In this document: positions 1 through 47,002 of the stretch, in pieces
Layout of the letters: each line of letters starts with the position of its first letter
Position numbering within the stretch: position 1 is the first letter of the stretch
Virus record (IMG/VR): IMGVR_UViG_3300025309_000020
Coordinates: 1-47,002 of that record
Source: a virus
Direction: 5' to 3' (one strand)
Length of the DNA: 47,002 nt
Program-made: the position numbers and the translations under genes
The notes under the pieces: model-generated
The model's input: the letters and a program-made list of their open reading frames with translations, nothing else
Told to the model about the DNA's origin: nothing
The model's database searches: none

Positions 1-40
1 CCGCGAATCGACCCTCGCCTCACCCCGCCTGACAGGACCC

Positions 41-94
41 TTGACGTGAACGTCAATGTGCCACAGAGTGACGCGCCACGTTGTGACACGCCAC
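41..94. repeat. Dyad and iteron-like direct repeats at the left edge
   Basis: A 7-bp inverted repeat with a 2-nt centre (TTGACGT-GA-ACGTCAA) lies at 41-56. It is followed by two 12-bp direct repeats differing at one base, GTGACGCGCCAC (68-79) and GTGACACGCCAC (83-94), with period 15, and a partial copy GTGCCAC at 58-64. The block lies just downstream of the leftward gene ending at 119, and I see no gene in it. It could be an operator or replication-protein binding array, or the 3' part of a repeat-encoding gene cut by the window edge. Confidence 0.5.
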
Positions 95-118
95 ACGGTA
101 GACCACCACACCGTGCCA

Positions 119-736
119 TCATCGAGCCGACCTCAACGCATCCTCGAACTGCCGTTTGAATACCGGCTGAACCAATCGATCCACCTCTCTATGTGTTGCC
201 TGGCCGAATGGTAGTAGCGGTGTGTATGTGGCCCTTGGTGTGTATGCAACCAGCAGGCGCAGTTGGCCCGGATCTCCCTTGCCCCTGCCCTTGAGCCGCT
301 GCCATATACCGGCAGGGCCGGACATACCGCCGCCTGGTTTGCCGCTAAATACGTTTGGTTTCGACAGGGCTGTCTTGATCGCGCCCTTGGTCATATTGCC
401 CCATGTGTTGGTGCCTATTGCGCGCGGTAATACGATTGCCCTCTTCTTTGGCCCTTCCACGCCCCCCCGCACTTGCCACTTGAGATACTCGGCTTGTATT
501 GGCCTGGCTCGCACTGATGCAATGAGCCTGCCTTTGTTGGCCCGCACCACCTCATAGGCCATGCGGGTGAATGGGGTAGGCCGATCCAGGTGTTTGTCCA
601 GGGCCACGGTCTCAGCTGTTTGCCCTGCCAGTGCGAGCGTATTGAGCGTGTTCGCCGCCGCATATTGGAGCTGTTTGCCGGCAATGTTATCCAGGTACTC
701 CCGGCACCGCTTGCTATCGATTGTTGCTGTTATCAT
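119..736 (-). CDS. Z-like minor tail / virion protein
   Basis: This 205-residue basic protein resembles the phage virion proteins grouped around lambda minor tail protein Z. That is family recognition by eye, not a search. Supporting segments are RPTPFT at residues 52-57 and YLKWQVRGG at 84-92, followed by a Gly/Lys-rich middle and a short basic C-terminus. The start has a good ribosome-binding site (GGAGCGAGACA before ATG). Its position is odd: relatives normally sit between head-tail joining and tail tube genes, but here it lies behind a small XRE gene at the far end of the window from the other neck genes. If the genome is circular or continues to the left, this may be the end of another structural cluster. 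A generic structural protein is the safe reading. Confidence 0.55.
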   Translation of the reverse strand: MITATIDSKRCREYLDNIAGKQLQYAAANTLNTLALAGQTAETVALDKHLDRPTPFTRMAYEVVRANKGRLIASVRARPIQAEYLKWQVRGGVEGPKKRAIVLPRAIGTNTWGNMTKGAIKTALSKPNVFSGKPGGGMSGPAGIWQRLKGRGKGDPGQLRLLVAYTPRATYTPLLPFGQATHREVDRLVQPVFKRQFEDALRSAR

Positions 737-804
737 TGTCTCGCTCCATTAACTGTATTTGTCAGGCTTTTGTAATCCCTTGGTACTACAACGCCGAGTC
801 TCAC

Positions 805-993
805 TCACTCCCGCGCCCCACCTAACAACCGCAACCAAGCCACAGCCAGCCCCGGCACCCTGCGAGCGTTGCCGCCCCCATGCTCCCAATTTTGCCAGGT
901 GCGGAGCGGTGTACCGCTCTGCCGTGCCGCCTCGATCTGTGACAATCCCACCTGTTTGCGCAGTTTTATAAATTCCGATTTTGTAATCTGCAT
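805..993 (-). CDS. Small XRE-family helix-turn-helix regulator
   Basis: A 62-residue, single-domain DNA-binding protein. A Cro/CI-type helix-turn-helix fills residues ~8-37 (VGLSQIEAARQSGTPLRTW is the typical Q-x3-A-x3-G core). A short basic C-terminus follows and there is no oligomerisation domain, so it is Cro-like in size. It is transcribed leftward from a promoter at 1018-1046, back to back with the rightward promoter at 1064-1092. A 17-bp dyad in that rightward promoter (1069-1085) is a plausible operator for it. The Z-like gene starts 68 nt downstream on the same strand. The fold is clear; its role as the lysis/lysogeny switch repressor is inference. Confidence 0.8.
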   Translation of the reverse strand: MQITKSEFIKLRKQVGLSQIEAARQSGTPLRTWQNWEHGGGNARRVPGLAVAWLRLLGGARE

Positions 994-1017
994 TTCGATA
1001 TTGTAACTCAGAAAGAA

Positions 1018-1046
1018 ATTATACTCAATCGGTATTTATTTTTAAA
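1018..1046 (-). promoter_or_regulatory. Sigma70-type promoter for the XRE gene
   Basis: On the minus strand, TTTAAA (1041-1046) and a perfect TATAAT (1018-1023) are separated by 17 bp, with the XRE start codon at 993. The -35 matches consensus at 4 of 6 positions. Confidence 0.55.
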
Positions 1047-1063
1047 ATAGTGCTCTTTTGCCC

Positions 1064-1092
1064 TTGCAATCGTGATAATCATGATGTACTAT
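1064..1092 (+). promoter_or_regulatory. Rightward promoter with a 17-bp dyad operator
   Basis: TTGCAA (1064-1069), a 17-bp spacer and TACTAT (1087-1092) form a reasonable sigma70 promoter driving the 1242-2240 unit. The spacer is almost exactly an imperfect dyad, ATCGTGAT-A-ATCATGAT (1069-1085, 7 of 8 arm positions complementary). A repressor bound there would block the promoter. The adjacent XRE protein is the obvious candidate. Confidence 0.5.
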
Positions 1093-1170
1093 ATAATTAA
1101 CAGAGAGAGAAAAACACTCAGAGCGAGACTGAGGGACAGGGCGAGGCTAATCGAGACCCCGGATGATACA

Positions 1171-1222
1171 GAGTGTCTGCGATATGCGATCAAGCTGACG
1201 AGTCCAAGCGGACGAAACACTC
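1171..1222 (+). ncRNA. Type III hammerhead ribozyme in the 5' leader
   Basis: All conserved hammerhead core positions can be read in order. Stem III 5' strand is GAGTGT (1171-1176) with the cleavage base C at 1177, giving a GUC triplet. The CUGANGA core is CTGACGA (1195-1201). Stem II is GTCC/GGAC (1202-1205/1210-1213) closed by an AAGC loop. The GAAA motif is at 1214-1217. Stem III closes with ACACTC (1217-1222), a perfect 6-bp match. Self-cleavage is predicted between 1177 and 1178, 64 nt upstream of the start codon at 1242. Stem I (1178-1194) is weak: a U.G closing pair, a 2x2 mismatch, then GAU/AUC. It could be a tertiary-contact internal loop or a sign of decay. Hammerheads are known from phages and prophages. 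Activity is inferred, not shown. Confidence 0.8.
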
Positions 1223-1241
1223 AAAATTAAAGGAGATTACC

Positions 1242-1455
1242 ATGAAAACTTACAATTACGCATCAAAGAGACATCGACGCCGACAACACCGCCTCTTTTT
1301 ACATCGACAACAATGGCGATATTTTTGACACCAAAGCTGAGGCTGAGCTTGAGGATATTACGGTATGTGTCGCCGAGGTAATTGTTGACGGTTTTTATCC
1401 TGGCAGCCTGGAAGAGTGGCGGCAAGTAGTTTTGGATAAATACGAGTCTCGATAG
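1242..1455 (+). pseudogene. Small acidic ORF interrupted by a +1 frame change
   Basis: A strong ribosome-binding site (AAAGGAGATTACC) precedes ATG at 1242, but that frame stops after 28 codons. From about 1270 a different frame encodes a coherent acidic protein tail, from DIDADNTASFYIDNNGDIF onward, ending KYESR at 1455. Dropping one A from the AAA at 1265-1267 joins the two into a ~70-residue protein. It could be a real disruption, a sequencing error in a short A run, or a programmed +1 shift. This is the first reading frame behind the hammerhead. I do not recognise the family. Confidence 0.5.
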
Positions 1456-1490
1456 CCAATTCAAGCCCGGAGCAATCCGGGCATAAGGAG
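1442..1490 (+). repeat. Intergenic hairpin plus ribosome-binding cassette, copy 1
   Basis: It shares ACGAGTC, then CCAATTCAAGCCCGG, a complementary CCGGGC arm and CATAAGGA with the copy at 1701-1747. GCCCGG/CCGGGC form a 6-bp hairpin immediately upstream of the Shine-Dalgarno of the 1498 gene. It overlaps the last codons of the preceding reading frame. Confidence 0.7.
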
Positions 1491-1497
1491 AAATGAT

Positions 1498-1674
1498 ATG
1501 AAAAAATATTACGAAAACCACCAATCACCTAGGGGTATGCAGCTGTTGACCCCTCGGATTGATAGTTCTGGGCGGTTATCGTGGTATTTGTCCCTGCCGG
1601 GACAGCCCGAAAAAAGACGTAGAGTTTCGGCGGTTGTCGCGAGGAAAATGATCGCCGACAAGCACTGGTTTTAA
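1498..1674 (+). CDS. Small basic phage protein, 58 residues
   Basis: ATG at 1498 follows AAGGAGAAATGAT, itself the end of the hairpin cassette. The 58-residue product is basic and aromatic-rich (starts MKKYYENHQSPRG, ends RKMIADKHWF). The middle has alternating Ser/Trp/Tyr/Leu residues, as in a small beta hairpin. I recognise no family. It sits in the short rightward unit behind the hammerhead, so a regulatory or host-modulating role is possible but unsupported. Confidence 0.6.
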   Translation: MKKYYENHQSPRGMQLLTPRIDSSGRLSWYLSLPGQPEKRRRVSAVVARKMIADKHWF

Positions 1675-1700
1675 CCCGGCAGTTTTTAATGAGTGGCGAC

Positions 1701-1747
1701 ACGAGTCCAAATAACCAATTCAAGCCCGGTCCGCCGGGCATAAGGAA
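1701..1747 (+). repeat. Intergenic hairpin plus ribosome-binding cassette, copy 2
   Basis: Second copy of the 1442-1490 cassette: ACGAGTC, CCAATTCAAGCCCGG, a 4-nt loop instead of 6, CCGGGC, CATAAGGA, then ATG at 1753. The loops differ (AGCAAT versus TCCG). ACGAGTCCAA is also found inside the hammerhead (1198-1207). Confidence 0.7.
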
Positions 1748-1752
1748 AAGCT

Positions 1753-1935
1753 ATGAACCGATTAACACATGCAACAGTTTGTAAAAATTGCAAAAACAGA
1801 CGTTCACCCCGGAAAAGCGAGGCCATGTATTTAAGCCCTGGCCAATCAGTTTGCGACGTTGCCGGATCAGCTGTGAGTGACCACTGGCAGTGCGCATGGC
1901 CGGAATCTTTTGCATTTATGGTGGTGATAAAATGA
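1753..1935 (+). CDS. Small cysteine-containing protein, 60 residues
   Basis: The gene starts at ATG 1753 behind AAGGAAAAGCT. The product has CKNCKN at residues 10-15 and two more Cys near 34 and 47, a spacing that could bind one zinc ion. Its stop overlaps the next start (ATGA at 1932-1935), so the two genes are translationally coupled. The next gene also begins with a zinc ribbon. Family not recognised. Confidence 0.6.
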   Translation: MNRLTHATVCKNCKNRRSPRKSEAMYLSPGQSVCDVAGSAVSDHWQCAWPESFAFMVVIK

Positions 1936-2240
1936 GCAACTGTGCAGCCTGCGGCAAGTCCGCAACCGATAAAATAGGAGCCGCCCACCTCTGCCGGCAT
2001 TGCGCGGATTACGTGCATGAGGAAATTGTAATAGCGCGGGATGCTGGCAGAGTCGCCGTCGCCTCGGGGATTGCCAGGCGCATGTATCGCGAACATTTTA
2101 GGACCGGCACAATCCACCTCCGCGACGTTCCCGGCGACCTGCGGGACAGGCTCAAATCCATGTCGCACGCCACCGACAGACCAGAGCGGGAACTCATCAT
2201 TGCCGCGATGGACGCGTTTTTATGGTCATCGGCTGAGTGA
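1932..2240 (+). CDS. Zinc-ribbon plus ribbon-helix-helix DNA-binding protein
   Basis: A 102-residue two-part protein. Residues 1-25 form a zinc ribbon (CAACGK then CRHCADY). Residues ~58-100 have the Arc/CopG ribbon-helix-helix layout: a short strand TIHLRDVP, then two helices ending IIAAMDAFLWSSAE. I chose ATG 1932 because it overlaps the upstream stop and yields the zinc ribbon intact. RHH proteins usually bind operators as dimers and autoregulate; here the targets could be the promoter dyad at 1069-1085 or elsewhere. It ends the rightward unit, 57 nt before a terminator. The RHH call is by pattern. Confidence 0.7.
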   Translation: MSNCAACGKSATDKIGAAHLCRHCADYVHEEIVIARDAGRVAVASGIARRMYREHFRTGTIHLRDVPGDLRDRLKSMSHATDRPERELIIAAMDAFLWSSAE

Positions 2241-2355
2241 TCGCCCCGCCTATTTTCATGGGTTCGCCGACACAGACGAGCCCCGCCTTCCTTTTCCGCC
2301 GCACAGTTTTTGCCAGCTGTGCGGCGTTTTGCTCAGTGATTAGGTGGATTTTCAT
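2197..2355 (-). CDS. Small basic protein at the end of the early operon
   Basis: ATG 2355 overlaps the stop of the membrane peptide gene (ATGA), giving a 52-residue basic product (starts MKIHLITEQNAAQLAK). The coding frame looks natural, but it runs through the rightward terminator hairpin and overlaps 44 bp of the convergent RHH gene. It is therefore either a true convergent overlap or a fortuitous frame. No family recognised. Confidence 0.45.
   Translation of the reverse strand: MKIHLITEQNAAQLAKTVRRKRKAGLVCVGEPMKIGGAITQPMTIKTRPSRQ
2297..2330 (+). terminator. Rho-independent terminator of the rightward small-gene unit
   Basis: A perfect 10-bp stem CGCCGCACAG/CTGTGCGGCG (2297-2306/2317-2326) with a 10-nt loop is followed by TTTT (2327-2330). 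It lies 57 nt downstream of the RHH stop codon, between convergent genes. Confidence 0.8.
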
Positions 2356-2447
2356 ATCGCGCCGATCAACCACAATCCTACCCCAACACCAACCACAAAT
2401 ACCCACAGTGCCACAACGCATAGTGTATCAAAAATCACCTCTTTCAT
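2352..2447 (-). CDS. 31-residue single-pass membrane peptide
   Basis: ATG 2447 overlaps the stop of the PhaZ-like gene (ATGA) and follows GCGGAGGAATGGAT. The product is MKEVIFDTL then an unbroken hydrophobic helix of about 20 residues to the C-terminus. It is thus a single transmembrane segment with almost no soluble part. Its own stop overlaps the start of the 2355 gene. Coupling suggests co-expression with the hydrolase; it might anchor, export or release something, but this is speculation. Confidence 0.6.
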   Translation of the reverse strand: MKEVIFDTLCVVALWVFVVGVGVGLWLIGAI

Positions 2448-3430
2448 ATCCATTCCTCCGCAACTTCAGGAACTTGCACATATTTTTCGTGCAAGAACAT
2501 TTCCGCGAATTCATCCAGTTCCGCGGCCCCAGTGAATGCCCGAGTATGCCCCGCCTCCGGAAAAATCACCCCGTGTTTTTCGACCGACCCCACTTTTTTA
2601 AGCAGGTCGAGAGCCTGTTTTGTGCTGGTGATATCGTCTTTTCCGCCAGCGAAAACATAGACCGGGCAGGTGATATTTCCGAGATCCGCAACCTGCCCGC
2701 CGATATTCCAGGTCCCGTCATACAGCCGGTTTTTGGCAAAATGATTTTCTAAAACATCGAGAAACCACACCCCGGCCAGGTCGTTGGGGTCGTCATACCA
2801 TCCCTCATTCACCCCCCATTTTTCGATACCGGCCGGCCGATCATTGACCACATGCCCGAGTAGGTCGAGGTACCGACCGTAAAATACCTGCATTGGAGCC
2901 ATCGAGGCAAATGCCAGCCATTGAGCGAGCCCCGGCTGAATGCCGCTATTGAGGTCTACGAGCATTTTGTGTGCTGGCAGGCTGATTGTCTCGCAATACG
3001 ATTCAATCGCATTTTTTTGGCCGGTTTTTAGATTAATTGGGGCAACAAACGCCGCCAGCTTGCGGACCCGCTTAGGGTAAAACGAGATGAACAGTGCCGC
3101 CAGCCAGCCGCCTTGACAGCAACCGATGAGGTCGATTTTGTCGGTCGAGCAGCAATTTGTAATGATATCTGCTGATTGTCTCAAGACGCTGATCAATCCG
3201 GCGACATCAAGGTTTTTGGTGGCCTGGGTTGCGTTTTTCAGCTCGTACCACCACACTGGCCTGCCTGTTTTCTCACATTTTTTAATCAGAGGGAGGACCA
3301 CCCGGCCTTTTCTTCCGGCAAAGGGCGGAATGATGAAAATCGGCACCCCCGAGCCACCCTTGAGAGATCGATACAGGCTGTAATACTCATCGTAATACAC
3401 TTCCTCTGCTCCTGGGTATTGATCAATCAT
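2444..3430 (-). CDS. PHA depolymerase/synthase-like alpha/beta hydrolase
   Basis: This 328-residue hydrolase has the cysteine lipase box of the PhaC/PhaZ superfamily. GCCQGG at residues 103-108 makes Cys105 the nucleophile. The remaining triad is likely Asp265/266 (in AGGKDDITS) and His295 (in PEAGHTRAF). The segment around 227-242 (ENHFAKNRLYDGTW) and the DDI..T..Q pattern recall intracellular PHB depolymerases (PhaZ) more than class III synthases; this is from memory. No signal peptide is visible and the length (328) is below typical ~400. It is co-translated with a Cys-rich protein upstream (8-bp overlap) and a membrane peptide downstream. Known family function is cleaving or making storage polyester. 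Mobilising host PHB granules during infection would fit, but another ester substrate is possible. Confidence 0.75.
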   Translation of the reverse strand: MIDQYPGAEEVYYDEYYSLYRSLKGGSGVPIFIIPPFAGRKGRVVLPLIKKCEKTGRPVWWYELKNATQATKNLDVAGLISVLRQSADIITNCCSTDKIDLIGCCQGGWLAALFISFYPKRVRKLAAFVAPINLKTGQKNAIESYCETISLPAHKMLVDLNSGIQPGLAQWLAFASMAPMQVFYGRYLDLLGHVVNDRPAGIEKWGVNEGWYDDPNDLAGVWFLDVLENHFAKNRLYDGTWNIGGQVADLGNITCPVYVFAGGKDDITSTKQALDLLKKVGSVEKHGVIFPEAGHTRAFTGAAELDEFAEMFLHEKYVQVPEVAEEWI

Positions 3431-3638
3431 TTTTGCCCCCGTTGTAGTTTTTTAACTGCCGGTTTTCGCACTTGCCATCAATCGCCTGCGGCAAAAAACG
3501 CTCCGGATATGCCCCGGCGAGATGGTGCGTGAGTCTCAATTTTACCGCTGGATGAGGATTGCGGCAGGTGCAATAGTTGCCATGCAAAATCTCGTGTGTT
3601 TCGCAATAAATACATTTTCCGGTCCTATCGATTTTCAT
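3423..3638 (-). CDS. Small Cys/His-rich protein, 71 residues
   Basis: It starts at ATG 3638 after a near-perfect AGGAGGGTATCG. CIYC and CTCRN in the first 27 residues give four Cys that could bind zinc, followed by a basic tail (HPAVKLRLTHHL). It overlaps the PhaZ-like start by 8 bp, so the two are translationally coupled. Family not recognised. Confidence 0.65.
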   Translation of the reverse strand: MKIDRTGKCIYCETHEILHGNYCTCRNPHPAVKLRLTHHLAGAYPERFLPQAIDGKCENRQLKNYNGGKND

Positions 3639-3657
3639 CGATACCCTCCTGTATTTA

Positions 3658-4182
3658 CTAGATAAAATTTAAGCGCCCAGCCCCGCACAACATCGCCTCT
3701 TGCTTGCCCCGCTCCCAATCGGATAACTGCGACTTTTTATACGTCCCTTCCTGATTCTTAACAACTACTACATTGTCGAGCTTTTTGTTGCAATCCCGGC
3801 AGATATGCCTGATTTGTCCGTCGATTTCTCGCTCGATCGGCACGCCCTGCATTTTCCGCTGGCAACCGTAGCATGCGGGTTTTTCCTCTTTTTTCGGCTT
3901 GAGCCGAACTTTTCGGCCCGTTGACGGCCTGGTCCGTTTTTTACGATCCTTGGCGCCGGCTGGCCTGCCGCCCGGCCCTTTCGGGTGCCCGTTGCCGCAG
4001 CCGCAACTTTTCACTTTGTGCGGCTGATGTACCAATTTCCGAGAGGAGTGCTCGCTGACTTCGCCGCATTTTTGGCAGAGACACCACCACATTACGGATG
4101 AGTGGTCGCGACGCTCGGATATGCGCAGGACGGTCAATCCTCCTATTTGCTGGTCTTTCAGGTCTCGGACGTTGATTGTCAT
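3658..4182 (-). CDS. Phage zinc-finger protein with two metal-binding modules
   Basis: A 174-residue, very basic protein. Residues 1-62 match a common phage module (GGLTVL, then WWCLCQKCGEV, then VKSCGCG) seen before homing-endonuclease or AP2-type DNA-binding regions. A Lys/Arg/Gly linker (~63-105) follows, with a second zinc ribbon (CYGCQRK and HICRDCNKK). The C-terminal ~35 residues look helical. Nucleic-acid binding is likely; no nuclease motif is visible. The start is 2 nt from the upstream stop. Confidence 0.7.
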   Translation of the reverse strand: MTINVRDLKDQQIGGLTVLRISERRDHSSVMWWCLCQKCGEVSEHSSRKLVHQPHKVKSCGCGNGHPKGPGGRPAGAKDRKKRTRPSTGRKVRLKPKKEEKPACYGCQRKMQGVPIEREIDGQIRHICRDCNKKLDNVVVVKNQEGTYKKSQLSDWERGKQEAMLCGAGRLNFI

Positions 4183-4183
4183 T

Positions 4184-4429
4184 TCAGAAATCTCCTATAA
4201 TTTCGACACGTTTCTGCTCGTTTTTGTATAGGTTATCGTTTTTCAAGGCTTCGTGCAGAATTACCATGGCCTCTTCGAGTGCGGCAAATGCGGCAACCAG
4301 AGCGTACCGGATTTCGAACTGGCCTGAAAAAGAGTCTCGCCACGAATCTTGCGATATTTTCAGATTGCGCTCCAGTTCGGCTATGCGGATCTCCATTTTT
4401 CTCAGCTTGCGCTCTTCGGCTTTAGTCAC
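4184..4429 (-). CDS. Small coiled-coil protein (GTG start)
   Basis: I place the start at GTG 4429 because it overlaps the upstream stop (GTGA) and follows GAGAGGTGGG. A longer in-frame ATG upstream would overlap the neighbour more. The 81-residue product begins with a charged heptad-like helix (EERKLRKMEIRIAELERNL), then a second Ala-rich helix and a basic end. Family unknown. Confidence 0.6.
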   Translation of the reverse strand: MTKAEERKLRKMEIRIAELERNLKISQDSWRDSFSGQFEIRYALVAAFAALEEAMVILHEALKNDNLYKNEQKRVEIIGDF

Positions 4430-4671
4430 CCCACCTCTCTCCCGGCCCATGCCAAAAAAGTGCACAAATATTGATGATGTTCCCTTCCTTTCCACTGCCT
4501 ATTGGTTGTCGAAAAAGTTACCACCGGATCTTGTGGGCGGTCTTTTTGCCCCCACCAATATGGCTCGTTTTGGCCCTTTACTTCTGGCCCTATAGCAATA
4601 ACTGTGCGCGTTGTTCTCGCCCCGTGTTTATTGACATACCTTTTTCCGACTTGTATCTCTGATTTTTTCAT
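4426..4671 (-). CDS. Small SH3-like phage protein, 81 residues
   Basis: ATG 4671 follows GGAGGTGAGGTG and overlaps the upstream stop (TGATG). The product starts MKKSEIQVGKRYVNKHGA. Its N-terminal 'VGKRYVNK.G..TRTVIAIGPEV' pattern is typical of small beta-barrel (KOW/SH3-like) domains. An aromatic stretch (PYWWGQKDRP) and a Cys near the end follow. Function unknown. Confidence 0.6.
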   Translation of the reverse strand: MKKSEIQVGKRYVNKHGARTTRTVIAIGPEVKGQNEPYWWGQKDRPQDPVVTFSTTNRQWKGREHHQYLCTFLAWAGREVG

Positions 4672-4820
4672 CACCTCACCTCCGGGAATTGTTGCACATC
4701 GATGTGAGCCGGGATGTTTTCGCGCTCTGTTTTTGTTTTGCCGGACATTTGCTTCATAAAAAACGGCACGCCTGCGTGTCTACATTGCTCATACAGGTTT
4801 TCCGCCCATTCGGTTTTCAT
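4671..4820 (-). CDS. Stand-alone C-terminal piece of a Gp37/Gp68 (DUF5131)-like protein
   Basis: The 49 residues KTEWAENLYEQCRHAGVPFF onward resemble the C-terminal segment of the phage Gp37/Gp68 radical-SAM-like family, in which a similar W-x5-QC-x3-GVPFF block occurs. The iron-sulfur N-terminal part is absent: an in-frame stop lies 27 nt upstream and the next gene is unrelated. The only Shine-Dalgarno-like sequence is weak. It is most simply a remnant that still sits in the coupled gene chain, or a trimmed protein that kept this helix. Confidence 0.45.
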   Translation of the reverse strand: MKTEWAENLYEQCRHAGVPFFMKQMSGKTKTERENIPAHIDVQQFPEVR

Positions 4821-4847
4821 GTTTTCCGGAGCCAACCGGCTCCGGCC

Positions 4848-5021
4848 TCATTGAAGCTGATTGTTCTGAATTGCCTCTTTTAGCCGCACCAGAAAAAACC
4901 GCACATGCCGCTCGTCTGTCGGGATCTCCACACCTAGGGCCGCAGCAACGAGGTTAATGTGGGATATCGCTTCTTCGTGGCTGATCAGGTCTTGGAGCGC
5001 GGTTTGTGGTTCGAGTGGCAT
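4848..5021 (-). CDS. Small helical protein, 57 residues
   Basis: ATG 5021 follows AAAGGATAACAC. The protein (MPLEPQTALQDLISHEEAI..., ending RLKEAIQNNQLQ) is largely helical and acidic at the N-terminus. The gene lies 10 nt after the 5032 stop. Family unknown. Confidence 0.6.
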   Translation of the reverse strand: MPLEPQTALQDLISHEEAISHINLVAAALGVEIPTDERHVRFFLVRLKEAIQNNQLQ

Positions 5022-5031
5022 GTGTTATCCT

Positions 5032-5226
5032 TTACGTAATCGCGTTAACCACCACCTGGCCGTACCTCACATTTTTAACGAGCGGATTTTTTTCAAACGC
5101 CCTGGTTATCACACCTGCCGCTTCCTCTCTGGCCTCTTTTTTTATCTGAGACACTCGGCAATCATCCATCCAGGTGCTGCTGCATTCTATGGTTACGGTT
5201 ATATCTACAGTTACGGTTGTTTTCAT
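5032..5226 (-). CDS. Small beta/alpha protein, 64 residues
   Basis: It starts MKTTVTVDITVTIEC: alternating residues predict one long strand. A charged helix (KKEAREEAAGVITRAFEKN) and a final strand follow. The start overlaps the upstream stop by 4 nt (ATGA). No family recognised. Confidence 0.65.
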   Translation of the reverse strand: MKTTVTVDITVTIECSSTWMDDCRVSQIKKEAREEAAGVITRAFEKNPLVKNVRYGQVVVNAIT

Positions 5227-5414
5227 TTTATCGGCCTCACCCCTGGAACGATTTCAAAATCCTTGTGGCAACACGGGCAGGAAGCCGTGAAGCACCGCTT
5301 TTTGCCGTCCGGTCGCTTGTACCGGCTCCATGTTTTGCAGTACGGGCAGATACGGCCTAGGCCCTCGATATAGAGGGTTTCCCCCTCGCATATTTCGACG
5401 TTTCGCTCGCTCAT
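5223..5414 (-). CDS. Zinc-ribbon protein, 63 residues
   Basis: ATG 5414 (MSERNVEICEGETL) is preferred over a longer frame because CAGGAGACCAT precedes it. Two Cys pairs, CPYC and CPCC, separated by a basic loop (KRPDGKKRC) form a classic zinc ribbon. It is likely a nucleic-acid-binding accessory of the replication module. It is flanked by two copies of a CCACCACAGGAGA ribosome-binding cassette. Confidence 0.65.
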   Translation of the reverse strand: MSERNVEICEGETLYIEGLGRICPYCKTWSRYKRPDGKKRCFTASCPCCHKDFEIVPGVRPIK

Positions 5415-5434
5415 ATGGTCTCCTGTGGTGGATG

Positions 5435-5626
5435 TTAATCTGAGTACAACCAATCTATTGCCGCGCTACCATATAATGTCTGTGTTTTTGTTGATTTATT
5501 TACTAATTTTGTCGCTTTTAAACCGTGTTTTTTAAATATTTTTTCTATCTTTTTTTCGGCATCATCGTTTGAGTCGGCGCTGAGATCAAAACATCGGCCA
5601 TCATCTGCTGTTACTGTGTAGTCCAC
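5435..5626 (-). CDS. Small protein downstream of dnaB (GTG start)
   Basis: GTG 5626 follows CCACCACAGGAGAACACAC, the same cassette used by the 5414 gene. The 63-residue protein (DYTVTADDGRCFDLSADS..., then KKIEKIFKKHGLKATK) has a beta hairpin-helix-strand layout. Family not recognised. Confidence 0.6.
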   Translation of the reverse strand: MDYTVTADDGRCFDLSADSNDDAEKKIEKIFKKHGLKATKLVNKSTKTQTLYGSAAIDWLYSD

Positions 5627-5647
5627 GTGTGTTCTCCTGTGGTGGAT

Positions 5648-6967
5648 TTAACGATTATTTTCATTTGCCATGTTCTCGAACTTCGACCTTGCCCCGTCAA
5701 AATAGAGATTCACTTGCCCGGTCATACCACACCTGTTTTTCCGAATCAGTATTTCAGCGGTGTTTTTAAGCGGATTGTCGGAGCTCGTGTTGTACATCGA
5801 GTCGCGATAAATAAACGCTACGATGTCTGCATCTTGCTCAATAGATCCAGAATCACGTAAATCAGACATTAAGGGCCTTTTGTCCGTCCTTTCCTCACAC
5901 CTCCGGCTCAGTTGTGATAAGCACAGCACTGGTATTTTCAGGTCTTTCGCCAAAGCTTTTAGGCCTGCCGATATTTCCGATATTTCCCTTTCGCGTTTGT
6001 CTGAAGATCCCCGCGCAAGCCCCAAATAATCGACAACGACAAAATCAAGGCCTTTGGAGAAGGAAATAGCCTTTGCCCGAGCTGATATTTTTTGCACATG
6101 GGCCGCGCTTGTGTCGTCAATTGTTATTGGTAAAACTGAGAGTTTTTTTGACGCGCTGATGATTTCCCTCCATGCCATATCGTCATAAACCCCGGCCTGC
6201 AATTTGCCGCCGTTGACGTGTGAATATGCGCTGATTTGCTTCTCGACAAGTTTCTCTTTCGCCATCTCAAGGCTGAAAACCAGCACCTTTTTACCAGCTT
6301 CGGCGACGTTGCAGACAATATTCATAGCAAGTGTGGTTTTGCCATGGGAAGGACGCCCTGCGAGAATGACAAGGTCTGTTTTTTGTAGGCCTCCTGTCAT
6401 TTTATCAAGATCGCAAAAGCCGGTCGAAATTCCAAAGGCATCAGCCTCGCCGTTGCTTCGCGATTTGATTTTCTCAAGCACAGTTGGGATTATATCGGCG
6501 AAAGACTTGGTATTGTCGTGGTTGTCTCCCGACGATTTCGCAAGATAACCGCCGATCTCGCAAAACAGGCCTTCTGTTTTTTCGCCCTCAAAACATCGTG
6601 CCGTGATATCGCTTGCCAGAATGATCAGGGACCGCGCCCGTGAGCGCTCCTTGATGGTTTCACAGTGTCCGCTGATATTGGCTGTTTCTGCAACGATATT
6701 GGTGAGGCTGGCAAGATAAACCATACCGCCGCACATATCCGTGTTATTCGAATCTTTCAGGGCGTTATAGACAGAAAGCGCATCCACCCCTAGGCCACCG
6801 TTGAAAACTTTTGCAATGGCCTCGAATATGACAGTATGGTTTGGTTTATAAAAGTCCTCTTTGTCGATTTTTGACAGCACAACAGGAATGCTTTTTGATG
6901 AAAGCATCATGGTGCCGAGTACGACTTGTTCCGTCTCTACGCTGTGAGGGGGAATTCTTGCAATCAT
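5648..6967 (-). CDS. dnaB: Replicative DNA helicase, DnaB family
   Basis: 439 residues with full DnaB architecture. An N-terminal helical domain (SVETEQVVLGTMM at ~9-21) and a linker helix precede a RecA-like ATPase. Walker A is GRPSHGKT (204-211), Walker B has D313 in FVVVDYLGL, and the C-terminal SDLRDSGSIEQDADIVAFIYR region is typical. It forms a hexamer that unwinds DNA ahead of the phage fork. It overlaps the upstream initiator-like gene by 4 nt, so helicase and presumed loader/initiator are made together. Length is near the usual ~450. Confidence 0.97.
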   Translation of the reverse strand: MIARIPPHSVETEQVVLGTMMLSSKSIPVVLSKIDKEDFYKPNHTVIFEAIAKVFNGGLGVDALSVYNALKDSNNTDMCGGMVYLASLTNIVAETANISGHCETIKERSRARSLIILASDITARCFEGEKTEGLFCEIGGYLAKSSGDNHDNTKSFADIIPTVLEKIKSRSNGEADAFGISTGFCDLDKMTGGLQKTDLVILAGRPSHGKTTLAMNIVCNVAEAGKKVLVFSLEMAKEKLVEKQISAYSHVNGGKLQAGVYDDMAWREIISASKKLSVLPITIDDTSAAHVQKISARAKAISFSKGLDFVVVDYLGLARGSSDKREREISEISAGLKALAKDLKIPVLCLSQLSRRCEERTDKRPLMSDLRDSGSIEQDADIVAFIYRDSMYNTSSDNPLKNTAEILIRKNRCGMTGQVNLYFDGARSKFENMANENNR

Positions 6968-7722
6968 GCGTCAGTCCTATCTTTAAAAGACGTACAATCA
7001 GGATTGTCGTTTTTACACGCGCCTCTTGCCCGGTAATCGCAGGATTTGCAATCTATTTTGCCGGTTCTGGTTCCATGATTACTTACAGCCTGTAGGTACG
7101 ATTCAAATTTTGTTCCGAAAAGGGTTATTGGCCGAAGGTACTCTACCATTTTTGCATCTGTTTTCCATTCACTTGTTTTGTGCTCGATGACTGATTTAAA
7201 GTCTTCAAACCGAAAACCTTCAGCCCATCTTGCTCTAATGTTTTTCTGGGTAGTGCCTGTTGATGATTTAAAAGATGTGCCTGCTTTTTCATTAAGGAAA
7301 GAAACGATATCAACAAACGGGATTTTTTCACTCTGTCGCGGCTTTTGCCCGACTATAATCTTCTCTGTCTCTGTCTCTGTCTCTGTCTCTGGTGTGTCAA
7401 CTGGTTGACAAGTTGGCGTCGCCTTGGCGTCGCCTTGGCTGTCTCTTGGATTAATAAACCCCAACTCAATGAATTTATTAATATTAGGCTCTGAATCTAA
7501 AAGGCATATTTTTCTTAAAACACGACAATCATCCGGTATACACCCATGGTTATCTGCCGCAGCTATCCACAAACTGACAAGCTGCCCCTTCTCGGCATCC
7601 GTAAGTGTAGCCCATTCTGGATTAGTAAACAGAACCCTATGAACTTTTATCCATGGCGGAGTACCGCGGTCTTGCCGGTATGACTGCCATTTGTCCCAGT
7701 TGCGGATACAAAGCGGAGTCAT
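6964..7722 (-). CDS. Phage replication initiator / helicase-loader-like protein
   Basis: 252 residues. The N-terminal ~85 residues (WIKVHRVLFTNPEW, GQLVSLWIAAADNHG) resemble the winged-helix part of phage DnaD/replication proteins. A low-complexity linker with ETETETETE follows. Residues ~140-215 (FLNEKAGTSFKS, then IRARWAEGFRFEDF and MVEYLRPITLFGTKFESYL) match the conserved phage replication C-terminal domain. A four-Cys cluster ends it (CKSCDYRARGACKNDNPDC), similar to a small metal site. It is followed directly by dnaB. Origin recognition and helicase loading are inferred from family and context. Confidence 0.8.
   Translation of the reverse strand: MTPLCIRNWDKWQSYRQDRGTPPWIKVHRVLFTNPEWATLTDAEKGQLVSLWIAAADNHGCIPDDCRVLRKICLLDSEPNINKFIELGFINPRDSQGDAKATPTCQPVDTPETETETETEKIIVGQKPRQSEKIPFVDIVSFLNEKAGTSFKSSTGTTQKNIRARWAEGFRFEDFKSVIEHKTSEWKTDAKMVEYLRPITLFGTKFESYLQAVSNHGTRTGKIDCKSCDYRARGACKNDNPDCTSFKDRTDA
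7364..7395. repeat. CTCTGT hexanucleotide microsatellite
   Basis: About five CTCTGT units lie inside the linker of the replication protein and encode alternating Glu-Thr. As the unit is 6 bp, slippage changes linker length without frameshift. Confidence 0.7.
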
Positions 7723-8120
7723 CGCGGCGTCACCTTGGCGTCAATAGTATTTTTTATTATCGTGAAATTTTGGCCAATATCTGCAAGTATTTTTAGCGTG
7801 CTAAGGTCTAATCTCGACATATTGAAAGCCATATCACATATGTCTTGCATAAATAACCCTTTCTCAAGCAACACGTTTAAGATATTGTCCCTGTATGGTT
7901 GCAATGAATATTCTGTGTTATGACAGCTCTCACATAACGTAGCCAAGCAATTATCTTGATATTCCCACGGGTCAAGGCCTTTCTCATACCATTTATGATG
8001 GACATTTAGGGTTGATGTCGTGTCCCCACACACTAAACACGTCCAGTTGTCCCTCGAAAGTATTTCCAACCGTCTTTTTTGCCACTTCGGATTCTTTAGT
8101 TTCTCGGAATATTCGCTCAT
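7719..8120 (-). CDS. HNH endonuclease
   Basis: 133 residues from ATG 8120; the 8132 alternative is a TTG without support. The HNH core is plain: CLVCG, NVHHKWYEKG, then LCESCHN. KWQKRRLEILSRDNW before it is the usual lead-in helix. A helical C-terminal ~60 residues without known motif may give specificity. It lies between small genes and the replication initiator, overlapping the latter by 4 nt. It probably acts as a homing or packaging-associated nicking enzyme. A terminator-like hairpin sits just before its start codon. Confidence 0.85.
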   Translation of the reverse strand: MSEYSEKLKNPKWQKRRLEILSRDNWTCLVCGDTTSTLNVHHKWYEKGLDPWEYQDNCLATLCESCHNTEYSLQPYRDNILNVLLEKGLFMQDICDMAFNMSRLDLSTLKILADIGQNFTIIKNTIDAKVTPR

Positions 8121-8245
8121 ATCGTCACCCAAATAAAAAATGGCTCAGGAGTAGGCCTAAAGATAAAACCAGAGTATACAGGTACCCCGTTCTTTAGTTT
8201 GGCTTGCCTACTCCTGAGCCATCGGTTATTTAGTTGTGTTTTCAT
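8117..8245 (-). CDS. 42-residue basic peptide containing a long inverted repeat
   Basis: ATG 8245 follows CAGGATGAGC and lies 2 nt after an upstream stop. The stop overlaps the HNH start (ATGA). The peptide is MKTQLNNRWLRSRQAKLK... and ends in a Pro/aromatic stretch. The 17-bp inverted repeat at 8140-8222 occupies two thirds of it. It may be a real small protein or a leader whose translation controls the hairpin before the nuclease. Confidence 0.5.
   Translation of the reverse strand: MKTQLNNRWLRSRQAKLKNGVPVYSGFIFRPTPEPFFIWVTI
8140..8222 (-). promoter_or_regulatory. Terminator-like hairpin gating the HNH gene
   Basis: Perfect 17-bp arms, 8140-8156 and 8206-8222, enclose a 49-nt loop. A nested 7-bp stem CTAAAGA/TCTTTAG lies at 8157-8163/8191-8197. 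Read leftward, the second arm is followed at once by TTTTTT, giving intrinsic-terminator form 20 nt before the HNH start codon. It can act as an attenuator or a translation block. Confidence 0.7.
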
Positions 8246-8247
8246 GC

Positions 8248-8429
8248 TCATCCTGCAATGAGTTTTAATCTTAACCAATCTCCCCGGTAGCCATCCGGAT
8301 CGCCAATTGATACCACCATTTTACTGCATTTTTAGAAACCAGCAACAAATATCGAACAAAATCAGTACGTACCACACCGTGATACTCTGGGAACTGTGGG
8401 CAAATTTTTTTAGTCGTAATCCCGATCAA
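8248..8429 (-). pseudogene. Frame-changed small ORF upstream of the HNH unit
   Basis: One frame (TTG 8429 to TAA 8271) reads KICPQFPEYHGVVRTDF onward and looks coding. A second frame (ATG 8319 to TGA 8248) reads SIGDPDGYRGDWLRLKLIAG and ends 2 nt before the next start, as a coupled gene should. Adding one base in the A run near 8319-8322 fuses them. This could be a single-base deletion, a sequencing error or a -1 shift. It overlaps the 8410 stop by 20 nt. Family unknown. Confidence 0.4.
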
Positions 8430-8709
8430 GAAAAATAGTCCCCGACGCCTCCCATTTAACGCAATCGGTAATTTTCTCCTTGAAAGGTTTCGCTAATTTT
8501 TCCATGCATATCCATTCATTAGCAAACTTATCTTTGTCGTGGTAATCGGACAAATTTGCGCACGTAGCGCACGATTTACGAACCGGGTTCAGCCAGCACC
8601 GTTGCTCATGTTTTTTGCAGCCTGATGGCGATAGAAAGATTTTTGGTTTACTCGAACCTTTACAAAACGAGCACCTGTATGCTGTTACCTTTTCCACGTT
8701 TACCCCCAT
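8410..8709 (-). CDS. Multi-zinc-finger protein, 99 residues
   Basis: Cys/His sites come in sequence: CSFCKG, then CKKHEQRC (together a C2H2-like finger), then CATCAN with a later CM and DCVKW. It is basic in the first half. ATG 8709 gives MGVNVEKVTAYRCSF; a GTG four codons later has better Shine-Dalgarno spacing. It lies between VRR-NUC and the HNH cluster. It is probably DNA-binding; no catalytic motif is seen. Confidence 0.65.
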   Translation of the reverse strand: MGVNVEKVTAYRCSFCKGSSKPKIFLSPSGCKKHEQRCWLNPVRKSCATCANLSDYHDKDKFANEWICMEKLAKPFKEKITDCVKWEASGTIFLDRDYD

Positions 8710-8742
8710 TGTTTTATCCGGTCTTGCCGGGTGCGGAGATGG

Positions 8743-9039
8743 TTATTTTATGCCGATCTCCGCTAGTATTTGGTCCATGGTCCACAATACGGCGTAGTGT
8801 CCCTGCCATTCATTTTGCAGCTCAACCTGCGATTTCTTCAGCGCCCCTGCCTTGAGCCCGCCGCTCTTTTTAACGGCTGTCTCCGGGTTCTTTATTTCGA
8901 TGAGGTAGTTTACTCCACATCGCCCGATCAGGATATCATCCACGCCTGTTTTTACCGTCACGCCGGGTATTTTGCGGAGAGCTGCTACAAGGTCGCGTTG
9001 GTTTTCGTCTGTTCGCGGATTACGGCGGTATTTGCTCAT
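8743..9039 (-). CDS. VRR-NUC domain nuclease
   Basis: A 98-residue stand-alone VRR-NUC domain. The PD-(D/E)XK-type core is visible as GVDDILIGRCGVNYLIEIKN (D, then E-x-K), with a following GALKKSQVELQNEW helix and a strand HYAVLWT typical of the fold. Phage VRR-NUC proteins cut branched or junction DNA and can act in resolution before packaging. The start overlaps the methyltransferase stop by 4 nt. Confidence 0.88.
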   Translation of the reverse strand: MSKYRRNPRTDENQRDLVAALRKIPGVTVKTGVDDILIGRCGVNYLIEIKNPETAVKKSGGLKAGALKKSQVELQNEWQGHYAVLWTMDQILAEIGIK

Positions 9040-9998
9040 CCAAAAAGCTCCAATTGCTTCGACTCCATATCGTTATTTTCAGCCATCCTCATATTTTTCA
9101 CAGCTTGCCGAAAATATGAAGGCTTCAATTCAAAACCGATAGCTTTTCTTTTGTTTATGACAGCTCCATAGGCTTCTGACCCCACCCCAAGAAAAGGCGT
9201 CAACACAACCTCTCCCGGATTTGTCCGCATTAAAACAAATCGCTCTATAACGTCAAGCTGCAATGGATGGACATGCTTCTCATCCTCACTATCCCTTGAT
9301 TCTTTATAAGGCAACACATTTGCAATTCTGATATCATCCCAAAAAGAAGAGGCATATTGCCGCCATATCCAATGGCTAAAAAGATTTTCGGTCTGCTTGC
9401 CTTGATAGTTTTTATACCTGAGAATGTCTTCAGGTATTTTTCTTTCACCGACATACCTATCCATTCCGGTCGGGTGTGTTACAGGTGTTTTATTTTCCCC
9501 TTTATTGCGAAAAACAAGCAACTGATCCATCGATGCAACCCCGCATAAAGTTGAATCGACTGTGAGGGTTTGATGAGCAAGGTTTTTCTGCATGGTCCTT
9601 AATCTAACCGCCAATGGCTCTTTCCATATGCCGTGGCGTGCCGCCAACTCCCACCCGTGTTTTTCGTGCAATCTGATAATATCGCCAGGGAAATCAGATA
9701 GGCCATCTCTCCCGCTGTTACTGCTCGGGATATCCATGCAATGCACGGCTGACAATCGGCCAGGCATAATGATTCTAGTTATTTCCTTCACCACATATTC
9801 GTAGTGCTCGAAAAACTGCTCTTTACTGTCACAGTTTGATATATCTAGTTCATGGCTAGAATATTGGTATAATCCGCAAAACGGAGGAGAATAAATAGAT
9901 GCGTGAATAGAATTGTCTGGCAATTCCTTCATCCCCGAAATGCAATCACAATTTGCTATATAATAATTCTCTGTTTTCACTTGGTCAGCTACGCCCAT
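9036..9998 (-). CDS. DNA methyltransferase, beta class (probable N4-cytosine or N6-adenine)
   Basis: 320 residues. Catalytic motif IV SPPF (37-40) comes first, with the SAM-binding FLGVGSEAYGAV motif near the C-terminus (~269-280). HPLQLDVIERF, the conserved segment before motif I, comes between. This IV-then-I order is the beta class; SPP[F/Y/W] is more frequent in N4-cytosine enzymes. No cognate restriction gene is present, so it likely protects phage DNA from host restriction or marks it. It overlaps VRR-NUC (downstream) and the homing HNH gene (upstream, 14 bp). Confidence 0.9.
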   Translation of the reverse strand: MGVADQVKTENYYIANCDCISGMKELPDNSIHASIYSPPFCGLYQYSSHELDISNCDSKEQFFEHYEYVVKEITRIIMPGRLSAVHCMDIPSSNSGRDGLSDFPGDIIRLHEKHGWELAARHGIWKEPLAVRLRTMQKNLAHQTLTVDSTLCGVASMDQLLVFRNKGENKTPVTHPTGMDRYVGERKIPEDILRYKNYQGKQTENLFSHWIWRQYASSFWDDIRIANVLPYKESRDSEDEKHVHPLQLDVIERFVLMRTNPGEVVLTPFLGVGSEAYGAVINKRKAIGFELKPSYFRQAVKNMRMAENNDMESKQLELFG

Positions 9999-10737
9999 TG
10001 TTCCCTCCTAGAAAATATTTTTCTTTGTTTTTTGGACTATGCACCCACCTGTGACATTCATCGCAAAGTAGGACTAGGTTATCAACGTTCGACCTTAATT
10101 CTTTCACCATAAAAGACACAATGTGATGAATGTGGAATGTGCCTCTATTTTTTACTGTGTTATGGTGTTTATTGCACTTCTGGCATGTCGCGTTATCCCT
10201 GTCCCATACGGACTTAACCGCCTCAACCCACTCTACAGAAGCATAAAACGACTGTCGCTCTGGGGTACACCCGCCCTTCCATGATGGATGATTTTTCACC
10301 TTATAATCCCTATGTTTCATCCAGTGAACGCCATCTTTCATAGACGGTATCCTTCCATCCTTAAGTCTAGCTTCTCTTATTTTTTGTTTTGCTTCTGGTG
10401 TGTGTTTCTTCCCCAAAAAAGGATTTATCTGCCCCTTAATAAACTGTTGGCGAATATCTGTACCCCTCCCCCTGGTTGGTATATCGAAATCTTTCAACCA
10501 GTTCCACACGGATTTGGGGTCTCTGTTCACTATCTTGCCAATCTGTGAGGTATCCATTTTTTTGGTAACATAGTGCTCAAACAACCACTCTTTAGTAACC
10601 GGCTTGAACGTTTTTTGATAATCCCCTTTACACTTGTTGTCGCAAAAAAAGTCAGTTATTACCCTTTTTTTGCCGTAATTCCACGTTTCCCTATTGATGG
10701 TTTTCCCGCACGTCCTGCATTCTACATCATCCCTCAT
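9985..10737 (-). CDS. Homing HNH endonuclease with NUMOD3-like motif
   Basis: 250 residues, three parts. An N-terminal zinc module (CRTCG...CDNKC) leads into a helix-turn-helix-like region (KKMDTSQIGKIVNRDPKSVW). A NUMOD3-like DNA-binding motif (GKKHTPEAKQKIREARLKDG) follows, then the HNH core (CQKCNK, FHIHHIVSF, LLCDECHRWVH). This is typical of free-standing homing endonucleases. It overlaps the methyltransferase start by 14 bp and is more AT-rich than its neighbours, consistent with recent insertion. I see no intron around it. Confidence 0.85.
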   Translation of the reverse strand: MRDDVECRTCGKTINRETWNYGKKRVITDFFCDNKCKGDYQKTFKPVTKEWLFEHYVTKKMDTSQIGKIVNRDPKSVWNWLKDFDIPTRGRGTDIRQQFIKGQINPFLGKKHTPEAKQKIREARLKDGRIPSMKDGVHWMKHRDYKVKNHPSWKGGCTPERQSFYASVEWVEAVKSVWDRDNATCQKCNKHHNTVKNRGTFHIHHIVSFMVKELRSNVDNLVLLCDECHRWVHSPKNKEKYFLGGNNGRS

Positions 10738-10793
10738 ATTTACACCTCCATTCTTGTTTTATATAGACTACTAAATGGTGGCGTAATTGTCAA

Positions 10794-12161
10794 CTATATC
10801 CATGACGGCAGGTCAACAGGTTTAGTATAAATATTGTTTTTATCAATCTTGAAAACGTTATTCATACACTCTATCATCATTGAAAACATTTGGTCAGCTT
10901 GAACCTGTTTTCGCTGAAGATTTTGTAAAACCCTAACCTCTCCCTCGGTTGTGACAATATCGGAATGCACCGGTCGCTTCTGGCCGAACCTCCAGAACCT
11001 TCTTGTTCCTTGGTAGTACTGCTCAAAACTGTGAGAAGGAAAAGATACCTGGTGGTTACAATGTTGAAGGTTTAATCCCCAGGCACCTATAACGTGCTTG
11101 GTTATCATTCCCCTAACCTGGTTATTGGCAAAGGCCATCAGCTTCTCTTCTTTTTTCTCATCGCTGTCTTTCCCGCTTATCTGTATTGCGTCAGGAATGA
11201 GCTTTTCCAAAAAATCCCCTTCGTCGTTCAAGTGGCACCAAACGACAAACGGTTGCCCGGTATCGTTGACCAGTTTTGCGGCATACTCGCACCGCTCGGT
11301 TATTGTTTTCCGCCGTTCTTCGCGTTGCTCCCTAAAGCCATAGGCGGGCACTGCGAACAACATGCCGTTTTTTTTGAATCCAGTTTTAACGACATGCTCT
11401 GTTTCGGTAAGCGGGGGGAGAATAAAATCGTCATCACGAAAACCAAGGTCAGAAGGTTTTCTTAAAGCTCGCGACCACGAGCACACCCACCGCCAAAAGG
11501 GAAGCTCTGCATGGCCCTTAAGTCGCCATTTTAACGTCTGTCCGCCCATCCTCCCGGTTGCACAGTTATTGAGGTCGTTCTTGAAAAATTTACCGAGCAT
11601 ATCCATGTAACCAAGATACCCAAGGGCCTCGCTTGATGTACCCAACTCATGGTAGTCGTTGGGCGCCGCCGTGGCTGTCCCGAGTAGGCGGAATGGTATT
11701 TTCCTGGTGAAAAATGTTATGTCGTTTTTGATCTTCCCCTTGAAGTTTTTCAGGATCGCGCTTTCATCGCACACCACCCCGGCAAAATCTTTGCTGTTGA
11801 ATTTATGAAGCTGCTCGTAATTGGTGATTGTGATGTTTTTGCATGGCTTGCCGTCCCTCGATTTCTTTGCCTCGATTCCAAACTTTTCAGCCTCTTTTTC
11901 CATTTGGGATGATACCGCTATCGGGGTCAGTACAAGGACTGGCTTGTTTGTGTGTCTTACCACGTTTTCAGCCCACACCAGTTCCTGAGGAGTCTTCCCA
12001 AGCCCACAATCTTCAAGGAGCGCCGCCCGTCCCTGTTCTATCGACCATCCCGTTAAGTGTGCCTGAAAGTCAAAGAGAAAATCAGGCATAAAAACAGGCT
12101 TGAATCCGTAGCCTGTTGATAGTTGGGTTTTTTTGTTAATAAAGCTGTCAAAATCCATCAT
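10794..12161 (-). CDS. SNF2-like DEAD/DEAH helicase
   Basis: 455 residues from ATG 12161. A tandem ATG at 12158 has slightly better spacing to GGGGGGAG. Motifs: I ALLEDCGLGKTPQ (Walker A ~53-57), II VVCDESAIL (~130-137), III LLGTATAAPNDY, and VI QYYQGTRRFWRFGQKRPV with arginine fingers. The phage SNF2 family remodels or translocates on double-stranded DNA; roles in replication or recombination are likely. It sits 158 nt from MazG, behind a structured terminator-like element. An in-frame TTG extension to 12248 runs through that hairpin and is rejected as the start. Confidence 0.92.
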   Translation of the reverse strand: MMDFDSFINKKTQLSTGYGFKPVFMPDFLFDFQAHLTGWSIEQGRAALLEDCGLGKTPQELVWAENVVRHTNKPVLVLTPIAVSSQMEKEAEKFGIEAKKSRDGKPCKNITITNYEQLHKFNSKDFAGVVCDESAILKNFKGKIKNDITFFTRKIPFRLLGTATAAPNDYHELGTSSEALGYLGYMDMLGKFFKNDLNNCATGRMGGQTLKWRLKGHAELPFWRWVCSWSRALRKPSDLGFRDDDFILPPLTETEHVVKTGFKKNGMLFAVPAYGFREQREERRKTITERCEYAAKLVNDTGQPFVVWCHLNDEGDFLEKLIPDAIQISGKDSDEKKEEKLMAFANNQVRGMITKHVIGAWGLNLQHCNHQVSFPSHSFEQYYQGTRRFWRFGQKRPVHSDIVTTEGEVRVLQNLQRKQVQADQMFSMMIECMNNVFKIDKNNIYTKPVDLPSWI

Positions 12162-12169
12162 CTCCCCCC

Positions 12170-12245
12170 AAAAAAAACCCGGTAAGAGCGCCGCAAGCTG
12201 GTGGTGTTCCCGATTCAGAGGGACAGCTCTAACGCCCTTACCGGG
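12170..12245 (-). promoter_or_regulatory. Structured terminator/attenuator before the SNF2 helicase gene
   Basis: Leftward, a 9-bp stem CCCGGTAAG/CTTACCGGG (12237-12245/12178-12186) contains AGCTG/CAGCT (12224-12228/12196-12200) and TCCC/GGGA inner helices. T8 then the GGGGGGAG ribosome-binding site of the helicase follow. A six-codon frame (MIQIAR, stop) ends just at the first arm. The form fits an intrinsic terminator that must be bypassed for helicase expression. Confidence 0.65.
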
Positions 12246-12319
12246 CAATTTGAATCATACTTTAGCCACCACAGCTATATTCCAATCACAGTAACAGATA
12301 TCGCGATGTAGCGAAACTG

Positions 12320-12619
12320 TTATTTAATACGTTTTCTATCACCATTCGCCAGTTCCGGCCCAAACTCACGCTGCCGGTTGATCGCCATCTTATCACGAAT
12401 AATATCTTGAACGTTTAAACCGTTCATCTTACACCAGCGACAGGCTACAATAAAAACATCGGCTATTTCGTCGGATGTCGCTCCAACACCATCCATATTA
12501 TAGAGGGCGCTCCATAATTCGTAAGCCTCTTCCTCTAGTTTTTCCTCCACCGCCTTTGTTGTTGCGGCTGGGAATATTTCTTCCTGCCATTCAATTATCT
12601 CATTCACGATATTTTGCAT
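12320..12619 (-). CDS. mazG: MazG-like nucleotide pyrophosphohydrolase
   Basis: 99 residues, the single-domain MazG form. The metal-binding signature is split between EEKLEEEAYEL (residues ~25-35) and DEIADVFIVACR (~50-61). The C-terminal DKMAINRQREFGP matches phage dATP/dGTP-type (DUF550) members. It hydrolyses (d)NTPs to the monophosphate; phage MazG proteins may lower ppGpp or remove modified nucleotides. It overlaps the upstream gene by 16 bp. Confidence 0.85.
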   Translation of the reverse strand: MQNIVNEIIEWQEEIFPAATTKAVEEKLEEEAYELWSALYNMDGVGATSDEIADVFIVACRWCKMNGLNVQDIIRDKMAINRQREFGPELANGDRKRIK

Positions 12620-13053
12620 ATCCCCTCCCGTTTAATCCCCTCGATCCAATCCAGCACCATCTCCCGAGCCCCGGCCAGTTCCTCGCTGTGCAATACCGTC
12701 TCGTCGTCGCCGGTTGCCATCATTGCCGCAACGGTTGCCATTTGTTTTTCGAGCTTGCCTAACTCATGGATTAATGACGGATGTCTTTTTGCCTCTTCGG
12801 CTTTGCGACATTGCAACTGATATTGTGTGGTGTAACAACCGGAACTACACCACACCACCGCCCGACTACTGTAGGCATACCTCCGGCTATTCAGTTCGTC
12901 CGTCGCTTCTTTCCGGCTGAAAAACGGCCCGGTAATCATCGACATTGCCACGGTTCCCGCGTCAGGGCTCATCATCTGTTTTGGGTCGATAATGAGCCAC
13001 CACGGATCGGCTGTTCCTTCGTTGTCGTCCGATACTTCGATTTCTATTTTCAT
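12604..13053 (-). CDS. Hypothetical phage protein, 149 residues
   Basis: Not recognised. The N-terminal half is beta-rich with aromatics (DPWWLIIDPKQMM, GPFFSRKEATDEL). A Cys-containing segment (WCSSGCYTTQYQLQC) comes mid-chain. The C-terminal half is helical and ends in EMVLDWIEGIKREG. Tandem 4-nt and 16-nt overlaps with its neighbours place it firmly in the operon. Confidence 0.65.
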   Translation of the reverse strand: MKIEIEVSDDNEGTADPWWLIIDPKQMMSPDAGTVAMSMITGPFFSRKEATDELNSRRYAYSSRAVVWCSSGCYTTQYQLQCRKAEEAKRHPSLIHELGKLEKQMATVAAMMATGDDETVLHSEELAGAREMVLDWIEGIKREGICKIS

Positions 13054-13265
13054 TTCGTCCTCGGCAATTTAAGCCATGCGTCCCGTGCTTGCGTAATCTC
13101 CACCGTGATTTGTTGCCTGGTCTTACAAGTGCCGTCCTTGTTTTTGTTATATGGGTTTATTGTTTGGCAAAATTTCTTAGTTTGTTGCCGCATTTTCCCG
13201 GTGTCGTCTTTCCAGCGCTTTGTCGCTTTCACGGACACCTCTTCAAATACATATCTCAACCTCAT
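13050..13265 (-). CDS. Small basic protein, 71 residues
   Basis: Very Lys/Arg/Gln-rich (KATKRWKDDTGKMRQQTKKF). It starts at ATG 13265, overlapping the upstream stop, and overlaps the next gene by 4 nt. Family unknown. Confidence 0.65.
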   Translation of the reverse strand: MRLRYVFEEVSVKATKRWKDDTGKMRQQTKKFCQTINPYNKNKDGTCKTRQQITVEITQARDAWLKLPRTK

Positions 13266-13441
13266 TTTGCCCCCGGTAGTTTTCTTTGTTTCGACGGCTC
13301 CCGGATCGAATCTGCGCTATCAGATTCGATCCGGGATACCCGTTTTTCGATATCCGACAGCCATTCGCGCAACTGCCCCCCGGCTGATTGGCGTTGCCCG
13401 AACCATCCTATACGTTTGGTGCGGAAAATATCATATTCCAT
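13262..13441 (-). CDS. 59-residue protein carrying a perfect hairpin in its coding sequence
   Basis: ATG 13441 lies inside the 3' end of the previous gene (11-bp overlap), and the stop overlaps the next start (ATGA). The product begins MEYDIFRTKRIGWFG, has a charged helix (REWLSDIEKRVSRIES) and a basic tail. The palindromic DNA at 13300-13335 produces a mirror-like peptide run around SRIESDSADSIR. Family unknown. Confidence 0.6.
   Translation of the reverse strand: MEYDIFRTKRIGWFGQRQSAGGQLREWLSDIEKRVSRIESDSADSIREPSKQRKLPGAK
13300..13335. repeat. Perfect 15-bp hairpin inside a gene
   Basis: CCCGGATCGAATCTG (13300-13314) and its exact complement (13321-13335) flank a 6-nt loop CGCTAT. There is no adjacent T run on either strand, so it is not an obvious terminator. 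It might be a processing site, a protein-binding site or a folding block within the operon mRNA. Confidence 0.8.
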
Positions 13442-13682
13442 CGGATTGCCTCAATTCCGATATCAGCCACAAAACAGCCTCGCGTGTCGGCGCTTTGAAG
13501 ATTACCGGCGTGAGCTTGAGATGTTCGAGAATCAGCGCCTCCTTGGCCCTGACAGGTTGCTTGAGAGCAATTTTGCAGATCGCCGCGGCAACGTAGCCCC
13601 TCATGTGCTCGTGGGGTATGTCAACATCGCATGCGGCGAATGCTTCATCCAGGGCGGCGTCAGATATGAGTAGATCAGTCAT
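13431..13682 (-). CDS. Hypothetical phage protein, 83 residues
   Basis: ATG 13682 is chosen for its GGAGGCCAACC ribosome-binding site. The protein is all-helical (DLLISDAALDEAFAAC, HEHMRGYVAAAICKIAL). Family not recognised. Confidence 0.6.
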   Translation of the reverse strand: MTDLLISDAALDEAFAACDVDIPHEHMRGYVAAAICKIALKQPVRAKEALILEHLKLTPVIFKAPTREAVLWLISELRQSDGI

Positions 13683-13836
13683 GGTTGGCCTCCGGTATGC
13701 AATCAATTTGATCGACAATAACATCAAGCGTTTTACGCTGGAAGTGCTCGCAGGTGCCGTTGATTTCCGAGCACTCGGCATCAGATCCGGACCATTTACA
13801 AAAGAAACACGAACGATCTTCGGTTTTATCGGTCAT
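13675..13836 (-). CDS. Small Cys-rich protein, 53 residues
   Basis: ATG 13836 follows GGGGGTAATT. A CFFC pair, two further Cys and a His (CEHF) within 25 residues suggest one metal site. It overlaps the 13682 start by 8 bp. Family unknown. Confidence 0.6.
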   Translation of the reverse strand: MTDKTEDRSCFFCKWSGSDAECSEINGTCEHFQRKTLDVIVDQIDCIPEANHD

Positions 13837-13838
13837 AA

Positions 13839-14171
13839 TTACCCCCTTGGTGAGTCTGATAAGTGTGCAAAAATCCCCGCCGGTATGTGCGACAAGTCCG
13901 GCTCCTTTTTCCGCTTCTTCTTTCGCCGCCCGATGGTCATTATCTCCGCGTCCCGCCAATCCATAGTGCGGTTGCGCTCCCAGGCGCTAGGCTGATCGAT
14001 TTGCAGCGCTACGGCCCATTGGTAGAGGTTGAGGATACGCCCGTCTGAGAGGTGAAATTGCCATTGCTTGCGACCATTGAAAACGGCTTTGTATGGCTTT
14101 TTTACGAGCCTGAGCGGTTCGAGGCGTAGGGGTGGATAGTCGGTGCCATCGCTGAAAGGATTGATAGTCAT
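13839..14171 (-). CDS. Hypothetical phage protein, 110 residues
   Basis: It starts at ATG 14171 behind GGGGGTAGCGCC, 4 nt after the YqaJ stop. Beta-rich N-terminus with aromatic residues (GRKQWQFHLSDGRILNLYQW), then WERNRTMDWRDAEIM and a strongly basic patch RRKKKRKKE. Possible nucleic-acid contact. Function unknown. Confidence 0.6.
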   Translation of the reverse strand: MTINPFSDGTDYPPLRLEPLRLVKKPYKAVFNGRKQWQFHLSDGRILNLYQWAVALQIDQPSAWERNRTMDWRDAEIMTIGRRKKKRKKEPDLSHIPAGIFAHLSDSPRG

Positions 14172-14175
14172 GGCG

Positions 14176-14799
14176 CTACCCCCGCATAATGATAGATTTC
14201 TTTTCATTAACCAATTCACAAAATTCAGCCAGCCGTGAATCAATCATACTAAACTCGGTTTTTACTTTTTCCGCATAAATCCGGTCAACAAAAAGCCGCC
14301 TTCCCTCGGGGAAAACTGAGCAGAAAGAAACAAAATCGTTCCACTCACGGCCAGAGTATTTCAGTTCGGCAAATAGCTGCCACTTGTATGAAGGGTCAAA
14401 CGCCCCCCGCTTCACCGTAGCGAAGTGGACCTTGGCAATTACGCACTTGATCTCAATCATTCCGTCATCGTCAATCAGGCCATCAGGAGACACCCCTATT
14501 ACCCCGGCGTCAAAATACCCGCCGTTGGTCACCGTGCAAAAATACTCCTGCTCATAAAGCGCCCGAGCAATAGGCTCCTGTTCCTGGCCACGCTGCATAT
14601 GCTCGTTGGTGTAGCCGTTTTCTTGCCGCTCACCGACGATCTGTTCCAGGGCGATGTCAACCGCCATGGCGTGCGCTGGATCTCCAAATGCTTTGGGGAA
14701 ATTGGCCATTATCGTGCCAAGGGAAGAGCCCCCCACCTTGCCGCAACGCATTGCAAGCCACTCATCCGTGTTTTGCTGGATATCAACCCACGTTGTCAT
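14176..14799 (-). CDS. YqaJ-family exonuclease (lambda Exo-like)
   Basis: 207 residues from ATG 14799 (GGAGGCCGGAA precedes it). The fold signature is SPDGLIDDDGMIEIKC: D106, then E116-x-K118 of the PD-(D/E)XK core. RGQEQEPIARALYEQE (~70-85) supplies the conserved upstream Glu/Arg helix, and KWQLFAEL the Q motif. YqaJ enzymes resect double-stranded ends for single-strand annealing. It overlaps the 183-residue neighbour, which is where a RecT/Erf partner would usually be. Confidence 0.92.
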   Translation of the reverse strand: MTTWVDIQQNTDEWLAMRCGKVGGSSLGTIMANFPKAFGDPAHAMAVDIALEQIVGERQENGYTNEHMQRGQEQEPIARALYEQEYFCTVTNGGYFDAGVIGVSPDGLIDDDGMIEIKCVIAKVHFATVKRGAFDPSYKWQLFAELKYSGREWNDFVSFCSVFPEGRRLFVDRIYAEKVKTEFSMIDSRLAEFCELVNEKKSIIMRG

Positions 14800-15334
14800 T
14801 TCCGGCCTCCCCTGGTTCATCCGGGATCGATGCAGCCGTGACGATCAGGGCTTTGTTCTCGGCTGAGATCTCCATGTGTTTTTCGATCTCGTCAAAACTC
14901 GATTTTTTCCGGTAAACCTCGATAGCCCTGGCCCATGCTTTGCCGTTTTCCGGGGTGAGGTCAGGTTTTTTTAGCCGGGGCCGTTCGGTGGCAATCCGTA
15001 ATCCCTCTACTGTGTCCCGGCCAAAACGGATATTATTATCAACGTAAACCGTCACGGCAATGTTGGACCAGTCCTCAATAAACGGGCTGCCGGTGAGCTT
15101 TTTCATGGTCCGCGAATTGGTGGCGTTCAGGATCATCGGTTTGAGTTCTTCGCCTGGACGAATCTCTTTTTCCCGGAAATAGGCGGTGTTAAATATGTCC
15201 TTGGTTTTCTTGGTATGGTCCGGTTCTTGCGTGACTCTCGTGATGGTAAGTATCGTCGGCTCAACTATGTCTGCAGCCGAAAGGTACGGACTGTCAAAAA
15301 CCGCCCGATAGTGATGTTTCGCGTTCGTTTCCAT
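14783..15334 (-). CDS. Conserved phage recombination-module protein of unknown function
   Basis: 183 residues, starting METNAKHHYRAVFDSPY. Landmarks are LKPMILNATNSRTMKKLTGS, DWSNIAVTVYVD and a following GLRIATERP, which I associate with a phage family found beside YqaJ exonucleases. The middle looks beta-rich; the C-terminus is helical and acidic. Position suggests a single-strand DNA-binding or annealing partner, but it lacks recognisable RecT, Erf or Beta motifs. It overlaps the exonuclease start by 17 bp. Confidence 0.6.
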   Translation of the reverse strand: METNAKHHYRAVFDSPYLSAADIVEPTILTITRVTQEPDHTKKTKDIFNTAYFREKEIRPGEELKPMILNATNSRTMKKLTGSPFIEDWSNIAVTVYVDNNIRFGRDTVEGLRIATERPRLKKPDLTPENGKAWARAIEVYRKKSSFDEIEKHMEISAENKALIVTAASIPDEPGEAGNDNVG

Positions 15335-15349
15335 ATTTTCCCCTCACAG

Positions 15350-15628
15350 TTAAAATGATTCCAAACACTCCAATAAAAGCTCATCCGGAGTGCCGTATTT
15401 CTCGATAAACTCAAGCCGGTTATGGTGGATGCACGGCACCAAGTCGTTTTTCTCGTTGTGGTGTTTTGGACAAAGCGGCAAAACCAAATTATGGTTATGG
15501 TTACCGTGCTTCTTGATATGGTGGATCTCCGCCGGTGTGTCGGGATTGCCGTCTTTTTTGCAGGCGATGCACCCCATTAATACCAACTTATTCCACAGCC
15601 GTTTCTGTGCTGCTGTCGGCTCGCTCAC
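15350..15628 (-). CDS. Ref-like RecA-dependent HNH nuclease
   Basis: 92 residues from GTG 15628, whose bases overlap the upstream stop (GTGA). Core pieces are GCIACKK, EIHHIKKHGNHNHNLVLPLC and PKHHN, then a C-terminal FIEKYGTPDELLL. This layout matches the Ref/RecA_dep_nuc HNH group known from phage P1. Ref cuts DNA in RecA-bound D-loops; here it sits at the head of the recombination cluster. A generic HNH nuclease is the alternative. Confidence 0.75.
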   Translation of the reverse strand: MSEPTAAQKRLWNKLVLMGCIACKKDGNPDTPAEIHHIKKHGNHNHNLVLPLCPKHHNEKNDLVPCIHHNRLEFIEKYGTPDELLLECLESF

Positions 15629-15777
15629 GCCTTAACCTCCTTTTCTCGCCGAACCTCTTTTTCCTCCAGGGCTTCCAGCGCCCGCTGGATCGTTTCCGTG
15701 TACGTAATGTCCAATTTTTGAGACAACGATACCAAAATCGAGTTATGTCTCTTACTGAGGTTTACTGTCCTTTTCAT
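15625..15777 (-). CDS. Ribbon-helix-helix-type small regulator, 50 residues
   Basis: The first gene after the 15826-15854 promoter; ATG 15777. MKRTVNLSKRHNSILVSLSQ gives a strand plus first helix, and TYTETIQRALEALEEKEV the second, the size and layout of Arc/CopG-like repressors. Coupled by GTGA to the Ref-like gene. It likely autoregulates the recombination operon; inferred. Confidence 0.6.
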   Translation of the reverse strand: MKRTVNLSKRHNSILVSLSQKLDITYTETIQRALEALEEKEVRREKEVKA

Positions 15778-15825
15778 GTATCCACCATGGGTAAATGTTA
15801 TTTCTGTTCTTATTCTGTGATATAT

Positions 15826-15854
15826 ACCATACCAACGCTGTTAGTATTCGTCAA
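15826..15854 (-). promoter_or_regulatory. Strong promoter for the RHH-Ref-YqaJ operon
   Basis: Leftward TTGACG (15849-15854), a 17-bp spacer and TATGGT (15826-15831). The first start codon (15777) is ~45 nt downstream of the expected transcript start. GCCGG/CCGGC arms just upstream may form a weak terminator for the preceding gene. Confidence 0.7.
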
Positions 15855-15909
15855 CCTATTTTTAGCCGGATAGAGAATTATTCCACCCGGCCAAATGTTA
15901 ATGATTTAT

Positions 15910-16098
15910 TTATAATTCAAGCCCCGCAAACCACTTATACAACTCCCCCGCCCGAACGTTCGCCGCGTCGATATCCTCCTGTGTGAAAATCGATCTTCGC
16001 CTGGCCTTTCGTGCTTTGCGTTCCAATTCGGCTATCGGCTGTTTTAGGCGGTAGGGTGTGATTCGGTCGCGGAGTGACTGGTTTGGTGATGGCTGCAT
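15910..16098 (-). CDS. Small basic protein, 62 residues
   Basis: ATG 16098 follows GGAGAATAATC. Helical and Arg/Lys-rich in the middle (ELERKARKARRRSIFTQED). It ends the first segment of the early operon just before the internal promoter. Family unknown. Confidence 0.6.
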   Translation of the reverse strand: MQPSPNQSLRDRITPYRLKQPIAELERKARKARRRSIFTQEDIDAANVRAGELYKWFAGLEL

Positions 16099-16100
16099 GA

Positions 16101-16304
16101 TTATTCTCCTGTTTTCCTAAAAAAAGGAATCCCGCGTTTAAGCCTGTCGATTTCCCTGTCTTTTTCCGCCAAAACGAGCCGAACAAGCTCGGCGGGTGCG
16201 GTCCCCATTGGTCCATGCTTTTCTATCGCACTCTCTGAAAGATTGAGTTCATTAACCACATCCTCAAGCATGTTCTCCAGTTGTTCTTTGGTCCAGCAGC
16301 TCAT
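16101..16304 (-). CDS. Small acidic helical protein, 67 residues
   Basis: Two predicted helices (EQLENMLEDVVNELNLSESA and PAELVRLVLAEKDREIDRLK). The stop lies 2 nt from the next start. Family unknown. Confidence 0.6.
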   Translation of the reverse strand: MSCWTKEQLENMLEDVVNELNLSESAIEKHGPMGTAPAELVRLVLAEKDREIDRLKRGIPFFRKTGE

Positions 16305-16331
16305 GTTGGTTCTCCTGTTGTGGTGAAAAGG

Positions 16332-16610
16332 CTATGCGATTTGCAGTTGAGATGAAGGAATCAAGGTTTTGCCGATTATCTCAGCGAACGATTCAACCCG
16401 CAACTTTGCCAGCTTATAGATGTCCTTGTAATGCAACCCTTGCGCCATGCCATCAGACAGAGCCTTCATGACGATCATGTCGGCAGACTTCACGGTTGAC
16501 AGCTGGTGGATGTCGAGCGCGTCTCGAAGGTTCTTGTATTTTTGCTCAAGGAGGAAAAGCGCCTGGTTTTCCATTTTTGAGATGTTGGCATAGTAGCGCT
16601 TTCTACTCAT
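16332..16610 (-). CDS. Stand-alone paralogue of the Rha protein C-terminal domain
   Basis: From ATG 16610 the 92 residues align end to end with the C-terminus of the Rha-type protein (19839-20549). RYYANIS, then QALFLLEQKYKNLR versus KALFFIEQKFKNIR, then GMAQGLHYKDIYKLAK versus GMAQGLHYKAIYKLVK, then GKTLIP in both. No DNA-binding part is present, so it could form mixed oligomers with, and modulate, the full-length protein. The function of this domain is unknown; in Rha-type proteins it is probably the partner/oligomer half. Confidence 0.75.
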   Translation of the reverse strand: MSRKRYYANISKMENQALFLLEQKYKNLRDALDIHQLSTVKSADMIVMKALSDGMAQGLHYKDIYKLAKLRVESFAEIIGKTLIPSSQLQIA

Positions 16611-16998
16611 AGTAGCCGATTTGTTTGCCGAGCGATTCTGCATATGCTATTTCCCTCGCTGTTGATTGACCGATATACCCGTTTATATTCATCACATAAA
16701 TATAATCTGATATCTCGATTTTTTTGAAATGCAAGGTATCCATATTTTTTTCGACGCCCTCCTGCTCGCCAATGTGGTGGATACGCCCGGCTTCATCTGG
16801 GATATATCCTTTTTGCCGACAATAATCATCAGGCAAGAGGTGAAGCCCGAGCGCTATCCACCCTTGTTTTTCGAACTCCCACGCCATTACCGCCATGTGT
16901 CCGCAAAATCTGGACGAACCACACAAGGTTACGATTTTAGGGCGTTCTTCGGTGATTAGTATTCCCTGAAAAGTCTTCGGCGGCTGGCTGTCGATCAT
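16603..16998 (-). CDS. Nucleoside 2-deoxyribosyltransferase-like protein
   Basis: 131 residues. KIVTLCGSSRF (21-31) is the beta1-loop of the Rossmann-like NDT fold. DTLHFKKIEISDYIYVMNING gives the catalytic-side Asp strand, and YIGQSTAREIAYAESLGKQI the conserved end. The family transfers deoxyribose between bases, or in phages may process nucleotides or ADP-ribose-like molecules. Next to a MazG-bearing operon, nucleotide metabolism fits. It overlaps the next start by 8 bp. Confidence 0.75.
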   Translation of the reverse strand: MIDSQPPKTFQGILITEERPKIVTLCGSSRFCGHMAVMAWEFEKQGWIALGLHLLPDDYCRQKGYIPDEAGRIHHIGEQEGVEKNMDTLHFKKIEISDYIYVMNINGYIGQSTAREIAYAESLGKQIGYYE

Positions 16999-17016
16999 GC
17001 TGGTTCTCCTGTTGTG

Positions 17017-17232
17017 CTACCAATTTTTACCGCCTAACGGCTTTTTGTGCCGCAAAACGTGTCCGACAATGCGCTGACAGTGCCAGCAGTTGACCTCGCC
17101 GTCCGTAACCTCTCCCCTCGTTGACTCTATAAAATCCGTGAGCCCGCAAAGCGTAACGGCGTCCAGCCCGTCCGGGGCACAATAATGTATTTTGCCTTCG
17201 TCCGGCTCGGTTATTTTTGGCAAATTTTTCAT
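17017..17232 (-). CDS. Small Cys/His protein, 71 residues
   Basis: HYCAPDG, VTLCGLTD and CWHCQRIVGHVL give four Cys plus His, probably one zinc site. Starts at ATG 17232 behind GAGGGGCGGGAGCGGCGACC and overlaps the upstream stop by 4 nt. Family unknown. Confidence 0.6.
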   Translation of the reverse strand: MKNLPKITEPDEGKIHYCAPDGLDAVTLCGLTDFIESTRGEVTDGEVNCWHCQRIVGHVLRHKKPLGGKNW

Positions 17233-17432
17233 GGTCGCCGCTCCCGCCCCTCGCTCAAAGCAAAATCTACCCGATGAGCTCTGGCCCGGTCACTGATCAT
17301 TTTATTATACCCAGCCATACTAAATGGATAATACGCTATGGTCAGTTTCTGGCTGAACTCGTCGCACCGCAAGTAAAAGACAAACCACAGCCAGTCGGTG
17401 AATTTGACTTTCCAGAATCGCATGTATTTCAT
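17229..17432 (-). CDS. Small aromatic protein, 67 residues
   Basis: ATG 17432 has GGGGCGGGAGCG directly upstream; a GTG at 17477 lacks a site. Starts MKYMRFWKVKFTDWLWFVFY, aromatic and possibly membrane-associated, with a basic end. The 15-nt sequence before its start is repeated at its own 3' end, where it serves the next gene. Confidence 0.55.
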   Translation of the reverse strand: MKYMRFWKVKFTDWLWFVFYLRCDEFSQKLTIAYYPFSMAGYNKMISDRARAHRVDFALSEGRERRP

Positions 17433-17460
17433 CGCTCCCGCCCCTCGCAGATAAGATGCC

Positions 17461-17727
17461 TCACCAAAGGTCTTCACTGATCACCACTTTTTTGATAGGA
17501 AAAATGGTTTTCTGCTTGATCCTTTTGATGTACTTCGCCGCTTGCACCCTGTTTAAATATTTTCCAGTATGGGTAATAAATCCCTGGTTGATGGCTTTTC
17601 TGCCGATTTCACTTTTGCCTAAATCTATGCCGTTATCTCTTGCGTGCTGAAAGCAGTCGCAATGCCGGTTCGGTTTTGGCAGGTGGATAATTATGGAATC
17701 GTTTCTGATTGCCACGCCTGTTATCAT
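17461..17727 (-). CDS. Conserved phage protein ending in SEDLW
   Basis: 88 residues. IHLPKPNRHCDCFQHAR near the start, INQGFITHTGKYLNRVQAA in the middle and a terminal VVISEDLW make up a pattern I associate with a phage/plasmid family of unknown function. Possibly a small helical regulator. ATG 17727. Confidence 0.65.
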   Translation of the reverse strand: MITGVAIRNDSIIIHLPKPNRHCDCFQHARDNGIDLGKSEIGRKAINQGFITHTGKYLNRVQAAKYIKRIKQKTIFPIKKVVISEDLW

Positions 17728-17741
17728 GGTTGTTTCTCCGG

Positions 17742-18203
17742 TTACATAAAATTGATGATTTCTTGCTCTGCCAACTTCACCACATCTTCAGACGAATAGC
17801 CGACAAAGATGTTTTTCAGCAAAACGTCAATTACCGCGGAATACAGCTTTTCAAAGTCGTCTTGTTCCATTTTGCCGAAAGAAATTGATTTCGCCGTTAC
17901 CCGTGTTTCCCCGTTCAGCCTGATCGCTACGTCGTAGTAGCCAGCCAGGATGATAACGTCGCTCCGGAACTGGTCGAAGTTTTTTTCTGGCACCCCATAT
18001 TTGCTCGTAATCTCACCAGGCACCCAGAATTTATACCCGGTGTTGAGTAGGGCGAAGAATTTCTTGTGGAACTCCGGGTTGCGCTGTTTTGCTATTTTGC
18101 ATTTTACCCGACTGCCGAGCTTGATCTTGGCCAGGTAGTCGGCCGATATCTGATCGTCCGGCCCGAGTCCTTGCGGGGTGCGCTTTAGGTATAGTTCAGT
18201 CAT
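17742..18203 (-). CDS. DUF1367-like phage protein
   Basis: 153 residues from ATG 18203. The DUF1367 pattern is LGSRVKCKIAKQRNPEFHKKF then FALLNTGYKFW (broken here for length), later IILAGYYDVAI and KSISFGKMEQDDFEKLYSAV. Lambdoid members sit in the nin-like region and are of unknown function. The next gene starts 14 nt downstream. Confidence 0.65.
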   Translation of the reverse strand: MTELYLKRTPQGLGPDDQISADYLAKIKLGSRVKCKIAKQRNPEFHKKFFALLNTGYKFWVPGEITSKYGVPEKNFDQFRSDVIILAGYYDVAIRLNGETRVTAKSISFGKMEQDDFEKLYSAVIDVLLKNIFVGYSSEDVVKLAEQEIINFM

Positions 18204-18217
18204 TTGCGCAACCTCTC

Positions 18218-18559
18218 TCAAATATAGATCTGCTTGGCACTTTCCAGTATCGCTTTATACCTGGCCCAAAATTCATTACACGATTCGATAGAGGAAAATT
18301 CTCGCGTTGCGGTGTAATTTTTAGGGAGCCTCCGATATATCCCGTACCCGCCCTGTTTCCAGTCGCAGGGGAATGTGTAATAGTTGTCACCGCGCTTTAT
18401 TATCAGCGCCTTACTGCAATTATTAACGATATTAACGACATATCCCAACACCTGCCAATCAGCGATAGTGTGTGGACTGGCCTGGACCATCTGGTTTATG
18501 ACGGATTTCGACAGTTTTATGGTTGTCGTCTGGATATCGATGTTCATCGTTTGCTCCAT
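18218..18559 (-). CDS. Hypothetical protein, 113 residues
   Basis: Starts at ATG 18559 (AAGGAAAA before it) and overlaps the upstream stop. The first half looks like a small helical DNA-binding region (KLSKSVINQMVQASPHTIAD). The second is beta-rich (YYTFPCDWKQGGYGIYRRLP). Not recognised. Confidence 0.6.
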   Translation of the reverse strand: MEQTMNIDIQTTTIKLSKSVINQMVQASPHTIADWQVLGYVVNIVNNCSKALIIKRGDNYYTFPCDWKQGGYGIYRRLPKNYTATREFSSIESCNEFWARYKAILESAKQIYI

Positions 18560-18843
18560 TTTTCCTTTTCGGTTTTATACCACTCTATAACCTCTGCCGC
18601 CGCAGCGTCCTTGCCGAAATGCTTTCTCGGTGGCCGAATAACCGGCGGGCGGCGTAGCGCTACCATTTGCTCGATGATTTGCAGCTGAGCGGGATTCGTC
18701 TTTGCAAGGTCCGTCCTGATCCATTCCAGATCCTCAGTGTTCCGCCAGTTGAACAGGTCCGCGGTTGCTTGCCGGCAGGTGTCGTTGCCGCAGTTCGCGA
18801 ATTGTTCACAAAGTGGCCCTATTTTTGAGATGGTATATCGCAT
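18544..18843 (-). CDS. Hypothetical helical protein, 99 residues
   Basis: Begins MRYTISKIGPLCEQFANCG, with CGNDTCRQA giving a possible Cys pair. The C-terminal half is charged and helical (EVIEWYKTEKEKWSKR), with a Pro-rich RRPPVIRPPRK between. Three nt from the upstream stop. Not recognised. Confidence 0.6.
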   Translation of the reverse strand: MRYTISKIGPLCEQFANCGNDTCRQATADLFNWRNTEDLEWIRTDLAKTNPAQLQIIEQMVALRRPPVIRPPRKHFGKDAAAAEVIEWYKTEKEKWSKR

Positions 18844-18846
18844 GAT

Positions 18847-19068
18847 TTAACACCAGACATTTTCCCAATCTTCCCCAGTTGGGGTTTCTTTTTTTCCAAA
18901 AATCGCCCACTCGCCCGGATGTCCTGGCCTGGGGTCCATGTGTTTATATCCGGGCTTGCACGATAGCGAGCCCTCGCCGCATGGGGCCAAATCCGACACC
19001 TCACACCCGCACTCTCCGGGGTAATACAAACCATCGAAGCCGTTTTCGATTAAATGTTTTTTATGCAT
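18847..19068 (-). CDS. Cys-rich metal-binding phage protein, 73 residues
   Basis: ENGFDGLYYPGECGCEVSDL, APCGEGSLSCKPGYK: four closely spaced Cys form a rubredoxin-like knuckle known from several phage small proteins. The C-terminus is Trp/Glu-rich. ATG 19068 after GGACACGAAG. Function unknown. Confidence 0.65.
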   Translation of the reverse strand: MHKKHLIENGFDGLYYPGECGCEVSDLAPCGEGSLSCKPGYKHMDPRPGHPGEWAIFGKKETPTGEDWENVWC

Positions 19069-19081
19069 CTTCGTGTCCTGG

Positions 19082-19129
19082 GTGATTTTTCAATCACTAC
19101 CCGCTGTCGGCAATTTCCCCTGCCAGCGG
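19082..19129. repeat. Two adjacent intergenic hairpins
   Basis: GTGATT-TTTC-AATCAC (19082-19097) and CCGCTG...CAGCGG (19101-19106/19124-19129) with an inner GCA/TGC pair. They lie in the 125-nt gap between the membrane protein and the Cys-rich gene. No long T run; possibly an mRNA processing or stability element. Confidence 0.5.
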
Positions 19130-19193
19130 CAACAGGTGTTGGGCAGAAAAAGGAGGTCGCCCGACTATTCTTAGATTGCCGTACTTTGTTTTG

Positions 19194-19400
19194 TCATGGC
19201 ATCAGCCAACGAGCCAGGCCGACGATTACCGCCACACCGATACCAACCACGGCGATACCAACCAGCATGGCCTTGAGTAGCTGGCCAGGTGGCAACTCGT
19301 ACTCGGCGCCGTAGTCCTGCTCTTGTTTTGTTGGCCGGTAGACGGTAAACAGCGGTTCCGGTTGTGGACGATCGAGCTTGTGGTTGAATTTTCCGGTCAT
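19194..19400 (-). CDS. Small C-terminally anchored membrane protein, 68 residues
   Basis: ATG 19400 follows GGGAGGTTTGAA. The N-terminal ~45 residues are soluble and charged. A transmembrane helix (LLKAMLVGIAVVGIGVAVIV) is followed by GLARWLMP. Early-operon tail-anchored protein; role unknown (superinfection exclusion is one option). Confidence 0.65.
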   Translation of the reverse strand: MTGKFNHKLDRPQPEPLFTVYRPTKQEQDYGAEYELPPGQLLKAMLVGIAVVGIGVAVIVGLARWLMP

Positions 19401-19690
19401 TTCAAACCTCCCCTGCAATTCATGATTACGGCATGAGCGGCAGAAACACTACAGAACTCATCGTCAAGGCCAGCAACCACCGCATCCGCGCAAGCATGAC
19501 GGGTATCGCGGTCCTGTGTTTTAAGCAAGGCGTTGACGGTCGATGTCAATTTACCGCGCTCGTAATCAGTTGTGGCGTATGCCAGGATTTCGGTGATTAG
19601 TTCGGCTTTGGTCATGGCATTATCCCCAGGTATGTAAAGGCCGATGATAATTAAAGGCTTAACAAAATACCGCATTTTTAGCGTTGGCAT
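19397..19690 (-). CDS. Small protein with two candidate starts
   Basis: ATG 19690 has an excellent site (CAGGAGGGATC) and adds a hydrophobic N-terminus (RYFVKPLIIIGLYIPG). ATG 19615 has GGGGATAATGCC and gives the 72-residue soluble helical core MTKAELITEILAYATTD. Core landmarks: HACADAVVAGLDDEF and a CSVSAAHAV segment. The core alone is my best guess for the conserved part. Family unknown. Confidence 0.55.
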   Translation of the reverse strand: MPTLKMRYFVKPLIIIGLYIPGDNAMTKAELITEILAYATTDYERGKLTSTVNALLKTQDRDTRHACADAVVAGLDDEFCSVSAAHAVIMNCRGGLK

Positions 19691-19809
19691 GATCCCTCCT
19701 GTTGATAGTTTTGGCAGCCTGACCACTCGCCAAAAGAATACGATACGTGGATTGCTCCACAGATCAGGATTACGTAGATTGTGTGGAGCGCTATTTGTAG
19801 CCTGGTCAT
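19678..19809 (-). CDS. 43-residue membrane or exported peptide
   Basis: GGGGAGTG precedes ATG 19809. MTRLQIALHTIYVILICGAI forms a signal-anchor helix; the tail holds three Cys overall and ends GSCQR. Overlaps the next start by 13 bp. Not recognised. Confidence 0.55.
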   Translation of the reverse strand: MTRLQIALHTIYVILICGAIHVSYSFGEWSGCQNYQQEGSCQR

Positions 19810-19838
19810 CACTCCCCTTTTTAAGGCTGGCACAAGTG

Positions 19839-20549
19839 CTACCCTAAATTTTCAATCTGTTTATTGATCATCGGGATCAAGGTCTTTCCATGTATCTCAG
19901 CAAAGTTCTCGATCCGTTCTTTGACAAGTTTGTAAATGGCCTTGTAGTGGAGTCCTTGCGCCATTCCGTCTTCAATCGCTTTCGTAACAATCTCGTCGGC
20001 ACAGATGACGATTGAAAGCTGTTGAAGATTGAGAATTTCCCTGATGTTTTTGAATTTCTGCTCAATGAAAAAAAGCGCTTTGTTTTGCATCGTTGAAATG
20101 TTCGCATAATACCGTTCGGCATTTTTACTGCCTTGCTTTTTGGCATACTCGACAAATCGCTGAATTGTGTCGGTCTCCACTTTTCTTTTCTGCTTGCCGG
20201 TGTTCCGTGTTTCGAGCCATTGCGCATTTTGCCGCTGAGAGGCCAAATCGGCTATAACTCGCTTCGCCCGGTAAAACTCCCTGGTGAGCCTGAATTTGAA
20301 ATCAACGACAACATCAGAGTTTTTCATCATGGTAATGAGAAACGTTGCTTGCTCCTCATCCAGCCGACAAAAAGCTGTTGGCCTTCCTGCTGTCTTCTGG
20401 ATTTCAAATCCGAAAGGTCTGATCTCTTGAAACATCATTTCATACTTCCGGATCATTTTTATTAGGGCAGAGTGTTCTACTTTTAACTCTTCCCACATGT
20501 CTAAAGTTGACACGACCGGCACGTCTTTTACTATCTTCACCATGTTCAT
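19839..20549 (-). CDS. Rha-family phage regulatory protein
   Basis: 236 residues from ATG 20549 (MNMVKIVKDVPVVSTLDM). The N-terminal ~115 residues match pRha: VVSTLDMWEELKVEHSALIK for the first helices, then GRPTAFCRLDEEQATFLIT and DFKFRLTREFYRAKRVI. The C-terminal ~85 residues form the separate domain duplicated at 16332-16610. Rha proteins are regulators linked to lysogeny and host interference. It is the first gene of the leftward operon, under the 20595-20624 promoter. The long upstream open frame (to 20903) is not coding: it is antisense to the structured leader. Confidence 0.8.
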   Translation of the reverse strand: MNMVKIVKDVPVVSTLDMWEELKVEHSALIKMIRKYEMMFQEIRPFGFEIQKTAGRPTAFCRLDEEQATFLITMMKNSDVVVDFKFRLTREFYRAKRVIADLASQRQNAQWLETRNTGKQKRKVETDTIQRFVEYAKKQGSKNAERYYANISTMQNKALFFIEQKFKNIREILNLQQLSIVICADEIVTKAIEDGMAQGLHYKAIYKLVKERIENFAEIHGKTLIPMINKQIENLG

Positions 20550-20594
20550 ATTTTTTAGTCCATAAAGGTTTTTATTCACTTCAGCTTTAAATTG

Positions 20595-20624
20595 ATAATA
20601 ATCTATTGACAGCCTGTTGGTCAA
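20595..20624 (-). promoter_or_regulatory. Leftward early promoter
   Basis: Minus strand TTGACC (20619-20624), an 18-bp spacer, TATTAT (20595-20600); the transcript would start near 20588, ~40 nt before the Rha start. It overlaps the rightward promoter, so the two should exclude each other. Confidence 0.65.
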
Positions 20625-20634
20625 GTGATAAATT
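20606..20634 (+). promoter_or_regulatory. Rightward promoter overlapping the leftward one; shared dyad
   Basis: Consensus TTGACA (20606-20611), 17-bp spacer, TAAATT (20629-20634). Together with the opposing -35 it makes a perfect inverted repeat TTGAC-N9-GTCAA (20606-20624), an obvious operator candidate. Transcription starts near 20641 and first passes through a ~320-nt leader. Confidence 0.65.
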
Positions 20635-20715
20635 ACAGAGAATGGAAATAAGCAGTACCGATTGATTTTGAACCTTGGCATTTGAAATGTGAAAGTCAAC
20701 CGAAAGAGGCACAAT

Positions 20716-20781
20716 ATGCACCGTCCGGGGAAAGCCCGGAAATTAAAAACTGACCAGGTGACGGCTGCCAATTCCTGGTGA
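20716..20781 (+). CDS. Possible 21-residue leader peptide
   Basis: AAAGAGGCACAAT precedes ATG 20716. The frame encodes a basic peptide (MHRPGKARKLKTDQV...) and stops at 20779. It covers the first hairpin and the 5' arm of the long-range stem, so ribosomes on it could change the RNA fold. It may be fortuitous. Confidence 0.3.
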   Translation: MHRPGKARKLKTDQVTAANSW

Positions 20782-20950
20782 ACTAAAGAAAGAGCAGGGG
20801 CGAAGGACAACAGCCCTATACAACCTGGGCAGGCCACGACCCAACAACTCCGTGGGCAACGAAGGGGAACGTCGTCACCTGGTGGCAAAAAAGGGCGTGA
20901 CAAGCCGGGAGAGACCGGCGCTTAATTGAAAACCAGCCGGTAAGCCCGGC
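20724..20950 (+). ncRNA. Multi-stem structured leader RNA (unrecognised)
   Basis: No protein-coding signal dominates. Stems read by eye: TCCGGG/CCCGGA (20724-20729/20735-20740). A perfect 10-bp long-range helix ACCAGGTGAC/GTCACCTGGT (20753-20762/20874-20883). Directly stacked on it, GGCTGCC with GGCA-g-GCC (20763-20769/20828-20835). AGGG/CCCT (20796-20799/20814-20817). Two successive GCCGG/CCGGC hairpins (20904-20919, 20936-20950). ACCAGG (20753-20758) can alternatively pair with nearby CCTGGT (20774-20779), giving two exclusive states. It ends just before the ribosome-binding site of the ASCH gene. It matches no RNA class I can name; a riboswitch-like or protein-bound leader is inference. 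Confidence 0.6.
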
Positions 20951-20967
20951 GCAACCTGGGGGATGAA

Positions 20968-21306
20968 ATGCCGCGAAACATGAGCTTTGCCATGACGGCC
21001 AGCCAGATTTTAGCCGGAACAAAAACCATTACCCGGCGTTTCGGTTGGTGGAAACTGCAACCCGGCGATGATCTTTGGGCGGTCGAAAAAAGCATGGGTT
21101 TAAAGAAGGGCGAGAAGGTTAAGAAGTTGCGGAAAATTCGTATTATGGTGGTTGGCCTAGAGCCGCTAAACGCCATCACCGCCGACGATTGCGCACGGGA
21201 AGGGTTCCCGGAAATGAGCCCACCTGATTTTGTGGCAATGCTTTGTAGGCATTACAAATGCCAGCCTGATAAAATTGTCAACAGGATTGAGTTTTATTAT
21301 CTGTGA
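20968..21306 (+). CDS. ASCH-domain protein
   Basis: 112 residues; ATG 20968 after GGGGGATGAA. It has the phage ASCH pattern SFAMTASQILAGTKTITRR at the N-terminus, then GWWKLQPGDDLWAVEKSMGL, KKGEKVKKL, and a C-terminal AREGFPEMSP...NRIEFYYL. ASCH domains are PUA-like beta barrels that bind RNA or modified nucleosides; some hydrolyse N4-acetylcytidine. It is the first gene behind the structured leader, which makes that RNA a candidate ligand (inference). Confidence 0.85.
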   Translation: MPRNMSFAMTASQILAGTKTITRRFGWWKLQPGDDLWAVEKSMGLKKGEKVKKLRKIRIMVVGLEPLNAITADDCAREGFPEMSPPDFVAMLCRHYKCQPDKIVNRIEFYYL

Positions 21307-21314
21307 GGGAAGCG

Positions 21315-21614
21315 ATGATACACCTAAATAAAGGCCCCGATAAACCGCACGAATGGGTTACCGAGGAAGAGTTCGAAAAGCGGTATCCCGCCCTTGCCAC
21401 TGCAATCCGGGAGAAACCGGACGAAAACGAGCACGGTCAGAAACTCAAGGCTATGCGGCTAAAAAGAGGAATTACCATTCGCCAGCTTTCGATAGCTACC
21501 GGGGAATCTTGCGCAGAAATTTGCAATATTGAGCAAGGCAGAAAAAATATAACTCCAGAGATCAACGACAAATACTGCCTGGGGTTAAACGACGCCGACC
21601 GTACCCTCAAATAA
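21315..21614 (+). CDS. XRE-family helix-turn-helix protein
   Basis: 99 residues from ATG 21315 (GAGGGAAGCG upstream), 8 nt after the ASCH stop. The HTH is at ~45-80: LKAMRLKRGITIRQLSIATG then ICNIEQGRKNITPEI. The N-terminal 40 residues are a separate acidic segment. It probably regulates this rightward cassette and the overlapping promoters at 20595-20634. Confidence 0.8.
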   Translation: MIHLNKGPDKPHEWVTEEEFEKRYPALATAIREKPDENEHGQKLKAMRLKRGITIRQLSIATGESCAEICNIEQGRKNITPEINDKYCLGLNDADRTLK

Positions 21615-21681
21615 TACGGGAAAGTTTGCACCGGGGAGGCCGAGCGTCCGGCTTGATCCGGCAGTTAATTATGGGGGGAAT

Positions 21682-22020
21682 ATGGGAGACAGGGCAAACA
21701 TTGTTGTAAAAGAAGGTGATGACCAGGTATGCCTTTATACTCACTGGCGAGGGTCGGAGCTTCCGGATATTCTGCTTACAGCGATGAAGCGCGCTAAAGA
21801 CAGAATCACTGATTATCAATACCTGACGCGAATAATCTTCTGTGAAATGGTGAAAGGCCACGAGATGGAGTTGACCGGGTACGGGATCACATCAAAGGTC
21901 GGTGGTGGTGAAAACAGGATTATCACCGTTGACGTTGATAATAAAACTGTCAAAATTGGGATTAAAGGCGTCCCAATTGATTTTGAAGACCTTGTATCTT
22001 GCGACACTGCGGGGTGGTAA
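21682..22020 (+). CDS. Conserved phage protein, MGDRAN family
   Basis: 112 residues starting MGDRANIVVKEGDDQVCLYT, followed by HWRGSELP and YLTRIIFCEM, then TGYGITSKVGGGENRI. I recognise this as a widespread phage/bacterial family of unknown function with the fixed MGDRA start. GGGGGGAAT precedes ATG. The 67-nt gap upstream holds a possible TCCGGC/CCGGC pairing but no gene. Confidence 0.7.
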   Translation: MGDRANIVVKEGDDQVCLYTHWRGSELPDILLTAMKRAKDRITDYQYLTRIIFCEMVKGHEMELTGYGITSKVGGGENRIITVDVDNKTVKIGIKGVPIDFEDLVSCDTAGW

Positions 22021-22022
22021 CC

Positions 22023-22304
22023 ATGTGGCGAGATAGAAAATCAGGCGGTGAGGTAGTAAGCTCAACAAGGTCTTTTGGTGCGGTGACACTCCTTGTCCAT
22101 CAGAGCCCATATAAAAAAGGATGGTTCGCGACTTCATCCCCACTTTTTCTTGGGGTCCGCCTTGCAAGCCCCGATCTTGATCAAGCCAAGGCCCAGGCAT
22201 CGGCAAAGCTGCACGTCGTTCTGCAGGACGCCCTGGACGCTTTGATTGCCGAAAAACCGAAACCAGAGCGCCTTGAGCGCATCGACAAACTTTTAGCGGA
22301 GTGA
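22023..22304 (+). CDS. Hypothetical protein, 93 residues
   Basis: ATG 22023, 2 nt after the previous stop. Beta-rich N-terminus (SFGAVTLLVHQSPYKKGWF), then a helical C-terminus (KAQASAKLHVVLQDALDALI, KPERLERIDKLLAE). Not recognised. Confidence 0.65.
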   Translation: MWRDRKSGGEVVSSTRSFGAVTLLVHQSPYKKGWFATSSPLFLGVRLASPDLDQAKAQASAKLHVVLQDALDALIAEKPKPERLERIDKLLAE

Positions 22305-22308
22305 CGAC

Positions 22309-22410
22309 ATGGAGTTTTCGAGAGACGGCCCCAAGCAACCGCTGTACTCACCGCCAGGCACCGGAAAGCCGGGAGATGGCGCAACTGGCAATTATCACGA
22401 GAGGCTATAG
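22309..22410 (+). CDS. 33-residue peptide gene
   Basis: ATG 22309 with GCGGAGTGACGAC upstream. A Gly/Pro-rich hydrophilic peptide (YSPPGTGKPGDGATGNY). Last frame before the terminator; low complexity makes it uncertain. Confidence 0.4.
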   Translation: MEFSRDGPKQPLYSPPGTGKPGDGATGNYHERL

Positions 22411-22456
22411 CATGTTGAACTAAGCGAAAAACTGTACTCACACTTGCAATCAGATA

Positions 22457-22493
22457 GCCCACGCCGGATCGTCCGGCGTGGGCTTGTTTTTTT
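22457..22493 (+). terminator. Strong rho-independent terminator of the rightward cassette
   Basis: An 11-bp perfect stem GCCCACGCCGG/CCGGCGTGGGC (22457-22467/22473-22483), 5-nt loop, then TTGTTTTTTT. It also marks the end of the convergent late operon, whose last stop codon is at 22492-22494. Confidence 0.92.
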
Positions 22494-22917
22494 AATGATC
22501 CTCAATATCATGATCAAGGTTGTAAAATTTGATCCGCCCAACCTGCCCGACAAATGTCTCGGCATCGGCCCAATACGGCGCATCAATCGAAACGTCGAAA
22601 TAGCTGTCGGCTCCTGGCACCGGGTTAGCCAATATTCCGGAAATCGCGTCACAAGCGACCTGCAGGCATTGCTGCCATGATTTATCGGCAGCTGCCGGCC
22701 AAGTGGTAAGCTGCGGGTCGCGGGGGTCGGTGAGACTGGAAAACTGCCACTTTTTGAAAATCACCGACATGATATCTTTACCCCACCATGACGGCTTCTT
22801 GACGCGGTTGAGGATGGCGTGCGCTACTCCGGCCTGGCCCTGGATGGATTCGCCACGGGCTTCTCGCCAGATCGTCAGGGAAAGGAATGTTATGTCGGCT
22901 GCTTCTTGGTTTTTCAT
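22492..22917 (-). CDS. SleB-type cell-wall hydrolase (endolysin)
   Basis: 141 residues of the Hydrolase_2 (SleB) family. SLTIWREARGES carries the catalytic Glu19, then AGVAHAILNRVKKP, WQFSSL and a C-terminal GADSYFDVS. The family cuts the peptidoglycan sugar backbone. It has no signal peptide, so it would need the adjacent holin-like genes. It is the last gene of the late operon and overlaps the upstream membrane protein by 4 nt. Confidence 0.88.
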   Translation of the reverse strand: MKNQEAADITFLSLTIWREARGESIQGQAGVAHAILNRVKKPSWWGKDIMSVIFKKWQFSSLTDPRDPQLTTWPAAADKSWQQCLQVACDAISGILANPVPGADSYFDVSIDAPYWADAETFVGQVGRIKFYNLDHDIEDH

Positions 22918-23222
22918 TTTCTTTTCATGTCGACAATTGTCTGCATAATGGCATCGTATCGGTCAAGTATGATGCCAAAGCGTTTCTGGTTTTCTTCGTT
23001 GAACTGTTCGAGCAACGTCTTCATTTCGGCGAACTGTTTTTCCCCTTGCGAGAACTGTAAGGCGTTGATCTTCCCGCAACCAGCTTGCCGCTCTTCACAC
23101 AATTCTTTCGTAACAAAAACCTTGTTTTTCAAGTCCTGGACAATTTGCTGAAGTCGCCCCAGCCACATTGCTGAAATGAAAAAACCCAAAAACACACCCC
23201 ACCAGTCTTTAATGAATTCCAC
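22914..23222 (-). CDS. Holin-like or spanin-like membrane protein
   Basis: 102 residues. A short N-terminus, one transmembrane segment (WWGVFLGFFISAMWLGRL, ~7-24), then a long charged helical tail (QGEKQFAEMKTLLEQFNEEN). Position next to the endolysin supports a lysis role. The single helix plus coiled tail would suit an inner-membrane spanin or a hemolysin XhlA-like accessory. The exact class is unresolved. Confidence 0.55.
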   Translation of the reverse strand: MEFIKDWWGVFLGFFISAMWLGRLQQIVQDLKNKVFVTKELCEERQAGCGKINALQFSQGEKQFAEMKTLLEQFNEENQKRFGIILDRYDAIMQTIVDMKRK

Positions 23223-23230
23223 GGATCACC

Positions 23231-23635
23231 CTATGGTGCTGTCAAAATTGGCCGGTCACTTCCCGGCAGCGCGTTTCTCTTGCCAAACTGCGAGACACCC
23301 CACCGATACGCCTCTGCTCGTAACTCGGGAGCGCCATCTTCGATCATGCATGTTTTTAAATATTCGTCCACTGCATCCCGCCACAAGAGATCGAGTAACC
23401 CGAGCCGCATGAGATAATACAGGGCGTCATGGGCCAAACTCGCCCGCATATTAGTAGGATCGTCAACCGTTGGCCCGCTTGGGCCATCCCAGGCAAAATA
23501 ACGGTCCACGGTCAACTGGCCATCGGCTGTCAGGGTGACGAGGGGGGCGGTGATATCATTTGCCGTTTTGATTTGAGTCTGAAAAACTGCAGGCTCGCGC
23601 AATTGATATTTGTATCCGGAACAGTATTTTATCAT
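23231..23635 (-). CDS. DUF1353-like phage protein
   Basis: 134 residues. The DUF1353-like core is VDRYFAWDGPSGPT then MRASLAHDALYYLMRLGLL (HD-x-LY motif). The N-terminus is beta-rich. Frequently located between tail and lysis genes, function unknown. ATG 23635 overlaps the stop of the 41-residue membrane peptide. Confidence 0.65.
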   Translation of the reverse strand: MIKYCSGYKYQLREPAVFQTQIKTANDITAPLVTLTADGQLTVDRYFAWDGPSGPTVDDPTNMRASLAHDALYYLMRLGLLDLLWRDAVDEYLKTCMIEDGAPELRAEAYRWGVSQFGKRNALPGSDRPILTAP

Positions 23636-23757
23636 AAAATTGCCGCCAAAAACTGCAGGATGATCTCACGTTGCGCGGGAGTGAGTAGGGTCGAGCCGAG
23701 CGCCGCTGCTGCTGTAAAGATCGCTGTTGCAATTGCGATGATTTTCGTTTTCGTCAT
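23632..23757 (-). CDS. 41-residue membrane peptide (holin candidate)
   Basis: MTKTKIIAIATAIFTAAAAL begins a single hydrophobic helix; the rest is QREIILQFLAAIL. Its stop overlaps the DUF1353-like start (ATGA). Size, position in the lysis region and lack of other clear holins make it a candidate holin or exported peptide. Confidence 0.55.
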   Translation of the reverse strand: MTKTKIIAIATAIFTAAAALGSTLLTPAQREIILQFLAAIL

Positions 23758-23784
23758 GCCAGCCTCCAGCCGGTTAAATTACGC

Positions 23785-23979
23785 TCAACAGTTTGAGCAC
23801 AGCCACCGCACTTCATTTGTTAATTCATCAAACCCCACCGCGTGTAGATGTTCGCAAGAGTCCAACACCTCGCCTTGCAATAGCACTTTTGAGCACGGCT
23901 GTAAGTGGCAGTATTTGCCCGGTACGTGCCACACTGTGCCGTCTGGTTGCCGGTCCTGCCGGAGATTTACCGGCTTCAT
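23785..23979 (-). CDS. Small Cys-rich protein, 64 residues
   Basis: ATG 23979 overlaps the upstream stop (ATGA). KYCHLQPCSK, DSCEHLHAVG and a terminal WLCSNC give five Cys and several His: probable zinc binding. Family unknown. Confidence 0.6.
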   Translation of the reverse strand: MKPVNLRQDRQPDGTVWHVPGKYCHLQPCSKVLLQGEVLDSCEHLHAVGFDELTNEVRWLCSNC

Positions 23980-24392
23980 TGCCACTTTAGTCCAAACCTG
24001 CCCCACTGGACAACAAATCCGAGGCACTTCCAAATTGTGTCTTTAACTCGCTCCAGACACATCTCTTTTCCAATTTCGTGATCGAAATTGATGGGGTCAA
24101 CGCATGAGGATGTTTCGTATTGAACAAATCCGGTAACAAGATCCGCCGACAGGAAAACAGTTTTCCCATCTTCAAGACCGTGAGAATGGACTTCTTTTAT
24201 GAACCCATCAACCATCTCTTTATTGACCTTCGACGGGTCCGACCCCATAGGAAGGTATGCTTCTTCGAATCGGTCTTTTGGGGACCACGAAATGTATCCG
24301 TCAGGGGAATACTTTACAGCATATCCTTCCTTTCCGTCTTTTTCCTGTGGCCATGCCTCGATGATTTTCACACCTACGTAAAACTGTGTCAT
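23976..24392 (-). CDS. Phage Gp49/Gp66-like protein
   Basis: 138 residues. The first half has GYISWSPKDRFEEAYLPMG. The second half matches the N4 Gp49/Sf6 Gp66 pattern: SSCVDPINFDHEIGKEMC, then VKDTIWKCLGFVVQ. Family function is unknown; in this operon it sits between the lipoprotein and lysis genes. CAAGGAGTAAAAAA precedes ATG 24392. Confidence 0.6.
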   Translation of the reverse strand: MTQFYVGVKIIEAWPQEKDGKEGYAVKYSPDGYISWSPKDRFEEAYLPMGSDPSKVNKEMVDGFIKEVHSHGLEDGKTVFLSADLVTGFVQYETSSCVDPINFDHEIGKEMCLERVKDTIWKCLGFVVQWGRFGLKWQ

Positions 24393-24425
24393 TTTTTTAC
24401 TCCTTGAATATTTTTTAAGCCTGCT

Positions 24426-24878
24426 TCATTGGTTTGTACTTCGGTCAACGTTGCTCATATTCTCCCAGGATTGAGTCCTGGACACGGAAGCAGTAGCATC
24501 AAACGGGCTATCAATATGGCTACCCCTGTCGGCTGAGTTTTTCGGCATTATAAATGTGTTGTTGCTGCTACGGTTCAGGACAAAACCTTGCCCGCTGCCC
24601 CCTGAGCCACCATGCAAAATTCGAGTCAGTTCAAGGCCGATATTCAGGTACGGAATAAAGGCACTGATGATTCTGACCGGCCCGTCCTCTTGGCGATCAA
24701 GCGCCCCCGAATAGATTGCCGCGTTTAGTGTTGCAATACAGCCAGGCTCGCCCTGGCACTTTGCCGCAGAGGTTGCGATTGCGTCCAGGAGGGCGAGTTT
24801 GTCGGAGTTATCGCGGGCGCAGCCGGAGATCAGGAAGCCAGTGAACAGCCAGAACAGCAAGATTGCAAATGTTTTCAT
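24426..24878 (-). CDS. Phage-encoded lipoprotein
   Basis: 150 residues. The lipobox is LISGC after FAILLFWLFTGF (Cys ~20). Cys pairs follow at KCQGEPGC, then a Gly-rich and Ser/Asn-rich low-complexity tail. It is predicted to be anchored in the outer or inner membrane. It could be an o-spanin, an exclusion protein or a partner of the lyase upstream, which it overlaps by 4 nt. Confidence 0.7.
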   Translation of the reverse strand: MKTFAILLFWLFTGFLISGCARDNSDKLALLDAIATSAAKCQGEPGCIATLNAAIYSGALDRQEDGPVRIISAFIPYLNIGLELTRILHGGSGGSGQGFVLNRSSNNTFIMPKNSADRGSHIDSPFDATASVSRTQSWENMSNVDRSTNQ

Positions 24879-27406
24879 GGGGTCTCCTCAATGAAGTTCA
24901 TCGGCGCTGTGCCGAAGGTGAACGCTGCTTGTTGCCATGGTCCGGGGGGGCTGCACGCCGGGCATGAGCCGCCGCAATCTACGCCGGTTTCATCACCGTT
25001 TTGGATTAGGTCCGAGCAGGTTGGAGGTGTGCCTGATGCTATAATATATTGTACAGATCCTCCTAAAGCTGTAAAATCTACTGCTCCGTCAGGTCCAGAA
25101 TTTATAGGACTCTCGGCTATCTCAACCCCGTCTCTTGTAATAGTGATATCTGTGTTAATAGCGAAATCGGCAGCAAAAACCCTAATATTATCAGTGGTTG
25201 TGGTTGGAGTAATGGTTATTGTTGACTGGCTTGCCGATGAGTTTGAAAACAGCACAACTCTGTTAACTGTTTGGTCATCAATCAACACTCCCTCGAATGT
25301 GGCCCCGCTGAGGAGAGACATATTTGGTAATACCGCGTCTAAGTCGTTTGATGGACTATGGACAACCAGCACATTTGCAGTGCCTGTTGACCCAAGAGGG
25401 ATATTAACCCGAACTGCATTTATTTCAGAAACAGCAGCTTTGATGTTTGTACTCAGCGTATCGGTAACATCTGTTTTGGTTATGTTTGCAGTGGGAATCA
25501 ATACATTTGTCTCTATTTTACTGACTGACCCGGCCCATGATATTTTTTGACCAGATATCGTTGGGTCCCCTGCATAGTGTATTTGAGATACCATATCACC
25601 AGATTCATGTTGATTAATAATATCATGGACTATTATATAGCTCTCGCCCGTTGTTTCTGCGCTATGGACAACTGATCTGTAAGCTGAGTCAACAACCTTA
25701 CCACCACCACCACCACCTGTCGTTATATCAAGGTATGCCCCCGTGAGATCAGCTTTGGCGTACCGCATCGGCGTGGTCCCTACAATGGTTGTTGTTATGT
25801 TGGCCCTTCCAAACTCGGTAACTGGTACATCATAAACAGACGCATATCTATACATCCCGCCAGGACATGATAAGTTGCCACCATAATATGAGGTAACTGA
25901 GTGAGAAACTGTGTTTATATTGTAGTGCTCTGGTGCTCCATTGCTGGTTGCTAAATTAGTATCGGCAATATTGTTAATAATTAACGGCTCATTGCCATAA
26001 ATAGTATAGGACCCGGTATGCGCTAGGTCACCACGAGTGTACATTGAGATAGTTTCAGCTGCCCTGAACTCTAGGAATATATCATCCGATCCCCATCCAG
26101 TGCGCGAAATAAACAAATCAGAACCATGAGTGAATATAGACTCAGGCAGTGCTGTGTAGTCTACGACAGCACCATCGTTATCATAATATAAAAACCAGTC
26201 AGCAGCATAATGTGGGGATATTTCAGCATAGTTCGTATATGGGGCAAAGGTTTTTTTTAGGAAATCCCTGCCCCTCTTCGCCGAATCAGTAGCGTACCGT
26301 CCTGAAAAAAACGCCACGTCTGTGAATTGCCTTGCCCAATCGTTTATGCTGTATTCACCAAATGTTCCTTCTACATACATATTTGTCGGGTCAGGTAAAC
26401 TACGATATATGTCAAAATCTATTTGCTCATCTACCCACGATCCGGTTGTCAGGAAAAACGGGTTAAGGTCAGTTGTTGCGGTCCTAAACACCTCCATAAT
26501 AGCCAGGGTGTAAAAAGCGGTTCGGTTGGTGTGGTATTCCCCACCATCTGTACCATGCCCTCCCTGCATTACTGTGTTTTTAAACGGTATCAATTGATCC
26601 TCTAAATAATCCCACGAACCTTCTAGATAATACTCTGAGTTGTGAATTGCATCACCCCTTCCGTCAGCTAACTCATTATCCTCATAGCTGGCCAGGGCCA
26701 TTGCTGCCCTCCCCCGCATTGCTGTCAGCATCAGGTTCGCCTCAGGTAGCAATGTTGCGGGGTCTGAGCCCAAAGCAATATACTCCTCGTGACTCTCGAC
26801 CATTGGGAACATTACGTCATTTATCCAGGTAAAAAATGTATCCAGAAACGACGAATCTCCAGACAGCAATGCATCGCCATCTACATTATAAATGAGGTCG
26901 TAAACCCTTGCTAAGTAAAATAAATGGATAGAGCCATAATCCCTGTTTGGGTTGGAACCCCATGGCTCATTATCATTATATCCACAAGCATCATTAGCCA
27001 AATCCAACATCATTTGTTTTGCAAAGTTGGCATACTCGACAGCAGGAACACTGTTAAGGGTGCCGTTCGGGTACATCTGATAATACATGCCCATTGACAC
27101 AAAGGACCCGAGCACACCATCAGGAGCCACAGACCACGGCATATCTGCGCAAGATTTTCCGCTTGTCCAGGTATGCAATGTTGAGTCCCAATATGTTGTC
27201 ATATAGGAGACAGCATCGGCGATCATGTTATCGTAAACTGGATTATCAGTCGTTTTAGCCCGGAGGTTTGCAAGATCTGACTCATTGACTAATATTCTCG
27301 GGTGATTGTTTAAAATTCGGGCGGTGCCATCGAGAATAATGGCATAATCAGCAACCGCCTGGGATGATAATAACAAACTGGCCATCAAGGTTAACAACAA
27401 TCTCAT
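24875..27406 (-). CDS. Secreted heparinase II/III-like polysaccharide lyase
   Basis: 843 residues. A signal peptide MRLLLTLMASLLLSSQAVA is followed by an alpha-toroid domain opening with NNHPRILVNESDLANLRAK (~33-51). The candidate catalytic stretch GTDGGEYHTNRTAFY lies in its C-terminal part. A beta-sandwich heparinase II/III-like domain follows, with FISRTGWGSDDIFLEFRA and DLAHTGSYTIYGNEPLIINN. Near the C-terminus is a Cys-rich CSDLIQNGDETGVDCGGSC motif, common in exported bacterial proteins. Family enzymes cleave uronic-acid polysaccharides by beta-elimination. Location among tail-fibre genes suggests a capsule/exopolysaccharide depolymerase, yet the signal peptide argues for secretion by the infected or lysogenic cell. 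Confidence 0.75.
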   Translation of the reverse strand: MRLLLTLMASLLLSSQAVADYAIILDGTARILNNHPRILVNESDLANLRAKTTDNPVYDNMIADAVSYMTTYWDSTLHTWTSGKSCADMPWSVAPDGVLGSFVSMGMYYQMYPNGTLNSVPAVEYANFAKQMMLDLANDACGYNDNEPWGSNPNRDYGSIHLFYLARVYDLIYNVDGDALLSGDSSFLDTFFTWINDVMFPMVESHEEYIALGSDPATLLPEANLMLTAMRGRAAMALASYEDNELADGRGDAIHNSEYYLEGSWDYLEDQLIPFKNTVMQGGHGTDGGEYHTNRTAFYTLAIMEVFRTATTDLNPFFLTTGSWVDEQIDFDIYRSLPDPTNMYVEGTFGEYSINDWARQFTDVAFFSGRYATDSAKRGRDFLKKTFAPYTNYAEISPHYAADWFLYYDNDGAVVDYTALPESIFTHGSDLFISRTGWGSDDIFLEFRAAETISMYTRGDLAHTGSYTIYGNEPLIINNIADTNLATSNGAPEHYNINTVSHSVTSYYGGNLSCPGGMYRYASVYDVPVTEFGRANITTTIVGTTPMRYAKADLTGAYLDITTGGGGGGKVVDSAYRSVVHSAETTGESYIIVHDIINQHESGDMVSQIHYAGDPTISGQKISWAGSVSKIETNVLIPTANITKTDVTDTLSTNIKAAVSEINAVRVNIPLGSTGTANVLVVHSPSNDLDAVLPNMSLLSGATFEGVLIDDQTVNRVVLFSNSSASQSTITITPTTTTDNIRVFAADFAINTDITITRDGVEIAESPINSGPDGAVDFTALGGSVQYIIASGTPPTCSDLIQNGDETGVDCGGSCPACSPPGPWQQAAFTFGTAPMNFIEETP

Positions 27407-28029
27407 AAAGCCCCCCCGGAAAAATTATCAATCGCTGGATTATCTCCGCTACCTCTAGTCCAGTGCATCCCCACGTATTGGCCGGTAGAGTATGTAGCAT
27501 CAGACTTAGTGCCCTGACTGACATCGTCGATAAATAGTTCGAATGTGTTACCTGTGACGGTTAATTTAATCACTGATGATGAGGTTAAGGTAAGACCGGT
27601 CCAGGCACCCCCTCCCACATAAGCTCCGACAGTCGATCCGTTAAACGGATAGAGATACACTGTTGTTGCGTTCGATGCTTTAATCAGATACCCCGTAGTC
27701 CCGTTACACCTGAGGACCCCACCACCATATGCATTATCCCTACTATACTGTACATAGTGATCATCACTTCCAGTCGGTGTTTCGTGGTAGACAATGGCGG
27801 TCTGGAAGTTGGTGTTGCCTTTTGCCGTCCCGCTCGACACAACCATACCATATGATGTTATTGCTGTGTAATTGGTGCATCCTGTGGTTGTGCAAGCAGA
27901 GCTAAAATCGTCAACTATACTCCCGCCACTGTTTTGGATAGCCATCCCGACAACATTTCGAATCTGAGCAGTCCCGGCAAAACACGGAGCAGCGAACAGC
28001 AATAACGCTATGAGTATTTTAATTACCAT
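27403..28029 (-). CDS. Exported LamG/concanavalin-like beta-sandwich protein
   Basis: 208 residues from ATG 28029. Signal peptide MVIKILIALLLFAAPCFA, then a lectin-like jellyroll: DDHYVQYSRDN, GYLIKASNATTVYLYPFNG, TVTGNTFELFIDDVSQGTK and a terminal IDNFSGG. This is typical of carbohydrate-binding modules. It overlaps the lyase start by 4 nt, so it probably works with it as a sugar-binding partner. ATG 28029 overlaps the previous gene by 11 bp. Confidence 0.65.
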   Translation of the reverse strand: MVIKILIALLLFAAPCFAGTAQIRNVVGMAIQNSGGSIVDDFSSACTTTGCTNYTAITSYGMVVSSGTAKGNTNFQTAIVYHETPTGSDDHYVQYSRDNAYGGGVLRCNGTTGYLIKASNATTVYLYPFNGSTVGAYVGGGAWTGLTLTSSSVIKLTVTGNTFELFIDDVSQGTKSDATYSTGQYVGMHWTRGSGDNPAIDNFSGGAL

Positions 28030-28720
28030 CTGTCCAGTGCCCTCCAAGTACGGTTCCTGACCAGCAATATTGGCCATCTGCTGAGTAATATTGACAGCAG
28101 ATTGTATCGCCGGATTTGCTTGAGTTCGTAGCCTTGTCACCATCGGCCAGAGTCACACCATCGAGGATCATCTTGTCAGCGGCGTTAACATCTAGACTCA
28201 CCACGATATCCCCGATTGTGGTCACACAGTAGTTATGCCCTGGTGCTACCGCCTGAGCAGTCACGGTTGCCGCTGCGGTCACGTAGATTGTCCCGCCGAA
28301 TGCCTCATCAGCCAGGTCGGTGCCAATAGTGTAGTCTGCCGCTTTTGAGTTTGTCGGGCTGCCGTTGTAGTCGAGATATGCGGGATTTTCGCCTGCTGCA
28401 GCGGTGTAGGTTAAGCCGACACGGGCTTCGATGCCGACTAAGGCGGAAACGTCCTGTTTATCAGCCAGCGCATCCCCAATAGCAGCCTCAGCACTCGGTG
28501 CTGTGGTAGAGCCGCCTGCCGCTGTGGTGCGGACTGTGGCGAGTGCGGAGGGAGAGGCCCCGAGCGCGGTCAATGCTGCCCCTGCTGTGGTTGCGTTGGT
28601 CCCGCCTTTATCCACGTCCACCCCGCCGTTTGCATCGGCATCCAGTTCGACCGTGGCCATGGACGGGGCGGAAAAAAGAAATACAAGCGCTGCTATTGTA
28701 ATAATATTTTTCATTACCAT
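28019..28720 (-). CDS. Exported tail-fibre-like protein
   Basis: 233 residues. Signal peptide (MKNIITIAALVFLFSAPSMA), then KGGTNATTAGAALTALGA, a repeat unit typical of phage tail fibres. A beta-rich C-terminus follows with Cys near YCVTT, ICCQYY and YCWSG. A signal peptide on a fibre-like protein is unusual. Start is ATG 28720 or ATG 28714. Confidence 0.6.
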   Translation of the reverse strand: MVMKNIITIAALVFLFSAPSMATVELDADANGGVDVDKGGTNATTAGAALTALGASPSALATVRTTAAGGSTTAPSAEAAIGDALADKQDVSALVGIEARVGLTYTAAAGENPAYLDYNGSPTNSKAADYTIGTDLADEAFGGTIYVTAAATVTAQAVAPGHNYCVTTIGDIVVSLDVNAADKMILDGVTLADGDKATNSSKSGDTICCQYYSADGQYCWSGTVLGGHWTDGN

Positions 28721-29160
28721 GTTACCACCGGATCAGTGTTAAAGGTTGTATCGTCCCCACCAAAAGTAACCAGTTCGGGATCGCCCTCTTCGTGTGTTCT
28801 CGCCGTAAAAACATACTCCCGAGCGCCATCCGAGAAGAGCTGCGTGGCGGTCGTTTCGGTATCGTGCAGCGTCGCGTGGCTCATCACCAGAGTTTCCAGG
28901 AAGCGAGTCGCGGCGGTGATCGTTATCGCGCCGCTCTGAAACTCACCGCTGCCGTTGGCTCTGTGCAGTCCGTTGACGACTGATACCGTGCTGTCTACGG
29001 CTGGTCGCGGGGATGGGTACCATTTGCGGGAGATTACTTGCGCGTTGAGTTCGGCGTTGCGCTTGATACCGGGCGTGCTCGGTCGTCCGCCGACAAGCTC
29101 CATCGGCGAGCGCCTGGCCTGCCGCCGAAAACTCCGGGTGAACGGCCTAACCTGCGACAT
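28714..29160 (-). CDS. Hypothetical structural protein, 148 residues
   Basis: ATG 29160 overlaps the upstream stop by 14 bp. Basic N-terminus (RPFTRSFRRQARRSPMEL), beta-rich rest (GAITITAATRFLETLVMSHA). Possibly a tail-fibre connector. Not recognised. Confidence 0.5.
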   Translation of the reverse strand: MSQVRPFTRSFRRQARRSPMELVGGRPSTPGIKRNAELNAQVISRKWYPSPRPAVDSTVSVVNGLHRANGSGEFQSGAITITAATRFLETLVMSHATLHDTETTATQLFSDGAREYVFTARTHEEGDPELVTFGGDDTTFNTDPVVTW

Positions 29161-29470
29161 AGCCGACCACCAGATCCGCGTTGGAAGCGCCCATAATGAG
29201 CAGCTTGTAATTGCCGTAACCTTCGAACAGGATCTCGTTAATGTCGTAATCAACGTGCGTCAGCCGTCCGTGGCCTTCCGGTACCGGCTCGTAGGTTCCA
29301 TCGGAATTATCGGCTGTCGGCTGCTCGCTGTAAAGCCGTACCTCTTCGCCCGGGAGAATGGCGTTGGCCCCCGCCTTGGATACGATGATTCGCGTCGGCC
29401 CGGCAAGGGCTACTACTGCCGTGGTAGAGATGTCTTTCGTGGTCGCTATTTTCGTGCTTGAGTTGGCCAT
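29147..29470 (-). CDS. Hypothetical structural protein, 107 residues
   Basis: Beta-rich throughout (RIIVSKAGANAILPGEEV, GYGNYKLLIMGASNADLVV). It begins MANSSTKIATTKDISTTAVV with an AGGTGACAC ribosome-binding site like those of the capsid-cement gene. Small decoration or tail-tip role is possible. Not recognised. Confidence 0.55.
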   Translation of the reverse strand: MANSSTKIATTKDISTTAVVALAGPTRIIVSKAGANAILPGEEVRLYSEQPTADNSDGTYEPVPEGHGRLTHVDYDINEILFEGYGNYKLLIMGASNADLVVGYVAG

Positions 29471-29568
29471 GTGTCACCTATTTGTAATTTTGATCCTGAT
29501 ACCCCATACAATGCCTCTGCTCATGTTCAAACAGATATTGCCTGGCATAGCGCCTACTACCCATCAGT

Positions 29569-29592
29569 GTTAATACTTCTGGGAGTATTAAC
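29569..29592. repeat. 9-bp perfect hairpin between tail genes
   Basis: GTTAATACT-TCTGGG-AGTATTAAC lies in the 145-nt gap between two leftward tail genes. A 24-codon frame (29478-29552 approx.) also sits in this gap but has no convincing ribosome-binding site. There is no T run after the stem, so termination is doubtful. Confidence 0.55.
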
Positions 29593-29615
29593 AACTATTG
29601 AGCCGCTGTATGTCG

Positions 29616-29984
29616 TCATCGCAGTATATAGATTGCCATTTTAATCAAGATCCCTTTCACCGCTGCCTTGACTTCAACCATAGTCCCAGCTTTATCAATT
29701 TCGTTTGAGATATAATTTCTAACTTGTTCCGGGGTGTATTTGTCGATTCCGGACTCAATCTTCGCCGCCTCAATCTCGTTGAGCCGCTGTACTACAGCCG
29801 TGACGATTTGCTCCTGCGCGGCAATTTCTTCTGGAGTGCGGGTGTCAAATGGTTCGGTGATACCGCCCGCCTCAACCCATTGCCGGTATTCCTGCCATTG
29901 ATAAACGCCGGGGTATATGCCGGTAACACCTGATGTGAGGTTTTTTACCTTTGTGTGCTCTGGATTTGAGAATTTATATGTCAT
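29616..29984 (-). CDS. Tail-fibre assembly-like protein
   Basis: 122 residues. GVYQWQEYRQWVEAGGITEP, then FDTRTPEEIAAQEQIV, resembles the C-terminal half of phage tail-fibre assembly proteins. The rest is helical (VQRLNEIEAAKIESG, EVKAAVKGILIKM). Directly downstream of the fibre gene, which it overlaps by 4 nt. Confidence 0.55.
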   Translation of the reverse strand: MTYKFSNPEHTKVKNLTSGVTGIYPGVYQWQEYRQWVEAGGITEPFDTRTPEEIAAQEQIVTAVVQRLNEIEAAKIESGIDKYTPEQVRNYISNEIDKAGTMVEVKAAVKGILIKMAIYILR

Positions 29985-31258
29985 ACCTCATGCTCCAAAA
30001 TGATAGTGTCATCAGCAGAGTTCGGGAATGTGTCAAAAAGCCCGGTAGTGGTTACGGTTACTGTCATGTCAAACCCGGTCGCTTGCGGGCTTGATATAAT
30101 TGGTTGTGAGCAGTTTGCAACTGCCCATGTCCCCGCCTTTGCAACTGTCGGCGTCCCAGCCATCTCTGGGATAGATTTACGCATAACCATTGTCCCGCCG
30201 GTAGGCCCGTATCCATAAAAACCTGTCAAGGCGAGTTGGTTTGATCCTAACACCATATAATGTAAATTGCATAGTCGCCTTTCCTCTTCTTTGGTCCGAC
30301 GGTCAACTACAACCGGAGTTGAGGAGTTGTACAGATGCCAATCCGCAATATCAAAAGTTCCGGATTGGTTGCCGATACTCGCCGCCCTGCTCGCCATGTT
30401 GCCCCCAGCCTCAAACCAGACTTGACACTCCAGATAACCGGGTGTTGAGCCGATTGTTTTGCCGGAGATTGACGGGATTGGCACTGCCACCCAACACTGT
30501 TTCCAGGTAGTCAAGAGCGGCACCAGCACTGCGCCGATACCATGAATCTGAGCTGAACCGCCTGCGCCGAAATTTTGACTAAAGGCAACCGCAACGTTTT
30601 TCGCGGCGTCTGCTTTGGCCCAAAACATCGTACAAGCATAATCCCCGGCCAAGGTCCGGACTCGTAAAACCCGCTGTGATTTGTAACACTGCGCGTCGGC
30701 GCTGCTTGATGACGTTACTATTGTCCGAGCAAAATATTCTGGATTGCCTGGAACGTCGGTTTGCCCAACAGCAAAGGCCTGGCGGGAAAGCTCCCTCGGC
30801 GATTGGTAGCTATAATTTCTGAATCGATTTTCGCAACCAATATATGGAGTAATCGTACTCTGTGAGGTCCCATAGTCCCAATGGTCAAAATTGCCGTTGA
30901 TGAAATAATCACGGATGGTTGACGGGAGCCTGCCGGGAATTACCCAGCTTGTACCGTCGTCGGTTATGGGGTCAATGCCTTGGATACCTGTTCCAACACA
31001 TCGGTAATTTTGGCCATTGGTGCAGGCTACAACGTCAGGGAAGTTGTAGGTCGTGGCTGGAACGTAGGCGGCAATCGGCTCGGTCTGCGCCAGGCCTGCC
31101 AATAGCGTGTTGAGCTGTGCCAGGTTGGTATTCATCTGAGTAATAAAGGTCGCAAAAGAGCCGACGAAAGCAAATGAGAGGGGATCAAACACTTGCGCCG
31201 GAGTTCCAGGAACAGGGGCCGGTGGCATCTCGGATAAAAGACTAAATTCTATTGTCAT
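29981..31258 (-). CDS. Tail fibre / receptor-binding protein
   Basis: 425 residues. N-terminal attachment helix (FATFITQMNTNLAQLNTLLA), a small beta domain (PATTYNFPDVVACTNGQNY), then YFINGNFDHWDYGTSQ opening a long jellyroll-like region typical of phage fibre carbohydrate-binding domains. A helical segment with KEEERRLCNLHY and a final beta module end it. The receptor is probably a surface sugar; inferred from position after tail-tip genes. Confidence 0.75.
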   Translation of the reverse strand: MTIEFSLLSEMPPAPVPGTPAQVFDPLSFAFVGSFATFITQMNTNLAQLNTLLAGLAQTEPIAAYVPATTYNFPDVVACTNGQNYRCVGTGIQGIDPITDDGTSWVIPGRLPSTIRDYFINGNFDHWDYGTSQSTITPYIGCENRFRNYSYQSPRELSRQAFAVGQTDVPGNPEYFARTIVTSSSSADAQCYKSQRVLRVRTLAGDYACTMFWAKADAAKNVAVAFSQNFGAGGSAQIHGIGAVLVPLLTTWKQCWVAVPIPSISGKTIGSTPGYLECQVWFEAGGNMASRAASIGNQSGTFDIADWHLYNSSTPVVVDRRTKEEERRLCNLHYMVLGSNQLALTGFYGYGPTGGTMVMRKSIPEMAGTPTVAKAGTWAVANCSQPIISSPQATGFDMTVTVTTTGLFDTFPNSADDTIILEHEV

Positions 31259-31267
31259 ATTATAACC

Positions 31268-32434
31268 TTATGTTAAGCCTAAAACCGTCATTGAGCACCA
31301 CGAGTAATTTTCGGTCGGAACCTCAATATCGAAGTCGTCCCAAATTCCATACGTAATTGCACTACTATACCCTGATTCACTGATAAATGCAGTCTTTACC
31401 CCGCGCATTTCCTGAAAAAGTGTATAAGCGTAATCGACTTGAGCCCGTGTGAGCCGCATCGTAAAAGATGGTCGTTTTGCCCAGTAACCATCGGTCGCGG
31501 TAATCCTGCCGACAGAGTCTTCAGTCCTGTTTGAAAAATCACGCCCTTTCAGGTTAAAGCTGAATTTTTCCTGGCCGATATAGTTGGTCCTGCCGATTAT
31601 GGCCTTGCCGCACTTTGCCGTCTCGCCGGTCGCGGTGATAATTTTTATTATCAGCACTCCGGAATAAACGAGAATCGGTATTATCTGTGCTACATCTGGA
31701 ATGGTTTTTTTGATCCCGAAAAAGAATTCGTAAAGCGATGAAGTATTATTAAGGGTGTTGAATCCATAAGACAGATCAAGGGTGTTACTCCATAGCAGTT
31801 CAGTCTTTCCGGAATTCCATAGTTCAAACTCTACCCGAGCCCCGGCCAAACCGAAAAGCGTTACCGAATCGGCATTTGACACTGTGTGCTCGGTGATAAT
31901 CTCGGTGGTGTTGTCGGTCTGGGTATTGCCGTACTCGTCAAACATTGCGTGCTGATTTGTCGAGCCAATTTCCCGCCAGTAGCCAATCTCATCAACCGTT
32001 GTCACCTTCCAGGAATCATAGGTGCCGGTGCCGGTTACTGATGAGACCATAACCTGCATAAACCCGGTTGACGGCACATAGGCGGTTATTTCTCCCTGCA
32101 TCCTGAAGCTGAGCGGGGTTGATGTTTTGGTGATGGCAACCACCATTCCGACTTCAAAAGCAGCGTTGATTGCAACGGTCAGCGACTGTAGGCCGGTTCC
32201 GATAGTGAGCGAAGAATCACAGTAGTAAAACACCGTCCGTGGAACAAGCCAGCTTGCCGGAGGTTTATTGATGTTGTTCGATCTGGTCGCCTCATAAATC
32301 GTGTGCGGGAAACTGGTCGTTACCTGGCAACGTTGGCCGTAGGAAAAGTTGGTAGTCGTGTCCCATTCAGCCTCAGCGTTGGCGGCAACGTTCGTTGAAA
32401 CAAGGTTTATATCGTGTGGTGTGACTATTTTCAT
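31268..32434 (-). CDS. Tail-tip protein after the tape measure
   Basis: 388 residues. N-terminal WDTTTNFSYGQRCQVTTS is a short carbohydrate-binding-like repeat. Large beta-rich body, ending TYGIWDDFDIEVPTENYSWC. It directly follows the tape measure with a 4-nt overlap, so it is likely a distal-tail or hub component. Specific family not recognised. Confidence 0.65.
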   Translation of the reverse strand: MKIVTPHDINLVSTNVAANAEAEWDTTTNFSYGQRCQVTTSFPHTIYEATRSNNINKPPASWLVPRTVFYYCDSSLTIGTGLQSLTVAINAAFEVGMVVAITKTSTPLSFRMQGEITAYVPSTGFMQVMVSSVTGTGTYDSWKVTTVDEIGYWREIGSTNQHAMFDEYGNTQTDNTTEIITEHTVSNADSVTLFGLAGARVEFELWNSGKTELLWSNTLDLSYGFNTLNNTSSLYEFFFGIKKTIPDVAQIIPILVYSGVLIIKIITATGETAKCGKAIIGRTNYIGQEKFSFNLKGRDFSNRTEDSVGRITATDGYWAKRPSFTMRLTRAQVDYAYTLFQEMRGVKTAFISESGYSSAITYGIWDDFDIEVPTENYSWCSMTVLGLT

Positions 32435-35400
32435 GCCATTTGCACCCTGATAAGTTCGTCAACCGATTTGCGCACTTCCTTGATTCCTTTCACCATTGCC
32501 ACGAAATACTGTTTCATTTCGTCGGAGTTGCCGAACGTCCCATTTTTGATCGACCGGGAAAGAATCTGCATGGTGTCGGCGTCAATTACGCCCTCACCGA
32601 GTTGTGCTGAGATAAGGCCACGGTCGCCGTCGGGGATGATAACCCGGTCAATCAACCCGCCCTTCGCGTGGGAATATTCTTGTGGTACCTCCCACTCTTC
32701 GCCGGGCACAAAGTTCTGAATGTCTTCCCGGTCATAGCCGAGATCGGCAAGAGCTTGTTCGGATTGCTGCCGTACTGCCGCGTTTGCTGAATTCACCCCT
32801 GCTGCAGCGGCGTGAATGGTTGCCGCTGCGTTGGCCGAAGCTCCAGCCAGGCTGTAGATGCCATATTTCATGCCAATGAAGGCATCGGCAAGTTCATCAG
32901 CAACAAGCGGCACACCCATTGCAGCGGCGACATAATCAGCGGTGGATTGGATATTGTCCTCGGTGACCGGTCCGATACGTTCCATCTCCGCAACCATCGA
33001 GCGGAAAAGGTCGCTTTGATCAACCCACTTGCCGGAGGCCTGGTCGAATATCTGCATGGTAAAGCCCATCTGCCCAGATAACCCCTTGGCGGCGTTGGCG
33101 GTCAGCATAATACCGTCCGTTGCGTCGAGTGTTGCGGTCGAGAGGTCAAGCGCCTCGGTTGAAGTCGTTTTAAAGGCAAAAATCAGTTCATCGGCAAGAG
33201 AGGGGAATCCGGCTGCCGTTGCGATATACTCAGCGGTGGACTTGATGTTCGCCTCGGTTGTCGGATTCATCCGGTCCATTTCGTTGGTCATCTGAATGAA
33301 TAGGCCGGTCTGGTTCGACCATCGCTGTGAGGCTTCATCGAAAACATACATGGAGTAACCCATTGTGTCGTTGAGGCCGTGGTCGCCGGTAATCACATCG
33401 GTGAACATGAGAACACCGTCTGCCGCATTAATCGAAGCAGCCGTAACGTGCTCCATCTGCATTTCATAGTGACCCAAACTCTCAAGCGCTGCCGCTATTC
33501 TGGGGTCTGTTTCTACGGCGGTGAAGTCACCCCGCAAGCCAACATCCTCAAACGTACCAGGAGTTCTCTTCTTTCCGGTCCTGCTGAGGTCTCCAGCGAC
33601 AGTGTAATCATCCAGCATGTGCAGGGCCAGACCGAGGGCAATAAAGCCGGTCGTGATTGACGCCGCCCCCATACCAGCAGAAGCCCCTGAAGAACCTGCG
33701 TCAACTGCAAACTCGGCACCGTGAGCAGCAGCTGCCCCCCCGCTAGTCCCTGCGGCAGAGGAGGTGCCAATGATGCCGGTCGATGCTGATATTGATCCAG
33801 TAGTGGTACCAGTACCTACAGCCGCTCCAGCTCCTGTAGTTGTGGCGCCACCGGAGATAGCCGTCCAGGCAGGTGTCACAATGTTGGTCATGATTGCATC
33901 TTTGATCAATCCGAGAGCAACACTACTCGCCACCCCGCCAGCTACGTTTCCAGCGGTCGAACCGCCTGAAGATCCGCCAGCTGCCGGGGAAGAACTACCA
34001 AGAGTGAAAGAACTATTCCCGGTCCACCACTTACCGAGTTCGGTAGCAGCCCATATCGCCACCATTTCGGTAACAGCAGCGGCAAACTTGAAAACCATGT
34101 CGCCCAGGTAATCCCCGAATCGGACTAAAGCCTTATCCCAAAGCCCGCCCCAGGCACCCTCAATGCCGCCGAACTTTTTAATGAGGTAGTCACCAACTTC
34201 TGAGCGGAAGGTGTCGCGGATGTCCATGAATACGCCGTAGGAGACATCCCCCATAGTGGTGAAGTCGTTTTGCACTTCAATGAGTCCTGCTTTTACGCCA
34301 TCGACATACGAGCCGGAGGCAAGCAGGTTATCCCTTGCTGTTTGCCAGGCGTTTTCAACAATCTCGCGGTTTTTCTGCTTATACCACTCAAGGACTGCTT
34401 GCTGCGCGGCCTTGTCTTCCCCGGCCATTTGCAACTTTACTTGCAGTTCGGTGTCGAGCCGGTCCATGCTTCGTTGGGTCGCGTCCTTGCGATACGATTC
34501 AATTTCCTCTTCAAAGTCGATAATCTTCTGTGCTGCTTCGTCGGTGGATTCGGTTCTGATCTTTTCAAGGTGCATCCATGAGTCTTCCATCGATTCGATA
34601 CGAGCTTTATTATCACCGCTGTATTGTTCGTCGTATGACTGAATTTTCTCGATGGCGTCGGCGTGGTAGGCGGTGATTTTCTGCTGTGTTTCCTGATCGA
34701 GTGCGGCAACTTCGCGCATCTCGGCAACTTCAATTTCAAGAGCCTTGAGTTTGTAGTCTAGTTGCGATTGCACCGTTTCGTGAATTATACCATCTGACCA
34801 CAATGTCATAGCCACTCGGTCTGCATCATGTTGGGCCATCGATTGGTCAAGTTCGTCGTTGAGGTCTTCAAGTTTCTCGGCTGCCCGTTCCGCTTCGGCA
34901 ATCTCTTTATCGGCTTTGCGCACTGCGGCGGCGTCGCTTTTCTCAACTCGCTTTTCGACTGCGGCAAGTGACCTTTCAAGTAAGGCTTCTTCCTGCTCGG
35001 CGATTTCGATGTTAGCCTTGGCCATCTTGATGACCATTGCCTGATACTCGCCACCGCCCCGCGCTCGCTCCCTGGCCAGGTCGGTCTCAGCATAACTCAA
35101 GTCTTTTAGGCTCTGCTCAAGCCCTTTGATTTCAGCCTTTATTTCCCTAGCTTGCCACGCTTCGGTCTTGGGGAAAAAATGCCATCCTTCGCTTTGGCTT
35201 TTAAGCTTTGCTTGCAGCGATGCAATTTCATTCAGAATCTGTTCTTGCTCTGTCAACGCCCTGCCTGTTTCCGGATCGCGCAAGCCCCGCATGACATCGA
35301 CCAGCCTACCGACGGTTCCGGTAAAGGCAAAATACTTGTTGTCGAGCGACGTAAGGCTGAGATCCATCTCCCCGAAGCCCACGTCAACCTTACTCATTTG

Positions 35401-36501
35401 CTCATTTAGGACAATAAGCGCAGTTGCAGCCATGACATATGGGTTCGCGTTTGCAGCGGCGTTAAAAGCAAGTTGTGCAACCTTGGCAGCCAATAGATAC
35501 CCAGCAAGACTAACCAGCTCGCCACCATACTCTTTCACAAGATCTTTGCCTGTCTCGTAGGCATCGCGGAAGTCTTTCTGTAAGGTTTTGGCCATCGGCG
35601 TCAACTGGCCGTTGGTGTCCATCATCGAACGGTTAAAGTCTTTAGCAAGTCCGATCAGGTCTTTAAAAATCGGCTCGAAGGCACCCCGGAGAATCCGGTC
35701 GTGGATGGTCTGCATGGTAGAGCCGACCGTGGCCCATAAAGCATCGAGGTTGCCAATATCGGCCCCAAAGCCCTTCAAGAGAGCCCCGACGTTTTCAATC
35801 AAAGTGCCTTCACTCTTCCACAACACCAAATGCTCTTTAAGTTGTGGGTCGATGGCCTCAAGGAGTTTCGGTAAGCGATCGGTGGCGCGAATCTGGCCGT
35901 CAAGCAAAGCGTTAATTTCCTGTCGTAACTGGATGTCTTTGTTTTGGCCGGCGGTGACAAGTGCCAAGGCCGTGGCGATGTTGGTAAATCCTTCAACCTC
36001 TTTCTGATTATTCACGTCGAGAATGACGCCATGTTGCAGCATGGTCTGCGACATTACCTGCAGATCCTTGCCGGTGGCGATGGTCATCGCGTCCAGCTGT
36101 TCAAGTTTCTGATTAAGATAACCGGCGTACTCGTTGGCTTGCGCGAAGGCCCCGACAAAATCACCCTTCTGTGCTTGTTCGGAAAAAGTGACGATGAAAG
36201 CTGCCGATTGCGCTACGCCGAGATTGAAATCCTCGACTGCCGACAAACCTTTTTTGAACTCGTTGGCAAGTCCGTAAGTAACAGCTGAAGCCCCGCCAAA
36301 AGCGAGAGTATACACGCCAATGGTCGCCACCATATCCTTCATCTTCTGCGATGTCGAGTGGGCGGCGGTGGTGAGGGAGTTGAAACTCTTGGTTCCGGTT
36401 GCCCCGGTGGTGTTGAGTTCCGATCCGAGCTTTTTGACGGTGGTGATGGCCCCGGAGTCGTTGACCTTGATATCAATATTTATCGTGCTGGCGTTGCTCA
36501 T
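32431..36501 (-). CDS. Tail tape measure protein
   Basis: 1356 residues from ATG 36501 (GGGGAAGAA upstream). The first ~120 residues and the hydrophobic MVATIGVYTLAFGGASAVT start are typical. Long coiled coil around 480-560 (AAAVRKADKEIAEAERAAEK), and a Gly/Ala/Ser-rich hydrophobic region (~820-960). The C-terminus holds two tandem ~90-residue repeats at roughly 1020-1110 and 1120-1210 (TMGYSMYVFDEASQRW versus QMGFTMQIFDQASGKW). It sets tail length and is probably injected. At roughly 0.15 nm per residue it would suit a tail near 200 nm. Confidence 0.93.
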   Translation of the reverse strand: MSNASTINIDIKVNDSGAITTVKKLGSELNTTGATGTKSFNSLTTAAHSTSQKMKDMVATIGVYTLAFGGASAVTYGLANEFKKGLSAVEDFNLGVAQSAAFIVTFSEQAQKGDFVGAFAQANEYAGYLNQKLEQLDAMTIATGKDLQVMSQTMLQHGVILDVNNQKEVEGFTNIATALALVTAGQNKDIQLRQEINALLDGQIRATDRLPKLLEAIDPQLKEHLVLWKSEGTLIENVGALLKGFGADIGNLDALWATVGSTMQTIHDRILRGAFEPIFKDLIGLAKDFNRSMMDTNGQLTPMAKTLQKDFRDAYETGKDLVKEYGGELVSLAGYLLAAKVAQLAFNAAANANPYVMAATALIVLNEQMSKVDVGFGEMDLSLTSLDNKYFAFTGTVGRLVDVMRGLRDPETGRALTEQEQILNEIASLQAKLKSQSEGWHFFPKTEAWQAREIKAEIKGLEQSLKDLSYAETDLARERARGGGEYQAMVIKMAKANIEIAEQEEALLERSLAAVEKRVEKSDAAAVRKADKEIAEAERAAEKLEDLNDELDQSMAQHDADRVAMTLWSDGIIHETVQSQLDYKLKALEIEVAEMREVAALDQETQQKITAYHADAIEKIQSYDEQYSGDNKARIESMEDSWMHLEKIRTESTDEAAQKIIDFEEEIESYRKDATQRSMDRLDTELQVKLQMAGEDKAAQQAVLEWYKQKNREIVENAWQTARDNLLASGSYVDGVKAGLIEVQNDFTTMGDVSYGVFMDIRDTFRSEVGDYLIKKFGGIEGAWGGLWDKALVRFGDYLGDMVFKFAAAVTEMVAIWAATELGKWWTGNSSFTLGSSSPAAGGSSGGSTAGNVAGGVASSVALGLIKDAIMTNIVTPAWTAISGGATTTGAGAAVGTGTTTGSISASTGIIGTSSAAGTSGGAAAAHGAEFAVDAGSSGASAGMGAASITTGFIALGLALHMLDDYTVAGDLSRTGKKRTPGTFEDVGLRGDFTAVETDPRIAAALESLGHYEMQMEHVTAASINAADGVLMFTDVITGDHGLNDTMGYSMYVFDEASQRWSNQTGLFIQMTNEMDRMNPTTEANIKSTAEYIATAAGFPSLADELIFAFKTTSTEALDLSTATLDATDGIMLTANAAKGLSGQMGFTMQIFDQASGKWVDQSDLFRSMVAEMERIGPVTEDNIQSTADYVAAAMGVPLVADELADAFIGMKYGIYSLAGASANAAATIHAAAAGVNSANAAVRQQSEQALADLGYDREDIQNFVPGEEWEVPQEYSHAKGGLIDRVIIPDGDRGLISAQLGEGVIDADTMQILSRSIKNGTFGNSDEMKQYFVAMVKGIKEVRKSVDELIRVQMA

Positions 36502-36791
36502 TTCTTCCCCAACAGAGGACAAGTTACAGACGGTTTCAACACTTCCCTGATCCGTCCAAGGTCAATCCATTCGTCTATCGTCAGTTCGTCGTTATCGAGA
36601 TGATAGCCGCCGTCCTGTATGGCCTTCAAGTGAAGCAGTTTGACCGTATATTCGTGCAAATCAGACTGCTTCTTTTTCGGGCAATTCGCGCAAGCCCACT
36701 CAATGCCGTCCTCGCCGCAATCATCGAGGCACCCTGCAAGGTCTCGGGGGGTACAGAGCCCCCTTTTGATCGCGGCGAGGTCGTCACTTAC
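36498..36791 (-). CDS. Tail assembly chaperone T part (expressed as G-T by -1 frameshift)
   Basis: 97 codons in the -1 frame relative to the G gene, with no good start of its own. It begins VSDDLAAIKRGLCTPRDLAG and includes CLDDCGEDGIEWACANCPKK, a four-Cys cluster. Ribosomes slipping on GGGAAAG would produce a 235-residue G-T fusion. In lambda the G-T product binds the tape measure and tail tube subunits during assembly. Its stop overlaps the tape measure start. Confidence 0.85.
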   Translation of the reverse strand, partial: VSDDLAAIKRGLCTPRDLAGCLDDCGEDGIEWACANCPKKKQSDLHEYTVKLLHLKAIQDGGYHLDNDELTIDEWIDLGRIREVLKPSVTCPLLGKK

Positions 36792-36797
36792 TTTCCC
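36710..36797 (-). promoter_or_regulatory. Programmed -1 frameshift site with downstream RNA structure
   Basis: The slippery heptamer G-GGA-AAG (36797-36791), identical to lambda's, is followed immediately by the zero-frame TAA. Ten nt further a 9-bp stem CCTCGCCGC/GCGGCGAGG (36780-36772/36718-36710) encloses a GGGGG/CCCCC hairpin, forming a strong stimulator. Confidence 0.85.
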
Positions 36798-37204
36798 TCA
36801 AGGTCTTCTTCGACCTCTTCGGTTTGGATCGAGGCGGAAGTGTCATAAACCCGAGCGGCAAGGAGCATTACCAGGTCAGCGGCGTTCTGTTTAACCCAGT
36901 CTTGCCAGGCGTCGTAATAATCCGGGTTTCCGGGCACAAAATCAAAGGCAACATATTTGCCGTCAACTTTGCGCTCAAACGCCCCTTTCTTAAACCCAGT
37001 GAGAATCGTCATACCGCCATTGAGCCGAGCGGCGGCATGGTTCGACTCAACCTTGTTACCGACTCGCTTAACACAGGCGTTGTGGTACTTCTGCCGTTCC
37101 GTGGTAGTCGGTAGTCGGTAATACAGGGTAATCGGTTCCGGATCGTCGCTCAGGTTATCAACCATCCGTAATTCATTCCTATCATCGCAATCTCTTCGTG
37201 CCAT
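36788..37204 (-). CDS. Tail assembly chaperone G
   Basis: 138 residues between the tail tube and tape measure genes, the canonical G position. Sequence is PEPITLYYRLPTTTERQKYH, then a helical middle, GNPDYYDAWQDWVKQNAADL and an acidic end EEVEEDLEGK at the slip site. The same gene starts the G-T fusion. Assigned by position, size and slippery sequence rather than sequence identity. Confidence 0.85.
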   Translation of the reverse strand: MARRDCDDRNELRMVDNLSDDPEPITLYYRLPTTTERQKYHNACVKRVGNKVESNHAAARLNGGMTILTGFKKGAFERKVDGKYVAFDFVPGNPDYYDAWQDWVKQNAADLVMLLAARVYDTSASIQTEEVEEDLEGK

Positions 37205-37226
37205 AATCCCCCCTTAAGGAATTGTG

Positions 37227-38504
37227 TTATACCCTGGCATATCCAGGTTGTAGGTTTTTGATCTTAATGATTACCGAGCCGTAAGTTGCATCTTCCAGCA
37301 CCTGCACGTTGCCAGTCTCGCCAACCGTCATGCCGTCAATCTTCGGGTCGGCGGAAAGGAGTTGCAGTTTCGGATAGATGATTTCAACTTGGTATTTGTT
37401 GCTGCCGTCGTAAAGAGCACCTTCAGCCAACAGCCGGAGACCAAATTGAGTATTGGCCGTTACGTGCTGCTGCAAAATCATCTCCCGCATTTTTCGGTCA
37501 ATGGTGACTGACTGCTCGCGGCCCTCCCGGTAACAGCCAGAGGCATATGCCCCGCCGGCGCCCGGAAAGAATTCGATAGCCAGTTTATTGCTGAACTTGC
37601 ATTCGATGCTGTTGATTTCGGAGGACAGGGTGCGCCCGCCGGCAAAGGTTGTGCCGTTCCAGGTTCCACCCATAACGACAGTGAGTTCTGATACTCGCAG
37701 CGGTGTTTCCTGAATCTTCGCCGGAAAGGTGAAGGCTGCCGCTTCGTCCGGAGTGTAGAGGACTTTGTAAGTGAAATCGGTTGCCGCGCCGCCCGGTGAG
37801 GTGATGGTAATCACTGCCGGAGTTGCCGCCGATACTGCAGAATAAGCTACCTCGGTCCAAACACCGGTCGTCAGTTCGATTCTGATACGTTGAACGTTAT
37901 CGAGTCGTTCTGCTGCAGTACTTCCTTCAACCGCATTGGCGGCCAGGGTAAGAGAGGTAGCGTTGCCGAGTGCGGTAATAGTTTCCTCCGTCACGTTGTC
38001 AACGTACTTGCCGGTTCCTTTGATGTCGCCGGAGATCCCAACCCAGTCATCTTTCTTGAAAGACATCGTTACCCCGTCAACAAACATCGACAGGAAACGC
38101 CGCTTGAGAATGGTTTTCCCGAGCCGTTGCATCGCTGAAAAGGAAGGGTTAGAGCGATTGATATCAACATCGCCGGCAATCGGCGTGATGGTATGCAGGT
38201 AGCCGTCACCGGCTGCCGTGGTAGCAATCGATCCAAGAGCACTGGCAAGCAGGAAGGCAAAGTGCTGTGGTTGCGCCTTCGGGAAGTTGAAACTGGCCTG
38301 AGCGGTCGCCCCGTTGTCGTAGATATAATCAGGCTCTTCCATCCCTGTCGCTTCATTGGCGTTGTTCTCCCGCCGCTGGACAAGAGTGATAATATCAGAG
38401 AGCCCAACCATCAACGACAGGTCGAGGGTCTGCTCGGTATTGATTGCCGTTTCCCGGTACGTCGATACCGCAAGCAGGTTGTGTTTTGCGCGGGTACTAA
38501 GCAT
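37227..38504 (-). CDS. Major tail (tube) protein
   Basis: 425 residues. Begins TRAKHNLLAVSTYRETAINT, then a beta-rich tail-tube body (FLSMFVDGVTMSFKKDDWVG, GDIKGTGKYVDN) and an Ig-like insertion around 195-260 (VITITSPGGAATDFTYKV). The C-terminal half repeats the tube fold (RVSELTVVMGG). Position just before G/GT and size agree with the V-type tube protein of long-tailed phages. Confidence 0.8.
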   Translation of the reverse strand: MLSTRAKHNLLAVSTYRETAINTEQTLDLSLMVGLSDIITLVQRRENNANEATGMEEPDYIYDNGATAQASFNFPKAQPQHFAFLLASALGSIATTAAGDGYLHTITPIAGDVDINRSNPSFSAMQRLGKTILKRRFLSMFVDGVTMSFKKDDWVGISGDIKGTGKYVDNVTEETITALGNATSLTLAANAVEGSTAAERLDNVQRIRIELTTGVWTEVAYSAVSAATPAVITITSPGGAATDFTYKVLYTPDEAAAFTFPAKIQETPLRVSELTVVMGGTWNGTTFAGGRTLSSEINSIECKFSNKLAIEFFPGAGGAYASGCYREGREQSVTIDRKMREMILQQHVTANTQFGLRLLAEGALYDGSNKYQVEIIYPKLQLLSADPKIDGMTVGETGNVQVLEDATYGSVIIKIKNLQPGYARV

Positions 38505-38679
38505 TGTCTACCTCCGCAGTCTTTGATTTTTTAACGGTCGGCTTTCGCACTTCCTCGAACCTGCCGCTTTCCTGGGGAGGAACTTCGCTGTAGATTACGC
38601 CAGGGGCATACTCGCGGTTTGCAAAGGGTCCATCGCACACCCTGAACCGTTCCTGCCCTGGTTTCAGTTTATATTCCAT
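38497..38679 (-). CDS. Small neck/tail protein, 60 residues
   Basis: MEYKLKPGQERFRVCDGPFA and an Arg/Lys-rich end. It overlaps the tail tube start by 8 bp. Similar small proteins occur between neck and tube genes; function unknown. Confidence 0.6.
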   Translation of the reverse strand: MEYKLKPGQERFRVCDGPFANREYAPGVIYSEVPPQESGRFEEVRKPTVKKSKTAEVDNA

Positions 38680-38688
38680 AGTTGCTCC

Positions 38689-39129
38689 TTATACGCTGGA
38701 TCGCTCCAGGGTGTAGATAAAGGTCCGGCCAATCCTGGCCAGCCATGTTGTTTCGTCTGCCTGAAAAAGTTCTGCCGGGGTATCCCTGCCGGTTTCAACC
38801 GTTTGCACCTCAGAGAGCCCGAGCCGGTTGTCGGTCAAAATATCTTCGGCGGCGTCAAGCAGGGCATAAACCCCGTTTGTGCCACAAAGTGGGTCATCGG
38901 CGGTCGTCACAAGTTCGGCGTAACCATAGATCGTTACGCTTGCTTTCAGTTCCATCATCTCGCCGGCCTCTTCCTGCCTGGTCATACCGTTGGAGTGGAT
39001 ACCCAGGCATTTGCTCGCGGTTCCTTCCGGTCGCCATCCAGGATGAGGAGTAATGTAGGCGTCTGACTGAGCGGCCAATAACGACACAACCTTGATCGCG
39101 GTCTTGATTGCCGGTAGCAGCGCTTTCAA
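38689..39129 (-). CDS. Tail terminator-like (gpU-position) protein
   Basis: 146 residues. A helix with MKALLPAIKTAIKVVSLLAA, then beta strands with KASVTIYGYAELV and a helical YALLDAAEDILTDN. Small alpha/beta layout and position between the joining protein and tube suit a terminator. Overlaps the 39126 stop by 4 nt. Confidence 0.6.
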   Translation of the reverse strand: MKALLPAIKTAIKVVSLLAAQSDAYITPHPGWRPEGTASKCLGIHSNGMTRQEEAGEMMELKASVTIYGYAELVTTADDPLCGTNGVYALLDAAEDILTDNRLGLSEVQTVETGRDTPAELFQADETTWLARIGRTFIYTLERSSV

Positions 39130-39443
39130 AATCTCGCCCCCATCGACCTGACCTTATCGCCCGGTTTCGGTAGCGCCAGGTTGACCGTAAAAACCGAGCT
39201 GTCAACCTTCACCGCGTCCACCGAGTACGTCACGCCGTCGAATACCATTTTCTGCCTGACGTGCGGTTCGGTGATGTCGGCGGCTTTGATCAGGACCTCG
39301 AACATTTCGATCCATGCGTCGTCAACCTCTGACCGGCCAGAGATTTTGTCACCGACGACACACACGACCGGCACCCCATCAATTACATGCGATGAGGCAA
39401 AGCCACCCAGATCGAAAGTTATACCGAGATCCTCTTGAATCAT
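39126..39443 (-). CDS. Head-tail joining protein, lambda FII-like
   Basis: 105 residues, beta-rich: DDAWIEMFEVLIKAADI, KMVFDGVTYSVDAVKVD, FTVNLALPKPGD. These match the layout of FII-like neck proteins. Overlaps both neighbours by 4 nt (head-tail joining block). Confidence 0.65.
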   Translation of the reverse strand: MIQEDLGITFDLGGFASSHVIDGVPVVCVVGDKISGRSEVDDAWIEMFEVLIKAADITEPHVRQKMVFDGVTYSVDAVKVDSSVFTVNLALPKPGDKVRSMGARF

Positions 39444-39691
39444 TTTCGCTTGCCGTGTTTTTCGGCAACTTCAGCCGGTTCGATCGGTTGCAGATAGGCG
39501 AGCATGGCCGGTGGCTGATAGCCGTCAATCCCGAGCACTTCCCCGGCTGCCCACTGGGTTTCCGTGGTAGTCGAGTAAAACTCCCCTGTTTTCACAAGGG
39601 AGTGCTGCCTGGTTGCAACTTGCTGCTCGGTCAAGGCAAGGATATTGCCAGGGCCGAGAGTAAACGGTTTCATTACTTGATACTTTTTCAT
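39440..39691 (-). CDS. Small neck-region protein, 83 residues
   Basis: MKKYQVMKPFTLGPGNILAL, with ALTEQQVATRQHSLVKTGEF in the middle and a Pro/Glu-rich end. Position right after the capsid gene recalls lambda FI. Preceded by ATAGGTGATACA before ATG 39691. Function unknown. Confidence 0.6.
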   Translation of the reverse strand: MKKYQVMKPFTLGPGNILALTEQQVATRQHSLVKTGEFYSTTTETQWAAGEVLGIDGYQPPAMLAYLQPIEPAEVAEKHGKRK

Positions 39692-39702
39692 TGTATCACC
39701 TA

Positions 39703-40650
39703 TCAGGTCATGGTTACTAAACAGGCTTTCTGCCAGTAGCCATAGGCCACGTTGCGCCAGGCATCAACGCCGTATTGGTGTTTGGCCTCTTTGAACTCAA
39801 GCTCTGAACCTTCGGCTATTGCGGCCAGTCGTACCGGCTCTTCTTCCTGCCGGATAATCGGACGAACCCGGCCATCAGTGTTGAACACCGCGAACTTGTC
39901 GGTCCAGGTAGCAAAACGAACAGAAGGGACAACTTTGATACTGAACCCGGATTTCTTTAGGGTGTTATCTGCCCCTCCAGCAAAGGCCCCAGCGGTTACC
40001 GCGGTATTTGCGGCCATCATGTAATCAATTGGCACAAGTACCACGAAGTTCTTAGCGTTCTCATTCATCGGCTCGCCCTGGTCGTCCTTGAATGCAACGA
40101 TCTGTGCGATTGCTTTGTAGATGCACATTGCCATTTCTTCAGCACTCGGGGACGCAACAGAACCGTGAACCTGAGCAGGCAGAGCAGAGATATCGATACT
40201 GATTGAGTTGGCCTGCGTGCCGGAATTGCCTTCAGCGTGAGTAGTGGAGAAGAAATATTGACCATCGTAACAGAGACCAGCCGCACCGTTCAAAATCAAC
40301 GTAGCGCCAAGACTGGCCCAGTGTGAATTAGTCCGGTCGGCCATATCTTGAATACGGATAAGGGTTTGTCCGGTCTTATCTCTGCGAAGATCCTGCAGTA
40401 AAATTTCTTCGGTCGCCTCAAAGTGCTTATTGCGAACGTCGAAACCGTTTTCTCTGAACCCCTTTGCGTTACGCCCACCAACCCACTCACGCATGACCGG
40501 GGCTTGCCCGAGCCATTTGTAAGTCTCCAACTCCTGATTGGACTGGAACAGCATGGAGATTTCATCGATCCATGCGGAACCGGTGTTTTGCGAAAGTGCT
40601 TCGTAAAACGTCCCGATAATGGCCCTTGATCCTAAACTTTTAATTCCCAT
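39703..40650 (-). CDS. Major capsid protein, Mu gpT-like
   Basis: 315 residues. The start is ALSQNTGSAWIDEISMLFQS, then KWLGQAPVMREWVGGR, the hallmark N-terminus of the Mu gpT major head family (HK97 fold). A terminal VDAWRNVAYGYWQKA is also typical. Combining this capsid with a lambda-like terminase and portal shows a mosaic head module. Well supported by recognition of the segment. Confidence 0.9.
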   Translation of the reverse strand: MGIKSLGSRAIIGTFYEALSQNTGSAWIDEISMLFQSNQELETYKWLGQAPVMREWVGGRNAKGFRENGFDVRNKHFEATEEILLQDLRRDKTGQTLIRIQDMADRTNSHWASLGATLILNGAAGLCYDGQYFFSTTHAEGNSGTQANSISIDISALPAQVHGSVASPSAEEMAMCIYKAIAQIVAFKDDQGEPMNENAKNFVVLVPIDYMMAANTAVTAGAFAGGADNTLKKSGFSIKVVPSVRFATWTDKFAVFNTDGRVRPIIRQEEEPVRLAAIAEGSELEFKEAKHQYGVDAWRNVAYGYWQKACLVTMT

Positions 40651-40723
40651 TTTTTACCCTCCTGTCATCGCGACAGTAGTTTGCCCCTCAGCCCTGCCTC
40701 CCGGCGGTCCTCGGGGTCGTTAA

Positions 40724-41488
40724 TTACGCCACCGTCCAAATTCCTTTCAGGTCGGTAATACAGGGGCCGTCGGCATGGCCAAGATCGAACTGGAAGGGGT
40801 CGCCGCGACAAGCCGTTGCTTTGGTGTTGACTGCTACGCCGCCATCGGCCCCGGCAATGTTCGGACCCATAAACTTGTCTGCGTTATCCGGGTCAACCGA
40901 AACTTGCACGGTGCCAAACGGACCAGCACAAACCACCGTTACGTCACGGAGAGCAACAGCAGTCGCACAAATGGTTATGACCGTATCTACCGTGCAAAAA
41001 ATGTACTTGCCGTTATCTTGAGCGTCGAGAGTGAGCGTTGACGCCGCCAGAGTCTCACGGACCTTGCCGTCATAGGGATCTTTGAACTTGTCAACGTCAT
41101 ATTCAACCTCAGCCACGCCGGTAGAAACAAAGCGACGGACAAAGCCGATAAAGACGCCGCCAGTGGGGAGCATGGTAAAGGTGTTGTCGTCAGTAGCATA
41201 GACCGGCTGTCCGACATCGGTAATTACCACCCCGGCAACCGTCAGGACGACTGAGCCTTTCTTGTCAAACCGAGCATTGATTGCAGTGGCGGCTCCAAGA
41301 GAGTTGTCAAAGATGTTGATCGAGAACCCGCAAAAGAGATCAGCGGAGGTAAGCGGTCGGCAATGGCCGGTAGCCTTCACCACGCCACCAGCCGCGCCTT
41401 CGTAAATGATATCAGCCGCAACCATCGGGATTTCGTTGATATCGCCTAAAACCTTATCGCGCGGCGTATTCACTGCGAGAGTAGTCAT
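40724..41488 (-). CDS. Capsid cement/decoration protein
   Basis: 254 residues. The first ~130 (IPMVAADIIYEGAAGGVVKA, KKGSVVLTVAGVVITDVGQP, GVFIGFVRRFVSTGVAEVEY) match the DUF2190-like small beta-barrel cement fold. The C-terminal ~110 form a second beta-rich domain with several Cys, perhaps surface-exposed. It lies between scaffold and capsid genes. ATG 41488 follows ATAGGTGACAAC. Confidence 0.7.
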   Translation of the reverse strand: MTTLAVNTPRDKVLGDINEIPMVAADIIYEGAAGGVVKATGHCRPLTSADLFCGFSINIFDNSLGAATAINARFDKKGSVVLTVAGVVITDVGQPVYATDDNTFTMLPTGGVFIGFVRRFVSTGVAEVEYDVDKFKDPYDGKVRETLAASTLTLDAQDNGKYIFCTVDTVITICATAVALRDVTVVCAGPFGTVQVSVDPDNADKFMGPNIAGADGGVAVNTKATACRGDPFQFDLGHADGPCITDLKGIWTVA

Positions 41489-41505
41489 GTTGTCACCTAT
41501 AATTT

Positions 41506-41540
41506 GAATTACGAAATTGTAATTACGGTTTCGTAATTAC
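41506..41540. repeat. Short tandem GTAATTAC motifs overlapping a stop codon
   Basis: GAATTAC (41506-41512), GTAATTAC (41519-41526) and GTAATTAC (41533-41540) are spaced 13-14 bp. The last includes the protease stop. Palindromic half-sites suggest a binding array just before the cement/capsid genes. Confidence 0.55.
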
Positions 41541-42604
41541 TTGGTTTGTCCAAAAATCCTGACCCGGCCTTCCTTCTCGGCTTTACGGAATGCCAGGTAC
41601 GCGCCGAAACTGCGGAACTCGTCACGGACATCTTCCGACTTGTCCCAGGCGGCCTGTGCCATCTCTTCGATGGTCCCGGTCTCTTTCTTGCCGGTAGCCG
41701 TCAAATTCTCGCCATCGACAGGCGGGATTATCGGTGCGGCGTTCTGCTGGATATTGGTCAGTGTGGTCGCCCGGAGAGTCTTTTCTGCGGCAACGATGGC
41801 AAGAGCGGCATCGGCTGCGGTGGATTTGCCGTCAAGGGCCATGTTCTCGATCAGCGCTTCGTGACCTGGTACAGATTGCTCGCGAACCCCTTTGATTCTC
41901 AGCTGCTCGGCGGTAGCGCCTTCAGTTTTGGCTTGCGCCAGTTTTTCTGCCATTCCGGCGAGGGCTTCGTCAATAATAGCCTTCACCAAGTCCGGGTGAT
42001 CTTTTTTCAGTGTCTGCAGGTCCATTATTGGCCTCATCGGTGTAATTTTGGGCTTATCTGCCCGGTCTGTTTCCTGAAGCTCAGAAAACACGGAAATTCT
42101 TGTGTTGGCATCGGCCCCCAAGGGCACGAAAGAGGTTTCAATCACCTCTGACTCCATCCATACTTCAGCCGGCCCAGTTAATTCCTGGCCGTTGACCACC
42201 ATGGAAGCGCCTTCTTTCAGCTCCATAACCATTTTCGGCCTGACTCCTATTGAAGCTTGCCAGGGGAAACCTTCAGCGGCAAGGCCCTTGATCTCCTTGG
42301 CTGAATCGGTTGCGTCGGAAAAGATCCCACTTACCCAAAAACTCGAATCTTTCGAGGTACTGGTCGAATAGCCGACAATCTTATCAGGGTCATGATTCTT
42401 GAATATCGGCATCTGTTGTTTGGCCTGTATCCCGGATACACTCACCGCCAGTTTACCCCACCACCTTTCAACCACGGCCCCGGTATATGCCTCGATCTCA
42501 AAGCCTGACAGTTCGGTTTTGTCCGGCATTTTCTTGAAGTTGACCACCGACTCAAAAGAGAGTTTTGAGCACTTGGCTTTACTGATATCGATTTTATTGC
42601 TCAT
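41537..42604 (-). CDS. Prohead protease fused to scaffold
   Basis: 355 residues. N-terminal ~170 is a phage prohead protease-like domain: MPIFKNHDPDKIVGYS gives the likely catalytic His71, and GFPWQASIGVRP the catalytic Ser118; SEVIETSFVPLGA is also conserved. The C-terminal ~180 residues are helical and Ala/Glu/Lys-rich, as expected for a scaffolding region. It matures the shell and is cleaved away. The start overlaps the portal stop by 11 bp. Confidence 0.85.
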   Translation of the reverse strand: MSNKIDISKAKCSKLSFESVVNFKKMPDKTELSGFEIEAYTGAVVERWWGKLAVSVSGIQAKQQMPIFKNHDPDKIVGYSTSTSKDSSFWVSGIFSDATDSAKEIKGLAAEGFPWQASIGVRPKMVMELKEGASMVVNGQELTGPAEVWMESEVIETSFVPLGADANTRISVFSELQETDRADKPKITPMRPIMDLQTLKKDHPDLVKAIIDEALAGMAEKLAQAKTEGATAEQLRIKGVREQSVPGHEALIENMALDGKSTAADAALAIVAAEKTLRATTLTNIQQNAAPIIPPVDGENLTATGKKETGTIEEMAQAAWDKSEDVRDEFRSFGAYLAFRKAEKEGRVRIFGQTK

Positions 42605-44171
42605 CCGGCTTGTCCTCTTCTTTTTTTTGCCCTTCCAGTTCAGCAGCCGCCAAGGTAACAGAAGTTGTGGTCATCATGTTGTCGGCCCGCCGTTGTTCGA
42701 TTTCTTTTTTGCGCTGCCGGTAAATCGTATCTCGGTCGCGTCCAGTTAGAGCAGTTGCCTCGATAGCCTCGTTACTCAGTCCCGCTTCGATCCGCATTAC
42801 CGCCGCTGTGATTGCCTCAGATTCCTTAATGTGCCCAGGAGCATCGCCTACCCATTCACAGCCAAGCCATGCTTGTTTGATGAGGGGATCTCCGTTTAAA
42901 AAACCAGGGGCATAGATCCGCCCGGACGCTACGCCTTCGGTCAGCCATAACTCATAGATTGGATCACAATATTTCTCGCCGACTTTATCCCGCCACCCCT
43001 TGAAAACTCGCCACGCCTCAAGAAAAGCCGCCTGTGCCGCCGTGAATGAGGTGTTGAACAGTTTCAGCATGATTTCCACAGGGATTCCGAGCCGTGCGCC
43101 AATCTGCTTTGCTACTGCATCGTGGAAACCTTCGAAAGCAACGTTCGGTATCTTCGGCTCGGCAAAAGAAACCTCTTCACCTTCCGCCAGATCAAGGATA
43201 TTGCCGTTGCCGAGTTTAAAATCCTTGTCGCTGTTTGATCCGCCAGTTTCCGCCTGGGTGTCGAGCAGATCGAGCCCGCCGCCTTCCGCCGATTTCACGA
43301 ATACCGTGAAGAGAGAAGAAACCACCGCCCGCATGATTTCGTTCTCGGTCATCCGGGAAAGCTGCTTGATTTCCTCGATAACAGGTGCAAGAAATGGGAT
43401 GCCGCGATGTTGGCCTACTCTTACCTTATGGTAGAGTAGCCATGCTATCTTCTGGCCGGCCCGGTTGTATGCTTTAACCGTTGTCCATTCGCGGGTCTTC
43501 ATGTACCGGGCGCCTGGATGAGTGGTCAGCACATCGTAGCTTTCAACCGCGCCGTTGCCGTCCCGCTTCACCCCGCCAGAATGGGTGTCTGAATCGGTTA
43601 CGTTGTCTTTGTTGCAGATCCGGTCCGCTTCGGTGAGTTGGATTTTGAGTCCGTAGGCGTCGCCTGGATATTTTTTGTAAGGGGTAGAGATAAGTACGTC
43701 GCCATTCTCAAGGGCTGATCTAAAAGAAAGCTCCTGAAGGCCGTAAAAAGACAGTTGCCGTTCCAGGTCGCAGGTCTTGACGAACAACCGGAATTCAGCC
43801 TCGGTTTTCGCTTCCCAGGCGCTCGCAGTCTCTTCATCAAGTCCGAGAATATCCCGGTTGATAGTGCATTGCAGGGTGAGGCCAGTACCGATGACAGATG
43901 TAACGTTGGTATCGATTGCCGCCCCGCCTATGGAATTGTTGCGGTAAAGGTCACGGGATGCTTCGCGGAGTTCGGGAAGATCGGGGAGAGTGTCAGAGTC
44001 AGCATCACCGCCTGATTTGAGCCAGCCGGAAAGAGCGCGGCGTGATTTACTGGCTCCATGGTAGGAGTTCGCCATCAGGAAGGCGGCGCGGGTCCGGTAC
44101 ACCTTGGCGGCGTATTCCGGCATAACCAGCGCCAGGCCCTTCTCCCACATTGACGGCTTCGGGGCGCGCAT
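42594..44171 (-). CDS. Portal protein, lambda family
   Basis: 525 residues. Opening AAKVYRTRAAFLMANSYHGA, then NNSIGGAAIDTNVTSVIGTG (the clip/wing start typical of lambda gpB-like portals), HKVRVGQHRGIPFLAPVIEE, and RLGIPVEIMLKLFNTSFTAA near the C-terminus. It forms the dodecameric ring for packaging and ejection. Begins one base before the gpW-like stop ends. Confidence 0.95.
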   Translation of the reverse strand: MRAPKPSMWEKGLALVMPEYAAKVYRTRAAFLMANSYHGASKSRRALSGWLKSGGDADSDTLPDLPELREASRDLYRNNSIGGAAIDTNVTSVIGTGLTLQCTINRDILGLDEETASAWEAKTEAEFRLFVKTCDLERQLSFYGLQELSFRSALENGDVLISTPYKKYPGDAYGLKIQLTEADRICNKDNVTDSDTHSGGVKRDGNGAVESYDVLTTHPGARYMKTREWTTVKAYNRAGQKIAWLLYHKVRVGQHRGIPFLAPVIEEIKQLSRMTENEIMRAVVSSLFTVFVKSAEGGGLDLLDTQAETGGSNSDKDFKLGNGNILDLAEGEEVSFAEPKIPNVAFEGFHDAVAKQIGARLGIPVEIMLKLFNTSFTAAQAAFLEAWRVFKGWRDKVGEKYCDPIYELWLTEGVASGRIYAPGFLNGDPLIKQAWLGCEWVGDAPGHIKESEAITAAVMRIEAGLSNEAIEATALTGRDRDTIYRQRKKEIEQRRADNMMTTTSVTLAAAELEGQKKEEDKPDEQ

Positions 44172-44392
44172 CAGCAGTCCACCGGAGTTATGCCACGAAC
44201 CCTGATCCCGCGCCGCCCGGTTGCCGCTTTTGTAGCAAGGGGCATCAGGTACTTTTCACGGGCGTAGAGGGTAGCAAGGTCGGCTTTGGTGTACTTGCGG
44301 CCAGACACTTCCATTGACTGAGCGCCTGACTCAATCGCCTGAATAGCCGCTTGGACGCTTTCGAGCTGTTCGAGGTAGGTTTTGATTGCCAT
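44171..44392 (-). CDS. gpW-like head-tail joining protein
   Basis: 73 residues from ATG 44392 (AGGGTGCCA upstream). Pattern: two helices around a short hairpin: KTYLEQLESVQAAIQAIESG, then SGRKYTKADLATLYAREKYL. Matches lambda gpW in size, position (between TerL region and portal) and layout. A leftward terminator-like hairpin precedes it. Confidence 0.8.
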   Translation of the reverse strand: MAIKTYLEQLESVQAAIQAIESGAQSMEVSGRKYTKADLATLYAREKYLMPLATKAATGRRGIRVRGITPVDC

Positions 44393-44412
44393 TGGCACCC
44401 TGAAAATACAAA

Positions 44413-44449
44413 AAGCCCCTTAACGCAGTTGTGATAGCGTCAGGGGCTT
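44413..44449 (-). terminator. Terminator-like hairpin inside the late operon
   Basis: Leftward AAGCCCCT/AGGGGCTT arms (44442-44449/44413-44420) with an inner ACGC/GCGT pair, followed by TTTTTG. It separates the terminase genes from gpW/portal, so it must be leaky or antiterminated. Confidence 0.65.
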
Positions 44450-44484
44450 CAATTACCCGTTTAGGGTTTCAGCTTCCCTTAATT

Positions 44485-44527
44485 GCTCCAGTATTACATA
44501 AAAAAAAATGAATTGCAAGAATGTAAT
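44485..44527 (-). promoter_or_regulatory. Possible weak promoter with ATTACAT dyad
   Basis: On the minus strand TTGCAA, 17 bp, TAATAC is a weak sigma70 match. Flanking ATTACAT/ATGTAAT (44493-44499/44521-44527) forms an inverted repeat. The region also has a T10 tract. It lies upstream of the terminator-like hairpin, so it may supply transcription for capsid genes. Tentative. Confidence 0.3.
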
Positions 44528-44535
44528 TAAAAAAA

Positions 44536-44760
44536 TCACACCCCTCCGCTCCTAACACCTCTTTTTTTCTGCAGCCGCACAATCTCATTACGACTCACCC
44601 CCATGTCACCAAGCCCACCCATGTGCATGTTCACCTGAAAATTGATTTGTCCGGTGTACCTCTCCGCCTTGGCCGCCGCCATTCTGAGCGCAACACCAGA
44701 AATAATTTCAACCTGATCGTCATCGAAATTGGCAAGGAGTTTTGCAAGGGTCTGGTTCAT
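44536..44760 (-). CDS. Small protein between terminase and gpW, 74 residues
   Basis: ATG 44760 overlaps the TerL stop (ATGA). A helical start (LAKLLANFDDDQVEIISGVA), QINFQVNMHMGGLGDMGVS in the middle, and a terminal RNEIVRLQKKRGV that looks like a short DNA-binding helix. Unknown function; perhaps packaging accessory. Confidence 0.6.
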   Translation of the reverse strand: MNQTLAKLLANFDDDQVEIISGVALRMAAAKAERYTGQINFQVNMHMGGLGDMGVSRNEIVRLQKKRGVRSGGV

Positions 44761-46685
44761 CCAGTCACCCCCGTACTTCGGACCCGCCGCCCCGGTCGCA
44801 GGGTCGTAGATTGTTTAGGCAGATCGAGCCGGGTATGTTCCGCCGTCTGCCGGTAGTGTTGCGCGATATTTGCCAAGTTCGGATTCAGCCGGGCAAAGGC
44901 GGCCAGGTTGCCGGTCCGACAGTCAAGCGGTTCGTTCGGCCCGAGCTTGATCCATTTATGCCCGACAACCACACCGCTCTTCCGGTCAACCCGCTTCTCT
45001 TCGTTGGTCAGCATCTTGAAATACTCCGCCGTGTAGTGTTTTGGGAAATGACAGTAGCCGGGTCCGGGACTGGGGATCTTGTTGAGCCGATTGAACACGG
45101 TTTCTTTGGCTTCGTCGGTGTTGATTGGAAATTGCAGGGTCTTCTTGCCCTTCTCCCCCTGCCATGATCCTTTACCAAGCAGCGGCCCGGAGTATTGCGC
45201 CTTGCCTTTGGTGGCGTAGATGTTCCGCCTCTTTCGTGGCCGGGTAAAGTCAAACACCCTGGAAGGGAGATACCCTGAATCGATCATGCCGCCGGCAACT
45301 CCGAGCACCGTTCCGTCCTGTCTTACGAATTTCCGGAGAAACTGGTCGTCAAGGTGGCTCCATATGTCATCACGTTCAGGATCGCCGGGAATTACCACGT
45401 AATCGAGGGACCACGATTCAGCACCGAGACCCCAACCAAGGATTTCAAGCTCGATCCTGGAATTCTTGCCGCCCTGCACATCCGCGCCAATAGTTACCAT
45501 CAGCACCTCGTCAGGGATCATGTCGGGCGTGTAGTCGTCCAGGCGGTCGCCGGAGAATTGACCGTGCTCTACTTTGTCGCCCTTCTCTTCCCATGTTTCA
45601 GCTAAATCTTGATTTACGAATGTCTTTAGCTCTGTTAAATCACCTGATTGTGCTTTAATATTTACCTGTATCCACTCCCGTGCATAAAATGACCACGATC
45701 TATTTCTGCTATACCCTCCCCAGATATGGGCGCCGAGATGTCGTGGTGCCATAATCCTCTTGTTTTCTTCGTTAAAAAACATATCTTTGTCTTCATCATA
45801 CCAGTTTCCATCGTCTGTTTGCCACCTCCCCCCGTCGTCCATCTTCTTATAGTCTTTATAATAAATAACGCATCCGTTATATTTACAAATATATGGAGTG
45901 TTTTCTTGGCTTTCCTTCACTTTTAATTGCGAAAATTCAAGTTTTTGCATTACCCCACAGTGAGGACACGGCAGAAAACGATAAAAAACCATATCTGCTG
46001 TAGATATCGATTTTTCAATAAGGCAGATACCCTTGGTTTGAGGCGTACTACCTCGGATACTTTTTGGAAAAGTTGCTTGATCAAGGCGCCCGTCACCAAG
46101 TTTTGTTGGTGAGCCCTCCCCGCCTATATCTAAATCAAACGCGGCAAGTTCATCATAAATACCAACATCTTTCGTCATCGCCCGATAATTTTTAGGAGAT
46201 TTACCGCCTTTGATGTCTAAAGCTACGCCATTTTTAAAAAGTTTTACGTCCATCGTGTTGTCAGATGAACGTTTTTCAGAGCCTCCGGCAATTAGCTCGT
46301 TTACAGCCGGTACGGCAGCCATCGAGGGGTTAATTTGTGTTTTTACAAAGGCTACTGCGTCCCCGTCTGATGGTTGCCATATTGCGATATTACGAAACTT
46401 CCTAACGATATAGTAAAAAGCTGCAATAATTAAACACTTTGTATACCCTATGCGCTTTGGCTTCATGAATGAGAATATTTCTATATCATCGCTCGTCATC
46501 CAGTTGAGCAAAGCTCTCTGATATGCATAACACTTCCACTCACCAACTTGCCCAGTTGCCGCCCTGGTCATCCTGAAGTTCTTTTCTGACCATTTATCGC
46601 ACAACAGGGGAGGTAATACTTTAAACGCCGCGATTCCCGCACAAAAAGCATCTTCTACTTTTTTTATATCAAAGGGCGCCGACAT
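44757..46685 (-). CDS. Terminase large subunit, GpA family
   Basis: 642 residues of the lambda gpA type. N-terminal region to ~70, adenine/Walker A variant KPKRIGYTK (75-83), Walker B VGIYDE (174-179), and a CPHCG...CKYNGC zinc-ribbon insertion around 245-275. The C-terminal nuclease begins VTIGADVQGGKNSRIELEIL (~400) and ends GNLAAFARLNPNLANIA. It cuts and pumps DNA into proheads with the Nu1-like subunit upstream, which it overlaps by 17 bp. Length matches gpA (641). Confidence 0.97.
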   Translation of the reverse strand: MSAPFDIKKVEDAFCAGIAAFKVLPPLLCDKWSEKNFRMTRAATGQVGEWKCYAYQRALLNWMTSDDIEIFSFMKPKRIGYTKCLIIAAFYYIVRKFRNIAIWQPSDGDAVAFVKTQINPSMAAVPAVNELIAGGSEKRSSDNTMDVKLFKNGVALDIKGGKSPKNYRAMTKDVGIYDELAAFDLDIGGEGSPTKLGDGRLDQATFPKSIRGSTPQTKGICLIEKSISTADMVFYRFLPCPHCGVMQKLEFSQLKVKESQENTPYICKYNGCVIYYKDYKKMDDGGRWQTDDGNWYDEDKDMFFNEENKRIMAPRHLGAHIWGGYSRNRSWSFYAREWIQVNIKAQSGDLTELKTFVNQDLAETWEEKGDKVEHGQFSGDRLDDYTPDMIPDEVLMVTIGADVQGGKNSRIELEILGWGLGAESWSLDYVVIPGDPERDDIWSHLDDQFLRKFVRQDGTVLGVAGGMIDSGYLPSRVFDFTRPRKRRNIYATKGKAQYSGPLLGKGSWQGEKGKKTLQFPINTDEAKETVFNRLNKIPSPGPGYCHFPKHYTAEYFKMLTNEEKRVDRKSGVVVGHKWIKLGPNEPLDCRTGNLAAFARLNPNLANIAQHYRQTAEHTRLDLPKQSTTLRPGRRVRSTGVTG

Positions 46686-47002
46686 CTATTTTAAGTTCTG
46701 CGATAACATTTTTTGCCCTTGCAATATGCTCTTCAGCTATTTGGATGTCGGGACCGGTTAATTCCGGATTACTCCTTTTCATTGATGGCGTAATCCCGTC
46801 AAGGATAGGGTGAATCTGTGTCGCCGCTTGCCGCAAAACGGATGTGAGTAGTTCAACTGGTGCTACCAAACTTTCAGCGATGTCATTCTCGCGCTTCTTT
46901 TCACGCCACTTCTCAAATTCCAATTTATTTTGAAACTGGTTATCGTCTTCCGCCTCGCCGTCGGTCTCATGGATCTGCCCGGAATTGATCCCCCGGAGAT
47001 AG
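46669..47002 (-). CDS. Terminase small subunit, C-terminal part (cut by window edge)
   Basis: The frame is open to the window end: no stop is found through codons ...SGQIHETDGEAEDD... An internal TTG at 46923 is not a convincing start. The visible ~110 residues are helical and charged (EFEKWREKKRENDIAESLV, then APVELLTSVLRQAATQIH and HIARAKNVIAELKID), like the C-terminal gpA-interacting part of Nu1-type subunits. The N-terminal DNA-binding half lies outside. Call rests mainly on its place before the GpA gene. Confidence 0.7.
   Translation of the reverse strand, partial: YLRGINSGQIHETDGEAEDDNQFQNKLEFEKWREKKRENDIAESLVAPVELLTSVLRQAATQIHPILDGITPSMKRSNPELTGPDIQIAEEHIARAKNVIAELKIDVGAL

Follow-up and report, generated by a model that had tools for sequence, protein, structure and literature searches.

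Does the short plus-strand element at positions 1171 to 1222 of an uncultured phage genome represent a hammerhead ribozyme and, if so, does its location point to control of a lysogeny switch or to the ordinary processing of an mRNA? We addressed these questions in the window, by which we mean the whole stretch of DNA analysed, an IMG/VR record of 47,002 bases that comprises a nearly whole tailed-phage genome. Most genes of this phage are directed leftward, terminase and DnaB among them, and the element belongs to a small rightward unit.

A type III hammerhead motif with a mismatched stem I

The original prediction of a hammerhead rested on a GUC triplet, the core segments CTGACGA and GAAA, a perfect 4-bp stem II with a 4-nt loop and a 6-bp stem III, and every one of these parts was found in place (Table 1). 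The NUH triplet of type III hammerheads is present as GUC at 1175–1177, with U1176 paired to A1217, and the CUGANGA and GAAA segments stand in the order and spacing of the hammerhead core at 1195–1201 and 1214–1217. Stem II is a hairpin of four Watson–Crick pairs with an AAGC loop. Stem III comprises six pairs (GAGUGU/ACACUC, including A15.1–U16.1) and is open, carrying the 5' and 3' ends of the motif. The irregularity ascribed to stem I was also borne out: a U1178·G1194 pair is followed by two mismatches, G1179×A1193 and C1180×A1192, and then by three pairs (GAU/AUC) that close the 5-nt loop AUGCG. From U1178 to 1241, the interval between the predicted cut and the first ATG amounts to 64 nt, the leader length that had been claimed. 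A reading of the element as a type I hammerhead was rejected, since no downstream strand closes stem III and a perfect upstream strand is present.

Table 1. Features of the motif, its leader and the neighbouring genes in the window
Feature	Position	Strand	Basis or remark
Divergent helix-turn-helix ORF, 62 aa, possible repressor	805–993	−	PHROG 7950/2328, Pfam HTH_3
TATAAT, possible −10 box of rightward transcript	1092–1097	+	Sequence
Upstream copy of stem III 3' strand, AAACACTCA	1112–1120	+	9-nt direct repeat
Stem III 5' strand, GAGUGU	1171–1176	+	Sequence and alignment to RF00008 and R1
C17 (C1177), predicted cut 3' of this base (C1177/U1178)	GUC triplet 1175–1177	+	Core alignment to RF00008 and R1
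Stem I, 17 nt, irregular	1178–1194	+	RF00008 and R1 alignments
Core CUGACGA	1195–1201	+	Sequence, RF00008, R1
Stem II, GUCC-AAGC-GGAC	1202–1213	+	Sequence, RF00008, R1
Core GAAA	1214–1217	+	A1217 is A15.1, paired with U1176; sequence, RF00008
Stem III 3' strand, ACACUC	1217–1222	+	Sequence, RF00008, R1
SD-like AGGAGA	1230–1235	+	Sequence; between hammerhead and ATG 1242
Gene 1 region, ATG 1242	1242–1455	+	Sequence
Gene 2, 58 aa	1498–1674	+	
Gene 3, 60 aa	1753–1935	+	
Gene 4, 102 aa (MSNCAACG...)	1932–2240	+	Relatives in L126 and L127

A search with the Rfam type III covariance model had been proposed as a check on the motif. When the local 301 nt were compared with all 4227 Rfam families, this model, RF00008 (Hammerhead_3), gave the top local match, aligning end to end over 1170–1223 with a score of 29.4 bits (E 1.6e-4; E 0.025 for the whole window against all families). 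The score lies below the RF00008 gathering score of 48.5 bits, which is the curators' search cut-off and not a biological criterion, and a default Rfam scan at that cut-off consequently makes no RF00008 call at the candidate. The hammerhead of another phage contig, L126, has complete stems and likewise falls under the gathering score (23.4 bits). In comparison with RF00008, the candidate has the same core, GUC triplet, stem II with a tetraloop and open stem III, but differs in the two stem I mismatches beside the core.

To place the candidate among viral relatives, hammerheads were gathered from IMG/VR by their stem II pattern, giving at least 120 stretches; among the matches listed, 37 type III cases in which stems I, II and III are all present were kept and aligned. 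In these comparators (among the matches listed) 97.3% of stem cells are paired, a percentage raised by their having been chosen for possessing stems; what is informative is the large number of double changes. We counted 182 cells changed on both sides across the three stems, a number reached in none of 500 shuffles, and covariation is thus strong in all three stems of the 37 comparators. In other members of the stem II pattern set, including L009, L031 and L103, CTGANGA...GAAA motifs start right after a TAA triplet (TAACTGATGA). These triplets may be stop codons, and their position suggests hammerheads of another type, set right behind genes.

A covariance model (R1) built from the 37 viral type III hammerheads, with the candidate left out, returned a single match in the window, at 1171–1222 on the plus strand (33.4 bits, E 1.9e-7). 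On 189 kb of other loci it again gave a single match, the L126 hammerhead, itself a member of the model. A motif descriptor requiring the core, at least 4 bp in stem II and at least 6 bp in stem III occurs once in the window and was not encountered in 50 Mb of simulated first-order Markov sequence of the same composition. With a looser descriptor (stem III of at least 4 bp), 0.0075 occurrences are expected per window, counting both strands. These results support the identification of 1171–1222 as a real type III hammerhead motif in an mRNA leader, with a mismatched stem I.

Position of the motif in its transcript and the question of a switch

The TATAAT at 1092–1097 would imply a possible transcript start near 1104. 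No full σ70 promoter was scored on the plus strand at the leader, where the TATAAT was the only promoter element seen; on the minus strand there is a good promoter match at 1018–1046. The 62-aa ORF at 805–993 on that strand lies back to back with the hammerhead leader, and matches PHROG 7950/2328 at E about 5e-4 and Pfam HTH_3 below its cut-off. Hence the divergent arrangement originally proposed holds in outline, with a helix-turn-helix ORF and a minus-strand promoter, but its rightward promoter was not borne out by the scoring. The four-gene unit envisaged behind the hammerhead is present as a short rightward series of four small ORFs spanning 1242–2240.

The first ATG (1242) begins 19 nt downstream of the hammerhead, on the sense strand. 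It opens 28 codons only, and the coding-looking frame at 1246–1455 (about 70 aa) is offset from it by one base; a fault in the assembly, a genuine frameshift or a different start codon could each account for this. This frame found no relative when used as bait in viral and genome collections. Ahead of genes 2 and 3, at 1442–1492 and 1701–1749 on the plus strand, we noted a repeated leader element (ACGAGTC...CCAATTCAAGCCCGG(loop)CCGGGCATAAGGA) that folds into a hairpin of 6 bp directly ahead of the ribosome-binding site. It matched no Rfam family and no copy was found in IMG/VR, and we did not retain it as a further ribozyme.

In order to judge whether the position of the hammerhead is unusual, we looked on the same strand, up to 60 nt past each hammerhead, for an ATG followed by at least 40 open codons. 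Such an ATG lies 0–54 nt downstream of 29 of the 37 viral type III hammerheads (among the matches listed), and the median distance from hammerhead to ATG in these cases is 21 nt. By comparison, 18% of random positions are followed by such an ATG, as are 3 of the 37 hammerheads when the opposite strand is read; the binomial p is about 2e-15, with the reservation that some contigs supply two or three hammerheads. The 5'-leader position is therefore the usual one for viral type III hammerheads. Since hammerheads precede ordinary phage ORFs by about 21 nt, the position of the candidate needs no switch-specific explanation.

With regard to a temperate lifestyle, the phage has a helix-turn-helix ORF with a weak match to known families, and neither a tyrosine nor a serine integrase was found in the window. 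A whole-window Rfam scan with all families gave no match to a ligand domain. The suggestion that the ribozyme exerts post-transcriptional control over a lysogeny switch is not supported, given the lack of an integrase in the window, the weak repressor match, the lack of any sign of a ligand domain and the usual placement.

Stem I, leader folding and the likelihood of cleavage

Stem I is the weak point of the candidate. Among the matches listed, stem I of the 37 comparators is 98.6% paired, a figure inflated by the choice of comparators with at least four stem I pairs; few other candidates are as irregular in this stem, L121 being the nearest case. Because of this weakness, we grade self-cleavage at the predicted site after C1177 as likely and no higher, and the imperfect stem suggests that cleavage would be slower than in typical relatives. 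An alternative stem I register (UGC/GCG) was discarded, since six bases ahead of the core would then be unpaired. With its six layers and 5-nt loop, stem I would hold loop I as far from the core as in the comparators L023 and L092, which also have a 17-nt stem I. Judging from this equal loop distance, a contact between loops I and II may be geometrically possible, and by inspection AUGCG and AAGC would allow at most 2 bp.

Folding predictions give stem III a probability of about 0.97 when the motif is taken alone, of 0.1–0.4 in longer leader RNA and of 0.1–0.3 in the full leader, and the stability of the leader is not unusual (z 0.47). The 9-nt sequence AAACACTCA occurs exactly at both 1112–1120 and 1215–1223, so that ACACTC at 1114–1119 could pair with 1171–1176 in competition with stem III. 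We set this alternative pairing aside on account of its low predicted probability of only 0.01–0.02.

The explanation that we favour, and consider probable, is a type III hammerhead in the 5' leader of a small rightward unit that serves ordinary mRNA processing, with cleavage as the predicted outcome. Once transcribed, stems II and III would place the core segments CUGACGA and GAAA against the GUC triplet, leading to co-transcriptional self-cleavage after C1177. The cut would detach the leader segment nearest the promoter, and the remaining mRNA would start at U1178, with a 5'-hydroxyl and a structured leader of 64 nt before the first ATG. Its likeliest role would be routine 5'-end processing, giving a uniform, structured 5'-OH end. 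A 5'-OH end lacks the 5'-monophosphate that is sensed by RNase E and related pathways. For this reason decay that depends on a 5'-monophosphate would start less readily from it, and the cut may stabilise the mRNA. Alternatively, the cut may serve to detach gene 1 from RNA that reads through from upstream.

It is conceivable, though rather unlikely, that the element derives from an active leader ribozyme which has lost stem I pairing by the core and now cuts, if at all, too slowly to matter. The two mismatches lie beside the core, where the 37 comparators are nearly fully paired, and the adjoining gene 1 frame is offset too, as if the stretch were eroding. However, every core base and all of stems II and III are intact, and neutral decay would be expected to strike these; moreover, G×A and C×A oppositions can stack in a helix, which would leave loop I six layers off the core as in L023 and L092. 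Simple chance resemblance, without ribozyme ancestry, might account for a score under the Rfam gathering cut-off and for the failure to find a homologue of the element, but it is hardly credible in view of the empty 50 Mb simulation, the R1 E-value of 1.9e-7, the correct strand and the typical distance to a start codon.

The drop in stem III probability on passing from the isolated motif to the leader, together with the exact repeat of AAACACTCA and the divergent helix-turn-helix gene, would fit a ribozyme with a weak stem I whose cutting is conditional. The upstream ACACTC (1114–1119), another leader segment or a phage protein would compete for stem III, or stabilise stem I, and thereby tune the early control unit. 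If true, condition-dependent cutting would amount to post-transcriptional control of the regulatory region. We regard this as improbable: the specific alternative pairing is predicted at only 0.01–0.02, a 6-nt complement in a 140-nt leader is not rare (about 0.03 by a simple count), and neither an integrase nor a ligand-domain match was found.

Known hammerheads, related phages and a solitary CRISPR repeat

Perreault et al. (2011, PMC3088659) described prophage hammerheads that border single genes or short blocks of genes, and proposed that they process long phage transcripts into gene-length mRNAs. Intergenic examples are found in PaP3 and Bcep176, tandem sets occur in A. tumefaciens, A. caulinodans and C. 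scindens, and the three tandem hammerhead sets tested cleaved in vitro (PMC3088659). The candidate is likewise intergenic and adjoins small phage genes; it differs in being a single copy that heads a unit by a divergent regulator in an uncultured phage, and in being predicted from sequence. The known group of phage hammerheads thus gains a further member. According to the positional rule that emerged from our survey, viral type III hammerheads mostly lie in the sense orientation about 20 nt before a start codon. This rule refines the published description (PMC3088659) to a modest extent, and it allows the 2011 proposal that ribozymes process phage mRNAs to be tested through the mapping of 5'-hydroxyl mRNA ends just upstream of phage genes. 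The copy with a mismatched stem I offers a useful test of how far a helix may erode before cutting stops.

We sought relatives of the phage through its minor-tail gene, DnaB and terminase, and found no orthologous hammerhead element among them. None of 10 terminase-relative records has an RF00008 match, and none of 5 such records matches window positions 1–2450; several of these records are short fragments. An exact search of IMG/VR with the 28-nt 3' half of the motif also gave no match. Homologues of gene 4, 39–40% identical, are encoded by contig L126, from a distant IMG/VR phage, and by contig L127. The L126 hammerhead (3423–3477) lies 16 nt upstream of an SD-preceded ATG and, like the candidate, occupies a leader in a small-gene cluster with a gene 4 homologue, but has a full six-pair stem I, a five-pair stem II and a CUC triplet. 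L126 also carries twister-P5 and twister-sister ribozyme motifs between small genes, and L127 a twister-P5 motif; no twister or twister-sister motif was found in the window. Judging from the motifs in these gene 4-sharing phages, self-cleaving RNAs recur in leaders within small-gene units of this sort. L126 (about 2762–2815) and L127 (about 2770–2830) also have in common a conserved motif between genes, GTCGGCGTAARAATCGTGCGGGGGCGAAAGCCCYGCCCTAAGAAGGG; it matches no Rfam family at E≤1 and is possibly another structured leader or ribozyme.

A contig 99.95% identical to the window (L160) overlaps its right end and extends 205 nt past it, and its first 13 nt are reverse-complementary to bases 1–13 of the window. 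A second contig (L161, 58% terminase identity) has a comparable motif at its start, which is what a cos end would predict. The genome has a cos-type end and a total length of about 47.2 kb.

Finally, a solitary CRISPR-repeat-like element, GTTTTCCGGAGCCAACCGGCTCCGGCCTCATTGAAGC, is located at 4821–4857 on the plus strand, where it matches Rfam CRISPR-DR16 at 41.2 bits, above the cut-off; no second full copy was found in the window. It resembles the solitary repeat units of PMC10651486, and is possibly more interesting than the hammerhead. Arrays made of its repeat core occur in Desulfobacteraceae and in other genomes, and several such arrays adjoin a Cas4–Cas1 fusion of the Cas1g type, that is, type I-G. 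We describe the element as a type I-G-like CRISPR repeat, a candidate RNA anti-CRISPR and a candidate hint to the host.
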